Source of the DNA: Spirochaetota bacterium
GTDB lineage: Bacteria > Spirochaetota > UBA4802 > UBA5368
Direction: 5' to 3'
Assembly: GCA_035477215.1 (NCBI GenBank)
Contig: DATIKU010000002.1
Span: 1 to 64,000 of the forward strand
Length of the DNA stretch: 64,000 nucleotides
Positions 1 through 64,000 of this stretch are shown here, in pieces (position 1 is the stretch's first letter; every line of letters starts with the position of its first letter). The position numbers and the translations under genes were made by a program. Under the pieces are notes generated by a model, which searched no databases, was not told the DNA's origin, and was given only the letters and a program-made list of their open reading frames with translations.

Positions 1-255
1 AATAGACGATTTTCATGGATTCTGTTCCGTCGCCGCTTTCCATACGCGATTTTGCGACGGGAGTCAAGAACGAATTAGCGTGCCCGGTCACCGTGCGGGA
101 ATGATGATCATTCCCCGTCTTCCGGCGAAAATATTATTTCCGTCGGAAAAAGTGCTTGCCGTGAATTTGGCTTATGTAATATGATCATAGAACATAATAT
201 CTTAACGTCGCGTGCTATAGTGATAATATAAATTAAAGATAGGGAGGTTCGTTTG
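1..255. other. non-coding upstream region of acyl-CoA synthetase gene
   Basis: No supported gene is visible. The last 80 bases are AT-rich and hold promoter-like hexamers (TTAACG at 202-207 and TAATAT at 224-229, 16 bases apart, each matching the sigma-70 consensus at only four of six positions). A good Shine-Dalgarno sequence, AGGGAGG at 241-247, precedes the ATG at 256. The promoter is only a weak suggestion. Confidence 0.4.
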
Positions 256-2082
256 ATGAAAAAGTACCCCGAGGTTTCGATCGCCGCGGTTTTCCAGAAC
301 AACGCGCAGCGTCTCGCCGGAAAGGCATATGCGGCGTATTACAAGGACGGAAAGTTTCACGACATCTCGTGGACCGAGATGAACGAGATGGTGCGCAATC
401 TCGCCTATTACCTGCTGTCGAGGGGAATCCAGAAGGGCGACAAGGTGGGCATCTTCTCGCCCAACCGGTACGAGTGGCATATTGCGGCGCTTGCGATTCA
501 CTCGATAGGCGCCGTGGACGTTCCCATCTACGGCACCAACTCGGCCCAGGAGACGGAGTACATCCTGGAAAACTCCGACTCGAAAATGTGCCTGACCGGC
601 ACCAAGGACCATCTCGACAAGGTGCTGCAGGTCAGGGGCAAGCTTCCGCTCATTACGGAGGTCATCGCTTTTGACGAGCCCGGTGTAAAAATCGACGGTG
701 TGACGAGTCTTAAAGACGCGCTTGCGGCCGGAAAGAGCAAGGCCGACGAGGCTACCTTCGACCAGCGCCTCAAGGCCATTCAGCCGAACGATCTGGCCAC
801 GCTTATCTATACCTCGGGAACAACGGGAAATCCGAAAGGGGTCATGCTCACCCACAATAATTTCTACTCGAACGTCAACAACACCCTCTTCGAAATGAAA
901 GATAAAAAAACCGGCAAACCGCTCCTCACCGAAGACGATCTTTTTCTTTCATTTTTGCCGCTTTCGCATTCTCTCGAGCGTACGGCGGGTTTTCATGGGG
1001 CCGTTTATTCCGGAGCCAAGACCGCCTTCGCGCGCGACATCAGCACCATCCTCGAGGACTTCACCATGGTGCGGCCGACCGTCATCATCTGCGTGCCCCG
1101 AATTTATGAAAAGATACATGCGGGAGTACTCGGCAAAGTGGCCCTCGCCCCGCCGGCACGGCAGAAGATATTCGGCTTTGCCACCGCGCAGGCCTCAAAA
1201 AACCTTCACCGCGTTTGCCGCGATCTTCCGATCAGAAGCATAAAATACAAGATCGCGAACAAGCTCGTCTTCTCCAAGCTCAAAGCCGCGCTCGGCATGG
1301 ACCGCCTGCGCTACGCCATCTCGGGCGGGGCGCCCCTTTCCGTCAACGACGCGGAATTTTTCATCGGCATGGGCATGAAGATCCTCGAGGGTTTCGGTCT
1401 CACCGAGACCTCGCCGGTCACGCATTTCAACCGTCCCTGGTTCATCAAGCCGGGCACGGTGGGGCATGCCATCCGCGGAACCGAGACCAAAATCGCCGAC
1501 GACGGCGAGCTCCTCATCCGCGGGCCGCAGGTGATGACTGGTTACTACAAGAACGAGGCCGCCACGAAAGAAGTGTTTACCGACGACGGGTACTTCCGCA
1601 CCGGCGACATCGCCATGATCGACGAGGAAGGCTGCCTTAAAATCACCGGCCGAATAAAGGACATCATCGTAACCGCGGGCGGCAAGAACATCTCGCCGCA
1701 GAACATCGAAAACAGCGTGAAGAACAGCCGCTACGTGGAGCAGATCGCCGTGATCGGCGACCGTCGCAAGTTTCTCTCGGCGCTGGTGGTGCCGGCCTTT
1801 CCGGAGCTCGAGGCGTGGGCCAAACAGCAGGGCATAGCTTTCGGCCAGGCGACTGAGCTTCTTACCAACGCGAAGGTGCTCGAGCTCTTCCGAAAGGAAA
1901 TCGACGAGAACACGGTGCAGTTCGCGCGCGTCGAACAGATCCGCAAGTTCACGCTCATCAAGGCCGAATGGACGCAGGTGACCGGCGAGCTTACCCCCAC
2001 GCAGAAGGTGAAGCGTCGCGTTATCGAGAAGAAGTACGCTTCCGAAATCGACGCCATGTACGCCGGCGAAACGGGGGACTGA
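256..2082 (+). CDS. long-chain acyl-CoA synthetase (AMP-forming)
   Basis: This 608-aa protein belongs to the ANL adenylating superfamily, FAA1/FadD15-like branch. Such enzymes activate fatty acids to acyl-CoA through an acyl-AMP intermediate, usually at the inner face of the membrane. The P-loop-like A3 motif YTSGTTGNPKGV lies near residue 185, GFGLTETSP near 378, YFRTGD near 446 and GRIKDIIVTAGGKN near 465. Length is normal for the family. An in-frame TTG lies one codon upstream, but the ATG at 256 has the better spacing (8 bases) from AGGGAGG. The gene appears monocistronic and is followed by an intrinsic terminator. Chain-length preference cannot be read from the sequence. Confidence 0.95.
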   Translation: MKKYPEVSIAAVFQNNAQRLAGKAYAAYYKDGKFHDISWTEMNEMVRNLAYYLLSRGIQKGDKVGIFSPNRYEWHIAALAIHSIGAVDVPIYGTNSAQETEYILENSDSKMCLTGTKDHLDKVLQVRGKLPLITEVIAFDEPGVKIDGVTSLKDALAAGKSKADEATFDQRLKAIQPNDLATLIYTSGTTGNPKGVMLTHNNFYSNVNNTLFEMKDKKTGKPLLTEDDLFLSFLPLSHSLERTAGFHGAVYSGAKTAFARDISTILEDFTMVRPTVIICVPRIYEKIHAGVLGKVALAPPARQKIFGFATAQASKNLHRVCRDLPIRSIKYKIANKLVFSKLKAALGMDRLRYAISGGAPLSVNDAEFFIGMGMKILEGFGLTETSPVTHFNRPWFIKPGTVGHAIRGTETKIADDGELLIRGPQVMTGYYKNEAATKEVFTDDGYFRTGDIAMIDEEGCLKITGRIKDIIVTAGGKNISPQNIENSVKNSRYVEQIAVIGDRRKFLSALVVPAFPELEAWAKQQGIAFGQATELLTNAKVLELFRKEIDENTVQFARVEQIRKFTLIKAEWTQVTGELTPTQKVKRRVIEKKYASEIDAMYAGETGD

Positions 2083-2148
2083 TTCGCGGTGGTACGGGCA
2101 TGAAAGTGCCGCCTGTCATGAACCATTATCCGGAATAAGTGAAAAAGA

Positions 2149-2181
2149 CCGGGCGGCGATCGTTATCGCCGCCCGGTTTTT
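2149..2181 (+). terminator. Rho-independent terminator
   Basis: A perfect 12-bp stem (2149-2160 with 2165-2176) closes a four-base loop CGTT and is followed by TTTTT. It sits about 65 bases after the acyl-CoA synthetase stop codon and should end that transcript. Confidence 0.9.
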
Positions 2182-2182
2182 C

Positions 2183-2552
2183 GTATAATCATAACCTTGA
2201 ATGTTTCGCTTTCTGCCTGTTGAAGGTTCGTAGGGGGTGATTATATATCGATCGTTTGTATATCCTTTTTCAGACGGCCATCGCGGTTTGTTGTCGTACT
2301 GATTCTCAGGGTTTCCATTTTACTTAGAAGCCCTTGCTTTTTTCACTTCGTTCCCCAACCCGCGAATTCCAGGGCCGATTCGTTTTTTACGCAATCATCA
2401 ATTTCCAAACATGAATACCCATATTCGGGAATAAACTCAATCGCCAGGGCTGTAAACAGGATGCAATCAAGACTGCAATTTGTCATGAGAACGCCGCGCC
2501 CGATCCCCGCATCGAGGATAGATCCCGCCGCCCCGGTTTCGTAATAATCCGA
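2183..2552. other. 370-base non-coding stretch
   Basis: This lies between the convergent acyl-CoA synthetase and aminotransferase genes. I see no credible ORF, RNA gene, repeat or strong hairpin in it. Confidence 0.5.
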
Positions 2553-3764
2553 TTACGCCAGCTTCTCCAGCGCCGCCTTGATGCGCTCCACGCCCTTGCG
2601 GATGTTCTCATCCGACGTGGCGAATGAGAGGCGGATGTTGTCGTCGTTGCCGAATTCCACGCCGGGCACCACCGCCACCTGGGCGACTTCCAGCAGGTAC
2701 GACGTCAGCGCGCTTGAAGTTGAGGGGCCTTCGTATTTATCCTTCACGGTTTTCCATCCCTTGAGCTTCTCGACGCCCCTGATGTTCGGAAACGCGTAGA
2801 AGGCCCCTTCGGGCATGAGGCAGGATATTCCGGGCGCGGCGTTGAGCGCGTCGACTATGAGCTTTCGCCTGCGGTTAAAGGCCCCGACCATCGCGGTGAC
2901 GACCGACTGATCTCCGATAAGCGCATCGACCGACGCCCACTGCGAGATGGACGCGGGGTTGGACGTGGACTGGCTCTGCAGTATCTCGACCTTTTTGATG
3001 ACCTCGGCGTCGCCGGCCATGTAGCCGATGCGCCATCCCGTCATGGAATAGGCCTTGGAGACGCCGTTGAGCACGATGGTCTTTTTAAAAAGCTCGCTCG
3101 AGATGTTCGCGGTGTTGGTGAAGGTCCGCCCGTCGTAGACGATGGACTCGTAGATGTCGTCGGAGATGATGACGATATCGCGTTTTTCAAGCACTGCTGC
3201 AAGTTGCGCAAGCTCGTCGCGGGAGTAGGTCGCGCCGGTCGGGTTTGACGGGGAATTCAGTATGACCCCGCGGGTTTTTTTAGAGAGCGCTTTTTCGAGG
3301 TCGGCGGGAGTCGCCTTGAAACCCATTTCCTCGCGCGTTTGCAGAATCACCGGGACGCCTCCGGCGAGCTCCACGATCGGCGGGTACGATACCCAGTAGG
3401 GGGCGGGCACGATCACCTCGTCGCCGTCGTTGAGGAGCACCTGCATCAGGTTGTAAAACGAGTGCTTTCCGCCGCAGTTGACCGTTACCTGGGCGATGTC
3501 GTATTCCAGGCCGTTATCGCGTTTGAATTTCTCGACGATCGCCTTCTTAAGCTCCGGGATGCCGCCGGCGGGCGTGTATTTGGTCTTTCCCGCGTCGATG
3601 GCTTTTATGGCGGCGTTCTTGATGTGGGCGGGCGTGTCGAAATCGGGCTCGCCCGACCCGAAACCGATTACGTCGATACCCTTCGCTTTGAGCGAATCGG
3701 CGAGCGCGGTGATGGCGAGCGTCGCCGAAGGCTTCACCTTGAGAATTCTCCCGGAGAATTGCAT
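2553..3764 (-). CDS. class I/II aminotransferase, aspartate aminotransferase-like
   Basis: The 403-aa protein is a fold-type I PLP aminotransferase of the bacterial AspC/AatA (Ib) kind, which interconverts aspartate or aromatic amino acids with their 2-oxo acids. The PLP lysine is K237 in SKAYSMTGWRIGY. The NPTG motif begins at N174 and the cofactor-contacting SDDIY at 201-205. The open frame continues far upstream on this strand, but that part is antisense to the MBL-fold gene. The ATG at 3764 is preceded by AAGGG and begins the first stretch with family similarity. Substrate is uncertain: aspartate is most likely, with prephenate or kynurenine-type activity possible in this subgroup. Confidence 0.9.
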   Translation of the reverse strand: MQFSGRILKVKPSATLAITALADSLKAKGIDVIGFGSGEPDFDTPAHIKNAAIKAIDAGKTKYTPAGGIPELKKAIVEKFKRDNGLEYDIAQVTVNCGGKHSFYNLMQVLLNDGDEVIVPAPYWVSYPPIVELAGGVPVILQTREEMGFKATPADLEKALSKKTRGVILNSPSNPTGATYSRDELAQLAAVLEKRDIVIISDDIYESIVYDGRTFTNTANISSELFKKTIVLNGVSKAYSMTGWRIGYMAGDAEVIKKVEILQSQSTSNPASISQWASVDALIGDQSVVTAMVGAFNRRRKLIVDALNAAPGISCLMPEGAFYAFPNIRGVEKLKGWKTVKDKYEGPSTSSALTSYLLEVAQVAVVPGVEFGNDDNIRLSFATSDENIRKGVERIKAALEKLA

Positions 3765-4079
3765 GTTCACACCCTTGCGTGTCGTAATAATGAGGAACGA
3801 AACGGCATTGAGAGCGGTTACCCGGTGATCGGTGGCGTGACGGAGCGTATGGACTGCAGATGCCGGGCCTTTCCGCCGGACCGGAATGAAAATAGATGGT
3901 GGGTCCGTGATGTCAATGGTTTTTTGGGAAATTGATGATGCAAACAACGGAATTTTTGGACATATATAAAAAAGGATTTGCGTAATTGCCCGGATAAGGG
4001 TACGACCACGCAGGGTCTGAACACGGCGACTGCGGGCGAGGGGCCGGCGGGCTTCGGACGATACAACAGAGGCGAATAT
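3765..4079. other. divergent intergenic region
   Basis: These 315 bases separate the divergently read aminotransferase and MBL-fold genes, so both promoters should lie here. An AT-rich core near 3935-3985 is the likeliest place, but no hexamer pair is convincing. No gene is seen. Confidence 0.45.
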
Positions 4080-5036
4080 ATGATTATACGGTTCTGGGGA
4101 GTGCGGGGTTCCATTCCGACGCCGCCCACCGATGCTGTAATGCGGGATAAGATCAGGAAGGCGCTCTTGCAGGCGTCTCCGGCGGACATTTCGTCGGAGG
4201 AATCCATCGATCGCTTCATCGATTCGCTTCCGTATTCCGTCCGCGGCACCTATGGCGGTAACACCACCTGCCTGGAGGTGCGTACCGCCGATGACGACAT
4301 TTTCATCATCGACTGCGGCACCGGCATCCGCCATCTTTCGGCGGAGCTTATGAAGGGAGATTTCGGCCGCGGCCAGGGCATCGCCAATATCCTGCTTACG
4401 CATACGCACTGGGACCACATACAGGGCATTCCGTTCTTCGTTCCCTTCTTCGTGAAGGGAAACCGGTTTCATATTTATTCGCCGTTTCGCGACATCAGGG
4501 AGCGCGTGGAGTATCAGCAGGTATTCACCCATTTCCCGGTGAACCTCGATTCGATGCTCGCCACCAAGGAGTTTTTCATCATCGAGAAGGAGGCGCCGTT
4601 CCATCTCAACAACGTCACGATCATCAACAAGCGCATGCGGCACCCGGGCGGGGCCTTCGGTTACCGGATAGAGGAGGACGGAAAATCGTTCATCTTCACC
4701 AGCGACTGCGAGTTCAATATCGACGAGATCGACCAGATCGACTCGTACAGGGATTTTTTCTGGAATGCCGACGTGGTCGTCTTCGACACGCAGTACACCT
4801 TCGAGGAGGCCATCGACAAGATCGACTGGGGGCATTCCTCGGCGTCGATCGCGATCGATATCGCCCTGCGGTTCAACGTTAAAAAGCTTTTCCTCTTCCA
4901 CCACGAGCCCACCTACAGCGACGACAAGCTCGAGACGGTGCTTTCGAACGCGCGGACCTACATGAGTATGAACGCGAGGAGAAAGGGGGTGCTCGATATC
5001 GACATTGCGCGCGAGGGCGTCACCATCGAGCTCTGA
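4080..5036 (+). CDS. MBL-fold metallo-hydrolase
   Basis: The 318-aa protein has the metallo-beta-lactamase fold of the COG1235 (PhnP/cyclic-phosphodiesterase-like) group. The zinc motif HTHWDH occupies residues 108-113, a later FTSDCEF supplies the bridging aspartate, and LFHHEP near the C-terminus supplies the last histidine. The ATG at 4080 has AGAGG seven bases upstream and begins at MIIRFWGVRGS, a typical start for this family; the longer upstream reading frame has no support. It is a single gene divergent from the aminotransferase. Substrate is unknown; phosphodiesterase-type hydrolysis is an inference from the family. Confidence 0.85.
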   Translation: MIIRFWGVRGSIPTPPTDAVMRDKIRKALLQASPADISSEESIDRFIDSLPYSVRGTYGGNTTCLEVRTADDDIFIIDCGTGIRHLSAELMKGDFGRGQGIANILLTHTHWDHIQGIPFFVPFFVKGNRFHIYSPFRDIRERVEYQQVFTHFPVNLDSMLATKEFFIIEKEAPFHLNNVTIINKRMRHPGGAFGYRIEEDGKSFIFTSDCEFNIDEIDQIDSYRDFFWNADVVVFDTQYTFEEAIDKIDWGHSSASIAIDIALRFNVKKLFLFHHEPTYSDDKLETVLSNARTYMSMNARRKGVLDIDIAREGVTIEL

Positions 5037-5045
5037 CGTGCCGCG

Positions 5046-5735
5046 TCAGCGGACCCCCTGCAGGCGGTCGATGTCCGCGTGTTTGCCGATTACGATCATG
5101 ATCACGTCGGCGGAGATTGTGTCGTGCGCCGTGGGCGCGATCTTGATTTTATGGTTCTTGTCCTCGATTCCCGGCGACGCGCCTTCGGGGGGCGGGTATT
5201 TCAACCCGATGATCTGACAGCCGTAGCGCGTGCTGATCTGAAGCTCCTTGAGTGTCTTGCCGACAAAGCTCTTCGGCGGCGTGACCTCGATGATGCCGTA
5301 ATCGTCGGTAAGGGGCAGGTAGTCCATGGCGTTCTTCAGGGCGAGCTTGTTGGCAACGCGTACCGCCATGTCTTTTTCGGGAAAGATGACGTCGGTAACG
5401 CCGATCATTCTTAGAATTTTGCCGTGGTCCTCGGATATGGCGCGCACGATTATCCGCGGAATTCCGATCTCCTTTATATAGAGCGAGATGAGAATGCTCG
5501 CGCCCATGTCGTGCCCGATGCTGATGATCGCGCCGTCGAAGTCCCTTAGCGCGAGCGATTCAAGCACCTCCTTGTTGGAGGCGTCGCCGATGATGGCGTG
5601 GCTTATGAAGTCCCTTGCGTGCTGCACCGCGTCGCGGTTGGAGTCCATGCCCAGCACCTCGCAGTTGTTCTCCACGAGCGTGAGCGCGATGTTGAAGCCG
5701 AAATTTCCAAGCCCGATGATGATAAACTTTTTCAT
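5046..5735 (-). CDS. trkA: Trk/Ktr potassium uptake regulatory subunit TrkA (RCK domains)
   Basis: The 229-aa cytoplasmic protein opens with a Rossmann RCK_N domain (GLGNFG at residues 8-13, acidic residue in GMDSN near 31) that binds nucleotides. A small RCK_C domain fills about residues 135-220. Such subunits form a ring gating the membrane translocator. It begins three bases after the stop of the TrkH-type gene on the same strand, so the two form a translationally linked pair. The length matches single-cassette KtrA/TrkA proteins rather than the double-length E. coli TrkA. Confidence 0.93.
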   Translation of the reverse strand: MKKFIIIGLGNFGFNIALTLVENNCEVLGMDSNRDAVQHARDFISHAIIGDASNKEVLESLALRDFDGAIISIGHDMGASILISLYIKEIGIPRIIVRAISEDHGKILRMIGVTDVIFPEKDMAVRVANKLALKNAMDYLPLTDDYGIIEVTPPKSFVGKTLKELQISTRYGCQIIGLKYPPPEGASPGIEDKNHKIKIAPTAHDTISADVIMIVIGKHADIDRLQGVR

Positions 5736-5738
5736 AAC

Positions 5739-7088
5739 CTATCCTATCATTATATGCTCTTCGGGATAGCGGATATCCAGTTGTTTCTTCCCTGTCGTAA
5801 GAGCGGTGATCAGCGTAAGCGGCCCGAGCCTTCCGATGTACATCACCGCGCATAACAGCAGTTTACCCGTATCGCTCAGGTGGGGCGTGAGGCCCGTCGA
5901 AAGGCCGACCGTGCCGAAGGCGGATGTGACCTCGAACATGGCGGAAAGGAATACGTTTTTCACCGCCGGGGTTCCCACGACAAGAAGGCAAAAGGTGGCC
6001 GTTGAGACGAAAATCAGCGCCAGTATGAAAAGCGACGTGCTTCTCTCGACCGTATCGGAATCGAGTGCGCGACCCCACAGCACGATCTGGCCACGCCCGC
6101 GGAATTTCGTGATGAGCATAAGCCATACCACGGCCATGCTCGTGGTTTTTACCCCGCCGGCGATTGAGCCGGGAGATCCGCCCGTGAACATGAGAAATAC
6201 CATCATGAAGAGCGTGGTCTCGCGGAGCGAGCCGATATCCACGGTGCTGAATCCCGCGGTGCGGCAGGTTACCGACTGGAAGAAGGAGTTAACGATCTTC
6301 CCGGAAAAAGTGAAGTTCATAAGCGTATTGTTCCATTCCAGCGCGGCGAATGTCACCATCCCCCCGGTGATAAAAACCGCCGTGAGCGTCAGAACCAGTC
6401 TTGTATGGAAGCTGTACTGGCCCATGAACCGTCGCAGGTGGAAGCGTGTGCGCGAGAGCTCGGAGAGCACGATAAACCCCAGTCCGCCCATGATAATGTT
6501 TGCCGCCACGGCCGTCAGCACTATCGGGTTGTCGTGATACCCCGCGAGGCTGTCCGGATAAGTCGAAAAGCCGGCGTTGCAGAACGCCGATATGGAATGG
6601 AACAGCGCGTTCCAGGCGGCCGTTTGAGGGGCCTGTGTTTTGATGAACTGGCTGAACAGCGCCGCCGCGGCGATCGTTTCTATGACAAAGGTGTAGAATA
6701 TGATCTGTAAGAGGAGCTTCCGTATGGGAAGATTCCGTAAATCGCTGTATACCGATTCGAACGTAAACCGCCATTTGATTGAAATGCTTCCGCTCAGCGC
6801 GGATAAAAGCGCGATCGAGAAGGTCATGATCCCGAGGCCGCCGAACTGGATCAGGACGAGCATGACCGCCTGACCGAACAGGGTGAAGTCTGTGGCCGTG
6901 TCGAGAACGATAAGCCCGGTAACGCATACCGCGGAGGTCGCCGTAAAGAGCGCATCCACGAACGATATGCCATGGACGGTCGAAAAGGGAAGCATGATGA
7001 CCAGTGCCCCGACCAGGATGAGCGCGAGGAAGCTCAACAATATCTTGTTGATCGGGTGGACCGACGAAAGTGTATTTCGTGGACTCAT
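5739..7088 (-). CDS. trkH: Trk/Ktr potassium uptake membrane subunit (TrkH/KtrB)
   Basis: This 449-aa inner-membrane protein is the K+-translocating subunit. Its four pore repeats each carry a recognisable filter glycine segment: AVCVTGL early, FCNAGFST, CRTAGFST and GTVGLSTG near the C-terminus. Length and the lone P-loop architecture fit KtrB. It lies directly upstream of trkA and downstream of tRNA-Val. A terminator for the tRNA separates the units, so trkH-trkA probably needs its own promoter or read-through. Whether Na+ drives transport, as in many KtrB systems, cannot be decided here. Confidence 0.95.
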   Translation of the reverse strand: MSPRNTLSSVHPINKILLSFLALILVGALVIMLPFSTVHGISFVDALFTATSAVCVTGLIVLDTATDFTLFGQAVMLVLIQFGGLGIMTFSIALLSALSGSISIKWRFTFESVYSDLRNLPIRKLLLQIIFYTFVIETIAAAALFSQFIKTQAPQTAAWNALFHSISAFCNAGFSTYPDSLAGYHDNPIVLTAVAANIIMGGLGFIVLSELSRTRFHLRRFMGQYSFHTRLVLTLTAVFITGGMVTFAALEWNNTLMNFTFSGKIVNSFFQSVTCRTAGFSTVDIGSLRETTLFMMVFLMFTGGSPGSIAGGVKTTSMAVVWLMLITKFRGRGQIVLWGRALDSDTVERSTSLFILALIFVSTATFCLLVVGTPAVKNVFLSAMFEVTSAFGTVGLSTGLTPHLSDTGKLLLCAVMYIGRLGPLTLITALTTGKKQLDIRYPEEHIMIG

Positions 7089-7095
7089 GGCTCAT

Positions 7096-7123
7096 AAAAA
7101 AAGGGTATCGGTCATCAATACCC
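7096..7123 (-). terminator. terminator downstream of tRNA-Val
   Basis: Read on the minus strand, GGGTAT and ATACCC pair around a nine-base loop and are followed by seven T residues (A residues 7096-7102 on the plus strand). It lies ten bases after the tRNA-Val 3' end and just before the trkH start codon. Confidence 0.7.
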
Positions 7124-7132
7124 TGTTTTCTT

Positions 7133-7205
7133 TGGGCGCTGCAGGGATTGAACCTGCGACCCTCTGCTTGTAAGGCAGATGCTCTCCCAGCTGAGCTAAG
7201 CGCCC
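7133..7205 (-). tRNA. tRNA-Val (UAC)
   Basis: The minus strand folds as a full cloverleaf of 73 bases. The acceptor stem GGGCGCT pairs with AGCGCCC, the D arm has GCTC/GAGC, and the anticodon stem TCTGC/GCAGA encloses loop CTTACAA with anticodon TAC. The T arm is GCAGG/CCTGC around TTCAATC. The discriminator is A and the 3' CCA is not encoded, so CCA-adding enzyme is required. It is followed by a terminator and lies between the HU-like gene and trkH. Confidence 0.97.
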
Positions 7206-7208
7206 CGT

Positions 7209-7478
7209 TTAGGCCTCTCTTTCGGTCGACTTACTGGGTTTGAATGACAGCACCGATCGGGCCGGAACATCCAGGCTTCTTCCCGCAATGGGGGAGAACA
7301 CCCTGCGCTCCTTGCGCAGCACCCTGGTGAACGTACCGAAACCCCTTATCTCTATTCTGCCGTCCGTGTCAAGATTTTTAAGAATGAGCTCGAGAAAATT
7401 GTCCACGATGTAGCCCACTTCCCGGCGCTTCATGCCGCTCTGGCGGGTGAGCTGGTCGACGATCTCGTGCTTGGTCAA
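7209..7478 (-). CDS. HU/IHF-family DNA-binding protein
   Basis: The 89-aa basic protein has the HU/IHF architecture: two N-terminal helices, then the conserved GFGTF element (about residues 46-50) leading into the DNA-binding arms. It would dimerise, bend DNA and help compact the nucleoid. The start is a TTG at 7478 that gives the normal family N-terminus (MTKHEIVDQL). A G-rich stretch lies 8-12 bases upstream; no ATG fits. It sits between rpsT and tRNA-Val on the same strand. HU and IHF subunits cannot be separated reliably by eye. Confidence 0.9.
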   Translation of the reverse strand: MTKHEIVDQLTRQSGMKRREVGYIVDNFLELILKNLDTDGRIEIRGFGTFTRVLRKERRVFSPIAGRSLDVPARSVLSFKPSKSTEREA

Positions 7479-7498
7479 GCAAGCCCCCGTTCGGCGTC

Positions 7499-7777
7499 CT
7501 AACGGCTCGCCGCGGCGTTTACCTTCCTGGCGAGGCGCGATTTTTTTCGTGCCGCGGTCTTCCAGTGGAAGACTCCCTTTGCGGCCGCCTTGTCGATCTT
7601 TTTAACGAAACCGGCGAAAACGGACGAAAGAACGGAAGGATCCTTCGCTTCTTTCGATTCGAGGGTTTTCTGCACCTTTTTGATCTCGGTCCTCACCGAC
7701 GACTTGACCTGCGCGTTTTTCTGACGGCTCTTTTCGTTGGTTTTTATTCGTTTCTGTGCGGATTTGATGTTCGCCAC
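7499..7777 (-). CDS. rpsT: 30S ribosomal protein S20
   Basis: The protein is 92 aa, lysine- and alanine-rich, and begins ANIKSAQKRIKTNEK, the classical S20 N-terminus that binds 16S rRNA. The start is GTG at 7777, four to five bases after AAAGGTGG. The frame extends 11 codons further upstream, but that part lacks similarity. It ends at the family's usual alanine-rich C-terminus. The gene precedes the HU-like gene by about 20 bases and may share its transcript. Confidence 0.96.
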   Translation of the reverse strand: MANIKSAQKRIKTNEKSRQKNAQVKSSVRTEIKKVQKTLESKEAKDPSVLSSVFAGFVKKIDKAAAKGVFHWKTAARKKSRLARKVNAAASR

Positions 7778-7864
7778 TGTGCCACCTTTACGCTGATGCT
7801 GAATTCGCAAAACTGAAGCGCAACTATGCTGTGCGGGCCTTTTTGTGTCAAGAATAAAAACCCA

Positions 7865-8422
7865 TCATTCGGTCAACAGCAGGCGGAAGATGGATCGGGC
7901 GTAATAGTGCATGGTACACTCGTAGTTGCCTTCCACCTTGGAGATCTGCACCAGCACGATCGTTTTCTCGCAGGAAAAGGAATAGCTTGTCGTGGAGCCC
8001 TCGTGCTGGATGTGGGGCTTGCCGTATACATTCATAACGGCCCCGAGCTTCTCCGCGAATGCCGCAGTGCTTATCGCTCCGTGCCGCTCCATCACCGCCA
8101 TGAGGCGGCTCCTTATAAAGAGGTAGTCTCTTGCGGGGGTGGAGGCGGCCTGGACGATCGTCATGTTGTCGGCAAGAGCGCCGTTTACGGACAACAGGTA
8201 ATTCACGATCTTATTGTCATAACGGGGATTCGCCCTTGGCGAAAGCTCGCTGACGGCGGTTCCCGGGGCGATTATACGGCCAAGGACCGCGTCCTTTGTC
8301 ATACCCCACGAACTGAAGGAAGGGGGAAATCCCGATGTTCCCGCCGGGCCCGCTCCGGCGAAGGCCGTCAGTACCATGAATGCGAAGAGGGCGGCCCCTC
8401 CTTTCCGCGCGATGTATTCCAT
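7865..8422 (-). CDS. exported hypothetical protein
   Basis: I do not recognise this 185-aa protein. Residues 1-30 look like a signal peptide: a short basic start, then a hydrophobic run rich in Ala, Phe and Val, ending GAGPAGTSG. The rest is soluble, mixed alpha/beta, with two cysteines in the C-terminal third. The chosen ATG at 8422 has GGAGAG three to four bases upstream and creates the signal sequence; an in-frame start at 8521 would bury it behind 33 basic residues. It lies upstream of rpsT on the same strand. A good extended -10 promoter candidate sits about 200 bases upstream. Confidence 0.65.
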   Translation of the reverse strand: MEYIARKGGAALFAFMVLTAFAGAGPAGTSGFPPSFSSWGMTKDAVLGRIIAPGTAVSELSPRANPRYDNKIVNYLLSVNGALADNMTIVQAASTPARDYLFIRSRLMAVMERHGAISTAAFAEKLGAVMNVYGKPHIQHEGSTTSYSFSCEKTIVLVQISKVEGNYECTMHYYARSIFRLLLTE

Positions 8423-8834
8423 AAGCTCTCCGGAGTGGTGAAGTCTGGCCCGTCTTCGGTACCGCTTTTCCGCCGATTCCGTCTTCCATCGATCATCGAA
8501 ACGCATACCGTATTGTGTCAAACATTTTAGTCCTTTGGTGACAGTGTTTAACCGTTTAAGCGTTCACATCGATATACCGCAATGGATTGTTCGGGGGCAA
8601 TCCGGAATAGACTTTTATTATATCACGCTTAAAAAAAACGGTAAAGGTGTTGTAATTTATAATTGCCGTACGTTATTGTACCACAGGCTCGGGATGTGAT
8701 TGTAAAGGAATAAAATGGAGATGCCGTATCGGATATGGGTGTTCCCGGTGGCGGTCTGAACGCGAACGTTTTCCCGGTTCGGCACCCACGCCGCACGGAT
8801 AAAATCGGAACGACGCGATGGAGGAGGGAGGGTG
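8423..8834. other. divergent intergenic region
   Basis: The 412 bases between two divergent exported-protein genes hold no gene. They contain a run of eight A residues (8631-8638), a minus-strand promoter candidate at 8617-8645, a plus-strand TATAAT at 8658-8663 without a good -35 partner, and a small 6-bp hairpin (8584-8603). Confidence 0.5.
8617..8645 (-). promoter_or_regulatory. sigma-70-type promoter, extended -10
   Basis: On the minus strand TTTACC and a perfect TATAAT are 17 bases apart, and TGA immediately precedes the -10 hexamer, giving an extended -10. It points toward the exported protein gene that starts at 8422, with a leader of about 190 bases. Confidence 0.5.
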
Positions 8835-9176
8835 ATGCTGCTGAAACTTGAACATATATCGATGCTCACGACGGCCTTTATCGTACTGGCCGGATTCATG
8901 TCCTTTTCCGAGGCCGGGGATAAGCCGGGCCGACAGTCCGAGTTCACCGGTCGGGTGATCGACGTCGGCGGGAGCTATGTGGAGCTGAAGCGCGGAGCGA
9001 GGGAGTTGCGGCTCGAGTACGCCGCAACCACAAGGTTCTTCGGCCTGGATGGCGTCGAGACAGACAAAAACGTCATCGAGCTCTGCCAGGTGGTTAAGGC
9101 GGTCTACCAGCCGGTCAATCGTGCCGGGGAGCCGGCGAGTATAGCGGTCGTAAAGGAAGGAAATTGCCGGAAATAG
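8835..9176 (+). CDS. small exported hypothetical protein
   Basis: This 113-aa protein begins with a hydrophobic signal segment (about residues 11-27, ending FSEA) and continues as a small, probably beta-rich domain with a repeated GRVIDVGGSYVELKRG-like pattern. I do not recognise the family; small periplasmic OB/SH3-like barrels look similar. The Shine-Dalgarno GGAGGGAGG is very strong; the ATG at 8835 is preferred over a GTG three bases earlier. It precedes the DUF362 gene by 48 bases and may be co-transcribed. One cysteine pair is too far apart to suggest a metal site. Confidence 0.7.
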   Translation: MLLKLEHISMLTTAFIVLAGFMSFSEAGDKPGRQSEFTGRVIDVGGSYVELKRGARELRLEYAATTRFFGLDGVETDKNVIELCQVVKAVYQPVNRAGEPASIAVVKEGNCRK

Positions 9177-9224
9177 AAAGTATGCCGATATGTCCCGTTC
9201 GAAAAGCCGATCTGGAGGCCCATT

Positions 9225-10514
9225 ATGAATAAGCCGCGCGTGCTGTTGAGGAGATGCGACGATTATGCCGTAGACGCCATCGAGCGCATTCTGTCCGAAT
9301 CCGTAGATGACCTCGGACTGAAAATAGCCGGAAAGGTGTTTGTAAAACCAAACGTGGTCAATGCCAATAAAAGATACAACAGGCATTCATTTACGAATCC
9401 GGCGGTCGTCGAGGCGATGCTGCGACTCGTCAGGAAAAAAAACCCCGACGACATTACGGTTGGCGAGTCCGGCGGTTTCGGCATCCCGACGCGCTACCTG
9501 TTCAAGGAAGCCGGGTATTATGAGATGACGCGAAGGCAGGGCGTGCGCCTTATCGATCTTAACGAGCATGCCGTTGATCGTGTCGAGCTGTCAAAAGGAG
9601 TGTGTCACAGGGACATGCTGCTTTCGCGGTATATCCGCGAGGCCGATTTTAAAATATGGATGCCCCGGCTCAAGTACCACATTTTCACGGACATCACGAA
9701 CGCGCTCAAGCTCAACATCGGCATCCTCACGCACAAGGAGCGGATGATCTGTCACGACCACCGTATCCACGAAAAGATCGTGGACATGCTCGAGGTGGGC
9801 TATCCCGACCTGGTGGTCTCCGACGCCATCGAGACCACATACGGCTGGGAGTCCGCGGCGTATCCTGTTCCGCTGGGCCTGCTTATGATTGCGAACGATC
9901 CCCTGGCCGCCGATGTAGTCGGCGCGTACATCATGGGCTACAGGGCCGAGGAGGTTCGGCACCTCAAGATCGCGCACGAACGCGGGTATGGAAGCCTGTC
10001 GCTCGGTGATATTTCCATTGAGGGCGATGCCGATCTTGAAGAGCTGCGCGCAAAACCCAAGGGGCAGACGCGCCTGTTCCAGCACCTGAAGGAGCTCGAC
10101 ACTCCCATCAGGTTCTATGCGGGCTACGCGCCGGACACCGACATGATATGCGACGGCGGTTGCGAAGCCGCCCTCAAGGCAACGCTCGCCCTTGTGGAGA
10201 AAAAGTATCCGGGCGCGCTTAAAAAAGCGAAGAAGGGGGCCGTGGTTACCGGCATCTATCATGGAGACGTCGATATGCCCGACGGCCCGGTACTTTTCAT
10301 CGGCACGTGCACGCGTGTGGAGGGGACGCTCAACGCCAAAAAGATCCGCCGCGTAAACGGCTGTCCCATGGGGGCCAAGGACCTCATGCTCAGCGTCCCG
10401 TTCTTGTTCGGGTTGCCCAATCCCGTGCTTGATTTGAGGGACCTCGCTCCGCTCGCGCTCAATATCGTCCAGAAGGGGATGAGCATCGTCGCGAACAAGG
10501 TAATGGGCAGGTAA
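9225..10514 (+). CDS. DUF362 domain protein
   Basis: The 429-aa protein matches the DUF362 family: an N-terminal VFVKPNVVNAN segment, a glycine-rich VGESGGFG near residue 85, then a region of conserved Lys/His (RLKYHIFTDITNALKLN) and a late cysteine-containing part (CDGGCEAAL; FIGTCTRVEG). It differs from the second DUF362 protein at 62529-63629 by lacking ferredoxin-type cysteine clusters. The biochemical role of the family is not established. GGAGG precedes the ATG by eight bases. A terminator follows, so it ends a short unit with the preceding exported-protein gene. Confidence 0.8.
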   Translation: MNKPRVLLRRCDDYAVDAIERILSESVDDLGLKIAGKVFVKPNVVNANKRYNRHSFTNPAVVEAMLRLVRKKNPDDITVGESGGFGIPTRYLFKEAGYYEMTRRQGVRLIDLNEHAVDRVELSKGVCHRDMLLSRYIREADFKIWMPRLKYHIFTDITNALKLNIGILTHKERMICHDHRIHEKIVDMLEVGYPDLVVSDAIETTYGWESAAYPVPLGLLMIANDPLAADVVGAYIMGYRAEEVRHLKIAHERGYGSLSLGDISIEGDADLEELRAKPKGQTRLFQHLKELDTPIRFYAGYAPDTDMICDGGCEAALKATLALVEKKYPGALKKAKKGAVVTGIYHGDVDMPDGPVLFIGTCTRVEGTLNAKKIRRVNGCPMGAKDLMLSVPFLFGLPNPVLDLRDLAPLALNIVQKGMSIVANKVMGR

Positions 10515-10561
10515 TCGCGAAGCGATATTTTCATTGACGAAAGCGGTCGATTTCGTACCGT

Positions 10562-10590
10562 CAAAGGCGCGGCGAAAGGCCGCGCCTTTG
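10562..10590 (+). terminator. probable Rho-independent terminator
   Basis: A perfect 12-bp inverted repeat (10562-10573 with 10579-10590) encloses a five-base loop. It begins about 50 bases after the DUF362 stop codon; the T tract after it is short and interrupted (TCTTTG). Confidence 0.65.
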
Positions 10591-10631
10591 TCTTTGTGCG
10601 CGGCGATACGGACCGGCCATCCGGGGTAAGC

Positions 10632-12065
10632 ATGAAAAAGGACATCGCCTCAATTCATCTGATCGGCGTCTGCGGCGTTGCAATGGGAAGCCTGGCGGGC
10701 ATGCTCAAGAGCAGCGGTTACCATGTCACCGGCTCCGACGAGGCGGTATACCCGCCAATGAGCGATATGCTCGCGGAGTGGGACATAAGAGTGAGCCGCG
10801 GATACAGCGAAGAGCATGTGGGTAACCCCGACCTCGTGGTGGTCGGAAACGTCATAAGCCGGGGCAACGCCGAAGTCGAGTACGTGCTCGCGCGGCGAAT
10901 TCCCTACCGCTCCATGGCCCAGGCCCTGCGGGACTTTTTTCTGGAAGGGAAAGAGGTCGTCGCCGTGGCCGGTACGCACGGTAAGACCACCACCACGGCG
11001 CTGCTTGCCCATATACTGATAGAGGCGGGCCTCGATCCATCCTTCTTTGTAGGCGGCGTGCCGAAGAACCACGGCTCGAATTTCCGCCTGGGAAACGGCA
11101 GCCATTTCATCATCGAGGGCGACGAATACGATTCCGCGTTCTTCGAGAAAGTCCCCAAGTTCGCCGTCTACCGCCCGCAGCACCTGGTGCTCACCTCTCT
11201 CGAGTTCGACCACGCCGACATATACCGGAACCTGGACGAAATTTCTCTGTGGTTCCGTCGGCTCGTCAACGTCATCCCTTCCAACGGAAACATCGTCTAT
11301 TCGACCGCCTATCCGGCCCTGCGCGGCGCGGTCGGGCGTTCATTCGCGCCATGTCATTCATACGGCGGCACGGACGCGGATTTCTTCTGTGAGGATGACG
11401 GGGTGGATGGTGAATGGTCGCGTCTTGTGCTGCACCTGCCGGGGGCACGGGCCATCCCGCTTCGCTCGCGCCTTTTCGGGGAGTTCAACCGGGCCAATAT
11501 CGCGGCGGCTGCGGCCATGGCGCTTCGGCTCGGCGTTTCGCCCGACACGCTTCGTCGCGGTGTCGAGAGCTTCGAGGGGGTAAAACGCCGGCAGGAGCTC
11601 ATCTACGCGCGGGAAAACTTCATGATTTACGAGGACTTCGCCCATCATCCGACGGCGATCGCCGGCGTGATCGCCATGATGCGCGAGCGCTTCCCCCTGT
11701 CGCGCCTGTGGGCCGTGTACGAGCCGCGGAGCGCGACGAGCAGGCGCAATGTATTTCAGAACGAACTGCCGGGCGCGTTCGCCGGCGCGGACAGGGTATT
11801 GATCAGGGCCCCCGATAAACTGGACGGCATTCCCGAGGCCGAGCGCATTGACATCGCCCGCGCGGTCGGAGATATCAATGCGCGGGGCGGCAGCGCCCTG
11901 GTGTTATGCGACGTCTCTTCCATCGTGGCCGTCATTTTCGGGGAAATCGACAGGATGGAGGACAACGTGGTGATCATCATGTCCAACGGAGGATTCGACG
12001 GCATCTACGATGCGATGCGCGCGGCCGCGGACGATTTTTTCATGATGAACCCATCGCGCGGCTGA
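10632..12065 (+). CDS. mpl: UDP-N-acetylmuramate:L-alanyl-gamma-D-glutamyl-meso-DAP ligase
   Basis: The 477-aa protein is a Mur-ligase family enzyme. The N-terminal Rossmann motif is HLIGVCGVAMGSLAG, the ATP-binding P-loop GTHGKTTTT lies near residue 114, EGDEYDSAF near 162, and EDFAHHPTAI marks the C-terminal ligase domain. The EYDSAFF signature and unaccompanied context favour Mpl, which reattaches recovered tripeptide to UDP-MurNAc during peptidoglycan recycling, over MurC. No other mur genes lie nearby. ATG at 10632 starts the family N-terminus; the frame is open 12 codons further upstream without a start of comparable quality. Confidence 0.9.
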   Translation: MKKDIASIHLIGVCGVAMGSLAGMLKSSGYHVTGSDEAVYPPMSDMLAEWDIRVSRGYSEEHVGNPDLVVVGNVISRGNAEVEYVLARRIPYRSMAQALRDFFLEGKEVVAVAGTHGKTTTTALLAHILIEAGLDPSFFVGGVPKNHGSNFRLGNGSHFIIEGDEYDSAFFEKVPKFAVYRPQHLVLTSLEFDHADIYRNLDEISLWFRRLVNVIPSNGNIVYSTAYPALRGAVGRSFAPCHSYGGTDADFFCEDDGVDGEWSRLVLHLPGARAIPLRSRLFGEFNRANIAAAAAMALRLGVSPDTLRRGVESFEGVKRRQELIYARENFMIYEDFAHHPTAIAGVIAMMRERFPLSRLWAVYEPRSATSRRNVFQNELPGAFAGADRVLIRAPDKLDGIPEAERIDIARAVGDINARGGSALVLCDVSSIVAVIFGEIDRMEDNVVIIMSNGGFDGIYDAMRAAADDFFMMNPSRG

Positions 12066-12099
12066 ACCCGCCCGGAGCGGTCCGAAGGCCGGAGCGCGC

Positions 12100-13071
12100 T
12101 CAGTGCGACCACTGCGAAACGGCGCGCCCCCGCTTATTGATGTACTGCTCGGCCGAGAGCGCCGCGATACATCCCTCCGCCGCCGCTATGACGACCTGGC
12201 GCACCTTCTTGCAGGTTACGTCACCTATGGCGTATACGCCCTCAATCGAAGTGGCCATGGTTTCCCTGTCCACGTCGATGCATCCCTCGGCGGTGGTCTC
12301 GATCGCCCCGTACAGGTAATCGACGATCGGCTTGTTGCCGTGCAGGTACAGGAAGACCCCTTCAACGTTCAGGGTCTGTTCCGCGCCCTGCGCGCCGGAG
12401 ATGGTTACGCCGCTTACGTGATCGTTCCCCAGGATTGCGGTTATCCGGCTTCCGGTCTTTACGGAGATCGCCGGATTGGAGGCGATAAATGCCGCGTGTT
12501 CGGCCGGAACCTCCTTCTCGCGCGTGACGAGGTGGATGCGCCGGGCGAACCTGACGAGGGCCTCGATCTCCTCGATCACTTCCCCGACGGCGCCGGCTAT
12601 GGCCACGTCTTTGTCCTGGTAGAAGGCGGCGTCGCAGGTGGCGCAGTAGCTTACGCCGCGGCCTGTGAGCTCGGCCTCGCCCGTCAGCGTCGCCGAGCGT
12701 CCCATCGAGCCCGTCGCGATGATGACGGCCTTCGCGCGAACCGACGAGTTCGAGGTAAAAACCTGGAAGGGGCGCGCGGCGAAGTCCACGCCGTAAACCT
12801 GCTCCTGCTGCACCCGCGTTCCGAAAGATTCGGCCTGGGCGCGCATGCGCTCGAGGAGTTCGGTCCCGCCGATGTTTCCGGGAATGCCGGGGTAATTGGC
12901 GATGCGGTCGGCCGAGCCGAGCGCGCCGCTTGAGGGGTTCTTGTCCAGGACCAGCGTTTTCATTTTCGCCCGCGCGGCGTAGAGCGCCGCCGAAAGGCCG
13001 CCCGGGCCCCCGCCGATGACGATGATATCGTACAGCTCGTCGTTTGTGTGTTCGGTCTTTATGGTTTCCAC
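12100..13071 (-). CDS. thioredoxin-reductase-like flavoprotein
   Basis: The 323-aa protein has the TrxB layout: FAD-binding VIGGGPGGLSAALYAAR near residue 18, the redox-active CATC centre (SYCATCDAAF), and the C-terminal FAD motif YAIGDVT. The central NAD(P)H domain is unusual. The expected GGGxSAxEE reads AGAVGEVIEE, and the HRRxxxR phosphate-binding motif is replaced by VTREKEV. The electron donor may therefore not be NADPH; ferredoxin-linked and deeply rooted thioredoxin reductases show similar losses. The start is GTG at 13071 with GAGGG eight bases upstream. It is a single gene convergent with mpl. Confidence 0.85.
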   Translation of the reverse strand: METIKTEHTNDELYDIIVIGGGPGGLSAALYAARAKMKTLVLDKNPSSGALGSADRIANYPGIPGNIGGTELLERMRAQAESFGTRVQQEQVYGVDFAARPFQVFTSNSSVRAKAVIIATGSMGRSATLTGEAELTGRGVSYCATCDAAFYQDKDVAIAGAVGEVIEEIEALVRFARRIHLVTREKEVPAEHAAFIASNPAISVKTGSRITAILGNDHVSGVTISGAQGAEQTLNVEGVFLYLHGNKPIVDYLYGAIETTAEGCIDVDRETMATSIEGVYAIGDVTCKKVRQVVIAAAEGCIAALSAEQYINKRGRAVSQWSH

Positions 13072-13155
13072 GTCCGGTGCCCTCGCTTACCGAGTCTTTG
13101 TGACAGTAGAGCGCAAGATGTCGCGCGGCGCAACCAATTTCCCGCCGCATCTTCC

Positions 13156-13183
13156 TTGACAATCCGCGGCATGGGTGTACTCT
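13156..13183 (+). promoter_or_regulatory. possible sigma-70 promoter of serS
   Basis: A perfect TTGACA (13156-13161) is followed after 16 bases by TACTCT (13178-13183), about 38 bases before the serS start codon. The -10 match is poor, so the -35 carries the call. Confidence 0.4.
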
Positions 13184-13220
13184 GCCCATCCCGTAACCAA
13201 ATGAAACACGGAGATTTACC

Positions 13221-14480
13221 ATGATAGATCCCAAGCTTGTGCGCGAAGAACTTGAAAGCGTCCGCGGCATGTTGAAAAAGCGCAATATGGAAACCGTCAT
13301 CGATCTCGCCGAGCTGAAGCGCATCGACGAGGAGCGGCGCGCCGTCATTGCGCGGGCGGACGAGCTGCGCGAGAAGCGCAATCGCGTCTCGAAGGAGATC
13401 GGAAAGCTCAAGTCGAAGGGAGAGGACGCCGCCGCGCTTATGGCGGAGATGGGCGGCGTTAACGACAGCATCAGGGAGCTCGAGGCGTCCGCGGAAAAGC
13501 TGGACGCCGGTTTCAACGAGCTCATGCTCTCGCTGCCCAACGTGCTTTCGGACATGGTCCCCGAGGGGCGCGGCGAAAACGACAATGTCGTGGTGCGCAC
13601 CTGGGGCGAAAAACCCGCGTTTCCGTTTGGGCCCAAGCCCCATTACGACCTGGGTACGGACCTGGGCATCCTCGATTTCGAGCGCGGGGTCAAGCTCTCG
13701 GGTACGCGCTTTTACGTGTATCGCGGCCTGGCGGCGAAGCTTGAGCGCGCCATCATAAACTTCATGCTCGATCTGCACACAACGGAGCACGGCTACACCG
13801 AGACCTTCGCGCCGTTCGTGGTAAACGACGACAGCATGATCGGCACCGGCCAGTTTCCCAAATTCAGGGACGAGTACTACCGCATCGAGCGCGACGGCCT
13901 TTCGCTCATACCGACGGCGGAGGTGCCGCTAACCAATCTCTACCGCGATGAAATACTCGAGAAGGAGCAGCTTCCGCTGTACGTCACGATGCAGTCGGCG
14001 TGCTTCCGGCGCGAGGCCGGGAGCGCGGGGAAGGACACGCGCGGCCTTATCCGCGTACACCAGTTTCAAAAAGTGGAGCTGGTGAAATTCGTGGAGCCGG
14101 AAACCTCCTTCAGCGAGCTCGAAAAGCTCACGGCCAACGCCGAGGAGGTGCTCAGGCGCCTCAACCTTCATTACCGCGTGATGCTGCTGTGCTCCGCCGA
14201 TACCTCGGCGGCCTCAACGAAGACCTACGATATCGAGGTATGGATGCCCGGGCTCGACCGTTATGTAGAGGTTTCGTCGTGCTCGAACTTCCTGGACTAC
14301 CAGGCGCGCCGCGCGCGCATTCGCTATCGGAAGGCCAGAGGCGAAAAGGCCGCCTTTGTGCACACGCTGAACGGGTCGGGCCTCGCCGCGGGAAGGACGC
14401 TCGCCGCGGTCATGGAGAATTACCAGACCGCTGAAGGCGGCATAGAGGTGCCGGCCGTCCTCAAGCCGTACATCAAATGA
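13221..14480 (+). CDS. serS: seryl-tRNA synthetase
   Basis: The 419-aa class II enzyme charges tRNA-Ser. Residues about 1-105 form the long antiparallel coiled-coil arm that contacts the tRNA extra arm. Motif 2 ([15 protein letters not shown]) and motif 3 ([19 protein letters not shown]) are intact, as is TAEVPLTN in the active site. Length is normal. GGAG precedes the ATG by about eight bases. Its stop codon overlaps the ATG of an RtcA-like gene by four bases (ATGA), so that gene is likely translated by re-initiation from serS. Confidence 0.98.
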
Positions 14481-15436
14481 TCGGGTTGTCCCTGCCCGAA
14501 ATCGACCATGTAGCGCTCCGTCACGCGATATCGCTTTCGCTGGCCACCGGCAGGGCCTTCCGCCTTGCCGATGGTTTCCGGTTCGTCAGGGAAAACCCCG
14601 TCGCCGGGAGCCTGCTCGCCGACTGGGAGAATGCGCTCGGCATGCTTTCGGCCGGCTCATTCGGAAGCGACGGAGACGACCTGCTTTTCAGGCCGGGCAC
14701 GTTAAAGCACGGCGATTATTCATTCGTAACAGGTGCATTTTCCTCGGCGCTCGAGCTCGTACTTCTCCTGATTCCGCCGCTCACCAGGCTCGAGTATCGC
14801 AGCACGCTCGGCGTACGCGGCGTCACGCATTCGGACCTGACGTACACGACCGATTTCGCAAACATCACAATTTTCGACCTGCTTGAACGGATGGGCTTCT
14901 ATATCCATCTTTCACTGAAGCGTTTCGGTTTTTACGGCTCCGGCGGCGGATTGCTCGAGGCGAAGGCCTACCCCGAGGAGAGCAGCGGGGTGTTCCCCGC
15001 CCTGCGGTACCGGGACGTTCGGATTACGGGCGCCCGCGTATACATAGCGAAGCTTCCGACCGACATCGCCATGACGCAGCGGGAAATGCTGGTCGAACGG
15101 GCGGGGATTCCCGCCTCGGCGGTCGGTATCGTCGAGGTGCTCGACGCGGACGGTCCCGGCAACTTCATCCAGGCGTACGCGGAGTGTGACGGTGGCGTGC
15201 GGATAGTGCAGGCGGCGAGCCCGGTCTATTCCGGGGAAGGGGCGTACATCTTCAGCAGGGAGGTCGCGGCCGAAACGGCGCGATCGGCGGTTGAGGAATG
15301 TGGGCGGCTTGTGGCCGAAAAAGCGGTCCCGGAACGCGCGGTGAGGGAGCTCCTTCCGTATATTGTGTTATCGGGGAGCGGTTTTTCCGCGCGGGCTGGC
15401 GGGGCCGGGGAGCGTCTGGCCGCCGCTTTTCTCTGA
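14477..15436 (+). CDS. RtcA-like protein, probable pseudoenzyme
   Basis: The 319-aa protein resembles RNA 3'-terminal phosphate cyclase. The central core is clear: [15 protein letters not shown] (69-83), GVTHSD (115-120), then [18 protein letters not shown] (149-166), the counterpart of the family's GFYP-GGG motif. The N-terminal EGGGQ motif is absent ([10 protein letters not shown] instead), and the C-terminus ends [13 protein letters not shown] with no counterpart of the nucleotidylated histidine (His309 in E. coli). Classical cyclase chemistry is thus unlikely; a binding or scaffold role like eukaryotic Rcl1 is one possibility. It overlaps serS by four bases. The fold call is good; the function is unknown. 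Confidence 0.75.
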
Positions 15437-15449
15437 CGCGCCCGCGGCG

Positions 15450-15581
15450 CTAAACAAGGGTGATTATCCTTTCCTCGCGCGCACACCTGATGCAGTAACG
15501 CTTTCCCTCCGTCCCGCCACTGCATGGGACGAAATAGTGGTTGAGCTGATGAACGTCCGTACCGCACTTGCAGCATTTCAT
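15450..15581 (-). CDS. small zinc-ribbon protein
   Basis: This 43-aa ORF encodes MKCCKCGTDV near the start and YCIRCAREE near the end, two CxxC knuckles about 25 residues apart, typical of a one-zinc ribbon. GGGGGA lies about six bases before the ATG at 15581. The frame is open further upstream, but the extension is unlike a protein N-terminus. It faces the RtcA-like gene across 13 bases. I do not recognise a named family; a transcription- or RNA-binding role is possible but unproven. Confidence 0.55.
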   Translation of the reverse strand: MKCCKCGTDVHQLNHYFVPCSGGTEGKRYCIRCAREERIITLV

Positions 15582-15998
15582 GACGTGTCCCCCGCCGGAA
15601 ACTTGAATGACGCTTCTCTTTGAGTTTCGGAGCATTAGCCACAATTGATAAGAAAAAAGAGGATACGGGACGGATCTTTATCGTGGAAAATCGCTTTTTA
15701 CCATTAATTTTTTCTCGAGAATAATCATTGCATGGTTGACTAATTCATGCTTCGTGATATCATATGCAGAATAAAAGGGCCGTTGCGATGGGAAACCCTT
15801 TCGCCCTCAATTGTCGCGACATGGCCGATATAGAAAAGCGCTCCCCGCCGGGGGCGTGGTTTCAATTGGGTTTTTTAGTTTTATCAAACGTCAAACAGTG
15901 GACAATCCGCCCGCTGTTGAGACATAAAATTTGTGTTTACAACAGCCGTCGCCGCTTCTACTATCGCCGAATATTTGATTTTGGGGGGATGTCACAAA
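15582..15998. other. 417-base intergenic region
   Basis: Between the zinc-ribbon gene (minus) and a small basic protein gene (plus). It contains an AT-rich patch, a sigma-70-like hexamer pair at 15736-15763 and several T tracts, but no convincing gene or RNA. Open frames here lack Shine-Dalgarno sequences or similarity. Confidence 0.45.
15736..15763 (+). promoter_or_regulatory. possible sigma-70 promoter
   Basis: TTGACT and TATCAT are 16 bases apart, each matching the consensus at five of six positions. It would read toward the gene at 15999 with a leader of roughly 230 bases. Confidence 0.45.
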
Positions 15999-16331
15999 AT
16001 GGCTCAGAAAAAGAAATCCGGGACCGGGAAAAGCGTGACGGTATCGGAAAAAGAAAAGGCGAAACCCAGGGCGAAAACGGGAAAGCCGCGCAGGAAGAAC
16101 AACCTTCTCAAGCTTTGTTCGGAGATGAACAGGTTTGTTATTGACGCCGTCGATAAAGAAGTTGTTAAACGCTTCAGGACGCTCATTGACACCAGCGCCG
16201 AGGAGATCACCAAGGCGAGCCTCGATTCCATGCTGAAAAATCCGGGCGATGTCGAGGTTTCAAGCTTCCACGAAAGCCTCCAGCCGTATATTAAGCACTA
16301 TATTTTCATGGTTAAAAGGAGCGCGAAATAA
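15999..16331 (+). CDS. small lysine-rich hypothetical protein
   Basis: I do not recognise this 110-aa protein. The first 40 residues are very basic and disordered-looking (MAQKKKSGTGKS, then many K/R/A), followed by a more ordered helical region (LLKLCSEMNRFVIDAVDKEVV) up to the C-terminus. The basic tail suggests nucleic-acid or ribosome contact, which is only a guess. GGGGGGA lies about ten bases before the ATG. The O-antigen ligase-like gene begins 29 bases after its stop, so the two may share a transcript. Confidence 0.6.
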   Translation: MAQKKKSGTGKSVTVSEKEKAKPRAKTGKPRRKNNLLKLCSEMNRFVIDAVDKEVVKRFRTLIDTSAEEITKASLDSMLKNPGDVEVSSFHESLQPYIKHYIFMVKRSAK

Positions 16332-16360
16332 GCCGTGTTTGGAGGGGATCCCGCATTAAA

Positions 16361-18118
16361 ATGGAACACCTCGTCTTCAGTGTAGTCGCAAAAAACATTC
16401 CGCGGCGATTCGCGCCGTACCTGCAAGGCCACATTATTGTGGCCTTTCTGCTGTTTCTGGCGCTTCCGGTGATCAGGATCCAGTCCATCCCCGCCTTCGG
16501 CATCACCCAATTCATCATTCACTGCGTGGTGTTCGTCGCGTGCATGTCCGCCCTCGCGTGCATGGTCCGTCGCGGCGGCGAAGAAAAGCTTCGTCTTTCA
16601 GCGGTAGACTTCCTTGTCGCCGGCTTCTACGCGCTGTATTTCGTTGCCGGCGCCCTTTCGGAAAACCGCGAGCTTTCGTTTACCGACCTCTCGGGCGAGT
16701 TTTTCATGATCGGACTGTATATTTTTTTCAGGGCGACGCTCGCCGGACCTTCGGGTGAGGATTTTATTGAAAAGATATCCATGTTCGCCGCGCTGGCTGC
16801 GATAACCCTTTCGCTGTGGGGCCTCGCCCAGTATTTTTTCGACTTCGACGTTCCGCAAGGTCTCAAGCTTTTGTTTAAGACACACCACTATCCCGTCGTC
16901 GCTTCCATGGGGAATCCTAATTTTCTGGCCGAATTCATTGCACTGTCGCTTCCGCTTTCCTTCCACTTTCTGCTTGCCCGGAAAAGCGCGCTGCCGTTGG
17001 TGGCCGTCGCGGTGGTTGCGGGGCTTGCGGTCTTCCTTACCTATTCGCGTCTGGGCTGGTTCGCGATGGCTTTTGCGCTGCTGCTGCTTCTGGCAACCGG
17101 GAACAGGGGTGAACGCCGGAGGCTTGTCGCGGCAATGGCGACGGTCGCTGTCATCACGGGCCTTTTCTTCCTTTACCATCACCGGACGGGCTCGACGAGA
17201 TCCGACAGGATTTTGCGCAGCTTCGAGATGTCGAGAGCAACGCCCCTTTTCGAGCGGACGGTCATCTATCGCGCCGGGCTTTCCATGCTCCACGACGCGG
17301 GTTTTTTCGGAATGGGCCCGGGAATGTTCGGATACCGGTATCTCGATTACCAGGGGAGAGTCCTGCATTCCGGAAGCGCGGGGCCGTCCAGAAGCCTTCC
17401 GGTCGACCTGGATCACGCGCATAACGATATAATCGAGATCGGGGTCGACCTCGGATACGGGGCCCTGGCGGTTTTTATTCTGCTCATCGGCTTCGGTTCG
17501 GCCGCCGGGGTCCGCGCCCTTGCGCGGCCATCCGCCGGCCGTTCGCCGGGAAATCTCGGCCTGGTGCCGCTGATCTACCTGCCGTTCTGTCTGTGGTCGT
17601 TCGCCTTCTATATGCCTTTTAGCAAGATCATACTCCTGCTTTCGCTTGCGTTTATCGCCTCGCGTTCGCGTTCAGTGGAAGTCGGCGCCGTGCGGCCACG
17701 GCTGGTCGGCCCGCTCATTGCGATACTTATGGCCGTTTTCATGGTGGCGGATGCGCGGTACGCTTTTTCCGTACGACAATACGGGAAGGGTCTCTCCTTT
17801 TTTAAAAGTAATTTCGAAAAATCCTTCGAACATTTTCGGAATGGCGTGGAATGGTATCCATATAACGGCTATAATTATTTTTCGATGGGGGCGCTGCTTC
17901 TCAACAACGGGCGGAGCGAGGGCATAGGCTTTTTAAAACAATCGATGAAGTACTTCAGCAATTCTTCAACGTACCTCTATATCGCGCGCGGGTTGCGGGA
18001 CCATGGCTCCCTCGAAGAGGCGAAGCGCTGGTATCGGCATCTCATCTTTATAAGACCGGACATTCGACGGGCGCATGAGGAGTATCGCGAAATTCTCGAC
18101 AGGAGCGGAAAACAATGA
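16361..18118 (+). CDS. O-antigen ligase/polymerase-like membrane protein
   Basis: The 585-aa protein has about a dozen predicted membrane segments and the Wzy_C/O-antigen-ligase signature: a large periplasmic loop with R and E residues (RATPLFERTVIYRAGLSM) ending in HAHNDIIEIGVDLG near residue 350. After the last membrane helix, a soluble C-terminal region of about 130 residues looks TPR-like. Members ligate or polymerise surface glycans on undecaprenyl lipid or transfer glycans to protein. The ATG at 16361 has only a distant GGAGGGG (15 bases), so the start is slightly uncertain. Its last four bases overlap moaD, an unexpected neighbour. Confidence 0.85.
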   Translation: MEHLVFSVVAKNIPRRFAPYLQGHIIVAFLLFLALPVIRIQSIPAFGITQFIIHCVVFVACMSALACMVRRGGEEKLRLSAVDFLVAGFYALYFVAGALSENRELSFTDLSGEFFMIGLYIFFRATLAGPSGEDFIEKISMFAALAAITLSLWGLAQYFFDFDVPQGLKLLFKTHHYPVVASMGNPNFLAEFIALSLPLSFHFLLARKSALPLVAVAVVAGLAVFLTYSRLGWFAMAFALLLLLATGNRGERRRLVAAMATVAVITGLFFLYHHRTGSTRSDRILRSFEMSRATPLFERTVIYRAGLSMLHDAGFFGMGPGMFGYRYLDYQGRVLHSGSAGPSRSLPVDLDHAHNDIIEIGVDLGYGALAVFILLIGFGSAAGVRALARPSAGRSPGNLGLVPLIYLPFCLWSFAFYMPFSKIILLLSLAFIASRSRSVEVGAVRPRLVGPLIAILMAVFMVADARYAFSVRQYGKGLSFFKSNFEKSFEHFRNGVEWYPYNGYNYFSMGALLLNNGRSEGIGFLKQSMKYFSNSSTYLYIARGLRDHGSLEEAKRWYRHLIFIRPDIRRAHEEYREILDRSGKQ

Positions 18119-18360
18119 AGATTAAAATAAAGGCCTTCGCGAGCGTTAAGGACCTGTGCGGGTTCTCGGAACGGGTGTTTGACCTACCCGAACGTGCGAC
18201 CGCCGCCGATGCGGTGCGCAAGCTCGAACAGGAATGCGGGCAAGGCGTTGTCGGACTCGATTACCTTCTCCTCGCGGTAAACGAGGAATACTGCCGGGGC
18301 GAGCGGGTGCTGGCTGAAAACGACGTACTGGCCCTTTTCCCGCCGGTAAGCGGCGGGTGA
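18115..18360 (+). CDS. moaD: molybdopterin synthase small subunit MoaD
   Basis: The 81-aa protein has the ubiquitin-like beta-grasp pattern and ends PPVSGG. The C-terminal Gly-Gly is adenylated and thiocarboxylated to carry the sulfur inserted into cyclic pyranopterin monophosphate. Typical MoaD features include an opening beta strand (IKIKAFASVKDL) and NDVLALFPPVSGG at the end. It overlaps the membrane-protein gene by ATGA and is followed after 37 bases by moaE. The sulfurtransfer partners MoaB/MoeB/MoaC/MoaA are not in this window. Confidence 0.93.
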   Translation: MKIKIKAFASVKDLCGFSERVFDLPERATAADAVRKLEQECGQGVVGLDYLLLAVNEEYCRGERVLAENDVLALFPPVSGG

Positions 18361-18397
18361 TGCATTCAATTCATCGGCGGGAGGAAAAACAGCCATC

Positions 18398-18814
18398 ATG
18401 AAAACGGTACGACTGCAGAACGATCCGATCGAGTGCGCGGCCGCCCTCGCCGCGACCGGGACCGAGGAGGACGGCGCGGTGCTCACCTTCATCGGAACGC
18501 CACGAAGGGATTCGGCGGGAAGGCCGGTCGAGCACCTCTTTTACGAGGCCTACGAGGGGATGGCGCTCAAAGAGATGGATAGGATCGCCGACGAGGCGCT
18601 CGCCGCCTGGCCCATCACCGACTGCATGATCATTCATCGCACGGGGCGGGTCGATCCCGGACAGGCGAGCATTCTGATAGCGGTATCGGCACGTCACAGG
18701 GATGAGGGTTTCGCGGCGCTCCGGTTCATCATCGACACCGTGAAAAAAACGGTGCCGATATGGAAGAAGGAAGCGTATGCCGACGGGTCGGAGTGGGTTT
18801 CCGACAGGGTTTAA
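18398..18814 (+). CDS. moaE: molybdopterin synthase large subunit MoaE
   Basis: The 138-aa protein is the catalytic partner of MoaD. Recognisable elements are GAVLTFIGTPR near residue 27, LFYEAYEGMALKEM, HRTGRVDPGQASILIAV and the C-terminal KKTVPIWKKE, with lysines that engage MoaD and substrate. Length is normal. GGAGG lies about 13 bases before the ATG. The product, a dithiolene pterin, is needed by the aldehyde:ferredoxin oxidoreductase encoded at 41979-43853. Its stop codon shares the palindromic TTAA with the stop of the convergent HEPN gene. Confidence 0.94.
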   Translation: MKTVRLQNDPIECAAALAATGTEEDGAVLTFIGTPRRDSAGRPVEHLFYEAYEGMALKEMDRIADEALAAWPITDCMIIHRTGRVDPGQASILIAVSARHRDEGFAALRFIIDTVKKTVPIWKKEAYADGSEWVSDRV

Positions 18815-19221
18815 CCGCGCGCGGCCGGCCCCGGCTCTTCGATACGGGAAAAAACCTCGCTGGCCTTGCCGTAAAACATCTCGGCCTTCTCTCGTGTAAT
18901 TCCCGTCCCTTTACGCGCCGGACCTTCGGGCATGGCCAGAAGGGCGCCGATATCGAGCGCGCTCCAGCCTGTCGGCTCGAAATAGCGTTCGGCAAGCTCG
19001 ATGATTTTCGCGGGATCGTCTGAATCCGTACCCTCTTCGAGCAGAAGCATGCGTACCGCGTAAAACATGGAAAGATAGGAATACCTGACCACTTCGCCGT
19101 ACTGGCCCTTCCGAAGCATGATCGAGGCCAGTTCGAGCTTCTCCCTGCTCTTGGACAGTCGAAAACCGCGTGTGTGCTCGGGCGTGGTTTCCATGCGCGT
19201 AGTGTCCGTCGTTCCATTCAT
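18811..19221 (-). CDS. HEPN-domain protein
   Basis: The 136-aa protein shows the HEPN four-helix pattern: KSREKLELASIMLRKGQYGEVV followed by RYSYLSMFYAVRMLLLE. HEPN proteins often pair with MNT nucleotidyltransferases as toxin-antitoxin modules, but no MNT gene is next to it and the canonical Rx4-6H ribonuclease motif is not evident. It may be a non-catalytic or standalone member. The ATG at 19221 has a weak Shine-Dalgarno; a second Met ten residues in could be used instead. It converges on moaE with a four-base overlap. Confidence 0.75.
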   Translation of the reverse strand: MNGTTDTTRMETTPEHTRGFRLSKSREKLELASIMLRKGQYGEVVRYSYLSMFYAVRMLLLEEGTDSDDPAKIIELAERYFEPTGWSALDIGALLAMPEGPARKGTGITREKAEMFYGKASEVFSRIEEPGPAARG

Positions 19222-19687
19222 AATAGCAAGTCTTTTTCTCGGGATGCTCTTTCCAATTCATTGGATTGTCCCCGTACCTGCAGAACCTCGCCTCTACCCA
19301 CAAGTCATCTGAACGCCCCCCATACCCCCCCACAGGGGGACAATGACATGTAGTTATAAGAAAAAATACCATTTACAGAAGTTTTGAAGTCCCCCTCCGG
19401 GGGATTTAAGGGGCCGCAGGGTTGAATCGTGAGAAGTGGGCGCAAGTGAGCCTGCGGAACAAGGGTTTCAACCCCCTGCTCTGAAAGGATGAAGGCCTGC
19501 GACATCAATTGCATATGGGCCTTGTTTCGGACGCATAAATTATTGACATATCCCGCCGTATGGGGCCATTCTCCAAAGTCGAAACGCACCGGCGTGAGGC
19601 GTAATCGGTCTGTTGTGACGAAATGAAGAATTCGATTCTCGAGGCACACGGCATGTTTCATGACGGCGAAAGGAAGGTTCAATATAC
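19222..19687. other. 466-base intergenic region with palindromic element
   Basis: No credible gene. The region contains the C-tract/G-tract element described at 19315-19413, followed by about 250 bases with further GGG/CCC runs. A long minus-strand open frame across it is judged spurious because it is a read-through of the repeat. Confidence 0.55.
19315..19413. repeat. small element with imperfect terminal inverted repeats
   Basis: The left end (about 19315-19340, CCCCCC...ACAGGGGGA) is an imperfect inverted copy of the right end (19390-19413, TCCCCCTCCGGGGGA...AAGGGG). Each end can also fold by itself through its C and G tracts. The ends enclose about 50 AT-rich bases. The structure is like small non-autonomous palindromic elements; copy number cannot be known from one window. 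Confidence 0.5.
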
Positions 19688-20914
19688 ATGAATGACCACA
19701 GGATCGCAGTGCTTCTCGGCGACGGCATGGCGGATTATGCCATCGACTCGCTTGACGGCAAAACGCCGCTTGAGGCCGCCGATACTCCCAACATGGATTA
19801 CCTCGCCGGAAACGGCCTGCTGGGCCTCGCCAAAACAGTGCCCGACGGCATGCCCCCGGGAAGTGACACCGCGAGCATTTCGGTGTTCGGGTATGACCCG
19901 CGGGATGTCTATACGGGGCGCGCGCCGCTGGAGGCGCTCAACATGGGGATAGATTTGGGCCCGCGCGACGTGGCGTTTCGCTGTAACCTGGTGACGATCG
20001 ATGACGACGGTGTTCTCGTCGATTTCAGCGCGCACCATATCGAGACCGAATTTGCTCATGCGGTGATTCGGGAGTTCGCGTCGGTTATGGGAACGAAATC
20101 ATTCGAGTTCCATCCGGGTGTTTCATACCGGCATATCCTGGTGTGGCGGGACTATCCGCACGATGATCTGGCCGATACCACGCCGCCTCACGATATACAG
20201 GGACAGGGCTCGGACCTGCACCGGCCGCGCGGTCCCGGTGCGGAGACGCTTAATCGTCTGATGGATGAATCGATGCGGGTGATCCGGTCATCGCCGGCGA
20301 TCAACAAGGCGTTGGCGCGCTATCGCGGGAGGCCCGTTTCGGCCTGGCTGTGGGGGGCGGGGCGGAAGCCCTCAATGCCGTCTCTCCGGGAGCGCTTCGG
20401 GCTCTCGGGCTACACCATATCGGCGGTGGACCTCATTCATGGCATCGGTCGGGCGGTGGGGCTCTCGCCGCTGTGGGTCGACGGAGTGACCGGTTACCTG
20501 GATACCAATTACCGCGGCAAGGCCGATGCGCTCCTTTCCGCGATGGAGCGCGCCAATTTCGTGTTCCTGCACGTGGAGTCCCCCGACGAGTCGGGCCACG
20601 AGGGAAACCTCGAGCACAAGATGAAGGCCATCGAGGATTTCGACGCCATGGTGGTCGGGCGGGTGATGGAAGGGATGCGCCGCTATGATGATTACACCCT
20701 GCTCGTGATGCCCGACCATCCGACCCCGGTCAGCCTTCGCACGCATACCTCCGACCCGGTGCCCTTCTGTATATATTCGCCACGGGGAATCGCCGTGCGC
20801 GATTACCGTCGGGACGGCATAAGCGGTTTCAACGAACCGTCCGCCGGGAAAACCGGCCTGTACGTCGGGGAGGCTCACCGCCTCATGGAAATAATGATTA
20901 ATAAAAGCTTTTAA
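19688..20914 (+). CDS. apgM: cofactor-independent phosphoglycerate mutase, archaeal type
   Basis: The 408-aa protein belongs to the alkaline-phosphatase superfamily branch ApgM, which interconverts 3- and 2-phosphoglycerate. The metal-binding GDGMAD is at residues 11-16 and the phosphorylated serine is S59 in PPGSDTASISVFGYDP. Later metal ligands appear in HVESPDESGHEG and MPDHPTP. Length matches the archaeal family and not the longer bacterial GpmI. AGGAAGG lies about ten bases before the ATG. The SH3-domain gene follows after ten bases. Homoserine-kinase-like ThrH relatives share the fold but lack this overall pattern. Confidence 0.93.
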   Translation: MNDHRIAVLLGDGMADYAIDSLDGKTPLEAADTPNMDYLAGNGLLGLAKTVPDGMPPGSDTASISVFGYDPRDVYTGRAPLEALNMGIDLGPRDVAFRCNLVTIDDDGVLVDFSAHHIETEFAHAVIREFASVMGTKSFEFHPGVSYRHILVWRDYPHDDLADTTPPHDIQGQGSDLHRPRGPGAETLNRLMDESMRVIRSSPAINKALARYRGRPVSAWLWGAGRKPSMPSLRERFGLSGYTISAVDLIHGIGRAVGLSPLWVDGVTGYLDTNYRGKADALLSAMERANFVFLHVESPDESGHEGNLEHKMKAIEDFDAMVVGRVMEGMRRYDDYTLLVMPDHPTPVSLRTHTSDPVPFCIYSPRGIAVRDYRRDGISGFNEPSAGKTGLYVGEAHRLMEIMINKSF

Positions 20915-20924
20915 ACGGTGGACC

Positions 20925-22397
20925 ATGAAACGTTCGACGATTATCGGAATCATCATCCTCGCCGTCGCGCTCGTCGCGCTCGTCGCCTGGGCGCTCCTGC
21001 GGGGGTACGACCTCGAGGACGCCATAGACAGGTACGACAGCGGCAGGTACCTCTCGGCGATTGAAATACTCGGCCGCCTCCTGCGCACCGCCGACTACGA
21101 CGCCGGTGAGAAGATCTATTATTACCGCTGCAGGGCCCTCAACGGCCTTGCGGAAGAGCTCGAGCGCAAATACGGCGACGAGCTGCGCGCCGCGGCCTCG
21201 GATAACACCGACGAGCGCGCCAGGGAAAAGGAACGGACCTACCTGGAGAAAAAGCTTGCGAAGATAAACGACAGGATCGGCGCCGACCTGACGCTCGTTA
21301 TCGATAAAAAAATGGGGAGAATCGTTTCGCGCGGAAAATTTTACGATGAGTTCGCCGCGCGCTACAAGGGCAGCCGGTATATCGAGGACCTGGATTTCGA
21401 GGAGCTGAAAAAGATCGAGCGCCTGGAGCCGGGACGGCTGCTCGGCGCCATCGCCGGTTTTTCCGCGCGCTATCCCGGCACCATTCACCTCGGTCCCATT
21501 GTACGGGCGATTTTCTCCGTGCTCGGGGAGGGGAGCGTTACGGTGAAGGAACGGGAGGGTCTCGTCAGGGAGCTCGTCGTCGAGTATGCCCGGCGGTATC
21601 CGACCAGCGCAGAGGTGCAACGGTTGTTTACCTGTGTGGGCGATGATGTCAATCTGCGCAACTCGCCCGGAATAGAAGGGCAGGTTGTGGGCAAGATAGC
21701 CCGGGATGAGATCGTCCTGCAGCTCGAAAAATCGATGGATACCGCGCAGGTGGGTGATGTCCGCGACCACTGGTACCGTGTGGCGACCATGGGAGGGCTG
21801 CGAGGATGGATATTCGGAAAATTCCTCAAACCGATCGAGGTGATGCCTTACAAGGAGGACAGGGCCGGCATATCATGGGCGGTCGAGGACCGCTTTTCGG
21901 AATGGGACGATTCGTACACGCCGAAGAACTGGATGCACATGGAGAACGCCGATCGATCGTCCGTATCCTTCGCGGGCCCCGGCGGAGCCAAAATCCTCAG
22001 ACTGAACGCGGTCAAGGGAAAGACCACGGGCCTCTTCCGGCGCTTCGATCCGGGAACGAGTTTCGCGCTCGGAGTGCGGGCGCGGATGATCGCCGGCGAT
22101 TCGGTGGTCCTGATCGCGAAGGGTGTCGGAGGAGGGAAGAGTTACGCGCTTACCATACGCGGCGAGGAGATCGAATTGTCCGGCAGAAAGATACCGCTGC
22201 ACACTTCGGACTGGCACGATTATACGATCGAAAGCAAGGACGGAGGTCATGCGCGCCTTCTTGTTGACGGTGAACCGGTGCTGAGCAGGATACCGCCGAC
22301 CGGGAGCGCGGTGTTCTCGGGAGGCGGTATTTATTGCCTGTACACCGGCGAGGACGAGGCGGCGCTCGTTGAGGTCGAATACATCAGGCTGAGATAA
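20925..22397 (+). CDS. membrane-anchored SH3-domain protein
   Basis: The 490-aa protein begins with a single transmembrane or uncleaved signal helix (residues about 5-25). A helical, charged region to about 230 follows and suggests TPR-like repeats. A bacterial SH3 domain lies at about 235-305 (VNLRNSPG, DHWYRV, GWIFGKFL). The last 180 residues are beta-rich with a jelly-roll/LamG-like pattern ending VEVEYIRLR. The domain set implies an envelope protein that binds peptidoglycan or peptide ligands outside the inner membrane. No exact family is recognised. It follows apgM by ten bases and ends at a strong bidirectional terminator. Confidence 0.8.
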   Translation: MKRSTIIGIIILAVALVALVAWALLRGYDLEDAIDRYDSGRYLSAIEILGRLLRTADYDAGEKIYYYRCRALNGLAEELERKYGDELRAAASDNTDERAREKERTYLEKKLAKINDRIGADLTLVIDKKMGRIVSRGKFYDEFAARYKGSRYIEDLDFEELKKIERLEPGRLLGAIAGFSARYPGTIHLGPIVRAIFSVLGEGSVTVKEREGLVRELVVEYARRYPTSAEVQRLFTCVGDDVNLRNSPGIEGQVVGKIARDEIVLQLEKSMDTAQVGDVRDHWYRVATMGGLRGWIFGKFLKPIEVMPYKEDRAGISWAVEDRFSEWDDSYTPKNWMHMENADRSSVSFAGPGGAKILRLNAVKGKTTGLFRRFDPGTSFALGVRARMIAGDSVVLIAKGVGGGKSYALTIRGEEIELSGRKIPLHTSDWHDYTIESKDGGHARLLVDGEPVLSRIPPTGSAVFSGGGIYCLYTGEDEAALVEVEYIRLR

Positions 22398-22399
22398 AA

Positions 22400-22425
22400 A
22401 AAGCGGCATCGGGCGATGCCGCTTT
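22400..22425. terminator. bidirectional terminator
   Basis: A perfect 11-bp stem AAAGCGGCATC/GATGCCGCTTT with a four-base loop, flanked by A residues on the left and T residues on the right. It lies between the convergent SH3 gene and flaA and can serve both. Confidence 0.8.
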
Positions 22426-22447
22426 CTGGTGTTTTACCCGGGCTCTT

Positions 22448-23110
22448 CTACCACTCGTCGCTCTGGCGGTCCGTATATTTTTCGCGCACCAGCGCGATAA
22501 TATCGTCCATATAGAAGTAGTTCCAGATGGGAAGGCGCCCGGTGTTTCCCGGCTTGTAAAGGAACTTCATGATCTCGAGCTGACGCTTCTGGGTGAGGAA
22601 CTTGTCTTCCTGGGACACCTGGTCGGACAGTGTGACGGTCATTTTTCTCCATCCGAGGAAGTTCAACTTGCCGATCGGGATCCGGTGGACCTTGGCGTCG
22701 GCGTCTTTAAGGAACATTGAAAGCTCTCCCGAGAAGTTCTTGCCGTATACCCATATCGAAATGGATTTGCAGAACTTGTCTATGATCAGGGTTTTGGGGG
22801 GATTTATTGTAAGGTTGTCGCCCTGCTTTCCATATATCTTCGCACCGAGATATTTTTTCGAGTTGCTGATCGGCGCGGGGAACTGGTCCCGGATCGAGAT
22901 GCTCGCCTGCTGTTCGCCGGACTTCGTGAAGCTTATGTCCTTGTCCGAGTATTGAGTCGTCTCGAAGTCCTCGACGGTTAATTCGGAATAAAGCTGGTCG
23001 CCGGTGACCACTTTGTCGGTTGCGGCGGGTTTTTCGGCGGGCTTTTCCTGCGAGTAAACGGGCAAAAGCGCCATGAGAAGAATAAGCGAGAAAAGTACAC
23101 TTCGTTTCAT
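22448..23110 (-). CDS. flaA: flagellar filament outer-layer (sheath) protein FlaA
   Basis: The 220-aa exported protein matches spirochaete FlaA, which coats the periplasmic flagellar core. It has a clear signal peptide (MKRSVLFSLILLMALLPVYS) and then the family pattern: DFETTQYSDKDISF, FPAPISNSKKYLG, SISIWVYGKNFSG, NFLGWRKMTV and the terminal YTDRQSDEW, which resembles leptospiral FlaA. The ATG at 23110 is nine bases after GGAGGG; an ATG three codons upstream would touch the Shine-Dalgarno. It stands alone, without a second flaA beside it, and is the best phylum marker in the window. Confidence 0.92.
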   Translation of the reverse strand: MKRSVLFSLILLMALLPVYSQEKPAEKPAATDKVVTGDQLYSELTVEDFETTQYSDKDISFTKSGEQQASISIRDQFPAPISNSKKYLGAKIYGKQGDNLTINPPKTLIIDKFCKSISIWVYGKNFSGELSMFLKDADAKVHRIPIGKLNFLGWRKMTVTLSDQVSQEDKFLTQKRQLEIMKFLYKPGNTGRLPIWNYFYMDDIIALVREKYTDRQSDEW

Positions 23111-23522
23111 GTAACGCATCCCTCCAGTAAATTAATTAAGGTCGCCGCATAATCCGCGAACACGGGCCGTTCGTCCGCCCACGGTGGGGAAATCCCGCGC
23201 TCTGCGGTCGCGCGATAATCCGGTTCTAACGGTTCCGCATTGAGACCTGCTGCAATCTCCCCCCACACCGTCCATTCGCCCGCCGTCCGGCGGGAAAAAT
23301 CCTTGAATATTCCGGTTGGGCAACAGCCTAAGTATGGAAACAATTCATGATAGATCAATATATTTGAAGTATATTCCCGGCGCCGGCGTATGTCAATCAA
23401 TAATCGGGGACGGCGGCGGTATTGGAGTTAACCGATTATTTATTTATGGAATGTATCTAAATGGTTGCATTTGATGTCTCAATTTTAAATACTTTGCATC
23501 ACCGGCCGCAACCGTCCGGCTA
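23111..23522. other. divergent intergenic region
   Basis: The 412 bases upstream of flaA and of the aromatic-rich exported protein hold no supported gene. AT-rich tracts occur near 23355-23375 (an imperfect palindrome around TTTGAA) and 23435-23500. No clear sigma-28 or sigma-54 site was found for flaA. Confidence 0.45.
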
Positions 23523-25172
23523 ATGGGAATGAGCGGAAGAAAAAACGGGTTAACACGGTTTATAATCGCCGCGCTTGTGCTGTTCGCGGCGCCGGGCGCC
23601 GCGCGCGCGGCCGTCGATTCGGGCTATGAATGGTTCTGGGTCTTCTACGAGAAGGACGCGGCACGCCCGTACTCCAGCATCGTGTACCGGCCTTTTTATA
23701 TGCGAAACGCATACTCCGGCGGCAAAACGTTCCGGGCCTCGCTTATGCCGGTCGTATACTGGGAATACGCTACGGCCCGAAAGACCGAATGGAAATCCCT
23801 GCTGGGCTTCGTCCACTCGGTCGATTACAGGCACCCCGACGGCCGACCGGACTACGATCTCGGCGTCTTCCCGCTGCTGTATTACGGCGACTCGCCCGAC
23901 AGACGCGACCGTTATTTTCTGATGATGCCGATCGGCGGCACCGTAAAAGGAAAGCTCGGACAGGACAGGATCTCCCCGTGGATATTCCCAGGCTTTCTCC
24001 TGTTCTTTCTGTATCCGCCGGCAACCGCCTGGCAGGCGCTGTTATGCCTGGCCGCATCGTTCGTGCCGGTATATGTCGATTACCAGTCGCGTGATTACAG
24101 CGCGTTCGGAATACTGTGGCCGCTCGTGCAGAGAGGGAAAAGCCCCGACCGGGACGACTTCAGAATACTTCCGTTATACGCGCATAATTACAAGCGCAAC
24201 GCGTACGACAATTACTCGGTTTTGCTGATCGGCAATTACCAGAACGTCTATATGAAGGATGACAACCAGAAGACCCTTTTCGTATTTCCCTTTTACGGCA
24301 GACGGTGGAACACATCGGACAAGGCGGGCGCATCGACGCTTTTCTGGCCGTTCTTCTCCTGGGGATACAATATGAAATCGGGCGATTACGCGCTCAACTT
24401 TCCCTGGCCCCTGGTAATGATACAGGACTGCGCGGACCCGTACATCTACAAACGCATTTATTTTCCCTTCTATGGCAGGTACGTTTTTCGAAACAGTGAG
24501 ATGTCGTTCGCAACGCCGCTCCATTTCCGGCTGACGAAAAAAAACGAATCCATGCGGAGCGATTATACCGTCAACGCGCTTATTGTATGGTACTTCAAGC
24601 GGGACTATCATCACGGGCCCGATCCCTATTACGGTAATTCGTGGCGCTATTTCAAGATCTGGCCGCTGTTTCAGTACGAGCGCGACGACCGCGGGAACAT
24701 GTCGTTCTCGGCGCTCTCGCTGCTTCCGTTCCGCGATCCGGACGGCTATGAACTGTTATACCAGCCGTTCTGGACGCTGTTTGAATACCGGCGGTTCGAA
24801 TCGGGCGAGAAGCGTTTCGGTGTTCTGCTTCGCACCTATTACCAGGCGTGGAGCGCGGACTTCCTTGACATACGGGTCCCGATTCTTTTCAGCTTCCGCA
24901 GCTCAAAAGATGAATTGACGAAATGGTCTTTTCTGTGTTCCATGTTCGCCTATACGCGGAGCGGAAGCCGGAAAAAAATCAACGTGTTGTGGATACCCAT
25001 TACGATCGAGAAAGGGGACCCGGCCGAAGAACGGCACGCGGGACGTGATGAGATCGAGGACGTCGACCGGAGCGGTCCGGTTTTTCCGCCGCCGGCCTCC
25101 CCGAGCGCCCGGTGGGCGCTCGGGGAGGCCTGGCGAACGGACTGTGTGCGGTATTCAAAGGCGGTATTTTAA
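23523..25172 (+). CDS. exported aromatic-rich repeat protein, possibly outer-membrane
   Basis: I do not recognise a named family for this 549-aa protein. A signal peptide (about residues 10-30, ending ARAA) leads into a protein unusually rich in Tyr, Phe, Trp, Pro and Arg. Short repeats recur, of the type LxPFYG or WPLxxR (FGILWPLVQRG, LFVFPFYGRRW, LNFPWPLV, IYFPFYGRYVF), consistent with amphipathic beta strands. It lies 21 bases upstream of mlaE, which suggests a role in lipid traffic at the outer membrane. The start is uncertain: two ATGs two codons apart lack a clear Shine-Dalgarno. The last 25 codons contain a 17-bp perfect hairpin. Confidence 0.65.
   Translation: MGMSGRKNGLTRFIIAALVLFAAPGAARAAVDSGYEWFWVFYEKDAARPYSSIVYRPFYMRNAYSGGKTFRASLMPVVYWEYATARKTEWKSLLGFVHSVDYRHPDGRPDYDLGVFPLLYYGDSPDRRDRYFLMMPIGGTVKGKLGQDRISPWIFPGFLLFFLYPPATAWQALLCLAASFVPVYVDYQSRDYSAFGILWPLVQRGKSPDRDDFRILPLYAHNYKRNAYDNYSVLLIGNYQNVYMKDDNQKTLFVFPFYGRRWNTSDKAGASTLFWPFFSWGYNMKSGDYALNFPWPLVMIQDCADPYIYKRIYFPFYGRYVFRNSEMSFATPLHFRLTKKNESMRSDYTVNALIVWYFKRDYHHGPDPYYGNSWRYFKIWPLFQYERDDRGNMSFSALSLLPFRDPDGYELLYQPFWTLFEYRRFESGEKRFGVLLRTYYQAWSADFLDIRVPILFSFRSSKDELTKWSFLCSMFAYTRSGSRKKINVLWIPITIEKGDPAEERHAGRDEIEDVDRSGPVFPPPASPSARWALGEAWRTDCVRYSKAVF
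25094..25130. other. 17-bp perfect hairpin in 3' coding end
   Basis: Bases 25094-25110 are exactly complementary to 25114-25130, leaving a three-base loop GGT. No T tract follows, so it is not an ordinary terminator. It lies at the end of the aromatic-rich gene, 64 bases before mlaE, and could stabilise or pause the transcript. Confidence 0.6.
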
Positions 25173-25193
25173 AATGGAACGGAAACGGGCGGG

Positions 25194-26000
25194 ATGAACG
25201 GCGGGATAAACAACACGGCTCGCGCTCTGATCGGTCTCCTCGATCTGATCGGCTCGCGGGTGATGGAATTCCTCGACCAGGCGGGCTTCACCATCCTGCT
25301 GCTCGCCCGCGCGTTCTATTATCTGAAAGAGGCGCCGCCGAAGGCGCGGGAGATCGTCACCCAGATGTACTTTGCCGGCGTGAAGACCCTGCTGGTATGC
25401 TCGCTGGTCGGCGTCTTCACGGGAATGATCCTCGCGCTACAGACGGGGATAGAGCTGCAGAACTTCGGGATGCAGTACCAGATAGGCCATCTCATTGTCG
25501 CGTCGATGACCAGGGAGATGGGCCCCTTTATGGCCGCGATCATCATTACGGCGTCGGTCGGCTCGGCCATGGCGGCCGAGATCGGCACAATGAAGGTCTA
25601 CGACGAAATCGACGCGCTCGAGATGATGTCGATAAGCCCGGTGAAGTTTCTCGTTATGCCCAGGGTCGTTGCGCTCGCCACCATGATGCCGGTGGTTTCC
25701 ATCTACATCATCGTCCTCGCCTGCCTGGGCGGCGCCGTGGTCGCGAATTCGATACTCAATGTATCGTTTAACGTGTATATGAAGCACCTTTACAAGGGGA
25801 TACACTTCAAGCCTATATACGTGGGGCTGCTCAAGGCGTTCGTGTTCGGCCTCATCATCTCGGGGGTGAGCTGCGCTTACGGCCTGCGGGCGACGAGCGG
25901 AGAGCTCGGGGTGGGGCACGCAACACGCTCGTCGGTGGTGGCGTCCTTCCTCCTGGTGCTCATCATCGGCTATTTCATCACCGCGCTTTTTTACGGATGA
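25194..26000 (+). CDS. mlaE: phospholipid ABC transporter permease MlaE
   Basis: The 268-aa inner-membrane protein is the MlaE permease of the MCE-type lipid transporter. It has about five hydrophobic helices and the conserved segment GPFMAAIIITASVGSAMAAEIGTM, followed by EIDALEMMSISPVKFLVMPR, the region that couples to the ATPase. Length is normal. It overlaps mlaF by four bases (ATGA), and mlaD follows, giving the core E-F-D order. The periplasmic carrier MlaC, the outer-membrane lipoprotein MlaA and MlaB are not in this cluster; the LolA-like and aromatic-rich proteins may replace them. Confidence 0.95.
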   Translation: MNGGINNTARALIGLLDLIGSRVMEFLDQAGFTILLLARAFYYLKEAPPKAREIVTQMYFAGVKTLLVCSLVGVFTGMILALQTGIELQNFGMQYQIGHLIVASMTREMGPFMAAIIITASVGSAMAAEIGTMKVYDEIDALEMMSISPVKFLVMPRVVALATMMPVVSIYIIVLACLGGAVVANSILNVSFNVYMKHLYKGIHFKPIYVGLLKAFVFGLIISGVSCAYGLRATSGELGVGHATRSSVVASFLLVLIIGYFITALFYG

Positions 26001-26749
26001 CCATGATAGAGTTCGTAAACGTGCATAAATCGTTCGGTCCGAAGCGGGTGCTCGGTGGTTTCAACCTTACAATAGAAAAAGGGGAGACCTTCGTCATCAT
26101 CGGCCAGTCGGGCATAGGGAAGACCGTGGCGCTCCGGCACGTCGCGGGGCTGCTCCAGCCGGATACGGGAGCGGTACGCGTGGATGGCGTACAGGTGAAC
26201 GGTGCGTCGCCGGGGACCATGCGGAAACTGCGCGAGCGCATGGGGGTGCTCTTCCAGTCCGGCGCGCTCATCAACTGGATGACGGTGGCCGAAAACGTGG
26301 CGCTCCCCCTCTCGGAACACAGGCGGTTCCCGAAAAAGGAGATCGACCGCCTGGTCGACGAAAAGCTCGAGCTTTTGGAGCTTGGCGACGCGAAGCGGAA
26401 GACCCCGTCGGAGATCAGCGGCGGCATGAAAAAGCGAGTGGCACTTGCGCGGGTGCTCATGAGCAATCCGGACATTATCCTTTACGACGAGCCCACCACG
26501 GGTCTCGATCCGGTGATGTCCATGGTGATCAGCGATCTCATCCGGCAGATGCAGCGTGATTTCGGGGTAACGTCGCTCGTGGTGACGCACGACATGAAAA
26601 GCGCCTTCTATGTCGGGGACAGGATCGGGATGCTCTACGGCGGAGAGCTGGTGCAGGTCGGCTCGCCCTGGGAGATCAAGGGCACGGAAAATGCCGTGGT
26701 CAGGCAGTTCATCAACGGCGAGATGGAAGGACCCATCCGCGCGCAGTGA
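25997..26749 (+). CDS. mlaF: phospholipid ABC transporter ATP-binding protein MlaF
   Basis: The 250-aa ATPase has Walker A GQSGIGKT near residue 35, the signature ISGGMKKRVALAR and Walker B IILYDEPTTGLD followed by the switch histidine in VVTHDMK. The SGGMKKR form of the signature is characteristic of MlaF/Ttg2A-type transporters. It powers lipid movement by MlaE, probably as a homodimer at the cytoplasmic face. The start codon overlaps the mlaE stop; a second in-frame ATG two codons later is an alternative. mlaD starts about 80 bases downstream. Confidence 0.96.
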   Translation: MTMIEFVNVHKSFGPKRVLGGFNLTIEKGETFVIIGQSGIGKTVALRHVAGLLQPDTGAVRVDGVQVNGASPGTMRKLRERMGVLFQSGALINWMTVAENVALPLSEHRRFPKKEIDRLVDEKLELLELGDAKRKTPSEISGGMKKRVALARVLMSNPDIILYDEPTTGLDPVMSMVISDLIRQMQRDFGVTSLVVTHDMKSAFYVGDRIGMLYGGELVQVGSPWEIKGTENAVVRQFINGEMEGPIRAQ

Positions 26750-26829
26750 GCCCGCGGCATGGCCACGGGGGCGTGATGGCGGACCGGTCTGGAAGCGGAC
26801 GGCAGGGCCATATATTGGAGGTATGCAAA

Positions 26830-27486
26830 ATGCGGATTAAAAACGAAGTCGCGGTGGGTTCGCTCTTCATGGTCGCCATGATCGTGCTCGGCTATTTCAC
26901 CATAATGGTCAAGGACGAGATATTCGAGCCCAAGGACCACTACGTGTTGCACGCGATCTTCTCCAACGTCGAGGGGCTTGAGGTCAAGGACGACGTGAAG
27001 GTGAGCGGCGTGCGCGCCGGCGTGGTCGACCGGATTGTTCTCGAAGAGGAATACATCTCGGTGTACATGAAGATGTACAGCCGTTTCGCGATGTTCGAGA
27101 ATTATCGTATCAAGATTGCCGCCGAATCGGCGCTGGGCGGCAAGTTCATCGCCATATACCCCGGCGAGCGGGAGAGGGTGGGCCGCAAATTCAGCGAGAT
27201 CGATTACCGCACCAACATGAAGGGCATTTCCGGTGACGATCCGATCGCCCTGTTCTCGGACCTTGTAAACGAGAACCGCGAAAACATCTACGAAACGATC
27301 CGTAATATCCAGCAGATAACCTCAAAGATGAACTCCGGCCAGGGGACGCTGGGTCAGCTCATCAACGACAAGCGGGTGCATGAAAACGCCAATGACCTTA
27401 TCCGCGAGCTCAGAGACACCATGGAGGACGCGCGCGAACAGGCGCCGATTACCAGCTTTATCCGCGCGGCGCTGACCGCCTTCTAG
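26830..27486 (+). CDS. mlaD: MCE-domain lipid transport protein MlaD
   Basis: The 218-aa protein has one N-terminal membrane helix (residues about 8-26), then an MCE domain (about 38-125, with VEGLEVKDDVKVSGVRAG and ESALGGKFIAIYPG), then a helical tail. MlaD forms a periplasmic hexameric ring that conducts phospholipids between MlaE and the periplasm. The ATG at 26830 lies eight bases after GGAGG; the frame is open to 26746 but the extra 28 residues would spoil the membrane topology. After the stop a weak 5-bp GC stem and seven T residues (27476-27502) may attenuate transcription. Confidence 0.94.
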   Translation: MRIKNEVAVGSLFMVAMIVLGYFTIMVKDEIFEPKDHYVLHAIFSNVEGLEVKDDVKVSGVRAGVVDRIVLEEEYISVYMKMYSRFAMFENYRIKIAAESALGGKFIAIYPGERERVGRKFSEIDYRTNMKGISGDDPIALFSDLVNENRENIYETIRNIQQITSKMNSGQGTLGQLINDKRVHENANDLIRELRDTMEDAREQAPITSFIRAALTAF

Positions 27487-27613
27487 CGGGCGGGCTTTTT
27501 TTGCTATTGACTTTTTGTCCCGCTTTTGTAGGCTTTGCCGAGGCGCCGGAAAGGGTGTCGGCGCACGCGTTAAGCCCGCGTTTAGTAAATTTGGTTTTTC
27601 TGGATACTCTGTC

Positions 27614-28315
27614 ATGAAACTTCGGAGAACGCTGCTTGCGGCTTCCCTCTTGATCGTATTCCTCGTACCGCCGGCGCCCCGCGCCGGGGCGTATAAGTTC
27701 GAATTCACCACCGTGAGCGATGTCGTTAAAAGGATACGCCAACGCTTCGGGGAGGTCGAATCGTACCAGGCTTCATTCCGGATAGTTTCCGAGAGGACCG
27801 GCAAGAAGAGCCAGCAAAGCGGTACGGTGCGTTATAAATCGCCCGACAGGATGCTCGTCGAGTTCGACCAGCCGCCGGGACAGAAGATAATCACTACCGG
27901 CTCCACTATGTGGGTCTATATTCCCTCTATGAACGTGGTCGCGGAACAGGATCTCAAGTCGCAATCCGACTCGATTTTCGGGGCAGGCAGCAGGAGCGGC
28001 CTACAGCGGCTTTTCACCAGGTATCATTACAAGTTCGCCTCGCGCGAACAGCCCGAGACACAGAAGGATGGTTCGAAGAAATATACGCTCTTTCTGCAGA
28101 TGAAAGAAAGCAGGAGCGGTTTCAGGACACTCCGTTTGTGGGTGTCCGAAGATTACATGATCACCCGCGCGGAGGGCGAGACGTCCGCCGGTAAAAAGGT
28201 CGAGATCGATTTTTCGAACATACGGACGGACATCGACCTGCCCAACGGCATTTTCAAATTCGAACCGCCGTCAAGAGTCAGAGTCATCAAGAATCCAATG
28301 ATATCCGAGGAGTGA
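27614..28315 (+). CDS. LolA-like outer-membrane lipoprotein carrier
   Basis: The 233-aa protein has a signal peptide (to about residue 27, ending RAGA). A LolA-type half-barrel follows: VVKRIRQRFGEVESYQASFRIV, then YKSPDRMLVEFDQPPGQKIITTGSTMWVYIPSMN, then a C-terminal FSNIRTDIDLPNGIFKFEPP. LolA carries lipoproteins across the periplasm; family members can also carry glycolipids. ATG at 27614 is chosen for the signal peptide, although no clear Shine-Dalgarno precedes it. A TTGACT at 27507 could be part of a separate promoter. It lies between mlaD and the RodZ-like gene, four bases before the latter. Confidence 0.85.
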   Translation: MKLRRTLLAASLLIVFLVPPAPRAGAYKFEFTTVSDVVKRIRQRFGEVESYQASFRIVSERTGKKSQQSGTVRYKSPDRMLVEFDQPPGQKIITTGSTMWVYIPSMNVVAEQDLKSQSDSIFGAGSRSGLQRLFTRYHYKFASREQPETQKDGSKKYTLFLQMKESRSGFRTLRLWVSEDYMITRAEGETSAGKKVEIDFSNIRTDIDLPNGIFKFEPPSRVRVIKNPMISEE

Positions 28316-28319
28316 GGAA

Positions 28320-29453
28320 GTGGATACGATAGGCGAAAAGCTGAGGAGCACGCGCGAGGCCAAAAAACTCAGCCTCAAGGACGTGGCGAAGGACACCAAT
28401 ATTTCGGTTACATATATCGCGGCGCTGGAAAACGAGGAATTCGACCGTTTGCCCGGAGAGACGTACGTTACGGGTTTCATGAGGAGCTACGCCGATTACC
28501 TGAAGCTCGACGCGGACGAAATAATACAGCACTACAAGGCATTCAAGATCGGTGAGAGCGCAACGCCGCTCGAAGAGCTCACGCGATCCACGCGCACGCC
28601 GGTGTTCATAAACCTGGTGGCGCTGTACCGGCAGTACCGGAACGTGGTGCTGATCGCCGGGGGCGCGCTGGGGGTCGTCCTCATTATGTGGATGTTCGTT
28701 TCCCTTTTCTCATCCAGCATCGACGTAGGCGGGGGCGATTCCATATCCAGCATCCAGGACGAATACAACCGTTCGAAGCAGAATATCGGCATTGAAAACA
28801 TACGCAATCTGCAACTCGCCAACGACAGCGGTTTCACGCTGCTGTATGGGAGCGAGGCTGTCCAGTTTATGGTGGACAACAAGGAGGTACTCCTCCTGCT
28901 CAAGGAAATCAAGAAGGACTCGGTCGTGGTGGAGCTGTTGCCGGGTGAGCGCGGCGAGACGCTCGAAATGGACAAGCCGGTCGCAGTGAAGCTTCCGGAA
29001 TTCGCCCGTGAGGTGATGTTCACGCTCAAGGGCCTTACCGAGAACAGGGCGAAGATCCAGATCGTGCTGGGGCAGAAGCCGGAGGCCGAGGCGAAAGACG
29101 TCGCCGTGGAGAGGGGCGTGGATATAAACGCGGACAATACGCGGGTGGTGGCACAGAACGAGAAGAACCTTAAAATCGTCTTCGAGGCCGAATTCATCCA
29201 GAAGAGCTATTTCGAACTGTACCTGGACGGAGCCGAGAAACGCCGCGGGTTCATAGCCGCCGGCACCCGCGAGCGCTGGGAGGCGACGGAATTCATCCAG
29301 GTCAAGATCGGCAACGCCGGGGGGCTCAAGGCGCGCATAAACGGTAAAGACTATAACTTCGGACTGCCCGGCCAGGTGGCCAACAAGGTCATCACCTGGA
29401 AAAAAGACATAAACAATCCCAACGTTTATCAGATCGTGATCAAAGACTGGTAA
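28320..29453 (+). CDS. rodZ: RodZ-like cell-shape protein
   Basis: The 377-aa protein has an N-terminal helix-turn-helix of the RodZ type (residues about 1-70: GEKLRSTREAKKLSLKDVAK, TYIAALENEEFDRLPGETYVTGFMRSYA), a single membrane helix at about 105-128 and a large periplasmic part whose last 110 residues resemble the DUF4115 beta domain. RodZ links MreB to the elongasome. MreB is not in this window. The start is GTG at 28320, preceded by GTGAGGAA. It overlaps nothing but is four bases after the LolA-like stop and directly abuts rimO. Confidence 0.9.
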   Translation: MDTIGEKLRSTREAKKLSLKDVAKDTNISVTYIAALENEEFDRLPGETYVTGFMRSYADYLKLDADEIIQHYKAFKIGESATPLEELTRSTRTPVFINLVALYRQYRNVVLIAGGALGVVLIMWMFVSLFSSSIDVGGGDSISSIQDEYNRSKQNIGIENIRNLQLANDSGFTLLYGSEAVQFMVDNKEVLLLLKEIKKDSVVVELLPGERGETLEMDKPVAVKLPEFAREVMFTLKGLTENRAKIQIVLGQKPEAEAKDVAVERGVDINADNTRVVAQNEKNLKIVFEAEFIQKSYFELYLDGAEKRRGFIAAGTRERWEATEFIQVKIGNAGGLKARINGKDYNFGLPGQVANKVITWKKDINNPNVYQIVIKDW

Positions 29454-30767
29454 GTGTTCCAAGCGCCGGATATAAGTTTTTACATCATCTCCCTGGGGTG
29501 CGCGAAGAACCTCGTCGATTCCGAGCGGGTCAACGGTGAGATGCGCGCCATCGGCTTTCAGACGGCGCCCTCGCCGGAGGAAGCAAACATTCTGATCGTC
29601 AACACCTGCGGTTTCATCGAGGAGGCGAAGAAGGAATCGATCGAGGTGATCCTCGACGCCGCCGAAATCGGGGATGGTATTCGTTCCGGCTTCGGTCGAA
29701 AGCTCGTGGCCGCGGGTTGTCTCTCCCAGCGCTATCGCCATGAGGTGGCGGCCGACATCCGCGAGATAGATTTTATATACGGAATCATAGACGATGGTTT
29801 TGTCCCCGCGCTTTGCGACGCGTTCGGGATCGCTCCCGCGGGCGCCGTCGGCGGTCACGTGCGCAAGCTGCCGCTTATAGAGGCTCTTCCGTATCGATAC
29901 ATCAAGATAGCCGAGGGCTGTTCGAACAACTGCAGCTACTGCGCGATTCCGCTCATCCGCGGCCCGATGGTGTCGTTCCCACCAGAACGTATAATGGAGG
30001 ATGCGGAAGCGGCCGTGAGCGACGGCGCGAAGGAGCTCATCGTCATCGCCCAGGACATCGCCTCGTACCGGCACGGGCGGACCGACCTTGCCGACCTCGT
30101 TCGGCGCGTTTCAGAAATTCGAGGTGTCGAGTGGGTCCGGCTTCTCTACTGCCATCCCGACCATATCGATGGGCGCATCATCGATCTGCTCCGCGATAAT
30201 GAACGGATCGTCAAATACATCGATATACCGTTTCAGCATGCGAGCCGCTCCATTCTTTATTCAATGGGGCGAAAGGGCGACGCGGCGATGCACCTGGCCC
30301 TTGTGGAGGAGCTCCGTGCGCGGGTGGCGGGCATTCGAATACGCTCGACCTTCATGGTCGGGTATCCCGGGGAGACCGACGGGGATTTCGGGGAGCTTAT
30401 GCGGTTTGTTGAGCGGGCTGCGCTCGACCGGGTGGGCGCGTTTGTCTATTCTCCGGAAGAGGGTACGCGGGCGGTGGAGATCGATCAACGGGTGGCGCCG
30501 GCGGTCGCCCGCAGGCGCCACGCGCGCCTCATGAAGCTGCAGCAGGGGATTTCGGCGAAGAGCATGGAGCGCCTCGTCGGCCGGACGGTACGTGTGCTCG
30601 TTGAGGAGCGAATCGACGAGCATACCTGGGCCGGCAGGACCGAATACGACGCGCCCGAGGTGGACGGCATTTTTTACTTGACCGGCGGTAATGTTTCGAT
30701 TAATTCGATTGTGAAAGCCCGGGTCACAGGCAGTACTGAATACGATGCAAGCGGGGTTCTGGTGTGA
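29454..30767 (+). CDS. rimO: ribosomal protein S12 methylthiotransferase RimO
   Basis: The 437-aa radical SAM enzyme adds a methylthio group to an aspartate of ribosomal protein S12. The N-terminal cluster cysteines are C16 (SLGCAKNLVDSE), C52 and C89; the SAM cluster is C156, C160 and C163 (CSNNCSYC). A C-terminal TRAM-like domain ends with VSINSIVKARVTG. GTG at 29454 immediately follows the rodZ stop, so translation is probably coupled. Its stop overlaps the GTG start of pgsA by four bases. Confidence 0.95.
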   Translation: MFQAPDISFYIISLGCAKNLVDSERVNGEMRAIGFQTAPSPEEANILIVNTCGFIEEAKKESIEVILDAAEIGDGIRSGFGRKLVAAGCLSQRYRHEVAADIREIDFIYGIIDDGFVPALCDAFGIAPAGAVGGHVRKLPLIEALPYRYIKIAEGCSNNCSYCAIPLIRGPMVSFPPERIMEDAEAAVSDGAKELIVIAQDIASYRHGRTDLADLVRRVSEIRGVEWVRLLYCHPDHIDGRIIDLLRDNERIVKYIDIPFQHASRSILYSMGRKGDAAMHLALVEELRARVAGIRIRSTFMVGYPGETDGDFGELMRFVERAALDRVGAFVYSPEEGTRAVEIDQRVAPAVARRRHARLMKLQQGISAKSMERLVGRTVRVLVEERIDEHTWAGRTEYDAPEVDGIFYLTGGNVSINSIVKARVTGSTEYDASGVLV

Positions 30768-31429
30768 ATATTCGCGGTCTCCTGGAGGTGCCCAATTTAC
30801 TCTCCCTTTTGAGGATTGTGCTCATCCCCGTCTTTTTGTACTTTATCTTCATCCCGACGATGGAGCACCGCCTGTGGGCGCTGGTCGTTTTTATCTTCGC
30901 GTCGATCACCGATTTTCTCGATGGTTGGAGCGCCCGCAAACTGCACCAGGAATCCGATCTCGGCAGGTTCCTCGATCCGCTGGCCGACAAGGCGCTGGTC
31001 ATCGCGGCGCTTACCGCCTTTCTCATTCTCGATCCCTTTATTCCACTCTGGATGATGGTTATCATAGTCGGGCGCGATGTGCTCATAACGCTCATGCGCT
31101 ATCTTGCCATTAAAAAGGGCACCACGCTTGTAACCAGCAGTTTCGGCAAAATCAAGACGGCTTTCCAGATGGTCTCAATCATCGTCATTATAATGGTGTT
31201 CGTTTTCAGGCGCGCGGGAGTGGGCCGGTACGCCACCGACGAATTTCTCAAGATCGTCCGCGTTTATGAGATCATGACATCCTCCATCCCGGACAAATGG
31301 CTCATCATCGGTCCGTATTGTCTCATGCTCATCGTAACGCTCCTCACGGCGTTTTCCGGTATCCGGTATATAATGACCAACTGGCGGCTTTTTCTGCCGC
31401 CGTATTCGAAAAGAGACAGTGCCGCATAA
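30764..31429 (+). CDS. pgsA: CDP-diacylglycerol-glycerol-3-phosphate 3-phosphatidyltransferase
   Basis: The 221-aa membrane enzyme makes phosphatidylglycerol phosphate. The CDP-alcohol phosphotransferase motif is complete: DFLDGWSARKLHQESDLG followed by RFLDPLADK, giving the D-x2-D-G-x2-A-R-x8-G-x3-D-x3-D pattern near residues 45-70. Four to six membrane helices are visible. GTG overlaps the rimO stop as GTGA, and its TAA overlaps the pgpA ATG by one base (TAATG). The tight coupling to pgpA places two successive steps of acidic phospholipid synthesis side by side. Confidence 0.95.
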   Translation: MNIRGLLEVPNLLSLLRIVLIPVFLYFIFIPTMEHRLWALVVFIFASITDFLDGWSARKLHQESDLGRFLDPLADKALVIAALTAFLILDPFIPLWMMVIIVGRDVLITLMRYLAIKKGTTLVTSSFGKIKTAFQMVSIIVIIMVFVFRRAGVGRYATDEFLKIVRVYEIMTSSIPDKWLIIGPYCLMLIVTLLTAFSGIRYIMTNWRLFLPPYSKRDSAA

Positions 31430-31908
31430 TGTGGTGGAAGGAACTCCTTTTTACCGGCCTGTATACGGGGTATTTCCCGTGGATGCCCGGAACGGCGGGG
31501 AGTTTTTTCGCGATGATGCTCTATTTTACGGGATATTGCCTTTTCGGAGAGGCGGTCGTCTGGATCAACGCCGCCGCCGTGCTCCTTATGCTGTACCCCG
31601 GCGTGAAGCTCAGCGAAGCGGGCGAGCGTTTTTTCGTGGAAAAGGATCCGCCGCAGATAGTGCTGGACGAGATGCTGGGGTACGGGATCGCGGTGCTTTT
31701 CCACCCATTCAACTGGAAGGTGGCTGTTCTCGCGTTTCTGACCTTCCGCGTTTTCGACATACTCAAGCCATGGCCGACGCGCAGGCTGCAGGCGATGAAA
31801 GGCGGGCTTGGCGTCATGATCGATGACTGGGTGGCCGGAGCCTGTACCAGCGCGATCATCGTCGGGCTGAAGCTGCTTCTGCCGGCACTCGGTATCGCGG
31901 CGTTATAA
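31429..31908 (+). CDS. pgpA: phosphatidylglycerophosphatase A
   Basis: The 159-aa membrane protein converts phosphatidylglycerol phosphate to phosphatidylglycerol. The family landmarks are GYFPWMPGTAGSF near the N-terminus, KDPPQIVLDEMLGYGIAV in the middle and FRVFDILKPWPTRRLQ before the last helix, with VMIDDWVAG following. The ATG at 31429 overlaps the pgsA stop by one base. The reading frame is open 44 codons upstream, inside pgsA, but translation there is not plausible. Length is typical. Confidence 0.95.
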   Translation: MWWKELLFTGLYTGYFPWMPGTAGSFFAMMLYFTGYCLFGEAVVWINAAAVLLMLYPGVKLSEAGERFFVEKDPPQIVLDEMLGYGIAVLFHPFNWKVAVLAFLTFRVFDILKPWPTRRLQAMKGGLGVMIDDWVAGACTSAIIVGLKLLLPALGIAAL

Positions 31909-31996
31909 TCGCTCCGGCCGCGGGGGAGACAGACCGTCTGCGCGCCGGCCAACGGCACCGCCGGATGCCGTATTTTTTCGATTGGGGAGTAAACCT

Positions 31997-32869
31997 ATGA
32001 AAAGCGGATTTGTGGTGCGCGGCGCGGCCGTATTGTTTCCGGTTATCCTGCTGTGCTCCTCGGCGGTCGCGGCCGTAGGCGGGAAACCAATCACGTCCAA
32101 AAACCCGGTGGCGGTTGAAAGAGCGGACCAGTGCGTCGATTGTCATAAATCGCTGGGGGGCAGGCACGCCGCCATCGTCGATCAATGGTCGGGAAGCGTC
32201 CATGCACAGAACGGCCGCCGATGCAATGCCTGCCACAAGGGAAACGACGCGATAAACGATGCCGGTCTCGCCAAAAGCAAGACGGGCGGCTTTATGGGAA
32301 AACCGTCAAAAAAGGAAAATCCCGTCTTTTGCGGCCGTTCAGAATGTCACGACACGGCCCTCCAGCATTTCAGGAAAAGCCCGCACTACGACTCAGTCAT
32401 TAAGAAGGGCGCGCCATCGTGTGTGAGCTGTCACGGCGACCATAACATCCAGCGCTCGTCGATCAACATCATCAGCGACAAGACCTGCTCGGGCTGTCAT
32501 TCGGTGGAGCATTCGCGCCAGATCATCTCCTCCATCTTCTCGACCGAAAAGGAACTCGAATTCATCGAAACCAACATCCGCTTCCTCGAATCAAAGAGGG
32601 CCGACGTGCAAAACGAGCTCTCGCAGATGGAGAAGATCACGAGCCTTTTCCACCAGATGGTCCACGTCTTCTCGCGCGAGGAAATACAGTCCACCAAGAA
32701 GATCGTCGATCTTGAAATCGCCTCGTTGAAAAACATCGTGTTGATGAAGGTCGACGTTTCGCGACGGATGGATATCCTTTACATCATCACCGTCGCAGTG
32801 TGCTTGATAATCGTCTTCGGTCTCGCCTTTTACGTATTCTGGATGCTGTCGCGCCGGCCCAGGCGGTGA
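31997..32869 (+). CDS. tail-anchored multiheme c-type cytochrome
   Basis: The 290-aa protein has a signal peptide (to about residue 26) and heme-binding sites CVDCH (46-50), CNACH (76-80), CVSCH (142-146) and CSGCH (164-168). A further site, CGRSECH (112-118), has four residues between the cysteines. A charged helical, probably coiled-coil segment (about 185-250) is followed by one membrane helix (about 262-283) and a basic tail. Five hemes are thus possible. GGGGAG lies seven bases before the ATG at 31997. The design suggests an inner-membrane-anchored periplasmic electron carrier. The partner is unknown, and no cytochrome maturation genes are in the window. Confidence 0.85.
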   Translation: MKSGFVVRGAAVLFPVILLCSSAVAAVGGKPITSKNPVAVERADQCVDCHKSLGGRHAAIVDQWSGSVHAQNGRRCNACHKGNDAINDAGLAKSKTGGFMGKPSKKENPVFCGRSECHDTALQHFRKSPHYDSVIKKGAPSCVSCHGDHNIQRSSINIISDKTCSGCHSVEHSRQIISSIFSTEKELEFIETNIRFLESKRADVQNELSQMEKITSLFHQMVHVFSREEIQSTKKIVDLEIASLKNIVLMKVDVSRRMDILYIITVAVCLIIVFGLAFYVFWMLSRRPRR

Positions 32870-32881
32870 GGCGGCTGTCCG

Positions 32882-33379
32882 ATGCGGGACCACCTGTTCA
32901 ATACGGACAAGATCGCGTACGTTAAAGGCGCAAGGCCCGACGTCTCCTGCATTCTCTGTGCAATCGCCGCGGGCGATCCCCGGCTCGAGATCCTCGAGGT
33001 GCTTCGAACCGGACTCTGCATGGTTTCGATAAACCTCTATCCTTTCAATACGGGACATCTCCTGGTCTTTCCTCTCCGGCATGTAGAGGACTACACGGGA
33101 CTGAGCGACGGGGAGGCCCTCGAGGTGCACCGACTTACCTCGCTCATGATTTCCGCCGTTAAGGAAGAGTTTTCCCCGGCCGGCTTTAACCTCGGGTGGA
33201 ACCTTGGATGCGCGAGCGGAGCGAGCATCGCCCATCTGCACCAGCATATCGTCCCCCGCTATGAAAACGAACTCGGGTTCCTCGACGTGCTTGCCGGCAC
33301 ACGGGTTGTGGTCGTGGATCCGCGCGACGCCCTGGGGCGCCTGAAGAAGCGGATCCTCGAAATCGGGGGGCCGGTGTAA
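32882..33379 (+). CDS. HIT-family nucleotide hydrolase/phosphorylase
   Basis: The 165-aa protein has the histidine-triad motif HLHQHIVPR near the C-terminal third, preceded by GFNLGWNLGCASGASI, and an early CILC pair that may bind zinc with a later histidine. These features fit the Ap4A phosphorylase-like or HINT/FHIT-like HIT group. Members cleave phosphoanhydride or phosphoramidate bonds of nucleotides. It starts 12 bases after the cytochrome gene. A strong Shine-Dalgarno is absent (GAGGCGG about 12 bases upstream). Substrate is not determined. Confidence 0.9.
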   Translation: MRDHLFNTDKIAYVKGARPDVSCILCAIAAGDPRLEILEVLRTGLCMVSINLYPFNTGHLLVFPLRHVEDYTGLSDGEALEVHRLTSLMISAVKEEFSPAGFNLGWNLGCASGASIAHLHQHIVPRYENELGFLDVLAGTRVVVVDPRDALGRLKKRILEIGGPV

Positions 33380-33466
33380 AAAAAGCGCACGTCGGAAAAA
33401 TTTTATTCTTCGGGGCCATATTTTCGTTTATATTATAGGGGACCAATCCAGGGAGGGGGGAGAGCG

Positions 33467-34168
33467 ATGAAACTGCAGCCTGTGGCCGTGTGTCTGGTCG
33501 TATTTAGCGCGCTGTCGGCGTGCGGGGACATATCCTGTCCCATGTCGAGCCCCCTGCGCTCCGTCAAGTCCAGTGCGATCGCCGATTTAAAGAAAAAAGC
33601 CGCAGAATATGAAGCCCGGCTTGCCAAAGGGGACCGGCCCGACCGCCTCGGTCAGATATATTATGATCTCGGCCTCAAATACGTTGAGGATGGGAACTGG
33701 GACCAGGCCATAGCCTCGTTCGGAAAGGCCATGGAGTTCGGGAAAAAGTCGGCGGCACTGCAGTATTACGCGGCCGTATCGTACGCCAACCGGGGCAAGG
33801 ATCTTGGAAAAGATGAGGATATCCGCAGGGCCGAATACCATTACCGTCAGGCGATTGGCATTAATCCCGATTACCTTGACGCACACTATGGTCTGGCCAT
33901 TCTGGTATATTACGAAAAGGGCGATACGGCGCTTGGAACCTCGATGATGGAACAGGTGGTCGCCCGCGGCGGTACCTATTACCGGGCTCATTTTGCGCTC
34001 GGTAAAATCTATTACGAGCAGGGAAAACCCGAGAAGGCGCTGTCGGTATACGAGGCCCTTTGCTCGGAGCTTGAGCGAAAGTCGGACGATTCCACGCTGA
34101 TACGGGAATATCGCCAGCAGTGCGGCGATAACGTCCGACAGCTCATGAAGGAGCTCTCCAGAAGTTGA
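33467..34168 (+). CDS. TPR-repeat lipoprotein
   Basis: The 233-aa protein has a lipoprotein signal peptide with lipobox LSAC and acylated cysteine C19. Four or so TPR motifs follow (for example YYDLGLKYVEDGNWDQAIASFGKAME and AHFALGKIYYEQGKPEKALSVYEAL). It should sit on the periplasmic side of a membrane and mediate protein contacts. GGAGGGGGGAGAG precedes the ATG, among the strongest Shine-Dalgarno signals here. The dprA gene overlaps its stop codon by four bases (TTGA), so the two are coupled, although their roles look unrelated. Confidence 0.9.
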   Translation: MKLQPVAVCLVVFSALSACGDISCPMSSPLRSVKSSAIADLKKKAAEYEARLAKGDRPDRLGQIYYDLGLKYVEDGNWDQAIASFGKAMEFGKKSAALQYYAAVSYANRGKDLGKDEDIRRAEYHYRQAIGINPDYLDAHYGLAILVYYEKGDTALGTSMMEQVVARGGTYYRAHFALGKIYYEQGKPEKALSVYEALCSELERKSDDSTLIREYRQQCGDNVRQLMKELSRS

Positions 34169-35283
34169 GCGGCACTGAACGCGACATCCTGTGCGCCATT
34201 GCCCTTTCGGTCTCTTCGTCCCCCGCGGGAAACGACCTGTGGGAGGCGCCCTCGTTCCCCGATGCGTCATCGGCCTGGGAGGCCCTTGCCGGAGGAGACC
34301 GGCTTGTCACGCAGGCGTACATCACCGCACGGTATTCCCCCCGCCCGATACAGGCCGCCGAGCAGATACTGAAGGTGTGCCGCAAAAAGTCGATACGGGT
34401 CGACACCTGCTGGGACGCCCGTTATCCGAAGCTTCTGAAAGAGATATCCCGCCCGCCGCTTGTCCTCTACGCGCAGGGAGGGACCGCCGTCGAGAATAGC
34501 ATCGCGATTGTGGGTACAAGGAAGGCCGATCCCGGAGCCAGGGAGACGGCGCGCCGCATCGCCTCGGAGCTTGCCTCGAGCGGTTTTTCCGTGGTCAGCG
34601 GCATGGCGGTCGGCGTGGACAGGGAGGCGCACGAGGGGGCTCTCTCCGGCGGAGGAATGACGGTGGGAGTTCTCGCCAACGGCATCGACATCTTCTATCC
34701 CGCCGCCAACAGCGATCTGTACAGGATGATACTCGCGGACGGCCGTTCCACGCTCTTGTCCGAATACCCGCCCGGTATTATGGCGGGCAGGTGGACCTTC
34801 GCACGTCGAAACCGTATAATAAGCGGGCTGTCGCTGGGCACCGTCGTCGTGAAGGCGGGAACGAAGAGCGGCGCGCTCATCACCGCCCGCTACGCGCTTG
34901 AGCAAAACCGCGAGGTCTTCGCCTGCCCGGGGCCGGCCTTCGACGAAAGCTATTTCGGGTGCAACGGACTGATAAGGGAGGGGGCGCAGATCGTGTCTTC
35001 GACCGAGGACATAGTGAGCCAGTTCTCGGCCGCGACCGCCGGAGCAGCGCGAGTCCCGGTCGATTCGGCGCCGGCCCGCGACGAAGACGATTCCATCGGC
35101 CCGCTTGAACGCGAGATTCTCGGCCTGCTCGGCGGGGACTCCGCGGACATCGACGCGCTGGTCAGGAGTTCGGGGCAAGACGCGGCATCGGTGAATGAAA
35201 CACTGGTGCTGCTCGAGCTATCGGGAAAAATCATCAGGGCCGGTACCCGCGTGGAGAGGCTCAAGACAGGGCCCACGACATGA
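34165..35283 (+). CDS. dprA: DNA processing protein DprA
   Basis: The 372-aa protein binds single-stranded DNA and loads RecA in natural transformation and related processes. The Rossmann-fold core is clear: IVGTRKADPG near residue 110, VSGMAVGVDREAHEGAL, VLANGIDIFYPAAN, RRNRIISGLSLGTVVVKAGTKSG and NREVFACPG. A C-terminal winged helix (about residues 310-372) is present. The start is TTG at 34165 overlapping the previous stop; GGAG lies about 12 bases upstream. Its stop overlaps the next gene by ATGA. No com genes for DNA uptake are in this window. Confidence 0.93.
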   Translation: MSGTERDILCAIALSVSSSPAGNDLWEAPSFPDASSAWEALAGGDRLVTQAYITARYSPRPIQAAEQILKVCRKKSIRVDTCWDARYPKLLKEISRPPLVLYAQGGTAVENSIAIVGTRKADPGARETARRIASELASSGFSVVSGMAVGVDREAHEGALSGGGMTVGVLANGIDIFYPAANSDLYRMILADGRSTLLSEYPPGIMAGRWTFARRNRIISGLSLGTVVVKAGTKSGALITARYALEQNREVFACPGPAFDESYFGCNGLIREGAQIVSSTEDIVSQFSAATAGAARVPVDSAPARDEDDSIGPLEREILGLLGGDSADIDALVRSSGQDAASVNETLVLLELSGKIIRAGTRVERLKTGPTT

Positions 35284-35891
35284 AGATGAAATACGCATTT
35301 TTAGTGCTGCTGTGCATCGTGCTTGCGGTATCCGTTTTACAGATGTTTTCCGTCCCCCCATACGCCGGAGACGTCCATGCCCTTTACCGTTCGGGATATT
35401 TTATCGAGCTCGAGAAGGGATTCGACGTTATTAAAAGCGCGTTTGTCGAAACGAAGATATACGGCCGTACCGTTTCCGCCTGGATACTTCTGGAAGATGT
35501 CGGTGCGCGGCACGGGATCGATATCCGGGTGTACAATGCCTCAGGCCTCAGGGTCAAGGCGCCCGGTGAGGCCGAAAACGGAGGCGACGAACGCGTTGTG
35601 CGCGTATTGAACTCGGCGGAGCCGGCCGTGTATTCGGAGATTATCGGGGGCAGGTATTACTCGGCCGTCCCCGTTTTTATGGAAGACCGCTGCCGTTTCT
35701 GCCACGATTCGCGCTCGGGCAAAAAACTGGCGGGGGTACTCACCTTCGAAAGGGACTTCGACGCACTCGTCTATTACGGCGCCGAGCGTGTTATCATTTT
35801 CGCCGTCATTTCGGCCGCGCTGTGTCTTCTGATTTTTTTAACCCTCCGCTGGGAGCCAGGCAGGAGGCTAAAAGAACTGTTTGACAAATAA
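35280..35891 (+). CDS. membrane-bound monoheme c-type sensor-like protein
   Basis: The 203-aa protein has an N-terminal membrane helix (about 6-24), a periplasmic domain of about 140 residues and a second helix (about 170-190), leaving a short basic C-terminus. One heme site, CRFCH (138-142), lies late in the periplasmic domain, followed by KLAGVLTFERDFD. This layout resembles heme-PAS sensor domains of the Tll0287/DUF3365 type, here without an attached kinase. It overlaps dprA by four bases. A redox- or gas-sensing role is an inference. Confidence 0.7.
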   Translation: MKMKYAFLVLLCIVLAVSVLQMFSVPPYAGDVHALYRSGYFIELEKGFDVIKSAFVETKIYGRTVSAWILLEDVGARHGIDIRVYNASGLRVKAPGEAENGGDERVVRVLNSAEPAVYSEIIGGRYYSAVPVFMEDRCRFCHDSRSGKKLAGVLTFERDFDALVYYGAERVIIFAVISAALCLLIFLTLRWEPGRRLKELFDK

Positions 35892-36078
35892 ATGATAGTC
35901 TGTGGTTCTTGCTTTTAATTGCCGCGCGTCCGCAGTGTGCGTGGCGCGTTTTCACACGGGAAAAGGGAGTTGCGCCCGGTCCCGACGGGAGTCAATCCAC
36001 GGTCACGTACGCAGCCGCTTCATTTACCGACGGCAGTCGGGGGTAAAGAGGTGTATAAAAGGAAATGTATAAGAATAA

Positions 36079-38187
36079 ATGGAGAAAGACGGGAAAACGC
36101 TTATCATCGTAGAGTCGCCCTCCAAGGCCAAGACCATTAACAAGTACCTGGGCGGTAAATATATCATCTCGTCGTCCATGGGGCACATCATCGACCTGCC
36201 GAAATCGAGGCTGGCGGTGAACGTCGACGATAACTTCACTCCGGAATACATCACCATCCGCGGAAAAGCGAAGATTCTGAACGATCTGAAGAAGAAGGCG
36301 GGGCAGGCATCGAGGGTGCTGCTCGCGACCGACCCGGACCGCGAGGGCGAGGCCATCTCGTGGCACCTCGCAAATGCGCTTCGGCCGAAGAACGATAACA
36401 TACTGCGCATCGAGTTCAACGAGATCACCGAGACGGCGATACTCGAGGCGGTCAGACACCCGCGCGACATAGACATGAGCCTGGTAAACGCGCAGCAGGC
36501 CCGGCGCATCCTTGACCGCATAGTCGGCTACAACATCAGCCCGATTCTGTGGCGAAAGGTCAAGAAGGGACTTTCCGCCGGCAGGGTGCAGTCGGTCGCT
36601 CTTCGCGTTATATGCGAGCGCGAAAAAGAAATCGAGTCCTTCGCCCCCGAGGAATACTGGTCGCTCGACGCGGTTCTCGAATTGAAGGGAAAGAAGTTCA
36701 CGGGGTCGTTTTACTCGCTCGAGGGCGAAAAGACAAAACTTAAGACAAAGGCCGATGTGGACGCAGTTCTGGAGCGCCTGGGCGATGGCCCGTTTACGGT
36801 AAAGAGCGTACAGCGCAAGGAGCGAAGGCGAAACCCGCTTGCTCCCTACATAACGAGCAAGATGCAACAGGACGCCGCCAACAGACTCGGCTTCACTTCC
36901 GGAAAGATCATGATGGTCGCCCAGCAACTGTACGAAGGGATCGATCTGAAGGGCGAGGGGCCGGTGGGGCTCATCACCTACATGAGGACCGACTCCACGC
37001 GTGTTTCCGATAGCGCTCTTTCGGCCGTGCGCAGGTATATCGGCGAAAGCTTTGCCGAGGGCTATCTGCCGGAGAAGCCGAACACTTACGCCAATAAAAA
37101 AAACGCACAGGATGCGCACGAGGCAATACGGCCGACCGACGTATTCCGTACGCCCGAGTCGCTGAAGGCCGACCTCAGCCGCGACCAGTACCGGCTTTAC
37201 GGTCTGATCTGGCGGCGTTTCGTCTCCTCGCAGATGACCTCGGAGGTCTCTGAGGTGTCCACCGTCATGCTGGAGCGCGGCGATGTCGCCTTCAGGGCGA
37301 GCGGAAGCCGGGTCCTTTTCGACGGTTTCACCGCCGTGGACAGCGAGGACAAAACGAAAAAGATGGACCTGCCGAAACTCGCGGAAGGCGACGAACCCGC
37401 TGTAAGGGAATACCTTCCCGAGCAGCATTTTACCACGCCGCCACCCCGCTATAACGACGCCTCGCTCGTGAAGTTCCTGGAGGAATCCGGTATCGGAAGG
37501 CCGTCGACATACGCTCCCACCATCAACACGTTGATCGCCCGCTATTACGCGGTGCGCTCGGGGCGTCAGCTCGTTCCGACGGTGCTCGGGAGGCTGGTCA
37601 ACGAGATCATGATGGCGCATTTCGGTTCGCTGGTATCGATCGATTTTACCGCGAAAATGGAGGAACGGCTCGATCTCGTGGAGGAATCGAGAGCGGACTG
37701 GGTCGATATGCTGAGGGAATTTTACAGCTCCTTCAAGATTACGGTCGACGAGGCCGAACATAAGATAGAGGAGATGAAAAACATCCTCGACGAGGAAACT
37801 GACGAGGTCTGCGAAAAATGCGGCGGAAAAATGATGAAGAAGCTCGGGAAGTTCGGCTTCTTTCTGGCCTGTTCGGGGTTTCCGGAGTGCCGCAACGCAA
37901 AGTCGCTGCCGCTCGGGAAGTGCCCGGTGGATGCCTGCGAGGGCGACGTGGTGAAGCGCCAGGCGAAGAAGGGGAGGCCCTTTTACGCCTGCAGCCGGTA
38001 TCCGGAATGCACCTTCATGACGCGCGAAGTCCCCTCGAACAAGCCGTGCCCGAAATGCGGAAGCCTGCTCTTCTCCCGCAGGGTCAAAAACCGGGGTCAG
38101 ATGCTCATCTGCCTCAAGGAATCATGCGGATACCGTCTCGAGCTTCTCGACGAGGAAAACGCCAAACAGCCGGAAAACGGGGAGTGA
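36079..38187 (+). CDS. topA: DNA topoisomerase I
   Basis: The 702-aa type IA topoisomerase relaxes negative supercoils. The TOPRIM domain opens with LIIVESPSKAKTI and has DPDREGEAI near residue 90; the catalytic tyrosine is Y301 in GLITYMRTDSTRVS. HEAIRPTD and FLEESGIGRPSTYA follow. Three cysteine-rich zinc fingers are seen at the C-terminus: CEKCGGKM..., CPVDACEGD... and CPKCGSL.... The Shine-Dalgarno is weak (AGGA about 14 bases upstream). The xer-type recombinase gene follows after 56 bases, the same order seen with dprA in many bacteria (dprA-topA-xerC). Confidence 0.97.
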   Translation: MEKDGKTLIIVESPSKAKTINKYLGGKYIISSSMGHIIDLPKSRLAVNVDDNFTPEYITIRGKAKILNDLKKKAGQASRVLLATDPDREGEAISWHLANALRPKNDNILRIEFNEITETAILEAVRHPRDIDMSLVNAQQARRILDRIVGYNISPILWRKVKKGLSAGRVQSVALRVICEREKEIESFAPEEYWSLDAVLELKGKKFTGSFYSLEGEKTKLKTKADVDAVLERLGDGPFTVKSVQRKERRRNPLAPYITSKMQQDAANRLGFTSGKIMMVAQQLYEGIDLKGEGPVGLITYMRTDSTRVSDSALSAVRRYIGESFAEGYLPEKPNTYANKKNAQDAHEAIRPTDVFRTPESLKADLSRDQYRLYGLIWRRFVSSQMTSEVSEVSTVMLERGDVAFRASGSRVLFDGFTAVDSEDKTKKMDLPKLAEGDEPAVREYLPEQHFTTPPPRYNDASLVKFLEESGIGRPSTYAPTINTLIARYYAVRSGRQLVPTVLGRLVNEIMMAHFGSLVSIDFTAKMEERLDLVEESRADWVDMLREFYSSFKITVDEAEHKIEEMKNILDEETDEVCEKCGGKMMKKLGKFGFFLACSGFPECRNAKSLPLGKCPVDACEGDVVKRQAKKGRPFYACSRYPECTFMTREVPSNKPCPKCGSLLFSRRVKNRGQMLICLKESCGYRLELLDEENAKQPENGE

Positions 38188-38243
38188 CCGTCCCCGGCCA
38201 TACGTCAGCCTGCCGGCCGGCCCATACGGAGGTTTGAACCGGC

Positions 38244-39173
38244 GTGTACGCGGAAATAGACCGTTTCATGGACTACCTTGTCTCCGAAAGGAACGCCTCG
38301 CGGATGACCGTTAATTCGTATAACGACGATCTCGTTCAGTTCTCCGCCTTTCTGGCCGGTCTCGGAGAAGACGAGTTCGACTCACCGAAGGGCGGCGCGG
38401 ATATCCCGGCCGGCGAAATAACGACGGGGCTCATTCGTGCATTCATCGAGTCCTGTTACGACCGCTCGTTGAAGAAGTCGTCCATATCGCGAAAAATCGC
38501 CTGCCTGAAGTCGTTTTTTACCTATCTTTATAACGAGCGAATCATAGCGTCCAACCCCGCGGCTGAAGTGTCCTTTCCCCGAAAGGAAAAGCCCCTGCCG
38601 CGCTTTCTGTACAACAAGGAGGTGGAGCGCATACTGGATTTCCCGGTGGAATCCTTCCTCGATTTCCGCGACAGGGCCATCCTTGAAACCTTCTACTCCA
38701 CCGGAGCGCGCGTTTCGGAGCTCGCCGCGGCGGAGCGCGCGGACTTTGACGAGCACGGGCAAAGACTTCGCGTACTCGGAAAGGGCGCGCGGGAGAGGAT
38801 AGTTTTTCTCACCGGCGACGCGATCAGATGGATCAGAGCGTATCTCGTGGAGCGGGGAAAGAAGTTCGGGTCGATCGACGGCCCCCTTTTCGTCAACGGG
38901 CGCGGAGGGGGGCTGAGCGCCCGCGGCATTTTCGGTATCGTCGATAAGCGGTCGCGCGCGGCGGGCTTACTGGCGCGGGTGACCCCGCATACTCTCCGGC
39001 ACAGTTTCGCGACTGAGCTTCTCAACAACGGGGCGGACATACGAGCCGTTCAGGAAATGCTGGGCCACCAGAGCATCTCCACCACGCAGGTCTACACCCA
39101 CACAACCAAGTTGCGTCTCAAAAGGATATACAGCCGTTGCCACCCGCATTCGGACGAAAACTACGGCAAATAG
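38244..39173 (+). CDS. tyrosine recombinase XerC/XerD
   Basis: The 309-aa protein is a tyrosine site-specific recombinase of the Xer kind, which resolves chromosome dimers at dif. An N-terminal SAM-like DNA-binding domain covers about residues 1-100. Catalytic residues are R156 (GARVSEL), H249 and R252 (HTLRH), H275 (LGHQS) and the nucleophile Y284 (QVYTHT). GTG at 38244 follows GGAGG by about 11 bases. The dprA-topA neighbourhood favours XerC, but the residues alone do not separate XerC from XerD. No dif-like site was identified nearby. Confidence 0.92.
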   Translation: MYAEIDRFMDYLVSERNASRMTVNSYNDDLVQFSAFLAGLGEDEFDSPKGGADIPAGEITTGLIRAFIESCYDRSLKKSSISRKIACLKSFFTYLYNERIIASNPAAEVSFPRKEKPLPRFLYNKEVERILDFPVESFLDFRDRAILETFYSTGARVSELAAAERADFDEHGQRLRVLGKGARERIVFLTGDAIRWIRAYLVERGKKFGSIDGPLFVNGRGGGLSARGIFGIVDKRSRAAGLLARVTPHTLRHSFATELLNNGADIRAVQEMLGHQSISTTQVYTHTTKLRLKRIYSRCHPHSDENYGK

Positions 39174-39203
39174 CCGCACCGACCGTCCCGGTCCCGCGCG
39201 GGA

Positions 39204-40946
39204 TCATTTGGGCTCGATCACCTCGACGAGCGAGAGGTCGGCCTTCTTGAGCACCAGTATCTTTTTATCGTGCCGGTTGATGTACACATATTCGCCGTAA
39301 AAACTGATAAAGGTATTCTCGCTCACCTGCTCCTGTGAACGGGCCGTGCGCGCGAGGGAGCCGTCGTACCTGCCGAGATAATATTTTCCGTTCTCGACCG
39401 TAACTGCATAGATAAAACCGTCGCGAACCTCGACAAAACTGCGCCAGAAAACATCGTCCTTTCCGCGTCTGGATTCCTTCAGCGTTTCGCGGTCGAGGAG
39501 CATCAGCCGATGGCCGGTCTTGTGGTCGCCCTGGTGGACGATTACCGCCACGCCGCCCGAGAATACGTCGTAGCGGCTTCCGCAGATGTTTTCCACCGGG
39601 GATTTGAACATCACCCTGCGCGCGGCGGCGTTGATCATGTACATCTCGTTATTATAATGCCCCGCCTCGAGATATTCCCGTATTTTAAGGTAATAGAGCT
39701 TCTCGGCGAACACGCTCTTGTCGAGCTCCTTGCTTCGAAGTTCGTCCTCGCGCTTGTCCAGTTCCTTTTCCTTTTCCTCGAGCTTCGCTTTCGCCTTTTC
39801 GGGGCTTTCCTTTATGTCTTTTTTCAGCTCATCCTTCTCGATTTCTTTCTTTTCTTCTTTGAGTGATTCCTCTTTCTTCGCTATCTTGCTCTCTTTTTCG
39901 GCGACACGCTTCTCTTCTTTTTTGATTTCCCCTTTTTTCTCGGCTACTTTCCTCTCTTCCGTCGCGACGGCCTTCTCCTTTTCGGCCGTCTTTTGCTTTT
40001 CCTGTTTTAGCTTTTCCTCGCGTACGGTGATCTCTTCCTCTTTTTTCTTTTTCTCTTCGGCGTCCCTTATGCTTTTCGCTTTTTCCTTTTCGTCTTTGAG
40101 CTTCTGTTCCTCCCGGTCCTGTTCCCGTTTTTTGCGCTCCAGATCGGCTTTCTCGTCCTCAATTCGTTTTTTCTCCTTCTCGACCTCGCGTGCTTCTTTG
40201 ACAAGGTCTGCTTTTTTTTCGGCGGTCTCCTTTTTATCTTTCTCGATTATTTTTTCCTTCAGGTCCACAAGGTCCTTGCGCTGTTCGAGGTTTTCATCCT
40301 CCTTGCGAATGGCCGTCCGCACCTTCCTGTCGGAGATGATATCGGGATCGATCGAGTCGATCTCGCCGCGTTTCGCAGTCTCGGAGAGCGGGATGACGAT
40401 TCGCGTTGCGCCGGGCCATTCGTCGTATCTGGTCGAAAGGCCGGCGTTTCGCGGAGTAAGGTTTCCGGTCACGACCTTTTTATAGGCTTTTCCGAAGTAT
40501 TCAACATCCCCGCGATAAACGGCGTTGTAATAAGTGGTGAATACGGCGAGCGTGTACGCGTTCTTCCCGGAATACCCGTACATTCTCTCAAAATAGCCGG
40601 AAAGGATATGGCGGATGTACCGGATGTGCGTGACCCTGGCATTTTTATTTATTGAAAAGATGTCGGCCGAGAATTTTTCGGGCTCTTCCTTCGAGATGGC
40701 CCTGATAAGCGAATATTTCGTGTAATAGTGTACCCGCGCGTTTTCGCCGCGCTTCTGCGCTTCCGCGGCAAGGCCGCTTCCGATCGATTTAACGACGGCG
40801 ACGCTGTCCTGGTTTTGCCGGGGGCCGGTGTAATTGATAAATTCTATCTTCCCGGCTTTTTTCAACTCGTCGATGTCGACTTCCAGGCCGGCGGCGGGAA
40901 CGACGGCAAGAAGAATGAGAAGGATAAACGCACAGTGTTTTCGCAT
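39204..40946 (-). CDS. P83/100-family exported protein
   Basis: The 580-aa protein resembles the spirochaete P83/100 antigen family. A signal peptide (to about residue 20) is followed by an N-terminal domain with the family segment VDIDELKKAGKIEFINYTG. Residues about 219-409 form an extremely charged K/E/D-rich coiled-coil region, and a C-terminal beta-rich domain ends LSLVEVIEPK. The ATG at 40946 has GGAGAG five bases upstream; the frame is open 76 codons further but without a signal peptide. In Borrelia the protein is a surface or periplasmic antigen of unclear function. The gene converges on the xer gene. Confidence 0.85.
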   Translation of the reverse strand: MRKHCAFILLILLAVVPAAGLEVDIDELKKAGKIEFINYTGPRQNQDSVAVVKSIGSGLAAEAQKRGENARVHYYTKYSLIRAISKEEPEKFSADIFSINKNARVTHIRYIRHILSGYFERMYGYSGKNAYTLAVFTTYYNAVYRGDVEYFGKAYKKVVTGNLTPRNAGLSTRYDEWPGATRIVIPLSETAKRGEIDSIDPDIISDRKVRTAIRKEDENLEQRKDLVDLKEKIIEKDKKETAEKKADLVKEAREVEKEKKRIEDEKADLERKKREQDREEQKLKDEKEKAKSIRDAEEKKKKEEEITVREEKLKQEKQKTAEKEKAVATEERKVAEKKGEIKKEEKRVAEKESKIAKKEESLKEEKKEIEKDELKKDIKESPEKAKAKLEEKEKELDKREDELRSKELDKSVFAEKLYYLKIREYLEAGHYNNEMYMINAAARRVMFKSPVENICGSRYDVFSGGVAVIVHQGDHKTGHRLMLLDRETLKESRRGKDDVFWRSFVEVRDGFIYAVTVENGKYYLGRYDGSLARTARSQEQVSENTFISFYGEYVYINRHDKKILVLKKADLSLVEVIEPK

Positions 40947-41097
40947 GGTACTCTCCGGGCATGGTACGTGATCGGGCGACTGTCGTACAATCAACCCGCC
41001 GCGAAGTATAGGATCTTCCCGCGGTATTTCAAGTACTATTGGCAGGGTAACGTGGAATTTGATTATTACCGGCGTCCTGGCGAGCGCTATCCGCGCA

Positions 41098-41976
41098 TCA
41101 TCGGTCAAGTAGAGCGCGCACCTCGATCTCGTCGTAATGATAGTTTTTCGTGCAGAAGGTGCAGCGCAGTTCAATGCCGTGATCTTTATCGAGCATCTCC
41201 TCGATTTCCCCGCCGTCGATCCCCTGAATTATTTCGCCGATCATCTCCCTGTTGCAGCGGCACGCCGCCCGTATCGGATTCGTGCTCAGCAGGCTCAGCG
41301 GCTGGTCGTCCATTAAACGGGAGACGACCGATATGATGTCTTCGCCCCGACGGAGCGATTCGCCAAGCGGGTTCTTCATGCCTGCGATGTTGGTCTCGAC
41401 GCGCTCCAGCGCGGTATCGGCGGTGTCCGGGAATCTCTGGACCAGTATGCCGCCCGAGCCCGCTATGGTCCCGTCGCTTTTGAGCGCAAGGCCGATGATC
41501 ATTGCCGACGGCACCTGCTCGGATTCGGTGAGATAATAGGCGCAGTCCCGGGCGATCTCGCCTGTATGAAGCGGGATGACGCTGCTGTAGGGCTCCTTGA
41601 GTCCCAGGTCTTTCACCACGGTCAGAAAGCCCGCCCCGATGATCGCGGGGATGTCGATGGCGCCGTTTCTGACTACCGGCTCCACCGCGGGGTTTGCGAC
41701 GTAGCCCCGTATATTGCCCTTCGCGTCCGCCTGCACGTGAATCTCGCGGATGGGGCCGGTTCCGGATATCCTGAGGGTGACGCTCTGCGCGGAACTGGGC
41801 TTTAGCGCGGCGCAGAGGAGCGCCGTTGCGTTGATCGCCCGTCCCAGCGCAAGCGTGGCGGCGGGCGAGGTTTTATGCTGCCCCGTAATCGTCCGTGCGA
41901 GGTCCGCCGTCAGCGCCGTGTAAATGCGTAAATTGTAGTGCTCGCAGATTATGCGCGCGACGTGATCTCCTTTCAT
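41098..41976 (-). CDS. hslO: redox-regulated chaperone Hsp33
   Basis: The 292-aa protein is the Hsp33 holdase, switched on by oxidative unfolding of its zinc site. The four zinc cysteines form the expected CxC (CRCNRE) and CxxC (CTFC) pair near the C-terminus, and the N-terminal chaperone domain has GPIREIHVQADAKGNIRGYVANP. It starts two bases after the stop of the aldehyde:ferredoxin oxidoreductase gene. GAGGGA lies 9-14 bases upstream, inside the end of that gene. The pairing suggests that oxygen stress on an oxygen-sensitive tungstoenzyme and Hsp33 expression are linked. Confidence 0.95.
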   Translation of the reverse strand: MKGDHVARIICEHYNLRIYTALTADLARTITGQHKTSPAATLALGRAINATALLCAALKPSSAQSVTLRISGTGPIREIHVQADAKGNIRGYVANPAVEPVVRNGAIDIPAIIGAGFLTVVKDLGLKEPYSSVIPLHTGEIARDCAYYLTESEQVPSAMIIGLALKSDGTIAGSGGILVQRFPDTADTALERVETNIAGMKNPLGESLRRGEDIISVVSRLMDDQPLSLLSTNPIRAACRCNREMIGEIIQGIDGGEIEEMLDKDHGIELRCTFCTKNYHYDEIEVRALLDR

Positions 41977-41978
41977 AT

Positions 41979-43853
41979 TCAGAATTCCCTCAGCGACTCG
42001 TGAATGCCTTTTAATGTCTCGAACCAGAATTCCAGCGCCGCCTCGTGCTTGTCTTTATTGAAGCGGTCGATCCATTCCAGGAGCTCTTTTGAGTTGTCGT
42101 TCTCGACCTCGTGCAGGCGCGTCAGCCAGGTCGATACGAAGTCCACGTTGCGCTCGGATTCCCAGAATATTGAGCTGTTACGGCTGCTGATGCGGCTTGC
42201 GGTGATCGAGACGGCGGCCAGATACTCGGCCTTTTTATCGTAGAGCGTTCCAATAATGTCGGGAATCATCTCCTCGGCCCAGTTGCGGTGGAACCGGCAG
42301 AAGCCCATATTGTCCATGAGAAGCTCTTTTTTAAAGCGGTCCGCGTTTTCCCTGCCGAGCCTCCGCGGTTCGTAAAAATTGTCCCCGTAATACATGTAGT
42401 ACTTGCCCATGATCGGCATGGGCGAAAGGACGCCGGCCGTCCAGTACTGGTTCGGCACAATCCATCCCCTGCGCGCGTTCGCGTTGTAGACGAACAGATC
42501 GAGTATCTTTTTGCCCCGGTCGCGGGCGAGGTGACGGGCGAAATCGCGCGCGCCCTCCTCGAGGTCCAGGATTCCTTTTTTCTCGATGATTGAGTCCAGA
42601 AGCGCCATGCCGAGCTCGGCGTTGTGCATGGAGTCGGTCTCGATGCCGAAGCCCTCGGTCGAGAAAACGGGGAGCGTCGACACTCCGAGCTCTTTCGGGG
42701 CGAGCAGGCCCTCGTGCAGGCATTCCATGAGCCATGAGAGCACGCCGCCCACCGAGATGGCGTCGAAGCCCAGGCTGTCGGCACGGCGGTTGAGCATCTC
42801 TGCCGCGCGCTGGTCGAAGATGCCGCAGAGCGGACCCATCGTCTGGTAGGGTTCGTAGTCCTTTTTATATTCGCCGTAAATCTTCTTGCATACGGCCGGA
42901 CAGGGCTCGCCGCAGGTGCGCCAGCTCTTGGGTCGGATGATCTCCTCGTTGAACTGTTTCAGATAGTGGTTGACGATGAATTTCTCGTGGATGTGGCGGC
43001 GCTCATCCTCGCGCATGTTGATGCTGCGGTAGTTGAACGCGATTATCCTGCCGCCTATTTTGGCGTAATTAACGCCGAAGGTGCCGCCGGTGTCGAATTT
43101 CGGATCGAAGCGGTACTTGGCGGTGACCTCCATGTCCTTCGCCGCGAGGCGTTTCTGGTACCGATCGCTGAACCACTCGTCGGCGACCTTGCGATCGCGG
43201 AAGTCCTCGTCGATATACGTGCCGCCGTAGATGACCGCGGCGATGCCATGTTCTTTGAGGAGCTTGGTGCCGAAACCGCCGCGTCCCGCCCAGGTGTCGG
43301 CCTGCGTCGGTTTCCCGTTCTTCACCGGAGCCGAGGCTATCGCCCCGAAATCGGTCGAAAGCGAGGCCGCCCCCGTGGCCAGCACCCTGGGCTCGGAGCT
43401 GTACCGGTGGCCAAAACGCTCGAGCGCGTAATCCATGAGCGCGTACACGCCCGTTTTGCCGCTCTTCCAAACTGCCCACACGTCGACAGGATGAAGCTCC
43501 ACCTCCACCGCCTCGCCATGGACGCGGTTGAGGTACAGGACCGAAAAGGAGGAGGCCCGGTTGCGGAGCGAGAGCATGTTGATGCCGAGGTTGTCGAAGA
43601 CGAGCGACGCCCCTCCCATGGAGGATATGTAGAAGCCTCCCCAGTTCGGCGAGAAGCCGTTGACGATGAGGCGGTTGGAGCCCGGGAAAATGGAGCCGGC
43701 GAGAAGGCCTGCGCCGATGTTCAGGCTGTTGTGCCGTTTGGCTATGTTGAGGCCCACGTCGACGGGACCGAAGAATTCGCCGACCTTGAAACGCTCCATC
43801 TTATAAAAGCCCGACGAACAGTCGACGTGTAAAACCTTTAGATAGTTTTCCAT
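41979..43853 (-). CDS. aldehyde:ferredoxin oxidoreductase (AOR family, tungsten)
   Basis: The 624-aa protein belongs to the AOR family, which oxidises aldehydes to acids with a tungsten-bis-pyranopterin and one 4Fe-4S cluster. Candidate cluster ligands are C314, C318, C322 and C519 (MGFCRFHRNW). The first spacing is C-x3-C-x3-C, where the Pyrococcus enzyme has C-x2-C-x3-C. Cofactor-contacting GRGGFGTKLL lies near residue 190. Within the family it could be an aldehyde, benzoyl-CoA-type or uncharacterised paralogue. moaD-moaE in this window supply the same cofactor. The ATG at 43853 is clear. It precedes hslO on the same strand. Confidence 0.9.
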   Translation of the reverse strand: MENYLKVLHVDCSSGFYKMERFKVGEFFGPVDVGLNIAKRHNSLNIGAGLLAGSIFPGSNRLIVNGFSPNWGGFYISSMGGASLVFDNLGINMLSLRNRASSFSVLYLNRVHGEAVEVELHPVDVWAVWKSGKTGVYALMDYALERFGHRYSSEPRVLATGAASLSTDFGAIASAPVKNGKPTQADTWAGRGGFGTKLLKEHGIAAVIYGGTYIDEDFRDRKVADEWFSDRYQKRLAAKDMEVTAKYRFDPKFDTGGTFGVNYAKIGGRIIAFNYRSINMREDERRHIHEKFIVNHYLKQFNEEIIRPKSWRTCGEPCPAVCKKIYGEYKKDYEPYQTMGPLCGIFDQRAAEMLNRRADSLGFDAISVGGVLSWLMECLHEGLLAPKELGVSTLPVFSTEGFGIETDSMHNAELGMALLDSIIEKKGILDLEEGARDFARHLARDRGKKILDLFVYNANARRGWIVPNQYWTAGVLSPMPIMGKYYMYYGDNFYEPRRLGRENADRFKKELLMDNMGFCRFHRNWAEEMIPDIIGTLYDKKAEYLAAVSITASRISSRNSSIFWESERNVDFVSTWLTRLHEVENDNSKELLEWIDRFNKDKHEAALEFWFETLKGIHESLREF

Positions 43854-43916
43854 GATGCCTCCGATTTAATGATAGCTCCGGTACGGTGCAGGGAGTTCAA
43901 GCAAAGTGTACTTTTC

Positions 43917-44948
43917 TTAGAGCGCGGTTTCAATAATAATTTCCGGTCGGTCAGAATCGACCAATATACGCGTGATGTGAACGGGTGCAAAACGGGCTTT
44001 AAGATGTTCCATGTTTTCCCCGCGATGGCCGAGGTACTCCTCCTTTTCGCGCAGCGGTATTTGAAGCCGGACCGCGGACGGCGGCGAAGCGGAGCGCTCA
44101 AGCACCCCTGCGAGTTCGCGCTCGATGATCCTTCTTTTCAGGCGGGCCTTCACGAGGAAACCGAAGGCCGGATGATAGGGGCCCGCCAGCACGCCTGCCG
44201 TTTCGCCCGGGGCCAGGGGATGGAGCCCGGTGCGGATGACCGGTATGTTCTTTTCCGCGAACAGTTCGCGCATATCCGCCGAGCGCTCCAATGCGTCCTC
44301 AAGCGAAAGGGGCTCATAGCGCCCCTCGCGGTAGAGGTCGGCCAGGCGCGTATGCTCAAGCACCACGGCCGGATATATCCGCACCGCGTCGGGAGCGCAA
44401 TCGGCGGCCGTCCGTGCCGAGCGAAGCGATTCCAGCGGGCCATCGCCGGGAAGTCCCGGCATGAGTTGAATCACGAGCGAAAAGCCCGCCTGCCGTATCC
44501 GCGCGGCGGCATCGATCGAGTCGGCGGCGGAGTGGCCGCGTCCGGAGGCGGCCAGTACCACATCGGAAAATGATTGCGCGCCGATCTCGATGGTATGAAC
44601 GCCATATTCGTGGAGAAGTTCAAGCCGGGCCGTGTTTACGCAATCCGGCCGCGTCGAGAGGCGGATGCCGCGGATCAGGCCGTCGCGAATGAAACCGTGC
44701 GCGGCGCCCAGAAGCTCTCGCTGCAGGGCCTCATCGATCGCTGTAAAACTGCCCCCGAAAAAGGCCGCCTCGACGCTTTCGATCGATGCGGCTTTTGTTT
44801 CAAGGTGCGCGCGTATCTTCTCGCGCACGAACGAAGCGTCGGGAGGCGTGCGCACGGCGCTCGTCTCCCACTGGTTACAGAAGACGCAGCGGTGCGGGCA
44901 TCCCAGGTGCGGGACGAAGATGGGTATGGTCATGTGGGTCTTGCTCAT
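43917..44948 (-). CDS. radical SAM protein, Elp3-like
   Basis: The 343-aa protein has the radical SAM cluster CPHRCVFC (C17, C21, C24), FFGGSFTAID near residue 80, STRPDCVN and a C-terminal region without a GNAT domain. It groups with COG1243/Elp3-like proteins lacking the acetyltransferase part. ATG at 44948 is preceded by AGGAAAG; the frame is open 36 codons upstream but unsupported. It is upstream of the oxidoreductase gene on the same strand with a 63-base gap. A role in tRNA or protein modification is possible; no specific substrate is indicated. Confidence 0.85.
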   Translation of the reverse strand: MSKTHMTIPIFVPHLGCPHRCVFCNQWETSAVRTPPDASFVREKIRAHLETKAASIESVEAAFFGGSFTAIDEALQRELLGAAHGFIRDGLIRGIRLSTRPDCVNTARLELLHEYGVHTIEIGAQSFSDVVLAASGRGHSAADSIDAAARIRQAGFSLVIQLMPGLPGDGPLESLRSARTAADCAPDAVRIYPAVVLEHTRLADLYREGRYEPLSLEDALERSADMRELFAEKNIPVIRTGLHPLAPGETAGVLAGPYHPAFGFLVKARLKRRIIERELAGVLERSASPPSAVRLQIPLREKEEYLGHRGENMEHLKARFAPVHITRILVDSDRPEIIIETAL

Positions 44949-45305
44949 CTCTTTCCTGATGTATATCCGTCGGGATGCGCCTGGCTGCCCTGGCCGGGAG
45001 ATTCCTGCAAGTGTATCACCATTGTGCTGCGGACTGTCAATACTCAAATCGTGCAAATAGTGTCAAACTTTCACCCCGCCGGTGATACGATTGTGCGTAT
45101 AAGCTGACAGGTATCACATGGCTCGCCGGCTATAATAAAGTGGCGGCATACTGGAGTTTTCCACGAAATTGTCTTGACAGGTGGGCTACAGAGGTCAAAT
45201 TTGGTTGGTCGAAACGGCGTTATTTTGCTATATTTAATCCTGACCGCGTTCCCGCTTCGCGAAGATGGTAAAACATGAAGAATCAGGCTTGCGTGGAGGT
45301 ATACA
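44949..45305. other. divergent intergenic region
   Basis: The 357 bases hold no gene. Minus-strand TTGACA hexamers occur at 45035-45040 and 45061-45066 without a good -10. On the plus strand TATAAT occurs at 45131-45136 and TTGACA at 45174-45179. A 7-bp inverted repeat GTGATAC/GTATCAC lies near 45082-45117. Confidence 0.5.
45174..45200 (+). promoter_or_regulatory. possible sigma-70 promoter of FmdB-type gene
   Basis: A perfect TTGACA (45174-45179) is followed after 15 bases by TCAAAT (45195-45200), four of six matches. Transcription would begin about 100 bases before the zinc-ribbon gene at 45306. Confidence 0.35.
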
Positions 45306-45575
45306 GTGCCGACTTATGAATATGAATGTATGGAATGCGTTCACCGGTTCGAGGTATTCCAGTCGATAAAGGCCGATCCGGTAAAACAGTGTGTGAAGTG
45401 CGGAGCCGCGGTGAAAAGGCTGATCGGCTCGGGTGTGGGTATTATCTTCAAGGGCCCGGGTTTCTATGTGACTGATTATAAAAAGGGCGCGGCTCCCTGT
45501 GCGTCCTCTTCGGAAGGCGCCCCGGCCGCGGGGACATCGTGCGATTCCTGCGCGAAAAGCGAATCCTGCTCCTGA
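45306..45575 (+). CDS. FmdB-family zinc-ribbon protein
   Basis: The 89-aa protein begins PTYEYECMECVHRFEVFQS and has VKQCVKCGA: two CxxC knuckles that form the zinc ribbon of the FmdB/CxxC_CXXC_SSSS regulatory family. A low-complexity Ser/Ala/Gly segment with a CDSC and a final CS follows, as in many relatives. GTG at 45306 lies seven bases after GGAGG. The family is widespread but its function is not settled. It converges on the 612-aa protein gene with a two-base gap. Confidence 0.9.
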   Translation: MPTYEYECMECVHRFEVFQSIKADPVKQCVKCGAAVKRLIGSGVGIIFKGPGFYVTDYKKGAAPCASSSEGAPAAGTSCDSCAKSESCS

Positions 45576-45577
45576 GT

Positions 45578-47416
45578 TCAAAGCTCCCTTTTAAGCATCT
45601 GCGCTCTTTTCTGGCGATAGTGCGTGAGAAGATACTTCTCAACGACCATTATCGCCCGGGCGGGGATCGCCTCGTCCTTGATCTTGAATCCGACCAGCGT
45701 GTCGGTGTATTTCCGTATCGTCTCCGGTGAGCGCACGGACTCGGCGGGTACCAGCAGGTATTCCGTGTCCGGCATGAGGAGCTTGAGGCTTCGCTTCGGA
45801 TAGAGGACCTCCCGCGCGTTGTAGATCGGGATGACAATGCGCAGGCTGTTCTCGCGCATGTCCTGTATCAGGTGGTCAACCAACATGTCGTTCTCGGGAA
45901 CGAGCTCGATAAAGTCGGAAAGAGCGAGGATGGGCCCGGTCTTCGCCGCCAGTTTTTTATAGACCTGCCGGGCCTCTCTGGGGGGCGCCGCCTGCGCGTG
46001 CGCCGCGGCCGGTGTGGTATCGGATTTCACGGTTTTTCTTTCCCGGCCGCCGAACAGGCGCTTGAAAAAATTGATGATCCGGGTAAACAGGCCGGGCTTC
46101 TCGACCCGCCACTCGGCGCGCCTGGCCGCTTCCTCCCTATGGTGGAGTTTCTTTAAATGTTCCTCGTATTCGGCAATAAGCGATTTCAGTTTTTCGAGGT
46201 CTTCGCCCGACAGTCGCAGGTCCGCCTTTTTATCGAGCGAGGAGAGGATCGTTCGCGCCGCGCGGTAGAGTATTTCCATGTGAGCCGAGGACTGCTGCCG
46301 TTCGGAGTACGACAGGTCGGCAAGCTTTTCGGGACTGTGCAGAACGAGTTCGGACAGTTCGGTGATATGGCCGAGGAAGGTGCCGCCGTCAATGTAGTAC
46401 ACGGTGCCGTCGTCGCTCACGTATGAGAGAACGGAGCCGGCGCGCATGTTTTCGGGAGTGCTCCACTTCTCCAGCACCTCGTCGGTGACCTCCAGAATAG
46501 AGCCCACTATATCGGACGCGGCGCAGATGCGGTGTTCGCCGATGAAACGGGCGATGTCCCTGCCGAGAGTCCTGGATGGGTCGAGGCTCTTCTCGGCGTT
46601 GATGACGCATGCGCGCAGCGAGTGGATGTTCTTCGCGTCTATGCGGTCGTTGTCGGCGAGCGACGAGGCTATGTCGGCGATCAGGATGTTCAGGATGTAA
46701 TCCAGTTTCGGGTCGCGGTAATCACTCACGTAATCGTTCAGAATGCCGAACCGCTTCAGGCGGCGCATCACCAGCTCGTTGTAACGGCCGGTGATCTCTT
46801 TGAGTCTGTTTAGGTTGATCGAGTCGCGCGCGGACGGATAATTCTTGGCGTGAAAGCAGTAATCCTCCTCGATCTCGGCCTTATTGCGGTCGAGGCTTGA
46901 ACTCTTGAATGCGAAAAACTGTTTGCCTTCCTCTTTCGCGATGATCCGCGAGAGGTCAGTCTTGTTCTTCGCCACCTTTACCAGTTTCGTCAGGTTGAAG
47001 AAACGGTATTTCTGGAGGAGGGCCATCAGGTTTTCGAGCGAGTTGTCGTCCCTGATCGAACAGAGACGTTCGAAGTCGCGCGCGTTCAGCATTACGCCCA
47101 GTTCGACGTACTCGACTACGGAGAGTTTCTTCGTGGTTTCGTCCACCTGAAAATCGAAGGTAATGAGCTGCCGGACCTGTTCGGGAAAGCGCGAGGTAAG
47201 GTACTCGACGAGGTATTCGACCGTTTTCTCCCTCTTGGGAGAAAGCGGTATCTTAACGTTCCGGGACTTCTTCAGCGATTCGAGGGTCGCAAGCGGCTTG
47301 ATCCCGGCGGGCAGGGACTGGCCTTGCAGCGCGTATATCTCGTTAAGGACCTCGAATACATAGGGCTCCCGCGTGCTCGATTCATCGAGGAAGTTGAAAC
47401 GGTCAATCGCTTCCAT
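45578..47416 (-). CDS. unknown 612-aa protein coupled to hisS
   Basis: I do not recognise this 612-aa protein. It has no signal peptide. Most of it looks helical and soluble, with a mid segment SYVSDDGTVYYIDGGTF that suggests a small beta domain. Around residues 440-460 a basic, amphipathic stretch (RIINFFKRLFGGRERK) precedes an Ala/Pro/Gln linker; the last 130 residues look like a compact alpha/beta domain. The ATG at 47416 has AAAGGG eight bases upstream and lies inside the end of hisS, a 14-base overlap. That coupling with hisS, the U32 peptidase and mltG is the only clue to its role. Confidence 0.75.
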   Translation of the reverse strand: MEAIDRFNFLDESSTREPYVFEVLNEIYALQGQSLPAGIKPLATLESLKKSRNVKIPLSPKREKTVEYLVEYLTSRFPEQVRQLITFDFQVDETTKKLSVVEYVELGVMLNARDFERLCSIRDDNSLENLMALLQKYRFFNLTKLVKVAKNKTDLSRIIAKEEGKQFFAFKSSSLDRNKAEIEEDYCFHAKNYPSARDSINLNRLKEITGRYNELVMRRLKRFGILNDYVSDYRDPKLDYILNILIADIASSLADNDRIDAKNIHSLRACVINAEKSLDPSRTLGRDIARFIGEHRICAASDIVGSILEVTDEVLEKWSTPENMRAGSVLSYVSDDGTVYYIDGGTFLGHITELSELVLHSPEKLADLSYSERQQSSAHMEILYRAARTILSSLDKKADLRLSGEDLEKLKSLIAEYEEHLKKLHHREEAARRAEWRVEKPGLFTRIINFFKRLFGGRERKTVKSDTTPAAAHAQAAPPREARQVYKKLAAKTGPILALSDFIELVPENDMLVDHLIQDMRENSLRIVIPIYNAREVLYPKRSLKLLMPDTEYLLVPAESVRSPETIRKYTDTLVGFKIKDEAIPARAIMVVEKYLLTHYRQKRAQMLKREL

Positions 47417-48686
47417 GTCGCCCTTTCGCGATGATAAGTGATTCGCGGAGCCATGCCGGGCATTCCTCCGCCGGCAGCTTTTCCTGTGATCCGGTCGCCA
47501 TGTCTTTGATGGTACAGCTTCGCTCCGCGGCCTCGTCCCCGCCGATGATGACGGTATAGCGCGCGGATTCGCGATCCGCCTTTTTAAACTGGTTCTTGAA
47601 GCTTTTACCCTGCGGATCGAGGTCCGCGGAAATGCCCGAGTCGCGCAGAAGCCGCGCGAGGGCCACGGCCTGGCGCAGCGACTCGCCGCCGCCATGGACC
47701 AGGTAGACGTCGAGTCCGGAGGCGGGAACGCTCGCGTCCCCGGCGAGCAGAAGCATTCGCTCGATACCCGCCGCGAAGCCCACCGCGGGGGTGGGTTTGC
47801 CGCCGAAGGTCTCCACCAGCGAATCGTAGCGTCCTCCCGCGGCGAAGGCGTTTTGCCCCCCGAGCCTGTCGGTGACGAATTCGAATGTGGTCCTCGAGTA
47901 GTAGTCGAGGCCGCGCACCAGGAAGGGGTCTTCGGTGTAGGTTATGGATGCCGCGTCGAGGTGTTCCTTTACCCCCGTGTGATGGTCGCGACAGGCCTGG
48001 CACAGGTGGTCGGTGATGGAGGGCGAGCCTTTTTTCAGCGCCGAGCACCCCTCCTGCTTGCAGTCGAGGATGCGCAGGGGGTTGCTGTCGAGCCGCCGTT
48101 TGCAGTCTTCACACAGCGCGTCGCGGTGGTCGATAAAATACGACCGGAGCCGCTCTATATAGCCGCCCCTGCAGTCGGCGGCGGGGCAGCCGATGGAGTT
48201 GACGAGCAGCGTAAAGTCGCCGATAGCGACTCTATGCGCGATCGCGTGCATCATCGCGATGATTTCGTAATCGTAATACGGATCGGCGCTGCCGAAAAAC
48301 TCGGCGCCGAACTGGTTGAACTGGCGCAACCGCCCCTTCTGAGGGCGCTCGGCCCGGAACATGGGGCCGCAGTAGAAAAACTTGGCGCTGGAGAGCCGGT
48401 TGTATTCGCCGTTGGCCACATAGGCGCGCACCACGGAAGCGGTGCCCTCCGGGCGCAGTGTGAGGCTCCGTCCTCCGCGATCCTCGAAGGTGAACATCTC
48501 CTTGGAGACGATGTCCGTTTCGTCGCCGAGCCCGCGGGCGAAGACCTCGGTATACTCCATGACGGGAGTGATGATTTCTTTATAGTTACTCAGGCGGAAC
48601 ACGTCGCGCGCCGCACCGGTCATGCGGTCCCAAGCGTCTATTCTGTCCGGATAGATATCCTCGATTCCGGGAGGATTGGTCAGCAT
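47403..48686 (-). CDS. hisS: histidyl-tRNA synthetase
   Basis: The 427-aa class II synthetase charges tRNA-His. Motif 1 is near TPVMEYTEVF, motif 2 is RPEGTASVVRAY with CGPMFRAERPQKGRLRQFNQ, and the histidine-specific segments LVRGLDYYSRTTFEF and motif 3 AAGGRYDSLVETFGG..GFAAGIERML are intact. The C-terminal anticodon-binding domain follows. It overlaps the U32 gene by seven bases at its start and the 612-aa gene by 14 at its end, so the four genes are tightly co-translated. Confidence 0.97.
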   Translation of the reverse strand: MLTNPPGIEDIYPDRIDAWDRMTGAARDVFRLSNYKEIITPVMEYTEVFARGLGDETDIVSKEMFTFEDRGGRSLTLRPEGTASVVRAYVANGEYNRLSSAKFFYCGPMFRAERPQKGRLRQFNQFGAEFFGSADPYYDYEIIAMMHAIAHRVAIGDFTLLVNSIGCPAADCRGGYIERLRSYFIDHRDALCEDCKRRLDSNPLRILDCKQEGCSALKKGSPSITDHLCQACRDHHTGVKEHLDAASITYTEDPFLVRGLDYYSRTTFEFVTDRLGGQNAFAAGGRYDSLVETFGGKPTPAVGFAAGIERMLLLAGDASVPASGLDVYLVHGGGESLRQAVALARLLRDSGISADLDPQGKSFKNQFKKADRESARYTVIIGGDEAAERSCTIKDMATGSQEKLPAEECPAWLRESLIIAKGRHGSD

Positions 48687-49930
48687 CTGGCTTGCTCCTT
48701 GTCGTCCTCGATCCTTTTCCTGAATACTGCGTCCGGCCTGACCGCTTTGTCCAATTTAAATAGATATACCTTCCCCGGTTGTGCCATAGCAACACTTTTT
48801 TCTTCTTCGTTGATTTCCATCACGCTGAAAAAATCACCGCCCGCGTCACCGTCGAGGACCGGGAATATGGCCTCGATTTCGTCGCCCGTGCGGATGGGGT
48901 TATGCGTCTTTACGCGCACCTCGTTCGGGTGCTCTCCCGGCCCTGTCGCGTAGCCCATGAAGAGCGTTTTTCTAACGTACGGCACGCCGTCGAAGCGCAT
49001 GCCTTCGAACTCGTTCCATAGATCGGCCGTGTAGGGACGGTGGCTGACCAGGTCGAGCTCGCCGATCCAGCGCGGAAGATGGGCGAGGTAATCGCCGCCG
49101 CCGGCGGCGACCTCCGCGGCGTGGCGGTAGACGCGCGTTACATTGGCCGTGTAGTAGAGCGATTTCATGCGGCCTTCGATCTTGAAGGCGTCGACCCCGG
49201 CCTCGACGTACTCGGGAATCCGTTCGATCAGGCAGAGGTCCTTCGAGGAGAGTATCTCGGTTCCGCGCGCGTGCTCGACGATCTCCATGTGGTTGCCCTC
49301 GCGTTTCTCCTCCACCAGCGCGTAGCGCCAGCGGCAGGGGTGCGAGCATCCGCCCGTGTTGGCGTCGCGCCCCGAAAGAAAACGGCTGAGGAGGCAGCGC
49401 CCCGAGTACGAGACGCACAGCGCTCCGTGGACGAACACCTCGAGCTCGGCGCCGGTGTGTTCGCGTATGGCGCGTATTTCGCCGAGCGTGACTTCGCGCG
49501 CCAGCACGATGCGGGAAACGCCCTGGCGCTCCCAGAATCGCGCGGCCGGGTGATTGAGAGTGGACATCTGGGTGGAGAGGTGGACGGGCGTTTCTACGCC
49601 GGCGTCGCGCAGCAGCATGAGCATGCCGGGATCGGAGACCATGTAGGCGTCGAAGGCAAAGGCGCGCACTTCGTCGATATATGCGCGCGCGCCGCCGACG
49701 TCGTTTTCGTGGAGGAAGGAGTTGAGGAGGAAGGTGGTCCTGACGCCGCGCTCCCTGCAGAAATCGCATGCGCGCCCTATCTCGTCGAGCGAAAGGTTTC
49801 CCGACTGGCTTCGCAGGTTGTGCGCTTTACCGCCGAAGTACACCTCGTCGGCGCCGAAGCGTACGGCCGCCTCCAGCTTCTCGAGTGTGCCCGCCGGCGA
49901 GGCGATGGCCGGCCTAACGCCTCTGTTCAT
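48680..49930 (-). CDS. peptidase U32 family protein (RlhA/TrhP-like)
   Basis: The 416-aa protein has the U32 signature EVFVHGALCVSYSGRCLLSRFL, then GGCSHPCRW, whose four cysteines bind an iron-sulfur cluster in the RlhA and TrhP hydroxylation enzymes. The N-terminus SPAGTLEKLEAAVRFGADEVYFGG is typical of the family TIM-like barrel. Despite the name, characterised members modify 23S rRNA or tRNA U34 rather than cleave protein; the position next to hisS favours an RNA role. The ATG at 49930 overlaps the end of mltG by 17 bases. Confidence 0.9.
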   Translation of the reverse strand: MNRGVRPAIASPAGTLEKLEAAVRFGADEVYFGGKAHNLRSQSGNLSLDEIGRACDFCRERGVRTTFLLNSFLHENDVGGARAYIDEVRAFAFDAYMVSDPGMLMLLRDAGVETPVHLSTQMSTLNHPAARFWERQGVSRIVLAREVTLGEIRAIREHTGAELEVFVHGALCVSYSGRCLLSRFLSGRDANTGGCSHPCRWRYALVEEKREGNHMEIVEHARGTEILSSKDLCLIERIPEYVEAGVDAFKIEGRMKSLYYTANVTRVYRHAAEVAAGGGDYLAHLPRWIGELDLVSHRPYTADLWNEFEGMRFDGVPYVRKTLFMGYATGPGEHPNEVRVKTHNPIRTGDEIEAIFPVLDGDAGGDFFSVMEINEEEKSVAMAQPGKVYLFKLDKAVRPDAVFRKRIEDDKEQARC

Positions 49931-50933
49931 CCCTGAAATCCTTTCCGATGCCTTTCTGGTAATAATTTACGGCCCTGTTGTGTTCTTTCAATGTTTTGGA
50001 GAAATAATGCGAGCCGTCGTTTCGGGAAACGAAGTAGAGATAGTCCGATTCCGCGGGCCCAAGTGCCGCCTCGATGGCCGCCAGGCCAGCCGAGCTGATG
50101 GGCGTGGGCGGCAGCCCCCGGTGCAGGTAGGTGTTGAAGGGCGAGTTGTCGGCCAGGTCGCGGTAGCCGATCCTGCCGGTAAATTTCCGGGTCGCGTAGC
50201 GCACGGTGGGGTCGCAGTCGAGCTTCATGTTTCTTTTCAGCCTGTTGTTGAATACCGAGGCCACCAGCGCGCGTTCCGCGGGGACCGCCGTCTCTTTTTC
50301 GACCAGGGAGGCCAGGGTGAGGAGGCCGTGGACGGAGAGGCCGCGCTCGCGGATGACCGCCGGGTCGAGTTTCGCCAGCACATTCCCGGTGCGGCGGTAC
50401 ATGAGCGCGATGACGTCGCGCGCGTCGGACTCCTCGGGGATGATGTAGGTGTCCGGGAAAAGGTAGCCCTCGGCGGACGGCGAATCGATACCCAGGGCGC
50501 GCATATGCGATGGATTGAAGGCGTAATACAGAAAGTCCCCCGCTCCGGTGACCCGGTTCGTCTCGAGCCGCTCCGCGATCTGGTAGAGGTTGAACCCCTC
50601 GGGAATCGTGATTCTGCTTTTCACCACGTCGCCGCGCAGGAGGGCATGGAGTATACCGAACGAGGAGGTCCCGCGACTGATCCGGTATTTGCCCTTTCGA
50701 ATGCCGGCTCCGGCGATCCGGCCGGCGGCGCGGGCCGTGGTTCCGAAAAATATTTCGCTTGTGATGAGGTTACGGCCCTTCAACCGGCGGGCCACGCTTC
50801 GGGCCGGCTCGCCCTCGCGGATGATGAAATCCTCGTCCTTCATCATGCCGGGTGCCGAGTTGAGTATGAGCACGGCAAGGCCGCACAGGATGAGCGCGGC
50901 GGGAATTGCGATACGTACTGGTCTGCGTTTCAT
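49914..50933 (-). CDS. mltG: endolytic murein transglycosylase MltG
   Basis: The 339-aa protein has an N-terminal membrane helix (about residues 8-26), a LysM-like part (EGEPARSVARRLKGRNLI) and a YceG catalytic domain with EGYLFPDTY at 155-163 and the catalytic glutamate E212 in LASLVEKET. It cuts nascent glycan strands at the membrane and so sets their length. ATG at 50933 is chosen; an in-frame TTG three codons upstream is possible. It is first of the minus-strand group leading to the U32, hisS and 612-aa genes. Confidence 0.94.
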   Translation of the reverse strand: MKRRPVRIAIPAALILCGLAVLILNSAPGMMKDEDFIIREGEPARSVARRLKGRNLITSEIFFGTTARAAGRIAGAGIRKGKYRISRGTSSFGILHALLRGDVVKSRITIPEGFNLYQIAERLETNRVTGAGDFLYYAFNPSHMRALGIDSPSAEGYLFPDTYIIPEESDARDVIALMYRRTGNVLAKLDPAVIRERGLSVHGLLTLASLVEKETAVPAERALVASVFNNRLKRNMKLDCDPTVRYATRKFTGRIGYRDLADNSPFNTYLHRGLPPTPISSAGLAAIEAALGPAESDYLYFVSRNDGSHYFSKTLKEHNRAVNYYQKGIGKDFRDEQRR

Positions 50934-51104
50934 TCCGGTCAACTGTATCCGAAGGGAGTCCGGGCGCGAAGCGCCCGATAATCGTACTCTACGCCCGGCG
51001 CGCCAAAGGTCAATTGAAAATAACGCCGGGCAGGTAATTTTGTTGACGGGAAAGAAAAAATGCCGCCCTATGAGCCCATTCCGTTTTTATAGAAAGGTTT
51101 TTCA

Positions 51105-53114
51105 ATGAGCGACCGACGAAGCACCCGGGTACTGGGCATCCTGATCTGTACAGCGCTTGCGCTTGCTTCCCATGGCGTTGCACAGACCGGCGTGACCGAA
51201 AAGAACGCAATATATTACAACAAGACCGGCTGGGAGCACCTGGATAGGGGTGACCGCTTCAGGGCCATCCTCAGCTTCAAGAACGCGCTCAGGCAGAACC
51301 CGCGCTATCGCGAGGCCCTGATCGGTCTGGGCCGGGCGTATCTCGGGACCGAGGCCTACGAGGAATCGCTGAAACTCTTCACCGATGTGCTGAAGGTCGA
51401 CCGGGACAACCACGACGCCATGACCGGAATGGGTTTTGCGCTGATGGGGATGGGTCGCTACGAGGAGGCCCTGAAGCTCTTCGACGGCGTCGCCAGGCTC
51501 TCGGAGGACAACCTCGAGGCGCGCTACGGAATGGCCTCGATCTATTACCTGATGAACAGACGGATATGGGCGCTTCGCAAGCTCGAGGGCATTCTACGGA
51601 ACAACCCGTATCACTACCAGTCGCTCCTCCTCATGGCCGACATCAGGATGGACGACGGCCGGCCCGCCGAGGCCGGGAGCTATATTGAAAAGGCGATCGA
51701 GTCCGACCGCGAGCTTCCCGACGCGTACGTCAGGGCCGGCGAGATCCACTACCGCAATTATCTCCGCACGGACGACACTGACTATCTGGAAGAGGCGCGC
51801 GAGGAGTTCGGCCGCGCGCTTTCCATCCAGCCCGAAAACTACAAGGCCAACCGCAGCATGGGCTACGTTTCGCTCGCCCTGGACCGCGGCGGAGACGCGC
51901 TGGCATATTTCCAGAAATCGCTCGCCTCATTTTCGCGGAACCCGGTAACGCTTTACCACGTCGGCCTCGCGTACGAGGTATCCGGCGACGAGGCGAAGGC
52001 GATCGAGCAGTACGTAATGGCACTGAAGTATGCGCCATCGGACGACGTTGTGCAGTCCAAGATCGAGGACGTGCTGGCGCTGGGCAACACCAAGATCGGG
52101 CACCCGCTGCGCGTCGGTTACGCCAACGACCACTTCGCGCGCGCCCGGAGGAAGGCCAGGGATAACCTGGCCGACGAGGTCCTTCTGCACCTGCGCCGCT
52201 CGCTCTACCTCAATCCCATGCACAGGGAGGCGCGCGAGACGCTGCGCGACTATTACTCCACGCTCGACTATTACGAGTTCTTTCTCGAAGAGCAGAAGGC
52301 GCTCCTTCGCATGTACCCGGACGAGCGTATTCAAGATCAACTCGCGACGGCGGTCATCAAGCGGCGCGATCGCCTGTATTTCAAGGCCGGGTTCTACGAG
52401 GAGCCCCCGGTGCGCGACGTGCCGGGACTCATCGTGCTCAACCTCTGGCCGGCGATGGGGATCTCAACCTACCACGACGCCGGGGCCGTGCTGGCGGGGT
52501 ATCTCAGTTTTTCGCTGGGGCAGTTCGGCCGCCAGGACGCGGTGAAACCGGGCAAACGCCTCGAGATGACCGGTGGGATGAAAGACGGCGAGGCCTTCCT
52601 CGGCGACAACATCGAAAAGCTCGCCGGTATATTCAAAGAAGAAGATCCGGACCGCGCGCGTATCGTGGTGTACGGCTCGTACCGCGACGCGACCGGCTTT
52701 CTATCCGCGCAGTTCAAGATTATGGATCTCTCCAGGGGAGTCATTATCGACGAGTTCGAGCTGGCCGAATCGGGAAAGGACAACCTCTCGCGGCTGTCGC
52801 TCCGGGCCGCGCGCCGTATCTATTCGGCCATCCCCTACCGGGGACGCGTGCTCTCGGTCGGCGACGACGGTATCGTCGTCAACATGGGAAGCTTCGACGG
52901 CGTCGCCCCCGGCGACCTCTTTGTGATGTATCGTTATGAGAAGTCCTTTTCGGGTGACAAGATATCCGTTAAGCGCAAACTCGTTTTTACGGTGAACGAG
53001 GTCGACACGCTCGTGGCCTCGGCGAAGCCGGTAGTGGCGAACGACCTCAGGCTGGTCGACGAGGGCGAGGCCGTTTATCCCGAGCGCAAGCGCAGGGCGA
53101 AGCTCATCAAATAG
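51105..53114 (+). CDS. exported TPR protein with FlgT-like C-terminal domain
   Basis: The 669-aa protein has a signal peptide (to about residue 26, ending GVAQ) and around eight TPR motifs over about residues 35-330 (for example AIYYNKTGWEHLDRGDRFRAILSFKNAL). A middle alpha/beta domain at about 440-570 may be CsgG/FlgT-like. The last 90 residues (GRVLSVGDDGIVVNMGSFDGVAPGDLFVMYR) resemble the C-terminal domain of the flagellar protein FlgT. AAAGG lies seven bases before the ATG. It is a single gene divergent from mltG. A periplasmic or outer-membrane assembly role is an inference. Confidence 0.8.
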   Translation: MSDRRSTRVLGILICTALALASHGVAQTGVTEKNAIYYNKTGWEHLDRGDRFRAILSFKNALRQNPRYREALIGLGRAYLGTEAYEESLKLFTDVLKVDRDNHDAMTGMGFALMGMGRYEEALKLFDGVARLSEDNLEARYGMASIYYLMNRRIWALRKLEGILRNNPYHYQSLLLMADIRMDDGRPAEAGSYIEKAIESDRELPDAYVRAGEIHYRNYLRTDDTDYLEEAREEFGRALSIQPENYKANRSMGYVSLALDRGGDALAYFQKSLASFSRNPVTLYHVGLAYEVSGDEAKAIEQYVMALKYAPSDDVVQSKIEDVLALGNTKIGHPLRVGYANDHFARARRKARDNLADEVLLHLRRSLYLNPMHREARETLRDYYSTLDYYEFFLEEQKALLRMYPDERIQDQLATAVIKRRDRLYFKAGFYEEPPVRDVPGLIVLNLWPAMGISTYHDAGAVLAGYLSFSLGQFGRQDAVKPGKRLEMTGGMKDGEAFLGDNIEKLAGIFKEEDPDRARIVVYGSYRDATGFLSAQFKIMDLSRGVIIDEFELAESGKDNLSRLSLRAARRIYSAIPYRGRVLSVGDDGIVVNMGSFDGVAPGDLFVMYRYEKSFSGDKISVKRKLVFTVNEVDTLVASAKPVVANDLRLVDEGEAVYPERKRRAKLIK

Positions 53115-53565
53115 CGCTCGGTCCGTGCACGCTTTTTCCCCACCCGGACGCTCAACCAGCATTACGACTGCGCCGTCGGCGGTTACGTTGGCGGCGCTCC
53201 CGGCGGCGATACCTGTCAGAAGCCTGAATATGAGGGCGTCTCGAAGTTTCATGGAGCGGTGTCTCCATTTCTCTTTGGCCGGGGAGTGATTCCGGATTGA
53301 ACGAATTATTTGAATGGGATGCGGCCGTGCTTTTGTGAAGGGCTTCAGGCTTGTGGCGGACCGGATGGCGCGGGGAAAATAGCGCAGAAGCCGAGGACTG
53401 TCCGGGTCTTCCACGCCTTGTACGAGTTTTGCGGGCATCGGAGCCCTTTCGCCGTGTCATCCGGCCTGCGATCCGGGGTATTTTGTATCGATCGGCGCGC
53501 TGCATAGCAGTGTGATTATGCGTTTCGCGACAGGTCTGATCATGCCATCACTCGAATGCGATGGC
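53115..53565. other. 451-base intergenic region
   Basis: This lies between convergent TPR protein genes. I see no supported gene. A minus-strand open frame starting at 53250 behind a GGAG begins like a small protein but runs antisense into the upstream TPR gene, so it was not accepted. No terminator-like hairpin with a T tract was found. Confidence 0.45.
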
Positions 53566-54483
53566 CTACTTTTTCTCCAGGGCCATTGCCGCCTCGCGCA
53601 GTTCGTCGGCTTTATCACGGTCTCCCATGTGGAGGTAGACCTCGGCGAGGCCATGGAGCGTTTCGGGGTTGGCCGGATTGATATCGCGGGCGCGCTCGAA
53701 GTTTCGTATCGCCTGCGTTAGTATATACTTCCTGTTGCGGGCGTGGCGCTTGACGTAATAAAGGTGTCCCAGGTACACGTGCGACTTTTCGTTGTCGGGT
53801 CGTATCTTTTTTACCTCCTCAAGCGTGGCGATGGCGTCGTCCGGCCGCGCCGTACGCCGGTAGAGCTCCGCAAGGCCGAAGTAGGCCTCGAGATACACGG
53901 GGTTTTCCATTATCGCCTTTTTATACATGGCGGCGGCCCCGGCATTATCGCCCTTTCGTTCATCCTCGAGCGCCCGGGCGAGGAAACGCTCGCCGGCCTC
54001 CCTGCCCGGAGCGTACGCGGCGGCGAAATGCCGGTTGGCGCCGGTGGCGTCCTTCCGCTCAACGTACCAGCGCACGAGCCCCAGGTGCGCCCTGATATGC
54101 GACGGGTCAATGCGGACGGCGTTCGTGTAATGCTCGAAGGCCGTCTCGTGATAGCCGAAGAAGTCGCGTGTCTCGCCGGCGGTAACGTGGATGTCGGCCT
54201 GGTCCGGTTTGATCGCGAGCGAGCGGTCCAGGTAATCGAGCGCTTCGGCTTTTTTATTTCGCGTGATGAGAATGCGCGCAATTTTATTGGCCGCGTCGTA
54301 CAGGGAGGGGTTGCGTTCGAGCGCGCGCTCGAGGTTCTCCATCGCCGCCGGATACATTTCGGCCTCGAACTGGACGGTCCCCCTGCGATAATAGTATTCC
54401 CAGCCGACGCCGGAGGCGGTGCCGGAGACCGCTATCGAAATTATCAGCGCGAGCGCGCAATTTATTATTGACTTTTGGAACAT
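53566..54483 (-). CDS. exported TPR-repeat protein
   Basis: The 305-aa protein opens with a signal peptide (about residues 5-24, ending GTASG) and consists of about seven TPR units (YYYRRGTVQFEAEMYPAAME; AYFGLAELYRRTARPDDAIATLEE; NPETLHGLAEVYLHMGDRDKADELR). It is expected to act as a periplasmic scaffold. The ATG at 54483 lacks a convincing Shine-Dalgarno. The frame continues 67 codons upstream, but that part crosses the tRNA-Phe gene on the other strand and can be excluded. No partner is evident. Confidence 0.85.
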   Translation of the reverse strand: MFQKSIINCALALIISIAVSGTASGVGWEYYYRRGTVQFEAEMYPAAMENLERALERNPSLYDAANKIARILITRNKKAEALDYLDRSLAIKPDQADIHVTAGETRDFFGYHETAFEHYTNAVRIDPSHIRAHLGLVRWYVERKDATGANRHFAAAYAPGREAGERFLARALEDERKGDNAGAAAMYKKAIMENPVYLEAYFGLAELYRRTARPDDAIATLEEVKKIRPDNEKSHVYLGHLYYVKRHARNRKYILTQAIRNFERARDINPANPETLHGLAEVYLHMGDRDKADELREAAMALEKK

Positions 54484-54512
54484 GAAATTTATAAGGGTAC
54501 TCGCTTCAAAGT

Positions 54513-54585
<73 letters not shown>

Positions 54586-54814
54586 CATCTTTCCTTTTTT
54601 ACCGCATCCTCCATCCGGCGTTTCTCCGCGTTCCCTGTGTATACTATCGGCCTGTATGCCGCGCGCCTTTGCATTTTCATGCACCGGACGACCGCTGCGA
54701 GGTCTTGCTTAAATGAATTGAAAGAATACATGCGCCGAGATAGTATGCCTTTTAAAGATGCCCGGTCCGTGGTCCGGATTGCGCGATGCGATATTTTCCA
54801 TGCGGGGGACGCAA

Positions 54815-56710
54815 ATGAAAGCATTACGTGTGATATTAAAGACAACCGGTGTCGCGCTGGTGTCTTTGTGCGCGCTTCTGGTAACAATATACCTCTTCCT
54901 TCCCAAGGGTCCCCGCGGCCTCATGGAGTTCGACGATCCCTTCGGCAAGGAGCGGCCTACCGCGGTGGCGGAGCGGCACATGGCGGCCACCGGGAACCCC
55001 TGGGCCACCGCCGCCGCGCTGGAGGTGCTCGACCGGGGTGGAAACGCCGTGGACGCGGCCGTGGCGGCCCTCCTGGTGCTCAACGTAACCTTCGGCGAGG
55101 CTGCGAGCTTCCCGGGCGTCGCGCCGGTGCTGGTGTACGACGCGCAGACCGGAAAGGTGGCGAGCTACACCGGGGCCGGAAAGGCCCCGGCGGCGGCCAC
55201 CATCGAACTTTTCAAACGAAAGGGCCACAAAGTGGTGCCTAAGCTAAGCATCCTCTCGCAGCTCGTACCGGCCTCGCCGGACGTCATCACGGCGCTGCTG
55301 GAGCGTTACGGCACCAGGAGCTTCGGCGAGCTGTCGGCGCCCGCCATAAAGCTCGCCGAGGAGGGCTTTCCTGTGCACGCCACGATGCACAAGAACCTCT
55401 CCATGAACGTATTCAAGCGGCTGGGCCTTTCAATCCTCATGCCCTACAACGCGCAGGTCTACCTGGGCGGGCAGTGGTGGCGGCCGCTGCATAAAAGGGA
55501 CCGCTTCAGGCGACCGGATCTCGCGAAGACCTTCAGGGCGCTCGTCGACGCCGAAAAAAAGGCGCTGGAAAAGGGCGCCGGGCGAAAGGCGGGCCTTGCG
55601 GCCGTTCGCGACTATTTCTATAAAGGGCCGATCGCCGATGCCATACTCGGGCTCCACCGCGAGAAGGGCGGCCTCTTTACGCGCGAGGACCTGTCCGGCT
55701 ATCGCGGCGAATTCGAGACGCCGCTTTCCGGAAGCTTCGGCGAGTACACCCTCTATACCAACCGCACCTGGAGCCAGGGCGCGGTGGTGCCACTGGCTTT
55801 GCAGATCCTCGAGGGCGCGGACCTCAAGACCATGGGCCACAACTCGCCGGCGTACGTGCACGCCGTGCTCCAGGCGATCGAACTTGCCATGGCCGACCGT
55901 GAGGCCTTCTTCGGCGACCCGGCCTTCATAAAGGTGCCCGAGAAGGGCCTGTTGTCGAAGGACTACGCGGCCGCGCGGCGCAAGCTCATGACGAAGGGAA
56001 AAGCCTTCGGCGCGATGCCGCCGCACGGCGATCCGTGGAAGTACCGGTCGGCGGCGCCCGGCGCCCGTGCAAAAGGCCCGGAGGCCCGCCCCGTCGCGCG
56101 CCTCGCCGAAAACGCGGCAGGTTACGGCAGGGACACCAGTTACGTGAGCGTTGTGGATCGCCGGGGCAACGCCGTATCGCTCACGCCGAGCGACTTTCCG
56201 CAATCGCCGATGGTGCCGGGGACGGGGCTTACGCTCGGAATCCGCATGACGCAGTTCCGGCTGGACCACGGACACCCGGCCGCGCTCGCGCCGGGCAAAC
56301 GGCCGACCATCACGCCGAACGCCGCCATGGTGTTTAATAAAGGCAAATTCTACATGAGCTACGGCACGCCCGGCGGCGACATGCAGACACAGGCCCTGGT
56401 GCAGGTATTCCTGAATATCGTCCTCTTCGGCATGGACGCGCAGGAGGCGATCGACGCGCCGCGCTTCCGCTCGCTCAACTGGCCCGACGCCTTCTCGCCG
56501 CACGCGTACCGTCCGGGCGCCATAGAGCTCGAGGGCCCGCTGGGGCGCGCCGCGGGCGGCGCGCTCGAGGACATGGGCTACCGCGTGGAGGTGAAGGGCG
56601 AACGCGATAACAGCTTCGGCGCCGTGTGCGCCGTCATCCGCGATCCGAAAACGGGAAAGCTCTACGGCGGCGCCGACGCGCGCGAGAGCTCGTGGGCCGA
56701 GGGGCGGTAG
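54815..56710 (+). CDS. ggt: gamma-glutamyltransferase
   Basis: The 631-aa protein has an N-terminal membrane/signal segment (about 9-30) and the GGT fold of N-terminal nucleophile hydrolases. The nucleophile after autocleavage is T441 in RDTSYVSVVDRRGNAVS. GTGLTLG and the oxyanion glycines in YGTPGGD follow. The early GNPWATAAALEVLDRGGNAVDAAVA is typical. GGT hydrolyses or transfers the gamma-glutamyl group of glutathione in the periplasm. ATG at 54815 has GGGGGA six bases upstream; ATGs 5 and 19 codons earlier lack support. It converges on the flavin reductase gene with 13 bases between. Confidence 0.95.
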   Translation: MKALRVILKTTGVALVSLCALLVTIYLFLPKGPRGLMEFDDPFGKERPTAVAERHMAATGNPWATAAALEVLDRGGNAVDAAVAALLVLNVTFGEAASFPGVAPVLVYDAQTGKVASYTGAGKAPAAATIELFKRKGHKVVPKLSILSQLVPASPDVITALLERYGTRSFGELSAPAIKLAEEGFPVHATMHKNLSMNVFKRLGLSILMPYNAQVYLGGQWWRPLHKRDRFRRPDLAKTFRALVDAEKKALEKGAGRKAGLAAVRDYFYKGPIADAILGLHREKGGLFTREDLSGYRGEFETPLSGSFGEYTLYTNRTWSQGAVVPLALQILEGADLKTMGHNSPAYVHAVLQAIELAMADREAFFGDPAFIKVPEKGLLSKDYAAARRKLMTKGKAFGAMPPHGDPWKYRSAAPGARAKGPEARPVARLAENAAGYGRDTSYVSVVDRRGNAVSLTPSDFPQSPMVPGTGLTLGIRMTQFRLDHGHPAALAPGKRPTITPNAAMVFNKGKFYMSYGTPGGDMQTQALVQVFLNIVLFGMDAQEAIDAPRFRSLNWPDAFSPHAYRPGAIELEGPLGRAAGGALEDMGYRVEVKGERDNSFGAVCAVIRDPKTGKLYGGADARESSWAEGR

Positions 56711-56723
56711 GGCCGCCCCCGCC

Positions 56724-57233
56724 TCAGGCCGAGAGGCAGCGCACTATCGCGCCGACATACATGCGGTGGTAGTCTTTCTGCGGGTAGAGTTTCGAAATTC
56801 CCTCGGCGAGGAAGTTCCGCGGCAGGATGTCCTGGAAGTATATCTTCTCGCACTCCAGTACCAGGCGCGCCTCGGCGAAATACACCGCGCCGCTTTCGGT
56901 CGACGCGGGGGTTATTCCCGCCTCCTTCGCCTTGTCGACGTCCTTCCCCGAGTGCGAGCCGCAGTAGTTCAGCGCCGTGCGGTACTTCTCGCCGAAGAAC
57001 GAAAGCGTGAAGCGAGCGGCGTCCTCCATGAATTTGTAGGTGTGGCGCGTGGGGCGTACGAAACAGAAGCAGACGTTTTTGTTCCAGAGCACGCCCAGGC
57101 CCCCCCACGAGGCCGTCATGGTGTTGTAGCTTTCGGGCGTACCCGCGGTGATGAGCATCCAGTCGTCACCGATCAGTTTGAAGGGGTTGTCCCCGAGCGT
57201 GCGCGGATCGATTTCCCTGAGTGTGTGTGCCAT
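56724..57233 (-). CDS. flavin reductase-like FMN-binding protein
   Basis: The 169-aa protein matches the flavin reductase-like split-barrel family: an early WMLITAGTPESYNTMTASWGGLGVLWNK followed by FVRPTRHTYKFMEDAARFTLSFF. This arrangement binds FMN and often serves as the reductase of two-component flavin systems or an isolated flavoredoxin. The family includes flavoredoxins of anaerobes. GAGGAG precedes the ATG closely. It is divergent from the trpB2 leader, and the 57311-57351 inverted repeat lies in the shared promoter region. Confidence 0.9.
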   Translation of the reverse strand: MAHTLREIDPRTLGDNPFKLIGDDWMLITAGTPESYNTMTASWGGLGVLWNKNVCFCFVRPTRHTYKFMEDAARFTLSFFGEKYRTALNYCGSHSGKDVDKAKEAGITPASTESGAVYFAEARLVLECEKIYFQDILPRNFLAEGISKLYPQKDYHRMYVGAIVRCLSA

Positions 57234-57310
57234 ATCTCCTCGTATAAAGCGCCTGCGGCGCGGTGGTCGTGATGTATACGCCCGATATAACCGGTCCGCG
57301 CGTGCGGGGC

Positions 57311-57351
57311 AAGTTTTTTTCGAACGTACGCATCACGCCCGAAAAAAACTT
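57311..57351. repeat. 12-bp perfect inverted repeat, operator-like
   Basis: AAGTTTTTTTCG (57311-57322) and CGAAAAAAACTT (57340-57351) are exact inverted copies with a 17-base spacer. The right arm overlaps the -35 hexamer of the trpB2 leader promoter and lies about 80 bases from the divergent flavin reductase start. It could bind a dimeric regulator or fold in RNA. Confidence 0.6.
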
Positions 57352-57379
57352 GACAACGTTGCGTATATGCCCTTAGTGT
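57350..57379 (+). promoter_or_regulatory. possible promoter of the trpB2 leader
   Basis: A perfect TTGACA (57350-57355) is followed after 18 bases by TAGTGT (57374-57379), a weak -10. Transcription would begin about 20 bases before the first leader ATG, the right place for a short attenuator leader. Confidence 0.5.
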
Positions 57380-57407
57380 CTCCCATACACGGCGCGGCAT
57401 AGTCGCT

Positions 57408-57494
57408 ATGAAACAGAACGGCAAATTCAACATGAACTGGGCTTGGTGGTGGCGAACCGGACATCGATATCCGGGCGCTTTGGCGTGCCTGTAG
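57408..57494 (+). CDS. trpL: trp leader peptide
   Basis: This short reading frame encodes 28 residues from the ATG at 57408, or 20 from an in-frame ATG at 57432 (MNWAWWWRTGHRYPGALACL), ending at TAG 57492-57494. Four of five consecutive codons (57438-57452) are TGG, which is rare by chance and typical of Trp attenuator leaders. No strong Shine-Dalgarno precedes either ATG. It ends about 25 bases before an intrinsic terminator and about 105 bases before trpB. Ribosomes stalling at the Trp codons would alter folding of the downstream RNA, so that trpB is expressed when charged tRNA-Trp is scarce. Confidence 0.85.
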   Translation: MKQNGKFNMNWAWWWRTGHRYPGALACL

Positions 57495-57518
57495 CGAAAC
57501 AGACAACGGAAAGAGCAC

Positions 57519-57557
57519 AAGGGCTGCGGATATCAAAAGAACCGCAGCCCTTTTTTT
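57519..57557 (+). terminator. transcription attenuator terminator of trpB
   Basis: An 11-bp perfect stem (57519-57529 with 57542-57552) and a 12-base loop are followed by a run of seven T residues (57551-57557). It lies between the Trp-codon leader and the trpB start at 57600. The left arm can alternatively pair with 57489-57495 (seven pairs, two of them G-U), a possible antiterminator. Confidence 0.85.
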
Positions 57558-57599
57558 GTGCCCCGGGAAACTGAAACCATCATACAAAAGGAGGCGATA

Positions 57600-58964
57600 A
57601 TGCCACACGAATCTACGAAGATACTCTTACCCGAAAAGGAAATGCCGCGGCAGTGGTACAACATCATCCCGGACCTTCCCCGGCCGCTCAGTCCGCCCGT
57701 AAGCCCGGCGACCGGAAAGGCCATCACTCCCGACGAACTGAACGCCATCTTCCCGATGGGGCTCATCATGCAGGAGGTGAGCCAGGACAGCTACATCGAT
57801 ATTCCCGAGGAGATCCTCGACATATACCGGCTGTGGAGGCCGTCGCCGCTGGTGCGCGCGCGCAGGCTCGAGGAAGCCATCGGCACGCCGGCAAAAATCT
57901 ATTATAAAAACGAGGGCGTATCGCCCGCCGGCAGCCACAAACTCAATACCGCCGTGGCCCAGGCCTATTACAACAAGAAGGAAGGCATAAACAAGCTCTC
58001 AACCGAGACCGGCGCCGGGCAGTGGGGAAGCGCGCTCTCGCTGGCATGCAACTTCTTCGACATGAAGGTGCACGTGTACATGGTGCGCGTGAGCCACGAC
58101 CAGAAGCCCTACCGCAAGTTCATGATGGAGACCTGGGGCGGCACGGTGACGCCGAGCCCGAGCCCTCTTACGAACGTCGGCCGCGAGATACTGGCGAAGG
58201 ACCCCAAGAATCCCGGCAATCTCGGCATCGCCATCAGCGAGGCGGTGGAGGAGGCCGCCACCAACAAGGACACCAACTACGCGCTGGGAAGCGTGCTCAA
58301 CCACGTCTGCATGCACCAGACGATCATCGGCCTGGAGACGCGCAAGCAGCTCGAGCTGGCCGGCGACTATCCCGACGTGGTCATCGCCTGCGTGGGCGGC
58401 GGCTCGAATTTCTCGGGGATCGCGTTCCCGTTCGTGCGCGACAAGATCAACGGTAAAAACATTAAGATTCTCGCGGTCGAGCCGTCGGCATGTCCCACGC
58501 TCACCAAGGGGAGCTTTGTCTACGACTACGGCGACGAAGCCAAAATGGCGCCGATCGTCGAGATGTACACGCTGGGCCACACCTTCATGCCGCCCTCCAT
58601 CCACGCGGGCGGATTGCGCTACCACGGCATGTCGCCGCTGGTGAGCCTGCTCTACCACGAAAAAATCATCGACGCCGTTTCGGTGGCACAGAAGGGCTGT
58701 TTCGAGGCGGCGGTGCTCTTCTCGCGAACCGAGGGCATCATCCCCGCGCCGGAGTCCTCGCACGCCATACGCGCGGCGATCGACGAGGCCATGAAGGCGA
58801 AAGAGGAAGGAAAGCAGAAGACCATCGTCTTCAACCTGAGCGGCCACGGCCACTTCGACCTGGCCTCGTACGACATGTACTTCTCGGGCAAGCTCGACGA
58901 CTACGAGTACCCGGCCAAGCTCATCGAGGAGGCGCTCACCGATCTGCCGAAGGTGTCGCTGTAA
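57600..58964 (+). CDS. trpB: tryptophan synthase beta chain, TrpB2 type
   Basis: The 454-aa PLP enzyme makes tryptophan from indole and serine. The PLP lysine is K114 in [10 protein letters not shown]; the phosphate loop is [10 protein letters not shown] and the TGAGQWG segment is near residue 145. The N-terminal extension and total length (about 450 rather than 400 aa) place it with TrpB2, which often acts without TrpA. No trpA is adjacent. ATG at 57600 has AGGAGG five bases upstream. A Trp-codon leader and terminator precede it, which supports a real role in tryptophan supply rather than in serine deamination. Confidence 0.95.
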
Positions 58965-59000
58965 GTTAAGAAGGCAGGCGGTCCGATGATGGACTGTTTG

Positions 59001-59116
59001 AACTCACCCCCTGTCCCCCTCTCTTTGAACGAAAGAGAGGGGGGATCGCGGCATTAGTCCCTTGCCGGAACTCCCCCTTCTCTTCGGCGAAGAGAAGGGG
59101 GCCGGGGGGATGAGTT
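59001..59116. repeat. palindromic two-hairpin element
   Basis: AACTCACCCC at 59001 and GGGGGGATGAGTT at 59104-59116 are near-perfect inverted ends with a one-base bulge. Inside lie two perfect hairpins, 12 bp (59015-59026 with 59032-59043) and 13 bp (59073-59085 with 59089-59101), both C-tract/CTCTT against AAGAG/G-tract. This looks like a small mobile palindromic element between genes. It follows trpB by about 35 bases and may also end its transcript. Confidence 0.7.
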
Positions 59117-59212
59117 GTTACGCTTTGCTCCCAAATAATTCTTGTAATTCTCCCCGTTTCCGGTGTTCATTCTGGCATCGACATTTTCTTATATATCATG
59201 AGGGGAATCCCA

Positions 59213-59695
59213 ATGGCAAAACCCACCGAACACGCCGCGCTTATCTGCGCAATCCTTACCGTCATCGCCGCCCTCGGCGCCGCCGCCGCCATTTACTGGA
59301 AACAGCCGCTCGCGGTCATCATCGCGGCGCTTCCCGCCGCCGCCTACGAGCTCTACCGCACCGAGGGCTTCACGACAAAGCTCGCCTCGGCCGGGGTGCT
59401 CGCGGTGCTCGCCGCCGAGATCGTGCTCATCGCAGGGAAGATCGAGATCAACATCGCGCGCTTCGCCGGCAAATACGTCGGATCAATGCCGGTCATCGAC
59501 GCGAAGCTCGCGGGGCCTGTCGTCATCGCGCTCCTCGCCGTCTTGCTGGTGCGCCGCACCGCGGGCATCTATACGAAGTGGCTTGCCATCGTGCTCCTCG
59601 GCGCGGCGGTCGCGCTGTTCTATACGCTCGATCCGGCGCTCCTGTCGAAGTTCGTGCAGCCCGCCCTGCGGGAAGGGGCGAAGCACATCAGGTAG
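59213..59695 (+). CDS. small polytopic membrane protein
   Basis: I do not recognise this 160-aa protein. It has about five hydrophobic segments (near 8-28, 32-48, 57-77, 100-114, 122-140), alanine- and leucine-rich, with a short charged C-terminus. The ATG at 59213 is six bases after AGGGG; another ATG five codons earlier is less well placed. It is followed after ten bases by a 37-aa ORF with a strong Shine-Dalgarno and then by the broken cupin gene. No functional motif was seen. Confidence 0.65.
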   Translation: MAKPTEHAALICAILTVIAALGAAAAIYWKQPLAVIIAALPAAAYELYRTEGFTTKLASAGVLAVLAAEIVLIAGKIEINIARFAGKYVGSMPVIDAKLAGPVVIALLAVLLVRRTAGIYTKWLAIVLLGAAVALFYTLDPALLSKFVQPALREGAKHIR

Positions 59696-59705
59696 GGAGG
59701 TAAGG

Positions 59706-59819
59706 ATGGAGGCGTACGCCCCGTATTTCGCGCTCGACGCGCTGGCCTTCATGCGGATGGCCTTCCCGAAGATCGGCAAAGCGATGCTGAAGGCGGACAT
59801 GGCGACGCCGGGGAGATGA
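59706..59819 (+). CDS. possible small protein (37 aa)
   Basis: This short ORF has GGGAGG about six bases upstream of its ATG and encodes MEAYAPYFALDALAFMRMAF plus a basic end. The hydrophobic, methionine-rich sequence could be a small membrane peptide. Its stop overlaps a further ATG (59816) of the next reading frame by four bases. The good translation signal and the position between same-strand genes support it, but nothing is known of its family. It could also be a remnant of a longer gene. Confidence 0.4.
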   Translation: MEAYAPYFALDALAFMRMAFPKIGKAMLKADMATPGR

Positions 59820-59860
59820 TGGTCGACATTCGAAATTCCGGTCAAATGCAGGGCGATACC

Positions 59861-60199
59861 ATGAAGATCATCACGCAACCGCCCACCATAGACGCCGCGG
59901 GTTCGCCGCCGAAGACGATAGAGGAGTACGTCGGCGCGGTGAATTCGCGGAACGGCAACCCCGGCGTCGCGCGCACGAAAAGCCCGCGGGGCCGGAGCGA
60001 ACCGGGCCAGCGGCCGGAGTCCGACGAGTATTCCGTGGTGCGCTACCGCGCGCCTCGTACGGACGGCGCCGGGTACGCCGCCGTCCGCGTCCCGGCCATC
60101 AGGCCGGAACGAGCACACAGGGACGATGTACGATCGTTCTTCGGCGATGCGCCGGTTTTAAGGTTCCGCGGCGGTGTGATGCCGACCGCCGCGGCCTGA
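59861..60199 (+). pseudogene. internally deleted cupin-domain gene
   Basis: The 112-aa product begins MKIITQPPTIDAAGSPPKTI and continues through SRNGNPGVARTKSPRG to GQRPESDEYSVV, closely like a family of small cupins. It then jumps directly to RYRAPRTDGAGYAAV and PAIRPERAHRDDV, which in relatives form the end of the barrel. The middle strands, normally about 35 residues, are missing and the frame is kept. The fold should be lost, so this is likely a decayed gene, though a functional remnant cannot be excluded. The recollection of the family is from memory of related proteins. An AGGG lies about seven bases before the ATG. Confidence 0.55.
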
Positions 60200-60209
60200 C
60201 AATCACGTC

Positions 60210-61025
60210 CTACCCCTTTTCCTCGATTCCCCACTGGAAATTGTAGCTCAGCGAGACGATGATGGTGCGTATTCCTTTATTGTCGCCGCTGGCCATGATC
60301 TGCTGGAGCACCGTGCTGAGCGTGAGGTTGACCGGCACGAACACGATATCGAGCCCGTAGAAGACCATGGTCGTCGCCGGCAGGCTGACCGAATCGCCGC
60401 CCGCGTAGGTTCCGTCGACGGTCACATCGACGCTCGCCGAACCGGAAAGCCTCTGCCAGAGGAAGAACGGGGCCACCGCGATCGACTCGGTCTTGAAGCT
60501 AAGCTGCGCGCCGAGCTGCGGACCGAACTGGTTGGCGTATGCGTGTATTTCGTAGTCGGTACCGCCTGAGGTGGTAAACCATATCCCCGTCCAGACAAAG
60601 GAATAGTTAAGCCCGCCGAACAGGAGCAGACACACCTTGTCGGTTTTCACCGGCTGGAATTCCAGGTCCACGGGGATGGAAAAACCGGCCAGGCCGATGT
60701 CCGCCGGTCCGGCGCTGCCGCCGCCGCCGATAAAACTGAAGCCTCCGTCGACGGCCCACTGGTCGTGGAACGCGTAGCGGGCGATCATGCTGCCTGCGCC
60801 GCCGTTGATCTCCAGGCTCTGTTCTCCTCCTTCGTGTTCCACATCACCCGACATGTTGAAATAGGTCGCTCCGACCCGCATGTCGTACTGCCCCTCCTGG
60901 AACTCGAACCAGGGTATGGGCGGCGGCGAGATCATGAAGTTGTACTCCACGGCGAAGAGCTTCCCGCACGGGACGAGGGAAAACAGGAATACCGCGACGA
61001 GCAAAAATGGTTTGATGATTCTCAT
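60210..61025 (-). CDS. exported beta-barrel protein, probable outer-membrane
   Basis: The 271-aa protein has a signal peptide (about residues 5-25, ending FAVEY), and then alternating hydrophobic/polar strands and glycine/tyrosine-rich turns (SIPVDLEFQP, LLFGGLNYSFVW, GAQLSFKTESIAVAPFFLW) ending in SLSYNFQWG. This is the expected look of an outer-membrane barrel of about 10-12 strands. The ATG at 61025 follows GGGAGG by seven bases; the frame is open 26 codons further upstream without support. The gene converges on the cupin remnant. Function is not known. Confidence 0.75.
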   Translation of the reverse strand: MRIIKPFLLVAVFLFSLVPCGKLFAVEYNFMISPPPIPWFEFQEGQYDMRVGATYFNMSGDVEHEGGEQSLEINGGAGSMIARYAFHDQWAVDGGFSFIGGGGSAGPADIGLAGFSIPVDLEFQPVKTDKVCLLLFGGLNYSFVWTGIWFTTSGGTDYEIHAYANQFGPQLGAQLSFKTESIAVAPFFLWQRLSGSASVDVTVDGTYAGGDSVSLPATTMVFYGLDIVFVPVNLTLSTVLQQIMASGDNKGIRTIIVSLSYNFQWGIEEKG

Positions 61026-61386
61026 GGGGTTCCTCCCGGAAATATATTTGTGTGCGCCTGCTACGACACGCTTCGTATACGCGAAGTCACGTTCGGAAGG
61101 CAATGGCCAGAGGAATAGAATGATTCTGTTTTTTTCAGTAGATAGATTCGGTTATCCGTGAAAAGTCAAGCACAAAACACGTGAACACTTTCGCGCTCAG
61201 AGGATTCACTGAGCCGCTTGCCGGGCTCTGCTCGCTCATGCGCGCGCCCGGCAGGCTTCCGGTGCCAGTTTAAATGATTGTAAAAGCGGGATTGAACGGA
61301 CATACTGTGCACCCGGCCGATGTATTCCGCGACCCGATGACGAACGGGCCATCCGCGGTACGGACCGGATCGATGGAGAATTCGCA
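61026..61386. other. divergent intergenic region
   Basis: These 361 bases hold no accepted gene. A hairpin-forming stretch at 61212-61257 has an 8-bp core stem (61219-61226 with 61246-61253) and outer 4-bp pairs, not followed by a T tract. Promoters for both flanking genes should lie here but no clear hexamer pair was found. Confidence 0.45.
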
Positions 61387-62400
61387 ATGTGCACAATTGC
61401 CACGGTGATAAAACAGCTCCTGCTTGCGGCGCTCGTATGTGTGCTCGTTTCGGAGGCCCGCGCCCCTCTGCCCGTACACGCGCAATACAGGGGAGAACCA
61501 AAAACAATCGCGCACGACTTTCTCGATCTCGAGAAGGGGCTCGGCGCCGTGCGCGATCAATATCCCACCGTCAACGCCCTTATCGGGAAAGCCGTCGGAA
61601 AAATTCAGGCCCGACAGAACCATACGACGGAGCAGGCAATCGTCGTGCTGCGGACGATCGACTCGATCCTCGCGGACGAGGGATACAGATTCGGGAAAAA
61701 CCTGCTTTTGGGCGTGGGGCTCGAAACGAAGACGATCGACTGCGACAATTACTGCGCTCTCTACATCGCCATCGCCGAGGTCATTAAAATACCGATCGTC
61801 CCGGTGTACGCCCCCAATCACAGCTTCGTCAGATTCTATTTCGATGACGGCACGTACATCAACTGGGAGACCACGCAGGCGGAAATCCGCCCGGATTCGT
61901 ACTACATTAAAACGCTGCGGATTCACCCGGAGTCGATACGGCATGGAGTGTATATGAAGACGCTCTCCCGAAAAGAATTCATCGCGGTCGAGTACAACAA
62001 CATCGGCGCCCATATCATGAAGGGCGGGAAATACGCCGGGGCCGTGGCGTATTTCAGCGAGGCGATCGGGCGCTATCCCGTGTTTTCGTCGGCGTATCAT
62101 AATCGCGGATCGTCCCTGTATGCGCTGGGACGATCCGACGAGGCGCTGACCGATCTGCTCAGGGCCAACGAACTGGATCCCTCGCGGGCGGGAACGCACA
62201 ACACCCTCGGCGACATCTATCTCGACAGGGACCAGCTCGAGAAAGCGCTCGGTGAATTCAACGCCAGCATAAAGCTCGATCCCGCGAATTACGTGCCCTA
62301 TAACAGCATCGCGATCATCATGAAGCGGAAAGGGGACGGGCGGAAGGCGCTTATATGGCAGGAAAAATCACGGCGCGTAAAAGAGCGGTATGGAAAATAA
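61387..62400 (+). CDS. exported transglutaminase-like protein with TPR repeats
   Basis: The 337-aa protein has a signal segment (about 8-32) and a transglutaminase-like core. The probable catalytic cysteine is C119 in TIDCDNYCALYIAIA, followed by H145 in PNHSFVRF and E161 in NWETT, which stands where aspartate is usual. Residues about 200-325 contain TPR motifs (AYHNRGSSLYALGRSDEALTDLLRAN). A periplasmic protein-crosslinking or protease-like role is suggested by the family. GGAG lies about nine bases before the ATG. The DUF362 iron-sulfur gene follows after 128 bases. Confidence 0.8.
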   Translation: MCTIATVIKQLLLAALVCVLVSEARAPLPVHAQYRGEPKTIAHDFLDLEKGLGAVRDQYPTVNALIGKAVGKIQARQNHTTEQAIVVLRTIDSILADEGYRFGKNLLLGVGLETKTIDCDNYCALYIAIAEVIKIPIVPVYAPNHSFVRFYFDDGTYINWETTQAEIRPDSYYIKTLRIHPESIRHGVYMKTLSRKEFIAVEYNNIGAHIMKGGKYAGAVAYFSEAIGRYPVFSSAYHNRGSSLYALGRSDEALTDLLRANELDPSRAGTHNTLGDIYLDRDQLEKALGEFNASIKLDPANYVPYNSIAIIMKRKGDGRKALIWQEKSRRVKERYGK

Positions 62401-62528
62401 TTGACGCGTTCCGCCTCCTCATATATTGACTTGATCGGTCATCGCCGTAAAAACGGATGCCCGCGTTCCGGCGGGCGGCGCGTGGATTGCCGCGCGGGTA
62501 TCCGCAGAAGAAAACGAGAGAGGGCCAT

Positions 62529-63629
62529 ATGAGCACGGTATATTTCGCCGATTTCCGCTGCAGCAGCAGGGAGAACATCTTCAGCAAGACGAAAAAGCTT
62601 TTTATAAAGGCCGGTTTCGGGGAGCGCATCGAGAAGAAGGATTTTGTCGCCATCAAGACACATTTCGGCGAGTACGGCAACCTGGCCTTCGTCCCGGCGC
62701 CGGTCATTCGCACGCTCGCGGAGTTGGTGCTGGAGCGCGGCGGCCGGCCCTTCATCACCGACACCAACACGCTCTACCGCGGCTCGCGCAGCAACGCGGT
62801 CGATCATCTCCGGAACGCCGTGCAGAACGGCTTTCTCATGGAGACGGCCGGGGCCCCGGTAATCATCGCCGACGGCCTGAAGGGCGACGATTATGCCAGC
62901 GTTGCCGTCGAGTCGAAGCATTTCAGGGAGATCAAGATAGCCTCGGCCATCCACGGCGCCGACGCGGTGCTGGTGGTTTCGCACGTGAAGGGCCACGAGC
63001 TCTACGGCTTCGGCGGCGCCATAAAGAACGTGGCCATGGGATGCGCGCCCCCCTCGGGCAAGCAGATGCTCCATTCGGACATGAAGCCGAAGGTGATCGC
63101 CGAGAAATGCACCTCCTGCGGAATGTGCATAAAGCGCTGCCCGGCCGACGCCATACGCTTCGACGAAAACAAAAAGGCGAACATCGACCCACACGCCTGC
63201 ATCAGCTGCGGCGAATGCACCGTCATCTGCGCATACGAGGCCATTCCCGTAATCTGGACCACCGATCACAGGCCGCTCCACGAGCGGACCGCGGAATACG
63301 TCAAGGGCGTCGTCGACACAAAGCCGGGGAAATGGATGTATATCAATTACGTCATGAACGTCTCGCCCCAGTGCGATTGCTATTACTGGAACGACGCTCC
63401 CATAGTGCCTAATATCGGCATTCTGGCCTCGACCGACCCCGTGGCGATCGACCGGGCCTCGGCCGACCTGGTCAACCGCGCCGCGCCGCTTCCGGGTTCG
63501 AAGATCGCCGGCCGCGACGAATCGAAGGACAACCTGAGGGCCCTGTACGACCTCCCGTGGGATTACCAGCTCGAATACGCCCGCCAAATCGGGCTCGGCG
63601 ATGACGCCTATGATCTCGTGGAGCCGTGA
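62529..63629 (+). CDS. DUF362 protein with two 4Fe-4S ferredoxin clusters
   Basis: The 366-aa protein has the DUF362 core (VAIKTHFGEYGNLAFVP, FITDTNTLYRGSR, HVKGHELYGFGGAIKNVAMG). An inserted ferredoxin-like domain near residues 192-240 contains CTSCGMCIKRCP and CISCGECTVICA, the classical two-cluster arrangement. The role is not established; a redox or metal-linked scaffold is likely. GAGAGAGGG precedes the ATG at 62529. The DUF362 protein at 9225-10514 lacks the ferredoxin insert. Confidence 0.9.
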   Translation: MSTVYFADFRCSSRENIFSKTKKLFIKAGFGERIEKKDFVAIKTHFGEYGNLAFVPAPVIRTLAELVLERGGRPFITDTNTLYRGSRSNAVDHLRNAVQNGFLMETAGAPVIIADGLKGDDYASVAVESKHFREIKIASAIHGADAVLVVSHVKGHELYGFGGAIKNVAMGCAPPSGKQMLHSDMKPKVIAEKCTSCGMCIKRCPADAIRFDENKKANIDPHACISCGECTVICAYEAIPVIWTTDHRPLHERTAEYVKGVVDTKPGKWMYINYVMNVSPQCDCYYWNDAPIVPNIGILASTDPVAIDRASADLVNRAAPLPGSKIAGRDESKDNLRALYDLPWDYQLEYARQIGLGDDAYDLVEP

Positions 63630-63653
63630 GGGGGGCTCCGCGTAAATTTGCGG

Positions 63654-63684
63654 TTGACAGGAACGGGGGCGACGGGATTATAAA
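63654..63684 (+). promoter_or_regulatory. sigma-70-type promoter of CheY-like gene
   Basis: TTGACA (63654-63659) and TATAAA (63679-63684) are 19 bases apart, with the overlapping TTATAA giving 18. The next gene starts at 63776, with a strong Shine-Dalgarno. Confidence 0.55.
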
Positions 63685-63775
63685 TACGGGTGTACCCGGC
63701 GGGAGTGTTCCACTCAAGAGGTGGGTTCTTCCGTCGCGCGGTTTGGCATGTTTACCATCGCAGGGGGGAGTTGTA

Positions 63776-64000
63776 ATGAAGAGCTCGCACGATTTTCCGA
63801 ATCTTAATCCCAAGCGGCCCGACGGGGTGAAGCCCAGCGGCAAGCCGTACAGGGTGATGGTCGTCGAGGACAAGGAATTTCAGCGCAAGCAGATCGTCCA
63901 GATACTCGAATCCGAGGGCTACGAGGTGGTGGCGTCGGCGGGCGACGGGAAGGAGGCCGTCCAGATGTATGACCGGTACGCGCGCGACCTTGATCTCATC
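63776..64000 (+). CDS. response regulator receiver protein (partial)
   Basis: The first 75 codons of a CheY-like gene are present; the window ends within it. A 25-residue extension (MKSSHDFPNLNPKRPDGVK) precedes the receiver domain, which begins YRVMVVEDKEFQRKQIVQIL with the acidic pair E31-D32, then GYEVVASAGDGKEAVQMY. The phosphorylated aspartate lies beyond the end. GGGGGGAG is six bases before the ATG and a good promoter lies about 90 bases upstream. Similar N-terminally extended CheY-like regulators occur in leptospires. It is not certain whether an output domain follows. Confidence 0.9.
   Translation, partial: MKSSHDFPNLNPKRPDGVKPSGKPYRVMVVEDKEFQRKQIVQILESEGYEVVASAGDGKEAVQMYDRYARDLDLI

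Follow-up and report, generated by a model that had tools for sequence, protein, structure and literature searches.

How is a trpB2 gene that stands alone at its locus adjusted to the supply of tryptophan? The question arises in a bacterium of the phylum Spirochaetota, where a tryptophan-rich reading frame and a T-tailed hairpin precede such a gene. The original prediction was of a classical tryptophan attenuator ahead of a lone TrpB2 in a likely spirochaete, and the phylum of the host agrees with it. Throughout, the window denotes the whole 64 kb stretch of DNA that was analyzed and G000 the genome it belongs to; f1 is the window's family, f2 to f20 are other families, and L numbers designate loci. 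We located trpB2 in 59 relatives and read the DNA upstream of it. A homologous leader precedes trpB2 in 13 genomes, and the elements in the window are as follows.

57350–57355, + strand: −35 box of the leader promoter, TTGACA, invariant in 13 of 13 leaders and 87–110 nt 5' of the first TGG.
57372–57379, + strand: probable −10 region, CTTAGT / TAGTGT; position kept and TAxxGT-like in relatives, a weak match to TATAAT with poor consensus.
57408–57494, + strand: leader reading frame of 28 codons, MKQNGKFNMNWAWWWRTGHRYPGALACL, from ATG 57408 to stop TAG 57492–57494; Trp run conserved in relatives.
57438–57452, + strand: putative control codons TGG GCT TGG TGG TGG (WAWWW); two to four Trp codons in all 13 leaders.
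57458–57461, + strand: segment 1, CGGA, partner of segment 2; CGGA/TCCG in f1 and f2, GGATA/TATCC in f6, one base out of register.
57466–57473, + strand: segment 2, GATATCCG, 5' side of the predicted antiterminator, extendable to about 57485; ATCCG invariant in 13 of 13, with 2:3 pairing and covariation.
57519–57529, + strand: terminator 5' arm, AAGGGCTGCGG; three covarying pairs, 99% of cells paired.
57527–57534, + strand: segment 3, CGGATATC, 3' side of the predicted antiterminator, overlapping the terminator 5' arm and loop; CGGAT invariant in 13 of 13.
57542–57557, + strand: segment 4, the terminator 3' arm CCGCAGCCC(TT) with the T7 run; identified by sequence, covariation and a folding energy of −19.8 kcal/mol.
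57588–57594, + strand: Shine-Dalgarno sequence of trpB2, AAGGAGG, 5 nt before ATG 57600.
57600–58964, + strand: trpB2, a TrpB-like PLP enzyme of 454 aa, by TIGR01415, NF009057 and structure matches.

The leader and the hairpin were as foreseen. TGG occupies four of five consecutive codons (57438, 57444, 57447 and 57450), and after the leader stop comes the expected 11-bp hairpin with seven T residues (57519–57557), in which AAGGGCTGCGG (57519–57529) pairs with CCGCAGCCCTT (57542–57552) and is followed by the T7 run (57551–57557). The strong Shine-Dalgarno sequence claimed for the gene is likewise present. The leader frame has two candidate starts, without a clear Shine-Dalgarno sequence, the second in-frame ATG (57432) giving a peptide of 20 aa rather than the 28 aa from 57408. 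An A/T-rich inverted repeat (AAGTTTTTTTCG ... CGAAAAAAACTT, 57311–57355) abuts the −35 box, and a similar repeat occupies the same place in L113, L013 and L034.

The product of the downstream gene scored 660.8 bits against TIGR01415, 140 bits above the cut-off of 518.85, and 746.9 bits against NF009057, and its closest solved structures (6hul_B, 4qys_B and 6hte_B) are deposited tryptophan synthase beta chains. The role of TrpB2 in the cell is debated between serine deaminase, indole rescue and tryptophan synthesis (PMC1854888). Tryptophan synthesis by TrpB2 (COG1350 / TIGR01415) has been described as dependent on O-phosphoserine (Busch 2014, cited in PMC11917138), and T. kodakarensis is reported to salvage indole (Hiyama 2014, cited in PMC11085991). 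Both works concern enzymology, and the window's trpB2 is a member of this family.

We then asked how readily such an arrangement could occur by chance. No other small reading frame on either strand of the window reaches four Trp within six codons, and the leader is alone, among frames that reach three, in preceding a terminator. A Trp-rich frame followed by a terminator was found in 19 of 122 real trpB2 upstream regions, a count that includes one genome represented twice, versus 0 of 732 dinucleotide shuffles of such regions; the automated terminator scan, with its loop limit of 8 nt, skipped the leader hairpin only for that limit. The leader matched no Rfam family, Trp_leader included, at the gathering threshold or at E<5, spurious miRNA matches aside. 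T-tailed hairpins are common between genes, and the hairpin might accordingly be an ordinary terminator of another transcript lying beside a chance Trp-rich frame. However, the flavin reductase gene upstream (56724–57233) is on the opposite strand and divergent, which leaves no upstream operon or transcript for the hairpin to terminate. Together with the empty shuffles, the joint conservation of Trp run, spacing, antiterminator and terminator over three families already contradicts this explanation, which we consider extremely unlikely.

That conservation covers all trpB2-bearing genomes of three families of the order (f1, 8/8; f2, 1/1; f6, 4/4), with a common order of TTGACA, Trp-rich leader, ATCCG segment, T-tailed hairpin containing CGGAT, and trpB2. 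In the alignment of the 13 leaders (A1), ATCCG and CGGAT are invariant and the T-tailed terminator is kept in every sequence. Alignment with relatives, which had been proposed as a check, thus revealed conserved Trp codons and covarying terminator and antiterminator stems. In a search of 46 genomes from the order and 393 from the phylum with model R1, 13 sequences scored E ≤ 3e-18, every one of them a trpB2 leader, and the next match was at 5e-6. Of the 26 weaker matches inspected (E 5e-6 to 0.01), most have no Trp leader and presumably represent simple terminators, and two (L149 and L153) are trpE attenuators. A second model, R2, was built from f1 alone to avoid circularity; in 432 kb of loci it recovered the leaders of f6 and f2, neither of which had gone into the model, with E values from 2.6e-8 to 2.9e-11, the latter for f2. 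Among its weak matches were the Trp leader of the trpE operon in G000 (L129) and those of several trpB2 genes from other phyla, as expected from their shared architecture. A transcription start downstream of 57500, named at the outset as an observation that would count against attenuation, is unlikely, because the −35 box is invariant and lies well upstream of the first TGG, so that transcription very probably starts 5' of the leader. Judged from these comparisons, the predicted attenuator at trpB2 is real and conserved.

The RNA pairings were examined in the same 13 leaders. In the terminator stem (3:4), 99% of cells are paired and three pairs have changed on both sides, for example from G-C to A-U, while in the antiterminator (2:3), formed by UAUCCG with CGGAUA, 100% of cells are paired versus 22–59% when the strands are slid, although the covariation test is limited by the small set of thirteen sequences and by their few independent substitutions. 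The outer 2:3 pair is U-A, C-G or G-U depending on the genome; it is located in the terminator loop, outside the stem, and is therefore not explained by the terminator. This antiterminator differs from that of the original prediction, which had placed the partner of the terminator's left arm at 57489–57495. That pairing is weak, with six pairs including two wobbles in the window, and is absent in f6; the invariant pairing of 57466–57473 with 57527–57534 takes its place. Because it shares the terminator 5' arm, the two folds are predicted to be mutually exclusive, and folding indeed found 2:3 and 3:4 as alternatives. To mimic a ribosome halted on the last Trp codon, the RNA was folded from the footprint edge, assumed to lie 15 nt from the first base of that codon, as far as segment 3. 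The 2:3 helix formed in 13 of 13 leaders, and the gap between footprint and segment 2 was 4 nt in 12 of 13.

Segment 1:2 is short, with 4 bp in f1 (CGGA/UCCG), 6 bp in f2 and, in f6, the shifted GGAUA/UAUCC, and it is absent from the minimum-energy structure of most leaders, including those of the window's genus. The translating ribosome must therefore do most of the protection of segment 2 when tryptophan is replete, and since the stop codon lies 3' of segment 2, a ribosome that does not stall would pass over it.

The leader peptide itself might be the conserved agent, acting in trans or arresting its own ribosome beyond the counting of Trp codons, as peptide action has been reported for the trp leader product peTrpL of Sinorhizobium (PMC7298713). 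The f1 leaders share the conserved motif WWWRxGHxYPGA, and W(W)WR..YPGA reappears in those of f6. However, these residues are encoded just where RNA segments 1 and 2 lie. Over these segments the encoded residues differ (RTGHRYPG, RQDNNYPG, RGGSHHPR), and f6 and f2 encode the same pairings by other residues (RQDNNYPGA and RGGSHHPRA, respectively). The one-base shift of GGAT in f6 changes both codon phase and residues, suggesting that selection acts on the RNA pairing, not on the peptide. Because the same pairings persist under different residues, the RNA explains the conservation, and we regard a peptide-based mechanism as unlikely.

Control could also be mainly translational, through coupling to the leader ribosome or reinitiation, which is possible at leader reading frames (PMC4833913), rather than through transcription termination. 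The hairpin nevertheless has the form of a perfect T7-tailed terminator (dG −19.8 kcal/mol by folding), a T-tailed terminator is present in all 13 leaders, and trpB2 starts about 105 nt past the leader stop with a strong Shine-Dalgarno sequence of its own, making this explanation very unlikely. Based on the conserved elements and pairings, we are highly confident in a ribosome-mediated transcription attenuator that senses charged tRNA-Trp through a leader peptide and controls a monocistronic trpB2.

From these elements we infer the following course of transcription, stalling and termination. Transcription would start near 57384. When tryptophan is short, the leading ribosome would stall on the TGG codons at 57438–57452, with its footprint ending a few bases 5' of segment 2 (57466–57473). 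Segment 2, left free, would pair with segment 3 (57527–57534) and remove the terminator 5' arm, allowing RNA polymerase to read into trpB2. When tryptophan is ample, the ribosome would reach the stop at 57492–57494, covering or disrupting segment 2 and its 3' extension; after ribosome release, segment 2 may fold back on segment 1. Segments 3 and 4 would then form the terminator, and transcription would stop at about 57557.

The description of TrpB2 as lone holds for the locus and not for the genome, which also carries one canonical and complete operon, trpEGDCFBA (L129). A second, different Trp attenuator lies upstream of its trpE, with the leader MKTRTNIARQCWWWTTKGLSSGTVMA followed by a strong terminator and with the candidate pairings GGACGACC/GGTTGTCC (1:2) and GGTTGTCC/GGGCAACC (2:3). 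Attenuators of trpE were also found in genomes of f1, f2, f3, f4 and f6. Many Trp leaders contain tandem T-tailed hairpins, namely L129 (G000:C52, from about 13,990 down to 13,800 on the minus strand), L172, L173, L174, L179, L182, L014, L052 and L073. In the trpE leader of L129 and in L014, L052 and L073, the first hairpin's 3' arm is complementary enough to the second's 5' arm for a predicted duplex of −12.8 to −19.7 kcal/mol. Such hairpins may allow a six-segment cascade (1:2, 3:4, 5:6 versus 2:3, 4:5), or may just reflect similar hairpin sequences.

A search for TrpR (PF01371) found none in the f1 or f2 genomes, G000 included, nor in the four trpB2-bearing f6 genomes. TrpR is present in 34 of the 59 relatives, and most genomes of f4, f5 and f7 have trpR immediately 5' of trpB2. 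Palindromes of the form TTTCTATnnATAGAAA occur near the trpR-trpB2 or trpB2 promoters of several TrpR-positive genomes and in 0 of 13 attenuator genomes; within 700 bp upstream of attenuator-type trpB2, no TTTCTN4-9AGAAA palindrome was found. The palindrome TGTTTCTATnnATAGAAACA, sometimes in tandem, precedes trpR-trpB2 or trpB2 in f4, f7, f14 and f20 (e.g., L121, L122, L127, L025, L031) and also trpE in L149, only in TrpR-positive genomes, and is a candidate TrpR operator. Judging by gene order and upstream sequence, most of the order would thus regulate trpB2 by tryptophan in one of two ways, and the gene very probably belongs to the tryptophan regulon. The proposal that TrpB2 serves tryptophan supply is strengthened by the presence of a trpEGDCFBA operon with its own attenuator, and we infer that this organism uses TrpB2 to make tryptophan (from indole).

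The TrpB2 tree unites the proteins of f1 and f6 in one supported clade (100/100) and places those linked to trpR (f4, f5 and f7) in another, which has the f2 protein, from G008, as its basal member (100/100). The f2 genome carries an f1-type leader despite the grouping of its TrpB2 with the trpR-linked clade; either the attenuator would be old and replaced by trpR on one branch, or leader and gene would have been re-paired. In G001, a 95% complete genome of the window's genus, no trpD was detected, and the only trpBA is on a contig with a 57% identical TrpB1, possibly from another organism. If G001 truly has no trp operon, its TrpB2 and attenuator would point to indole salvage.

A Trp-rich leader with a terminator, a candidate attenuator, also precedes trpB2 in metagenome-assembled genomes labelled as Deltaproteobacteria (L058, L059, L067), Caldithrix (L060) and Zixiibacteriota (L073), in one of a bacterium without classification (L052) and in one from a further family of spirochaetes (L014). 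Similar leaders are thus present before trpB2 in several other phyla. We see an even chance that attenuators of stand-alone trpB2 form a widespread, undescribed class in multiple phyla and that, within the order, attenuator and adjacent trpR-operator replaced one another on this gene. Such replacement, if true, would make TrpB2 a dedicated tryptophan-starvation enzyme working by an indole/O-phosphoserine route parallel to trpBA. A trpB2 that responds to charged tRNA-Trp in some families and to TrpR in sister families would be evidence, at the genome level, for the use of TrpB2 by many bacteria under tryptophan scarcity. With the present data, predicted attenuation of the classical Trp type extends to Spirochaetota, where it would act on trpE as well as trpB2 and is apparently the main control by tryptophan in lineages in which no TrpR was found. 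In the open-access literature, we found no report of attenuation of a lone trpB2 or in spirochaetes, though earlier trp reviews may mention it.

Among known systems, the trpL attenuator of E. coli has the same plan, with a Trp-codon leader peptide, exclusive 2:3 antiterminator and 3:4 terminator, and a promoter 5' of the leader. In contrast to E. coli, the window's attenuator precedes a lone trpB2 instead of trpE, its leader frame stops only once it has crossed segment 2, the 1:2 pairing is short, TrpR is not detectable in the organism, and no Rfam family matches even at a relaxed threshold. Trp attenuators have been predicted in the Actinobacteria Corynebacterium and Streptomyces (PMC1262725), likewise of the classical type outside Proteobacteria. 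The one in C. diphtheriae precedes an operon named trpB2A, a likeness in operon name, and its trpB sits with trpA, unlike the lone trpB2. In Chlamydia trachomatis trpRBA (PMC7755916), trpR lies directly 5' of trpB outside a full trp operon, resembling the trpR-trpB2 of sister families; there, however, trpA follows trpB, whereas the window's family has an attenuator and no detectable trpR. The mechanism is classical, and what is new is its target, a lone trpB2, the phylum and the alternation between TrpR and attenuator.
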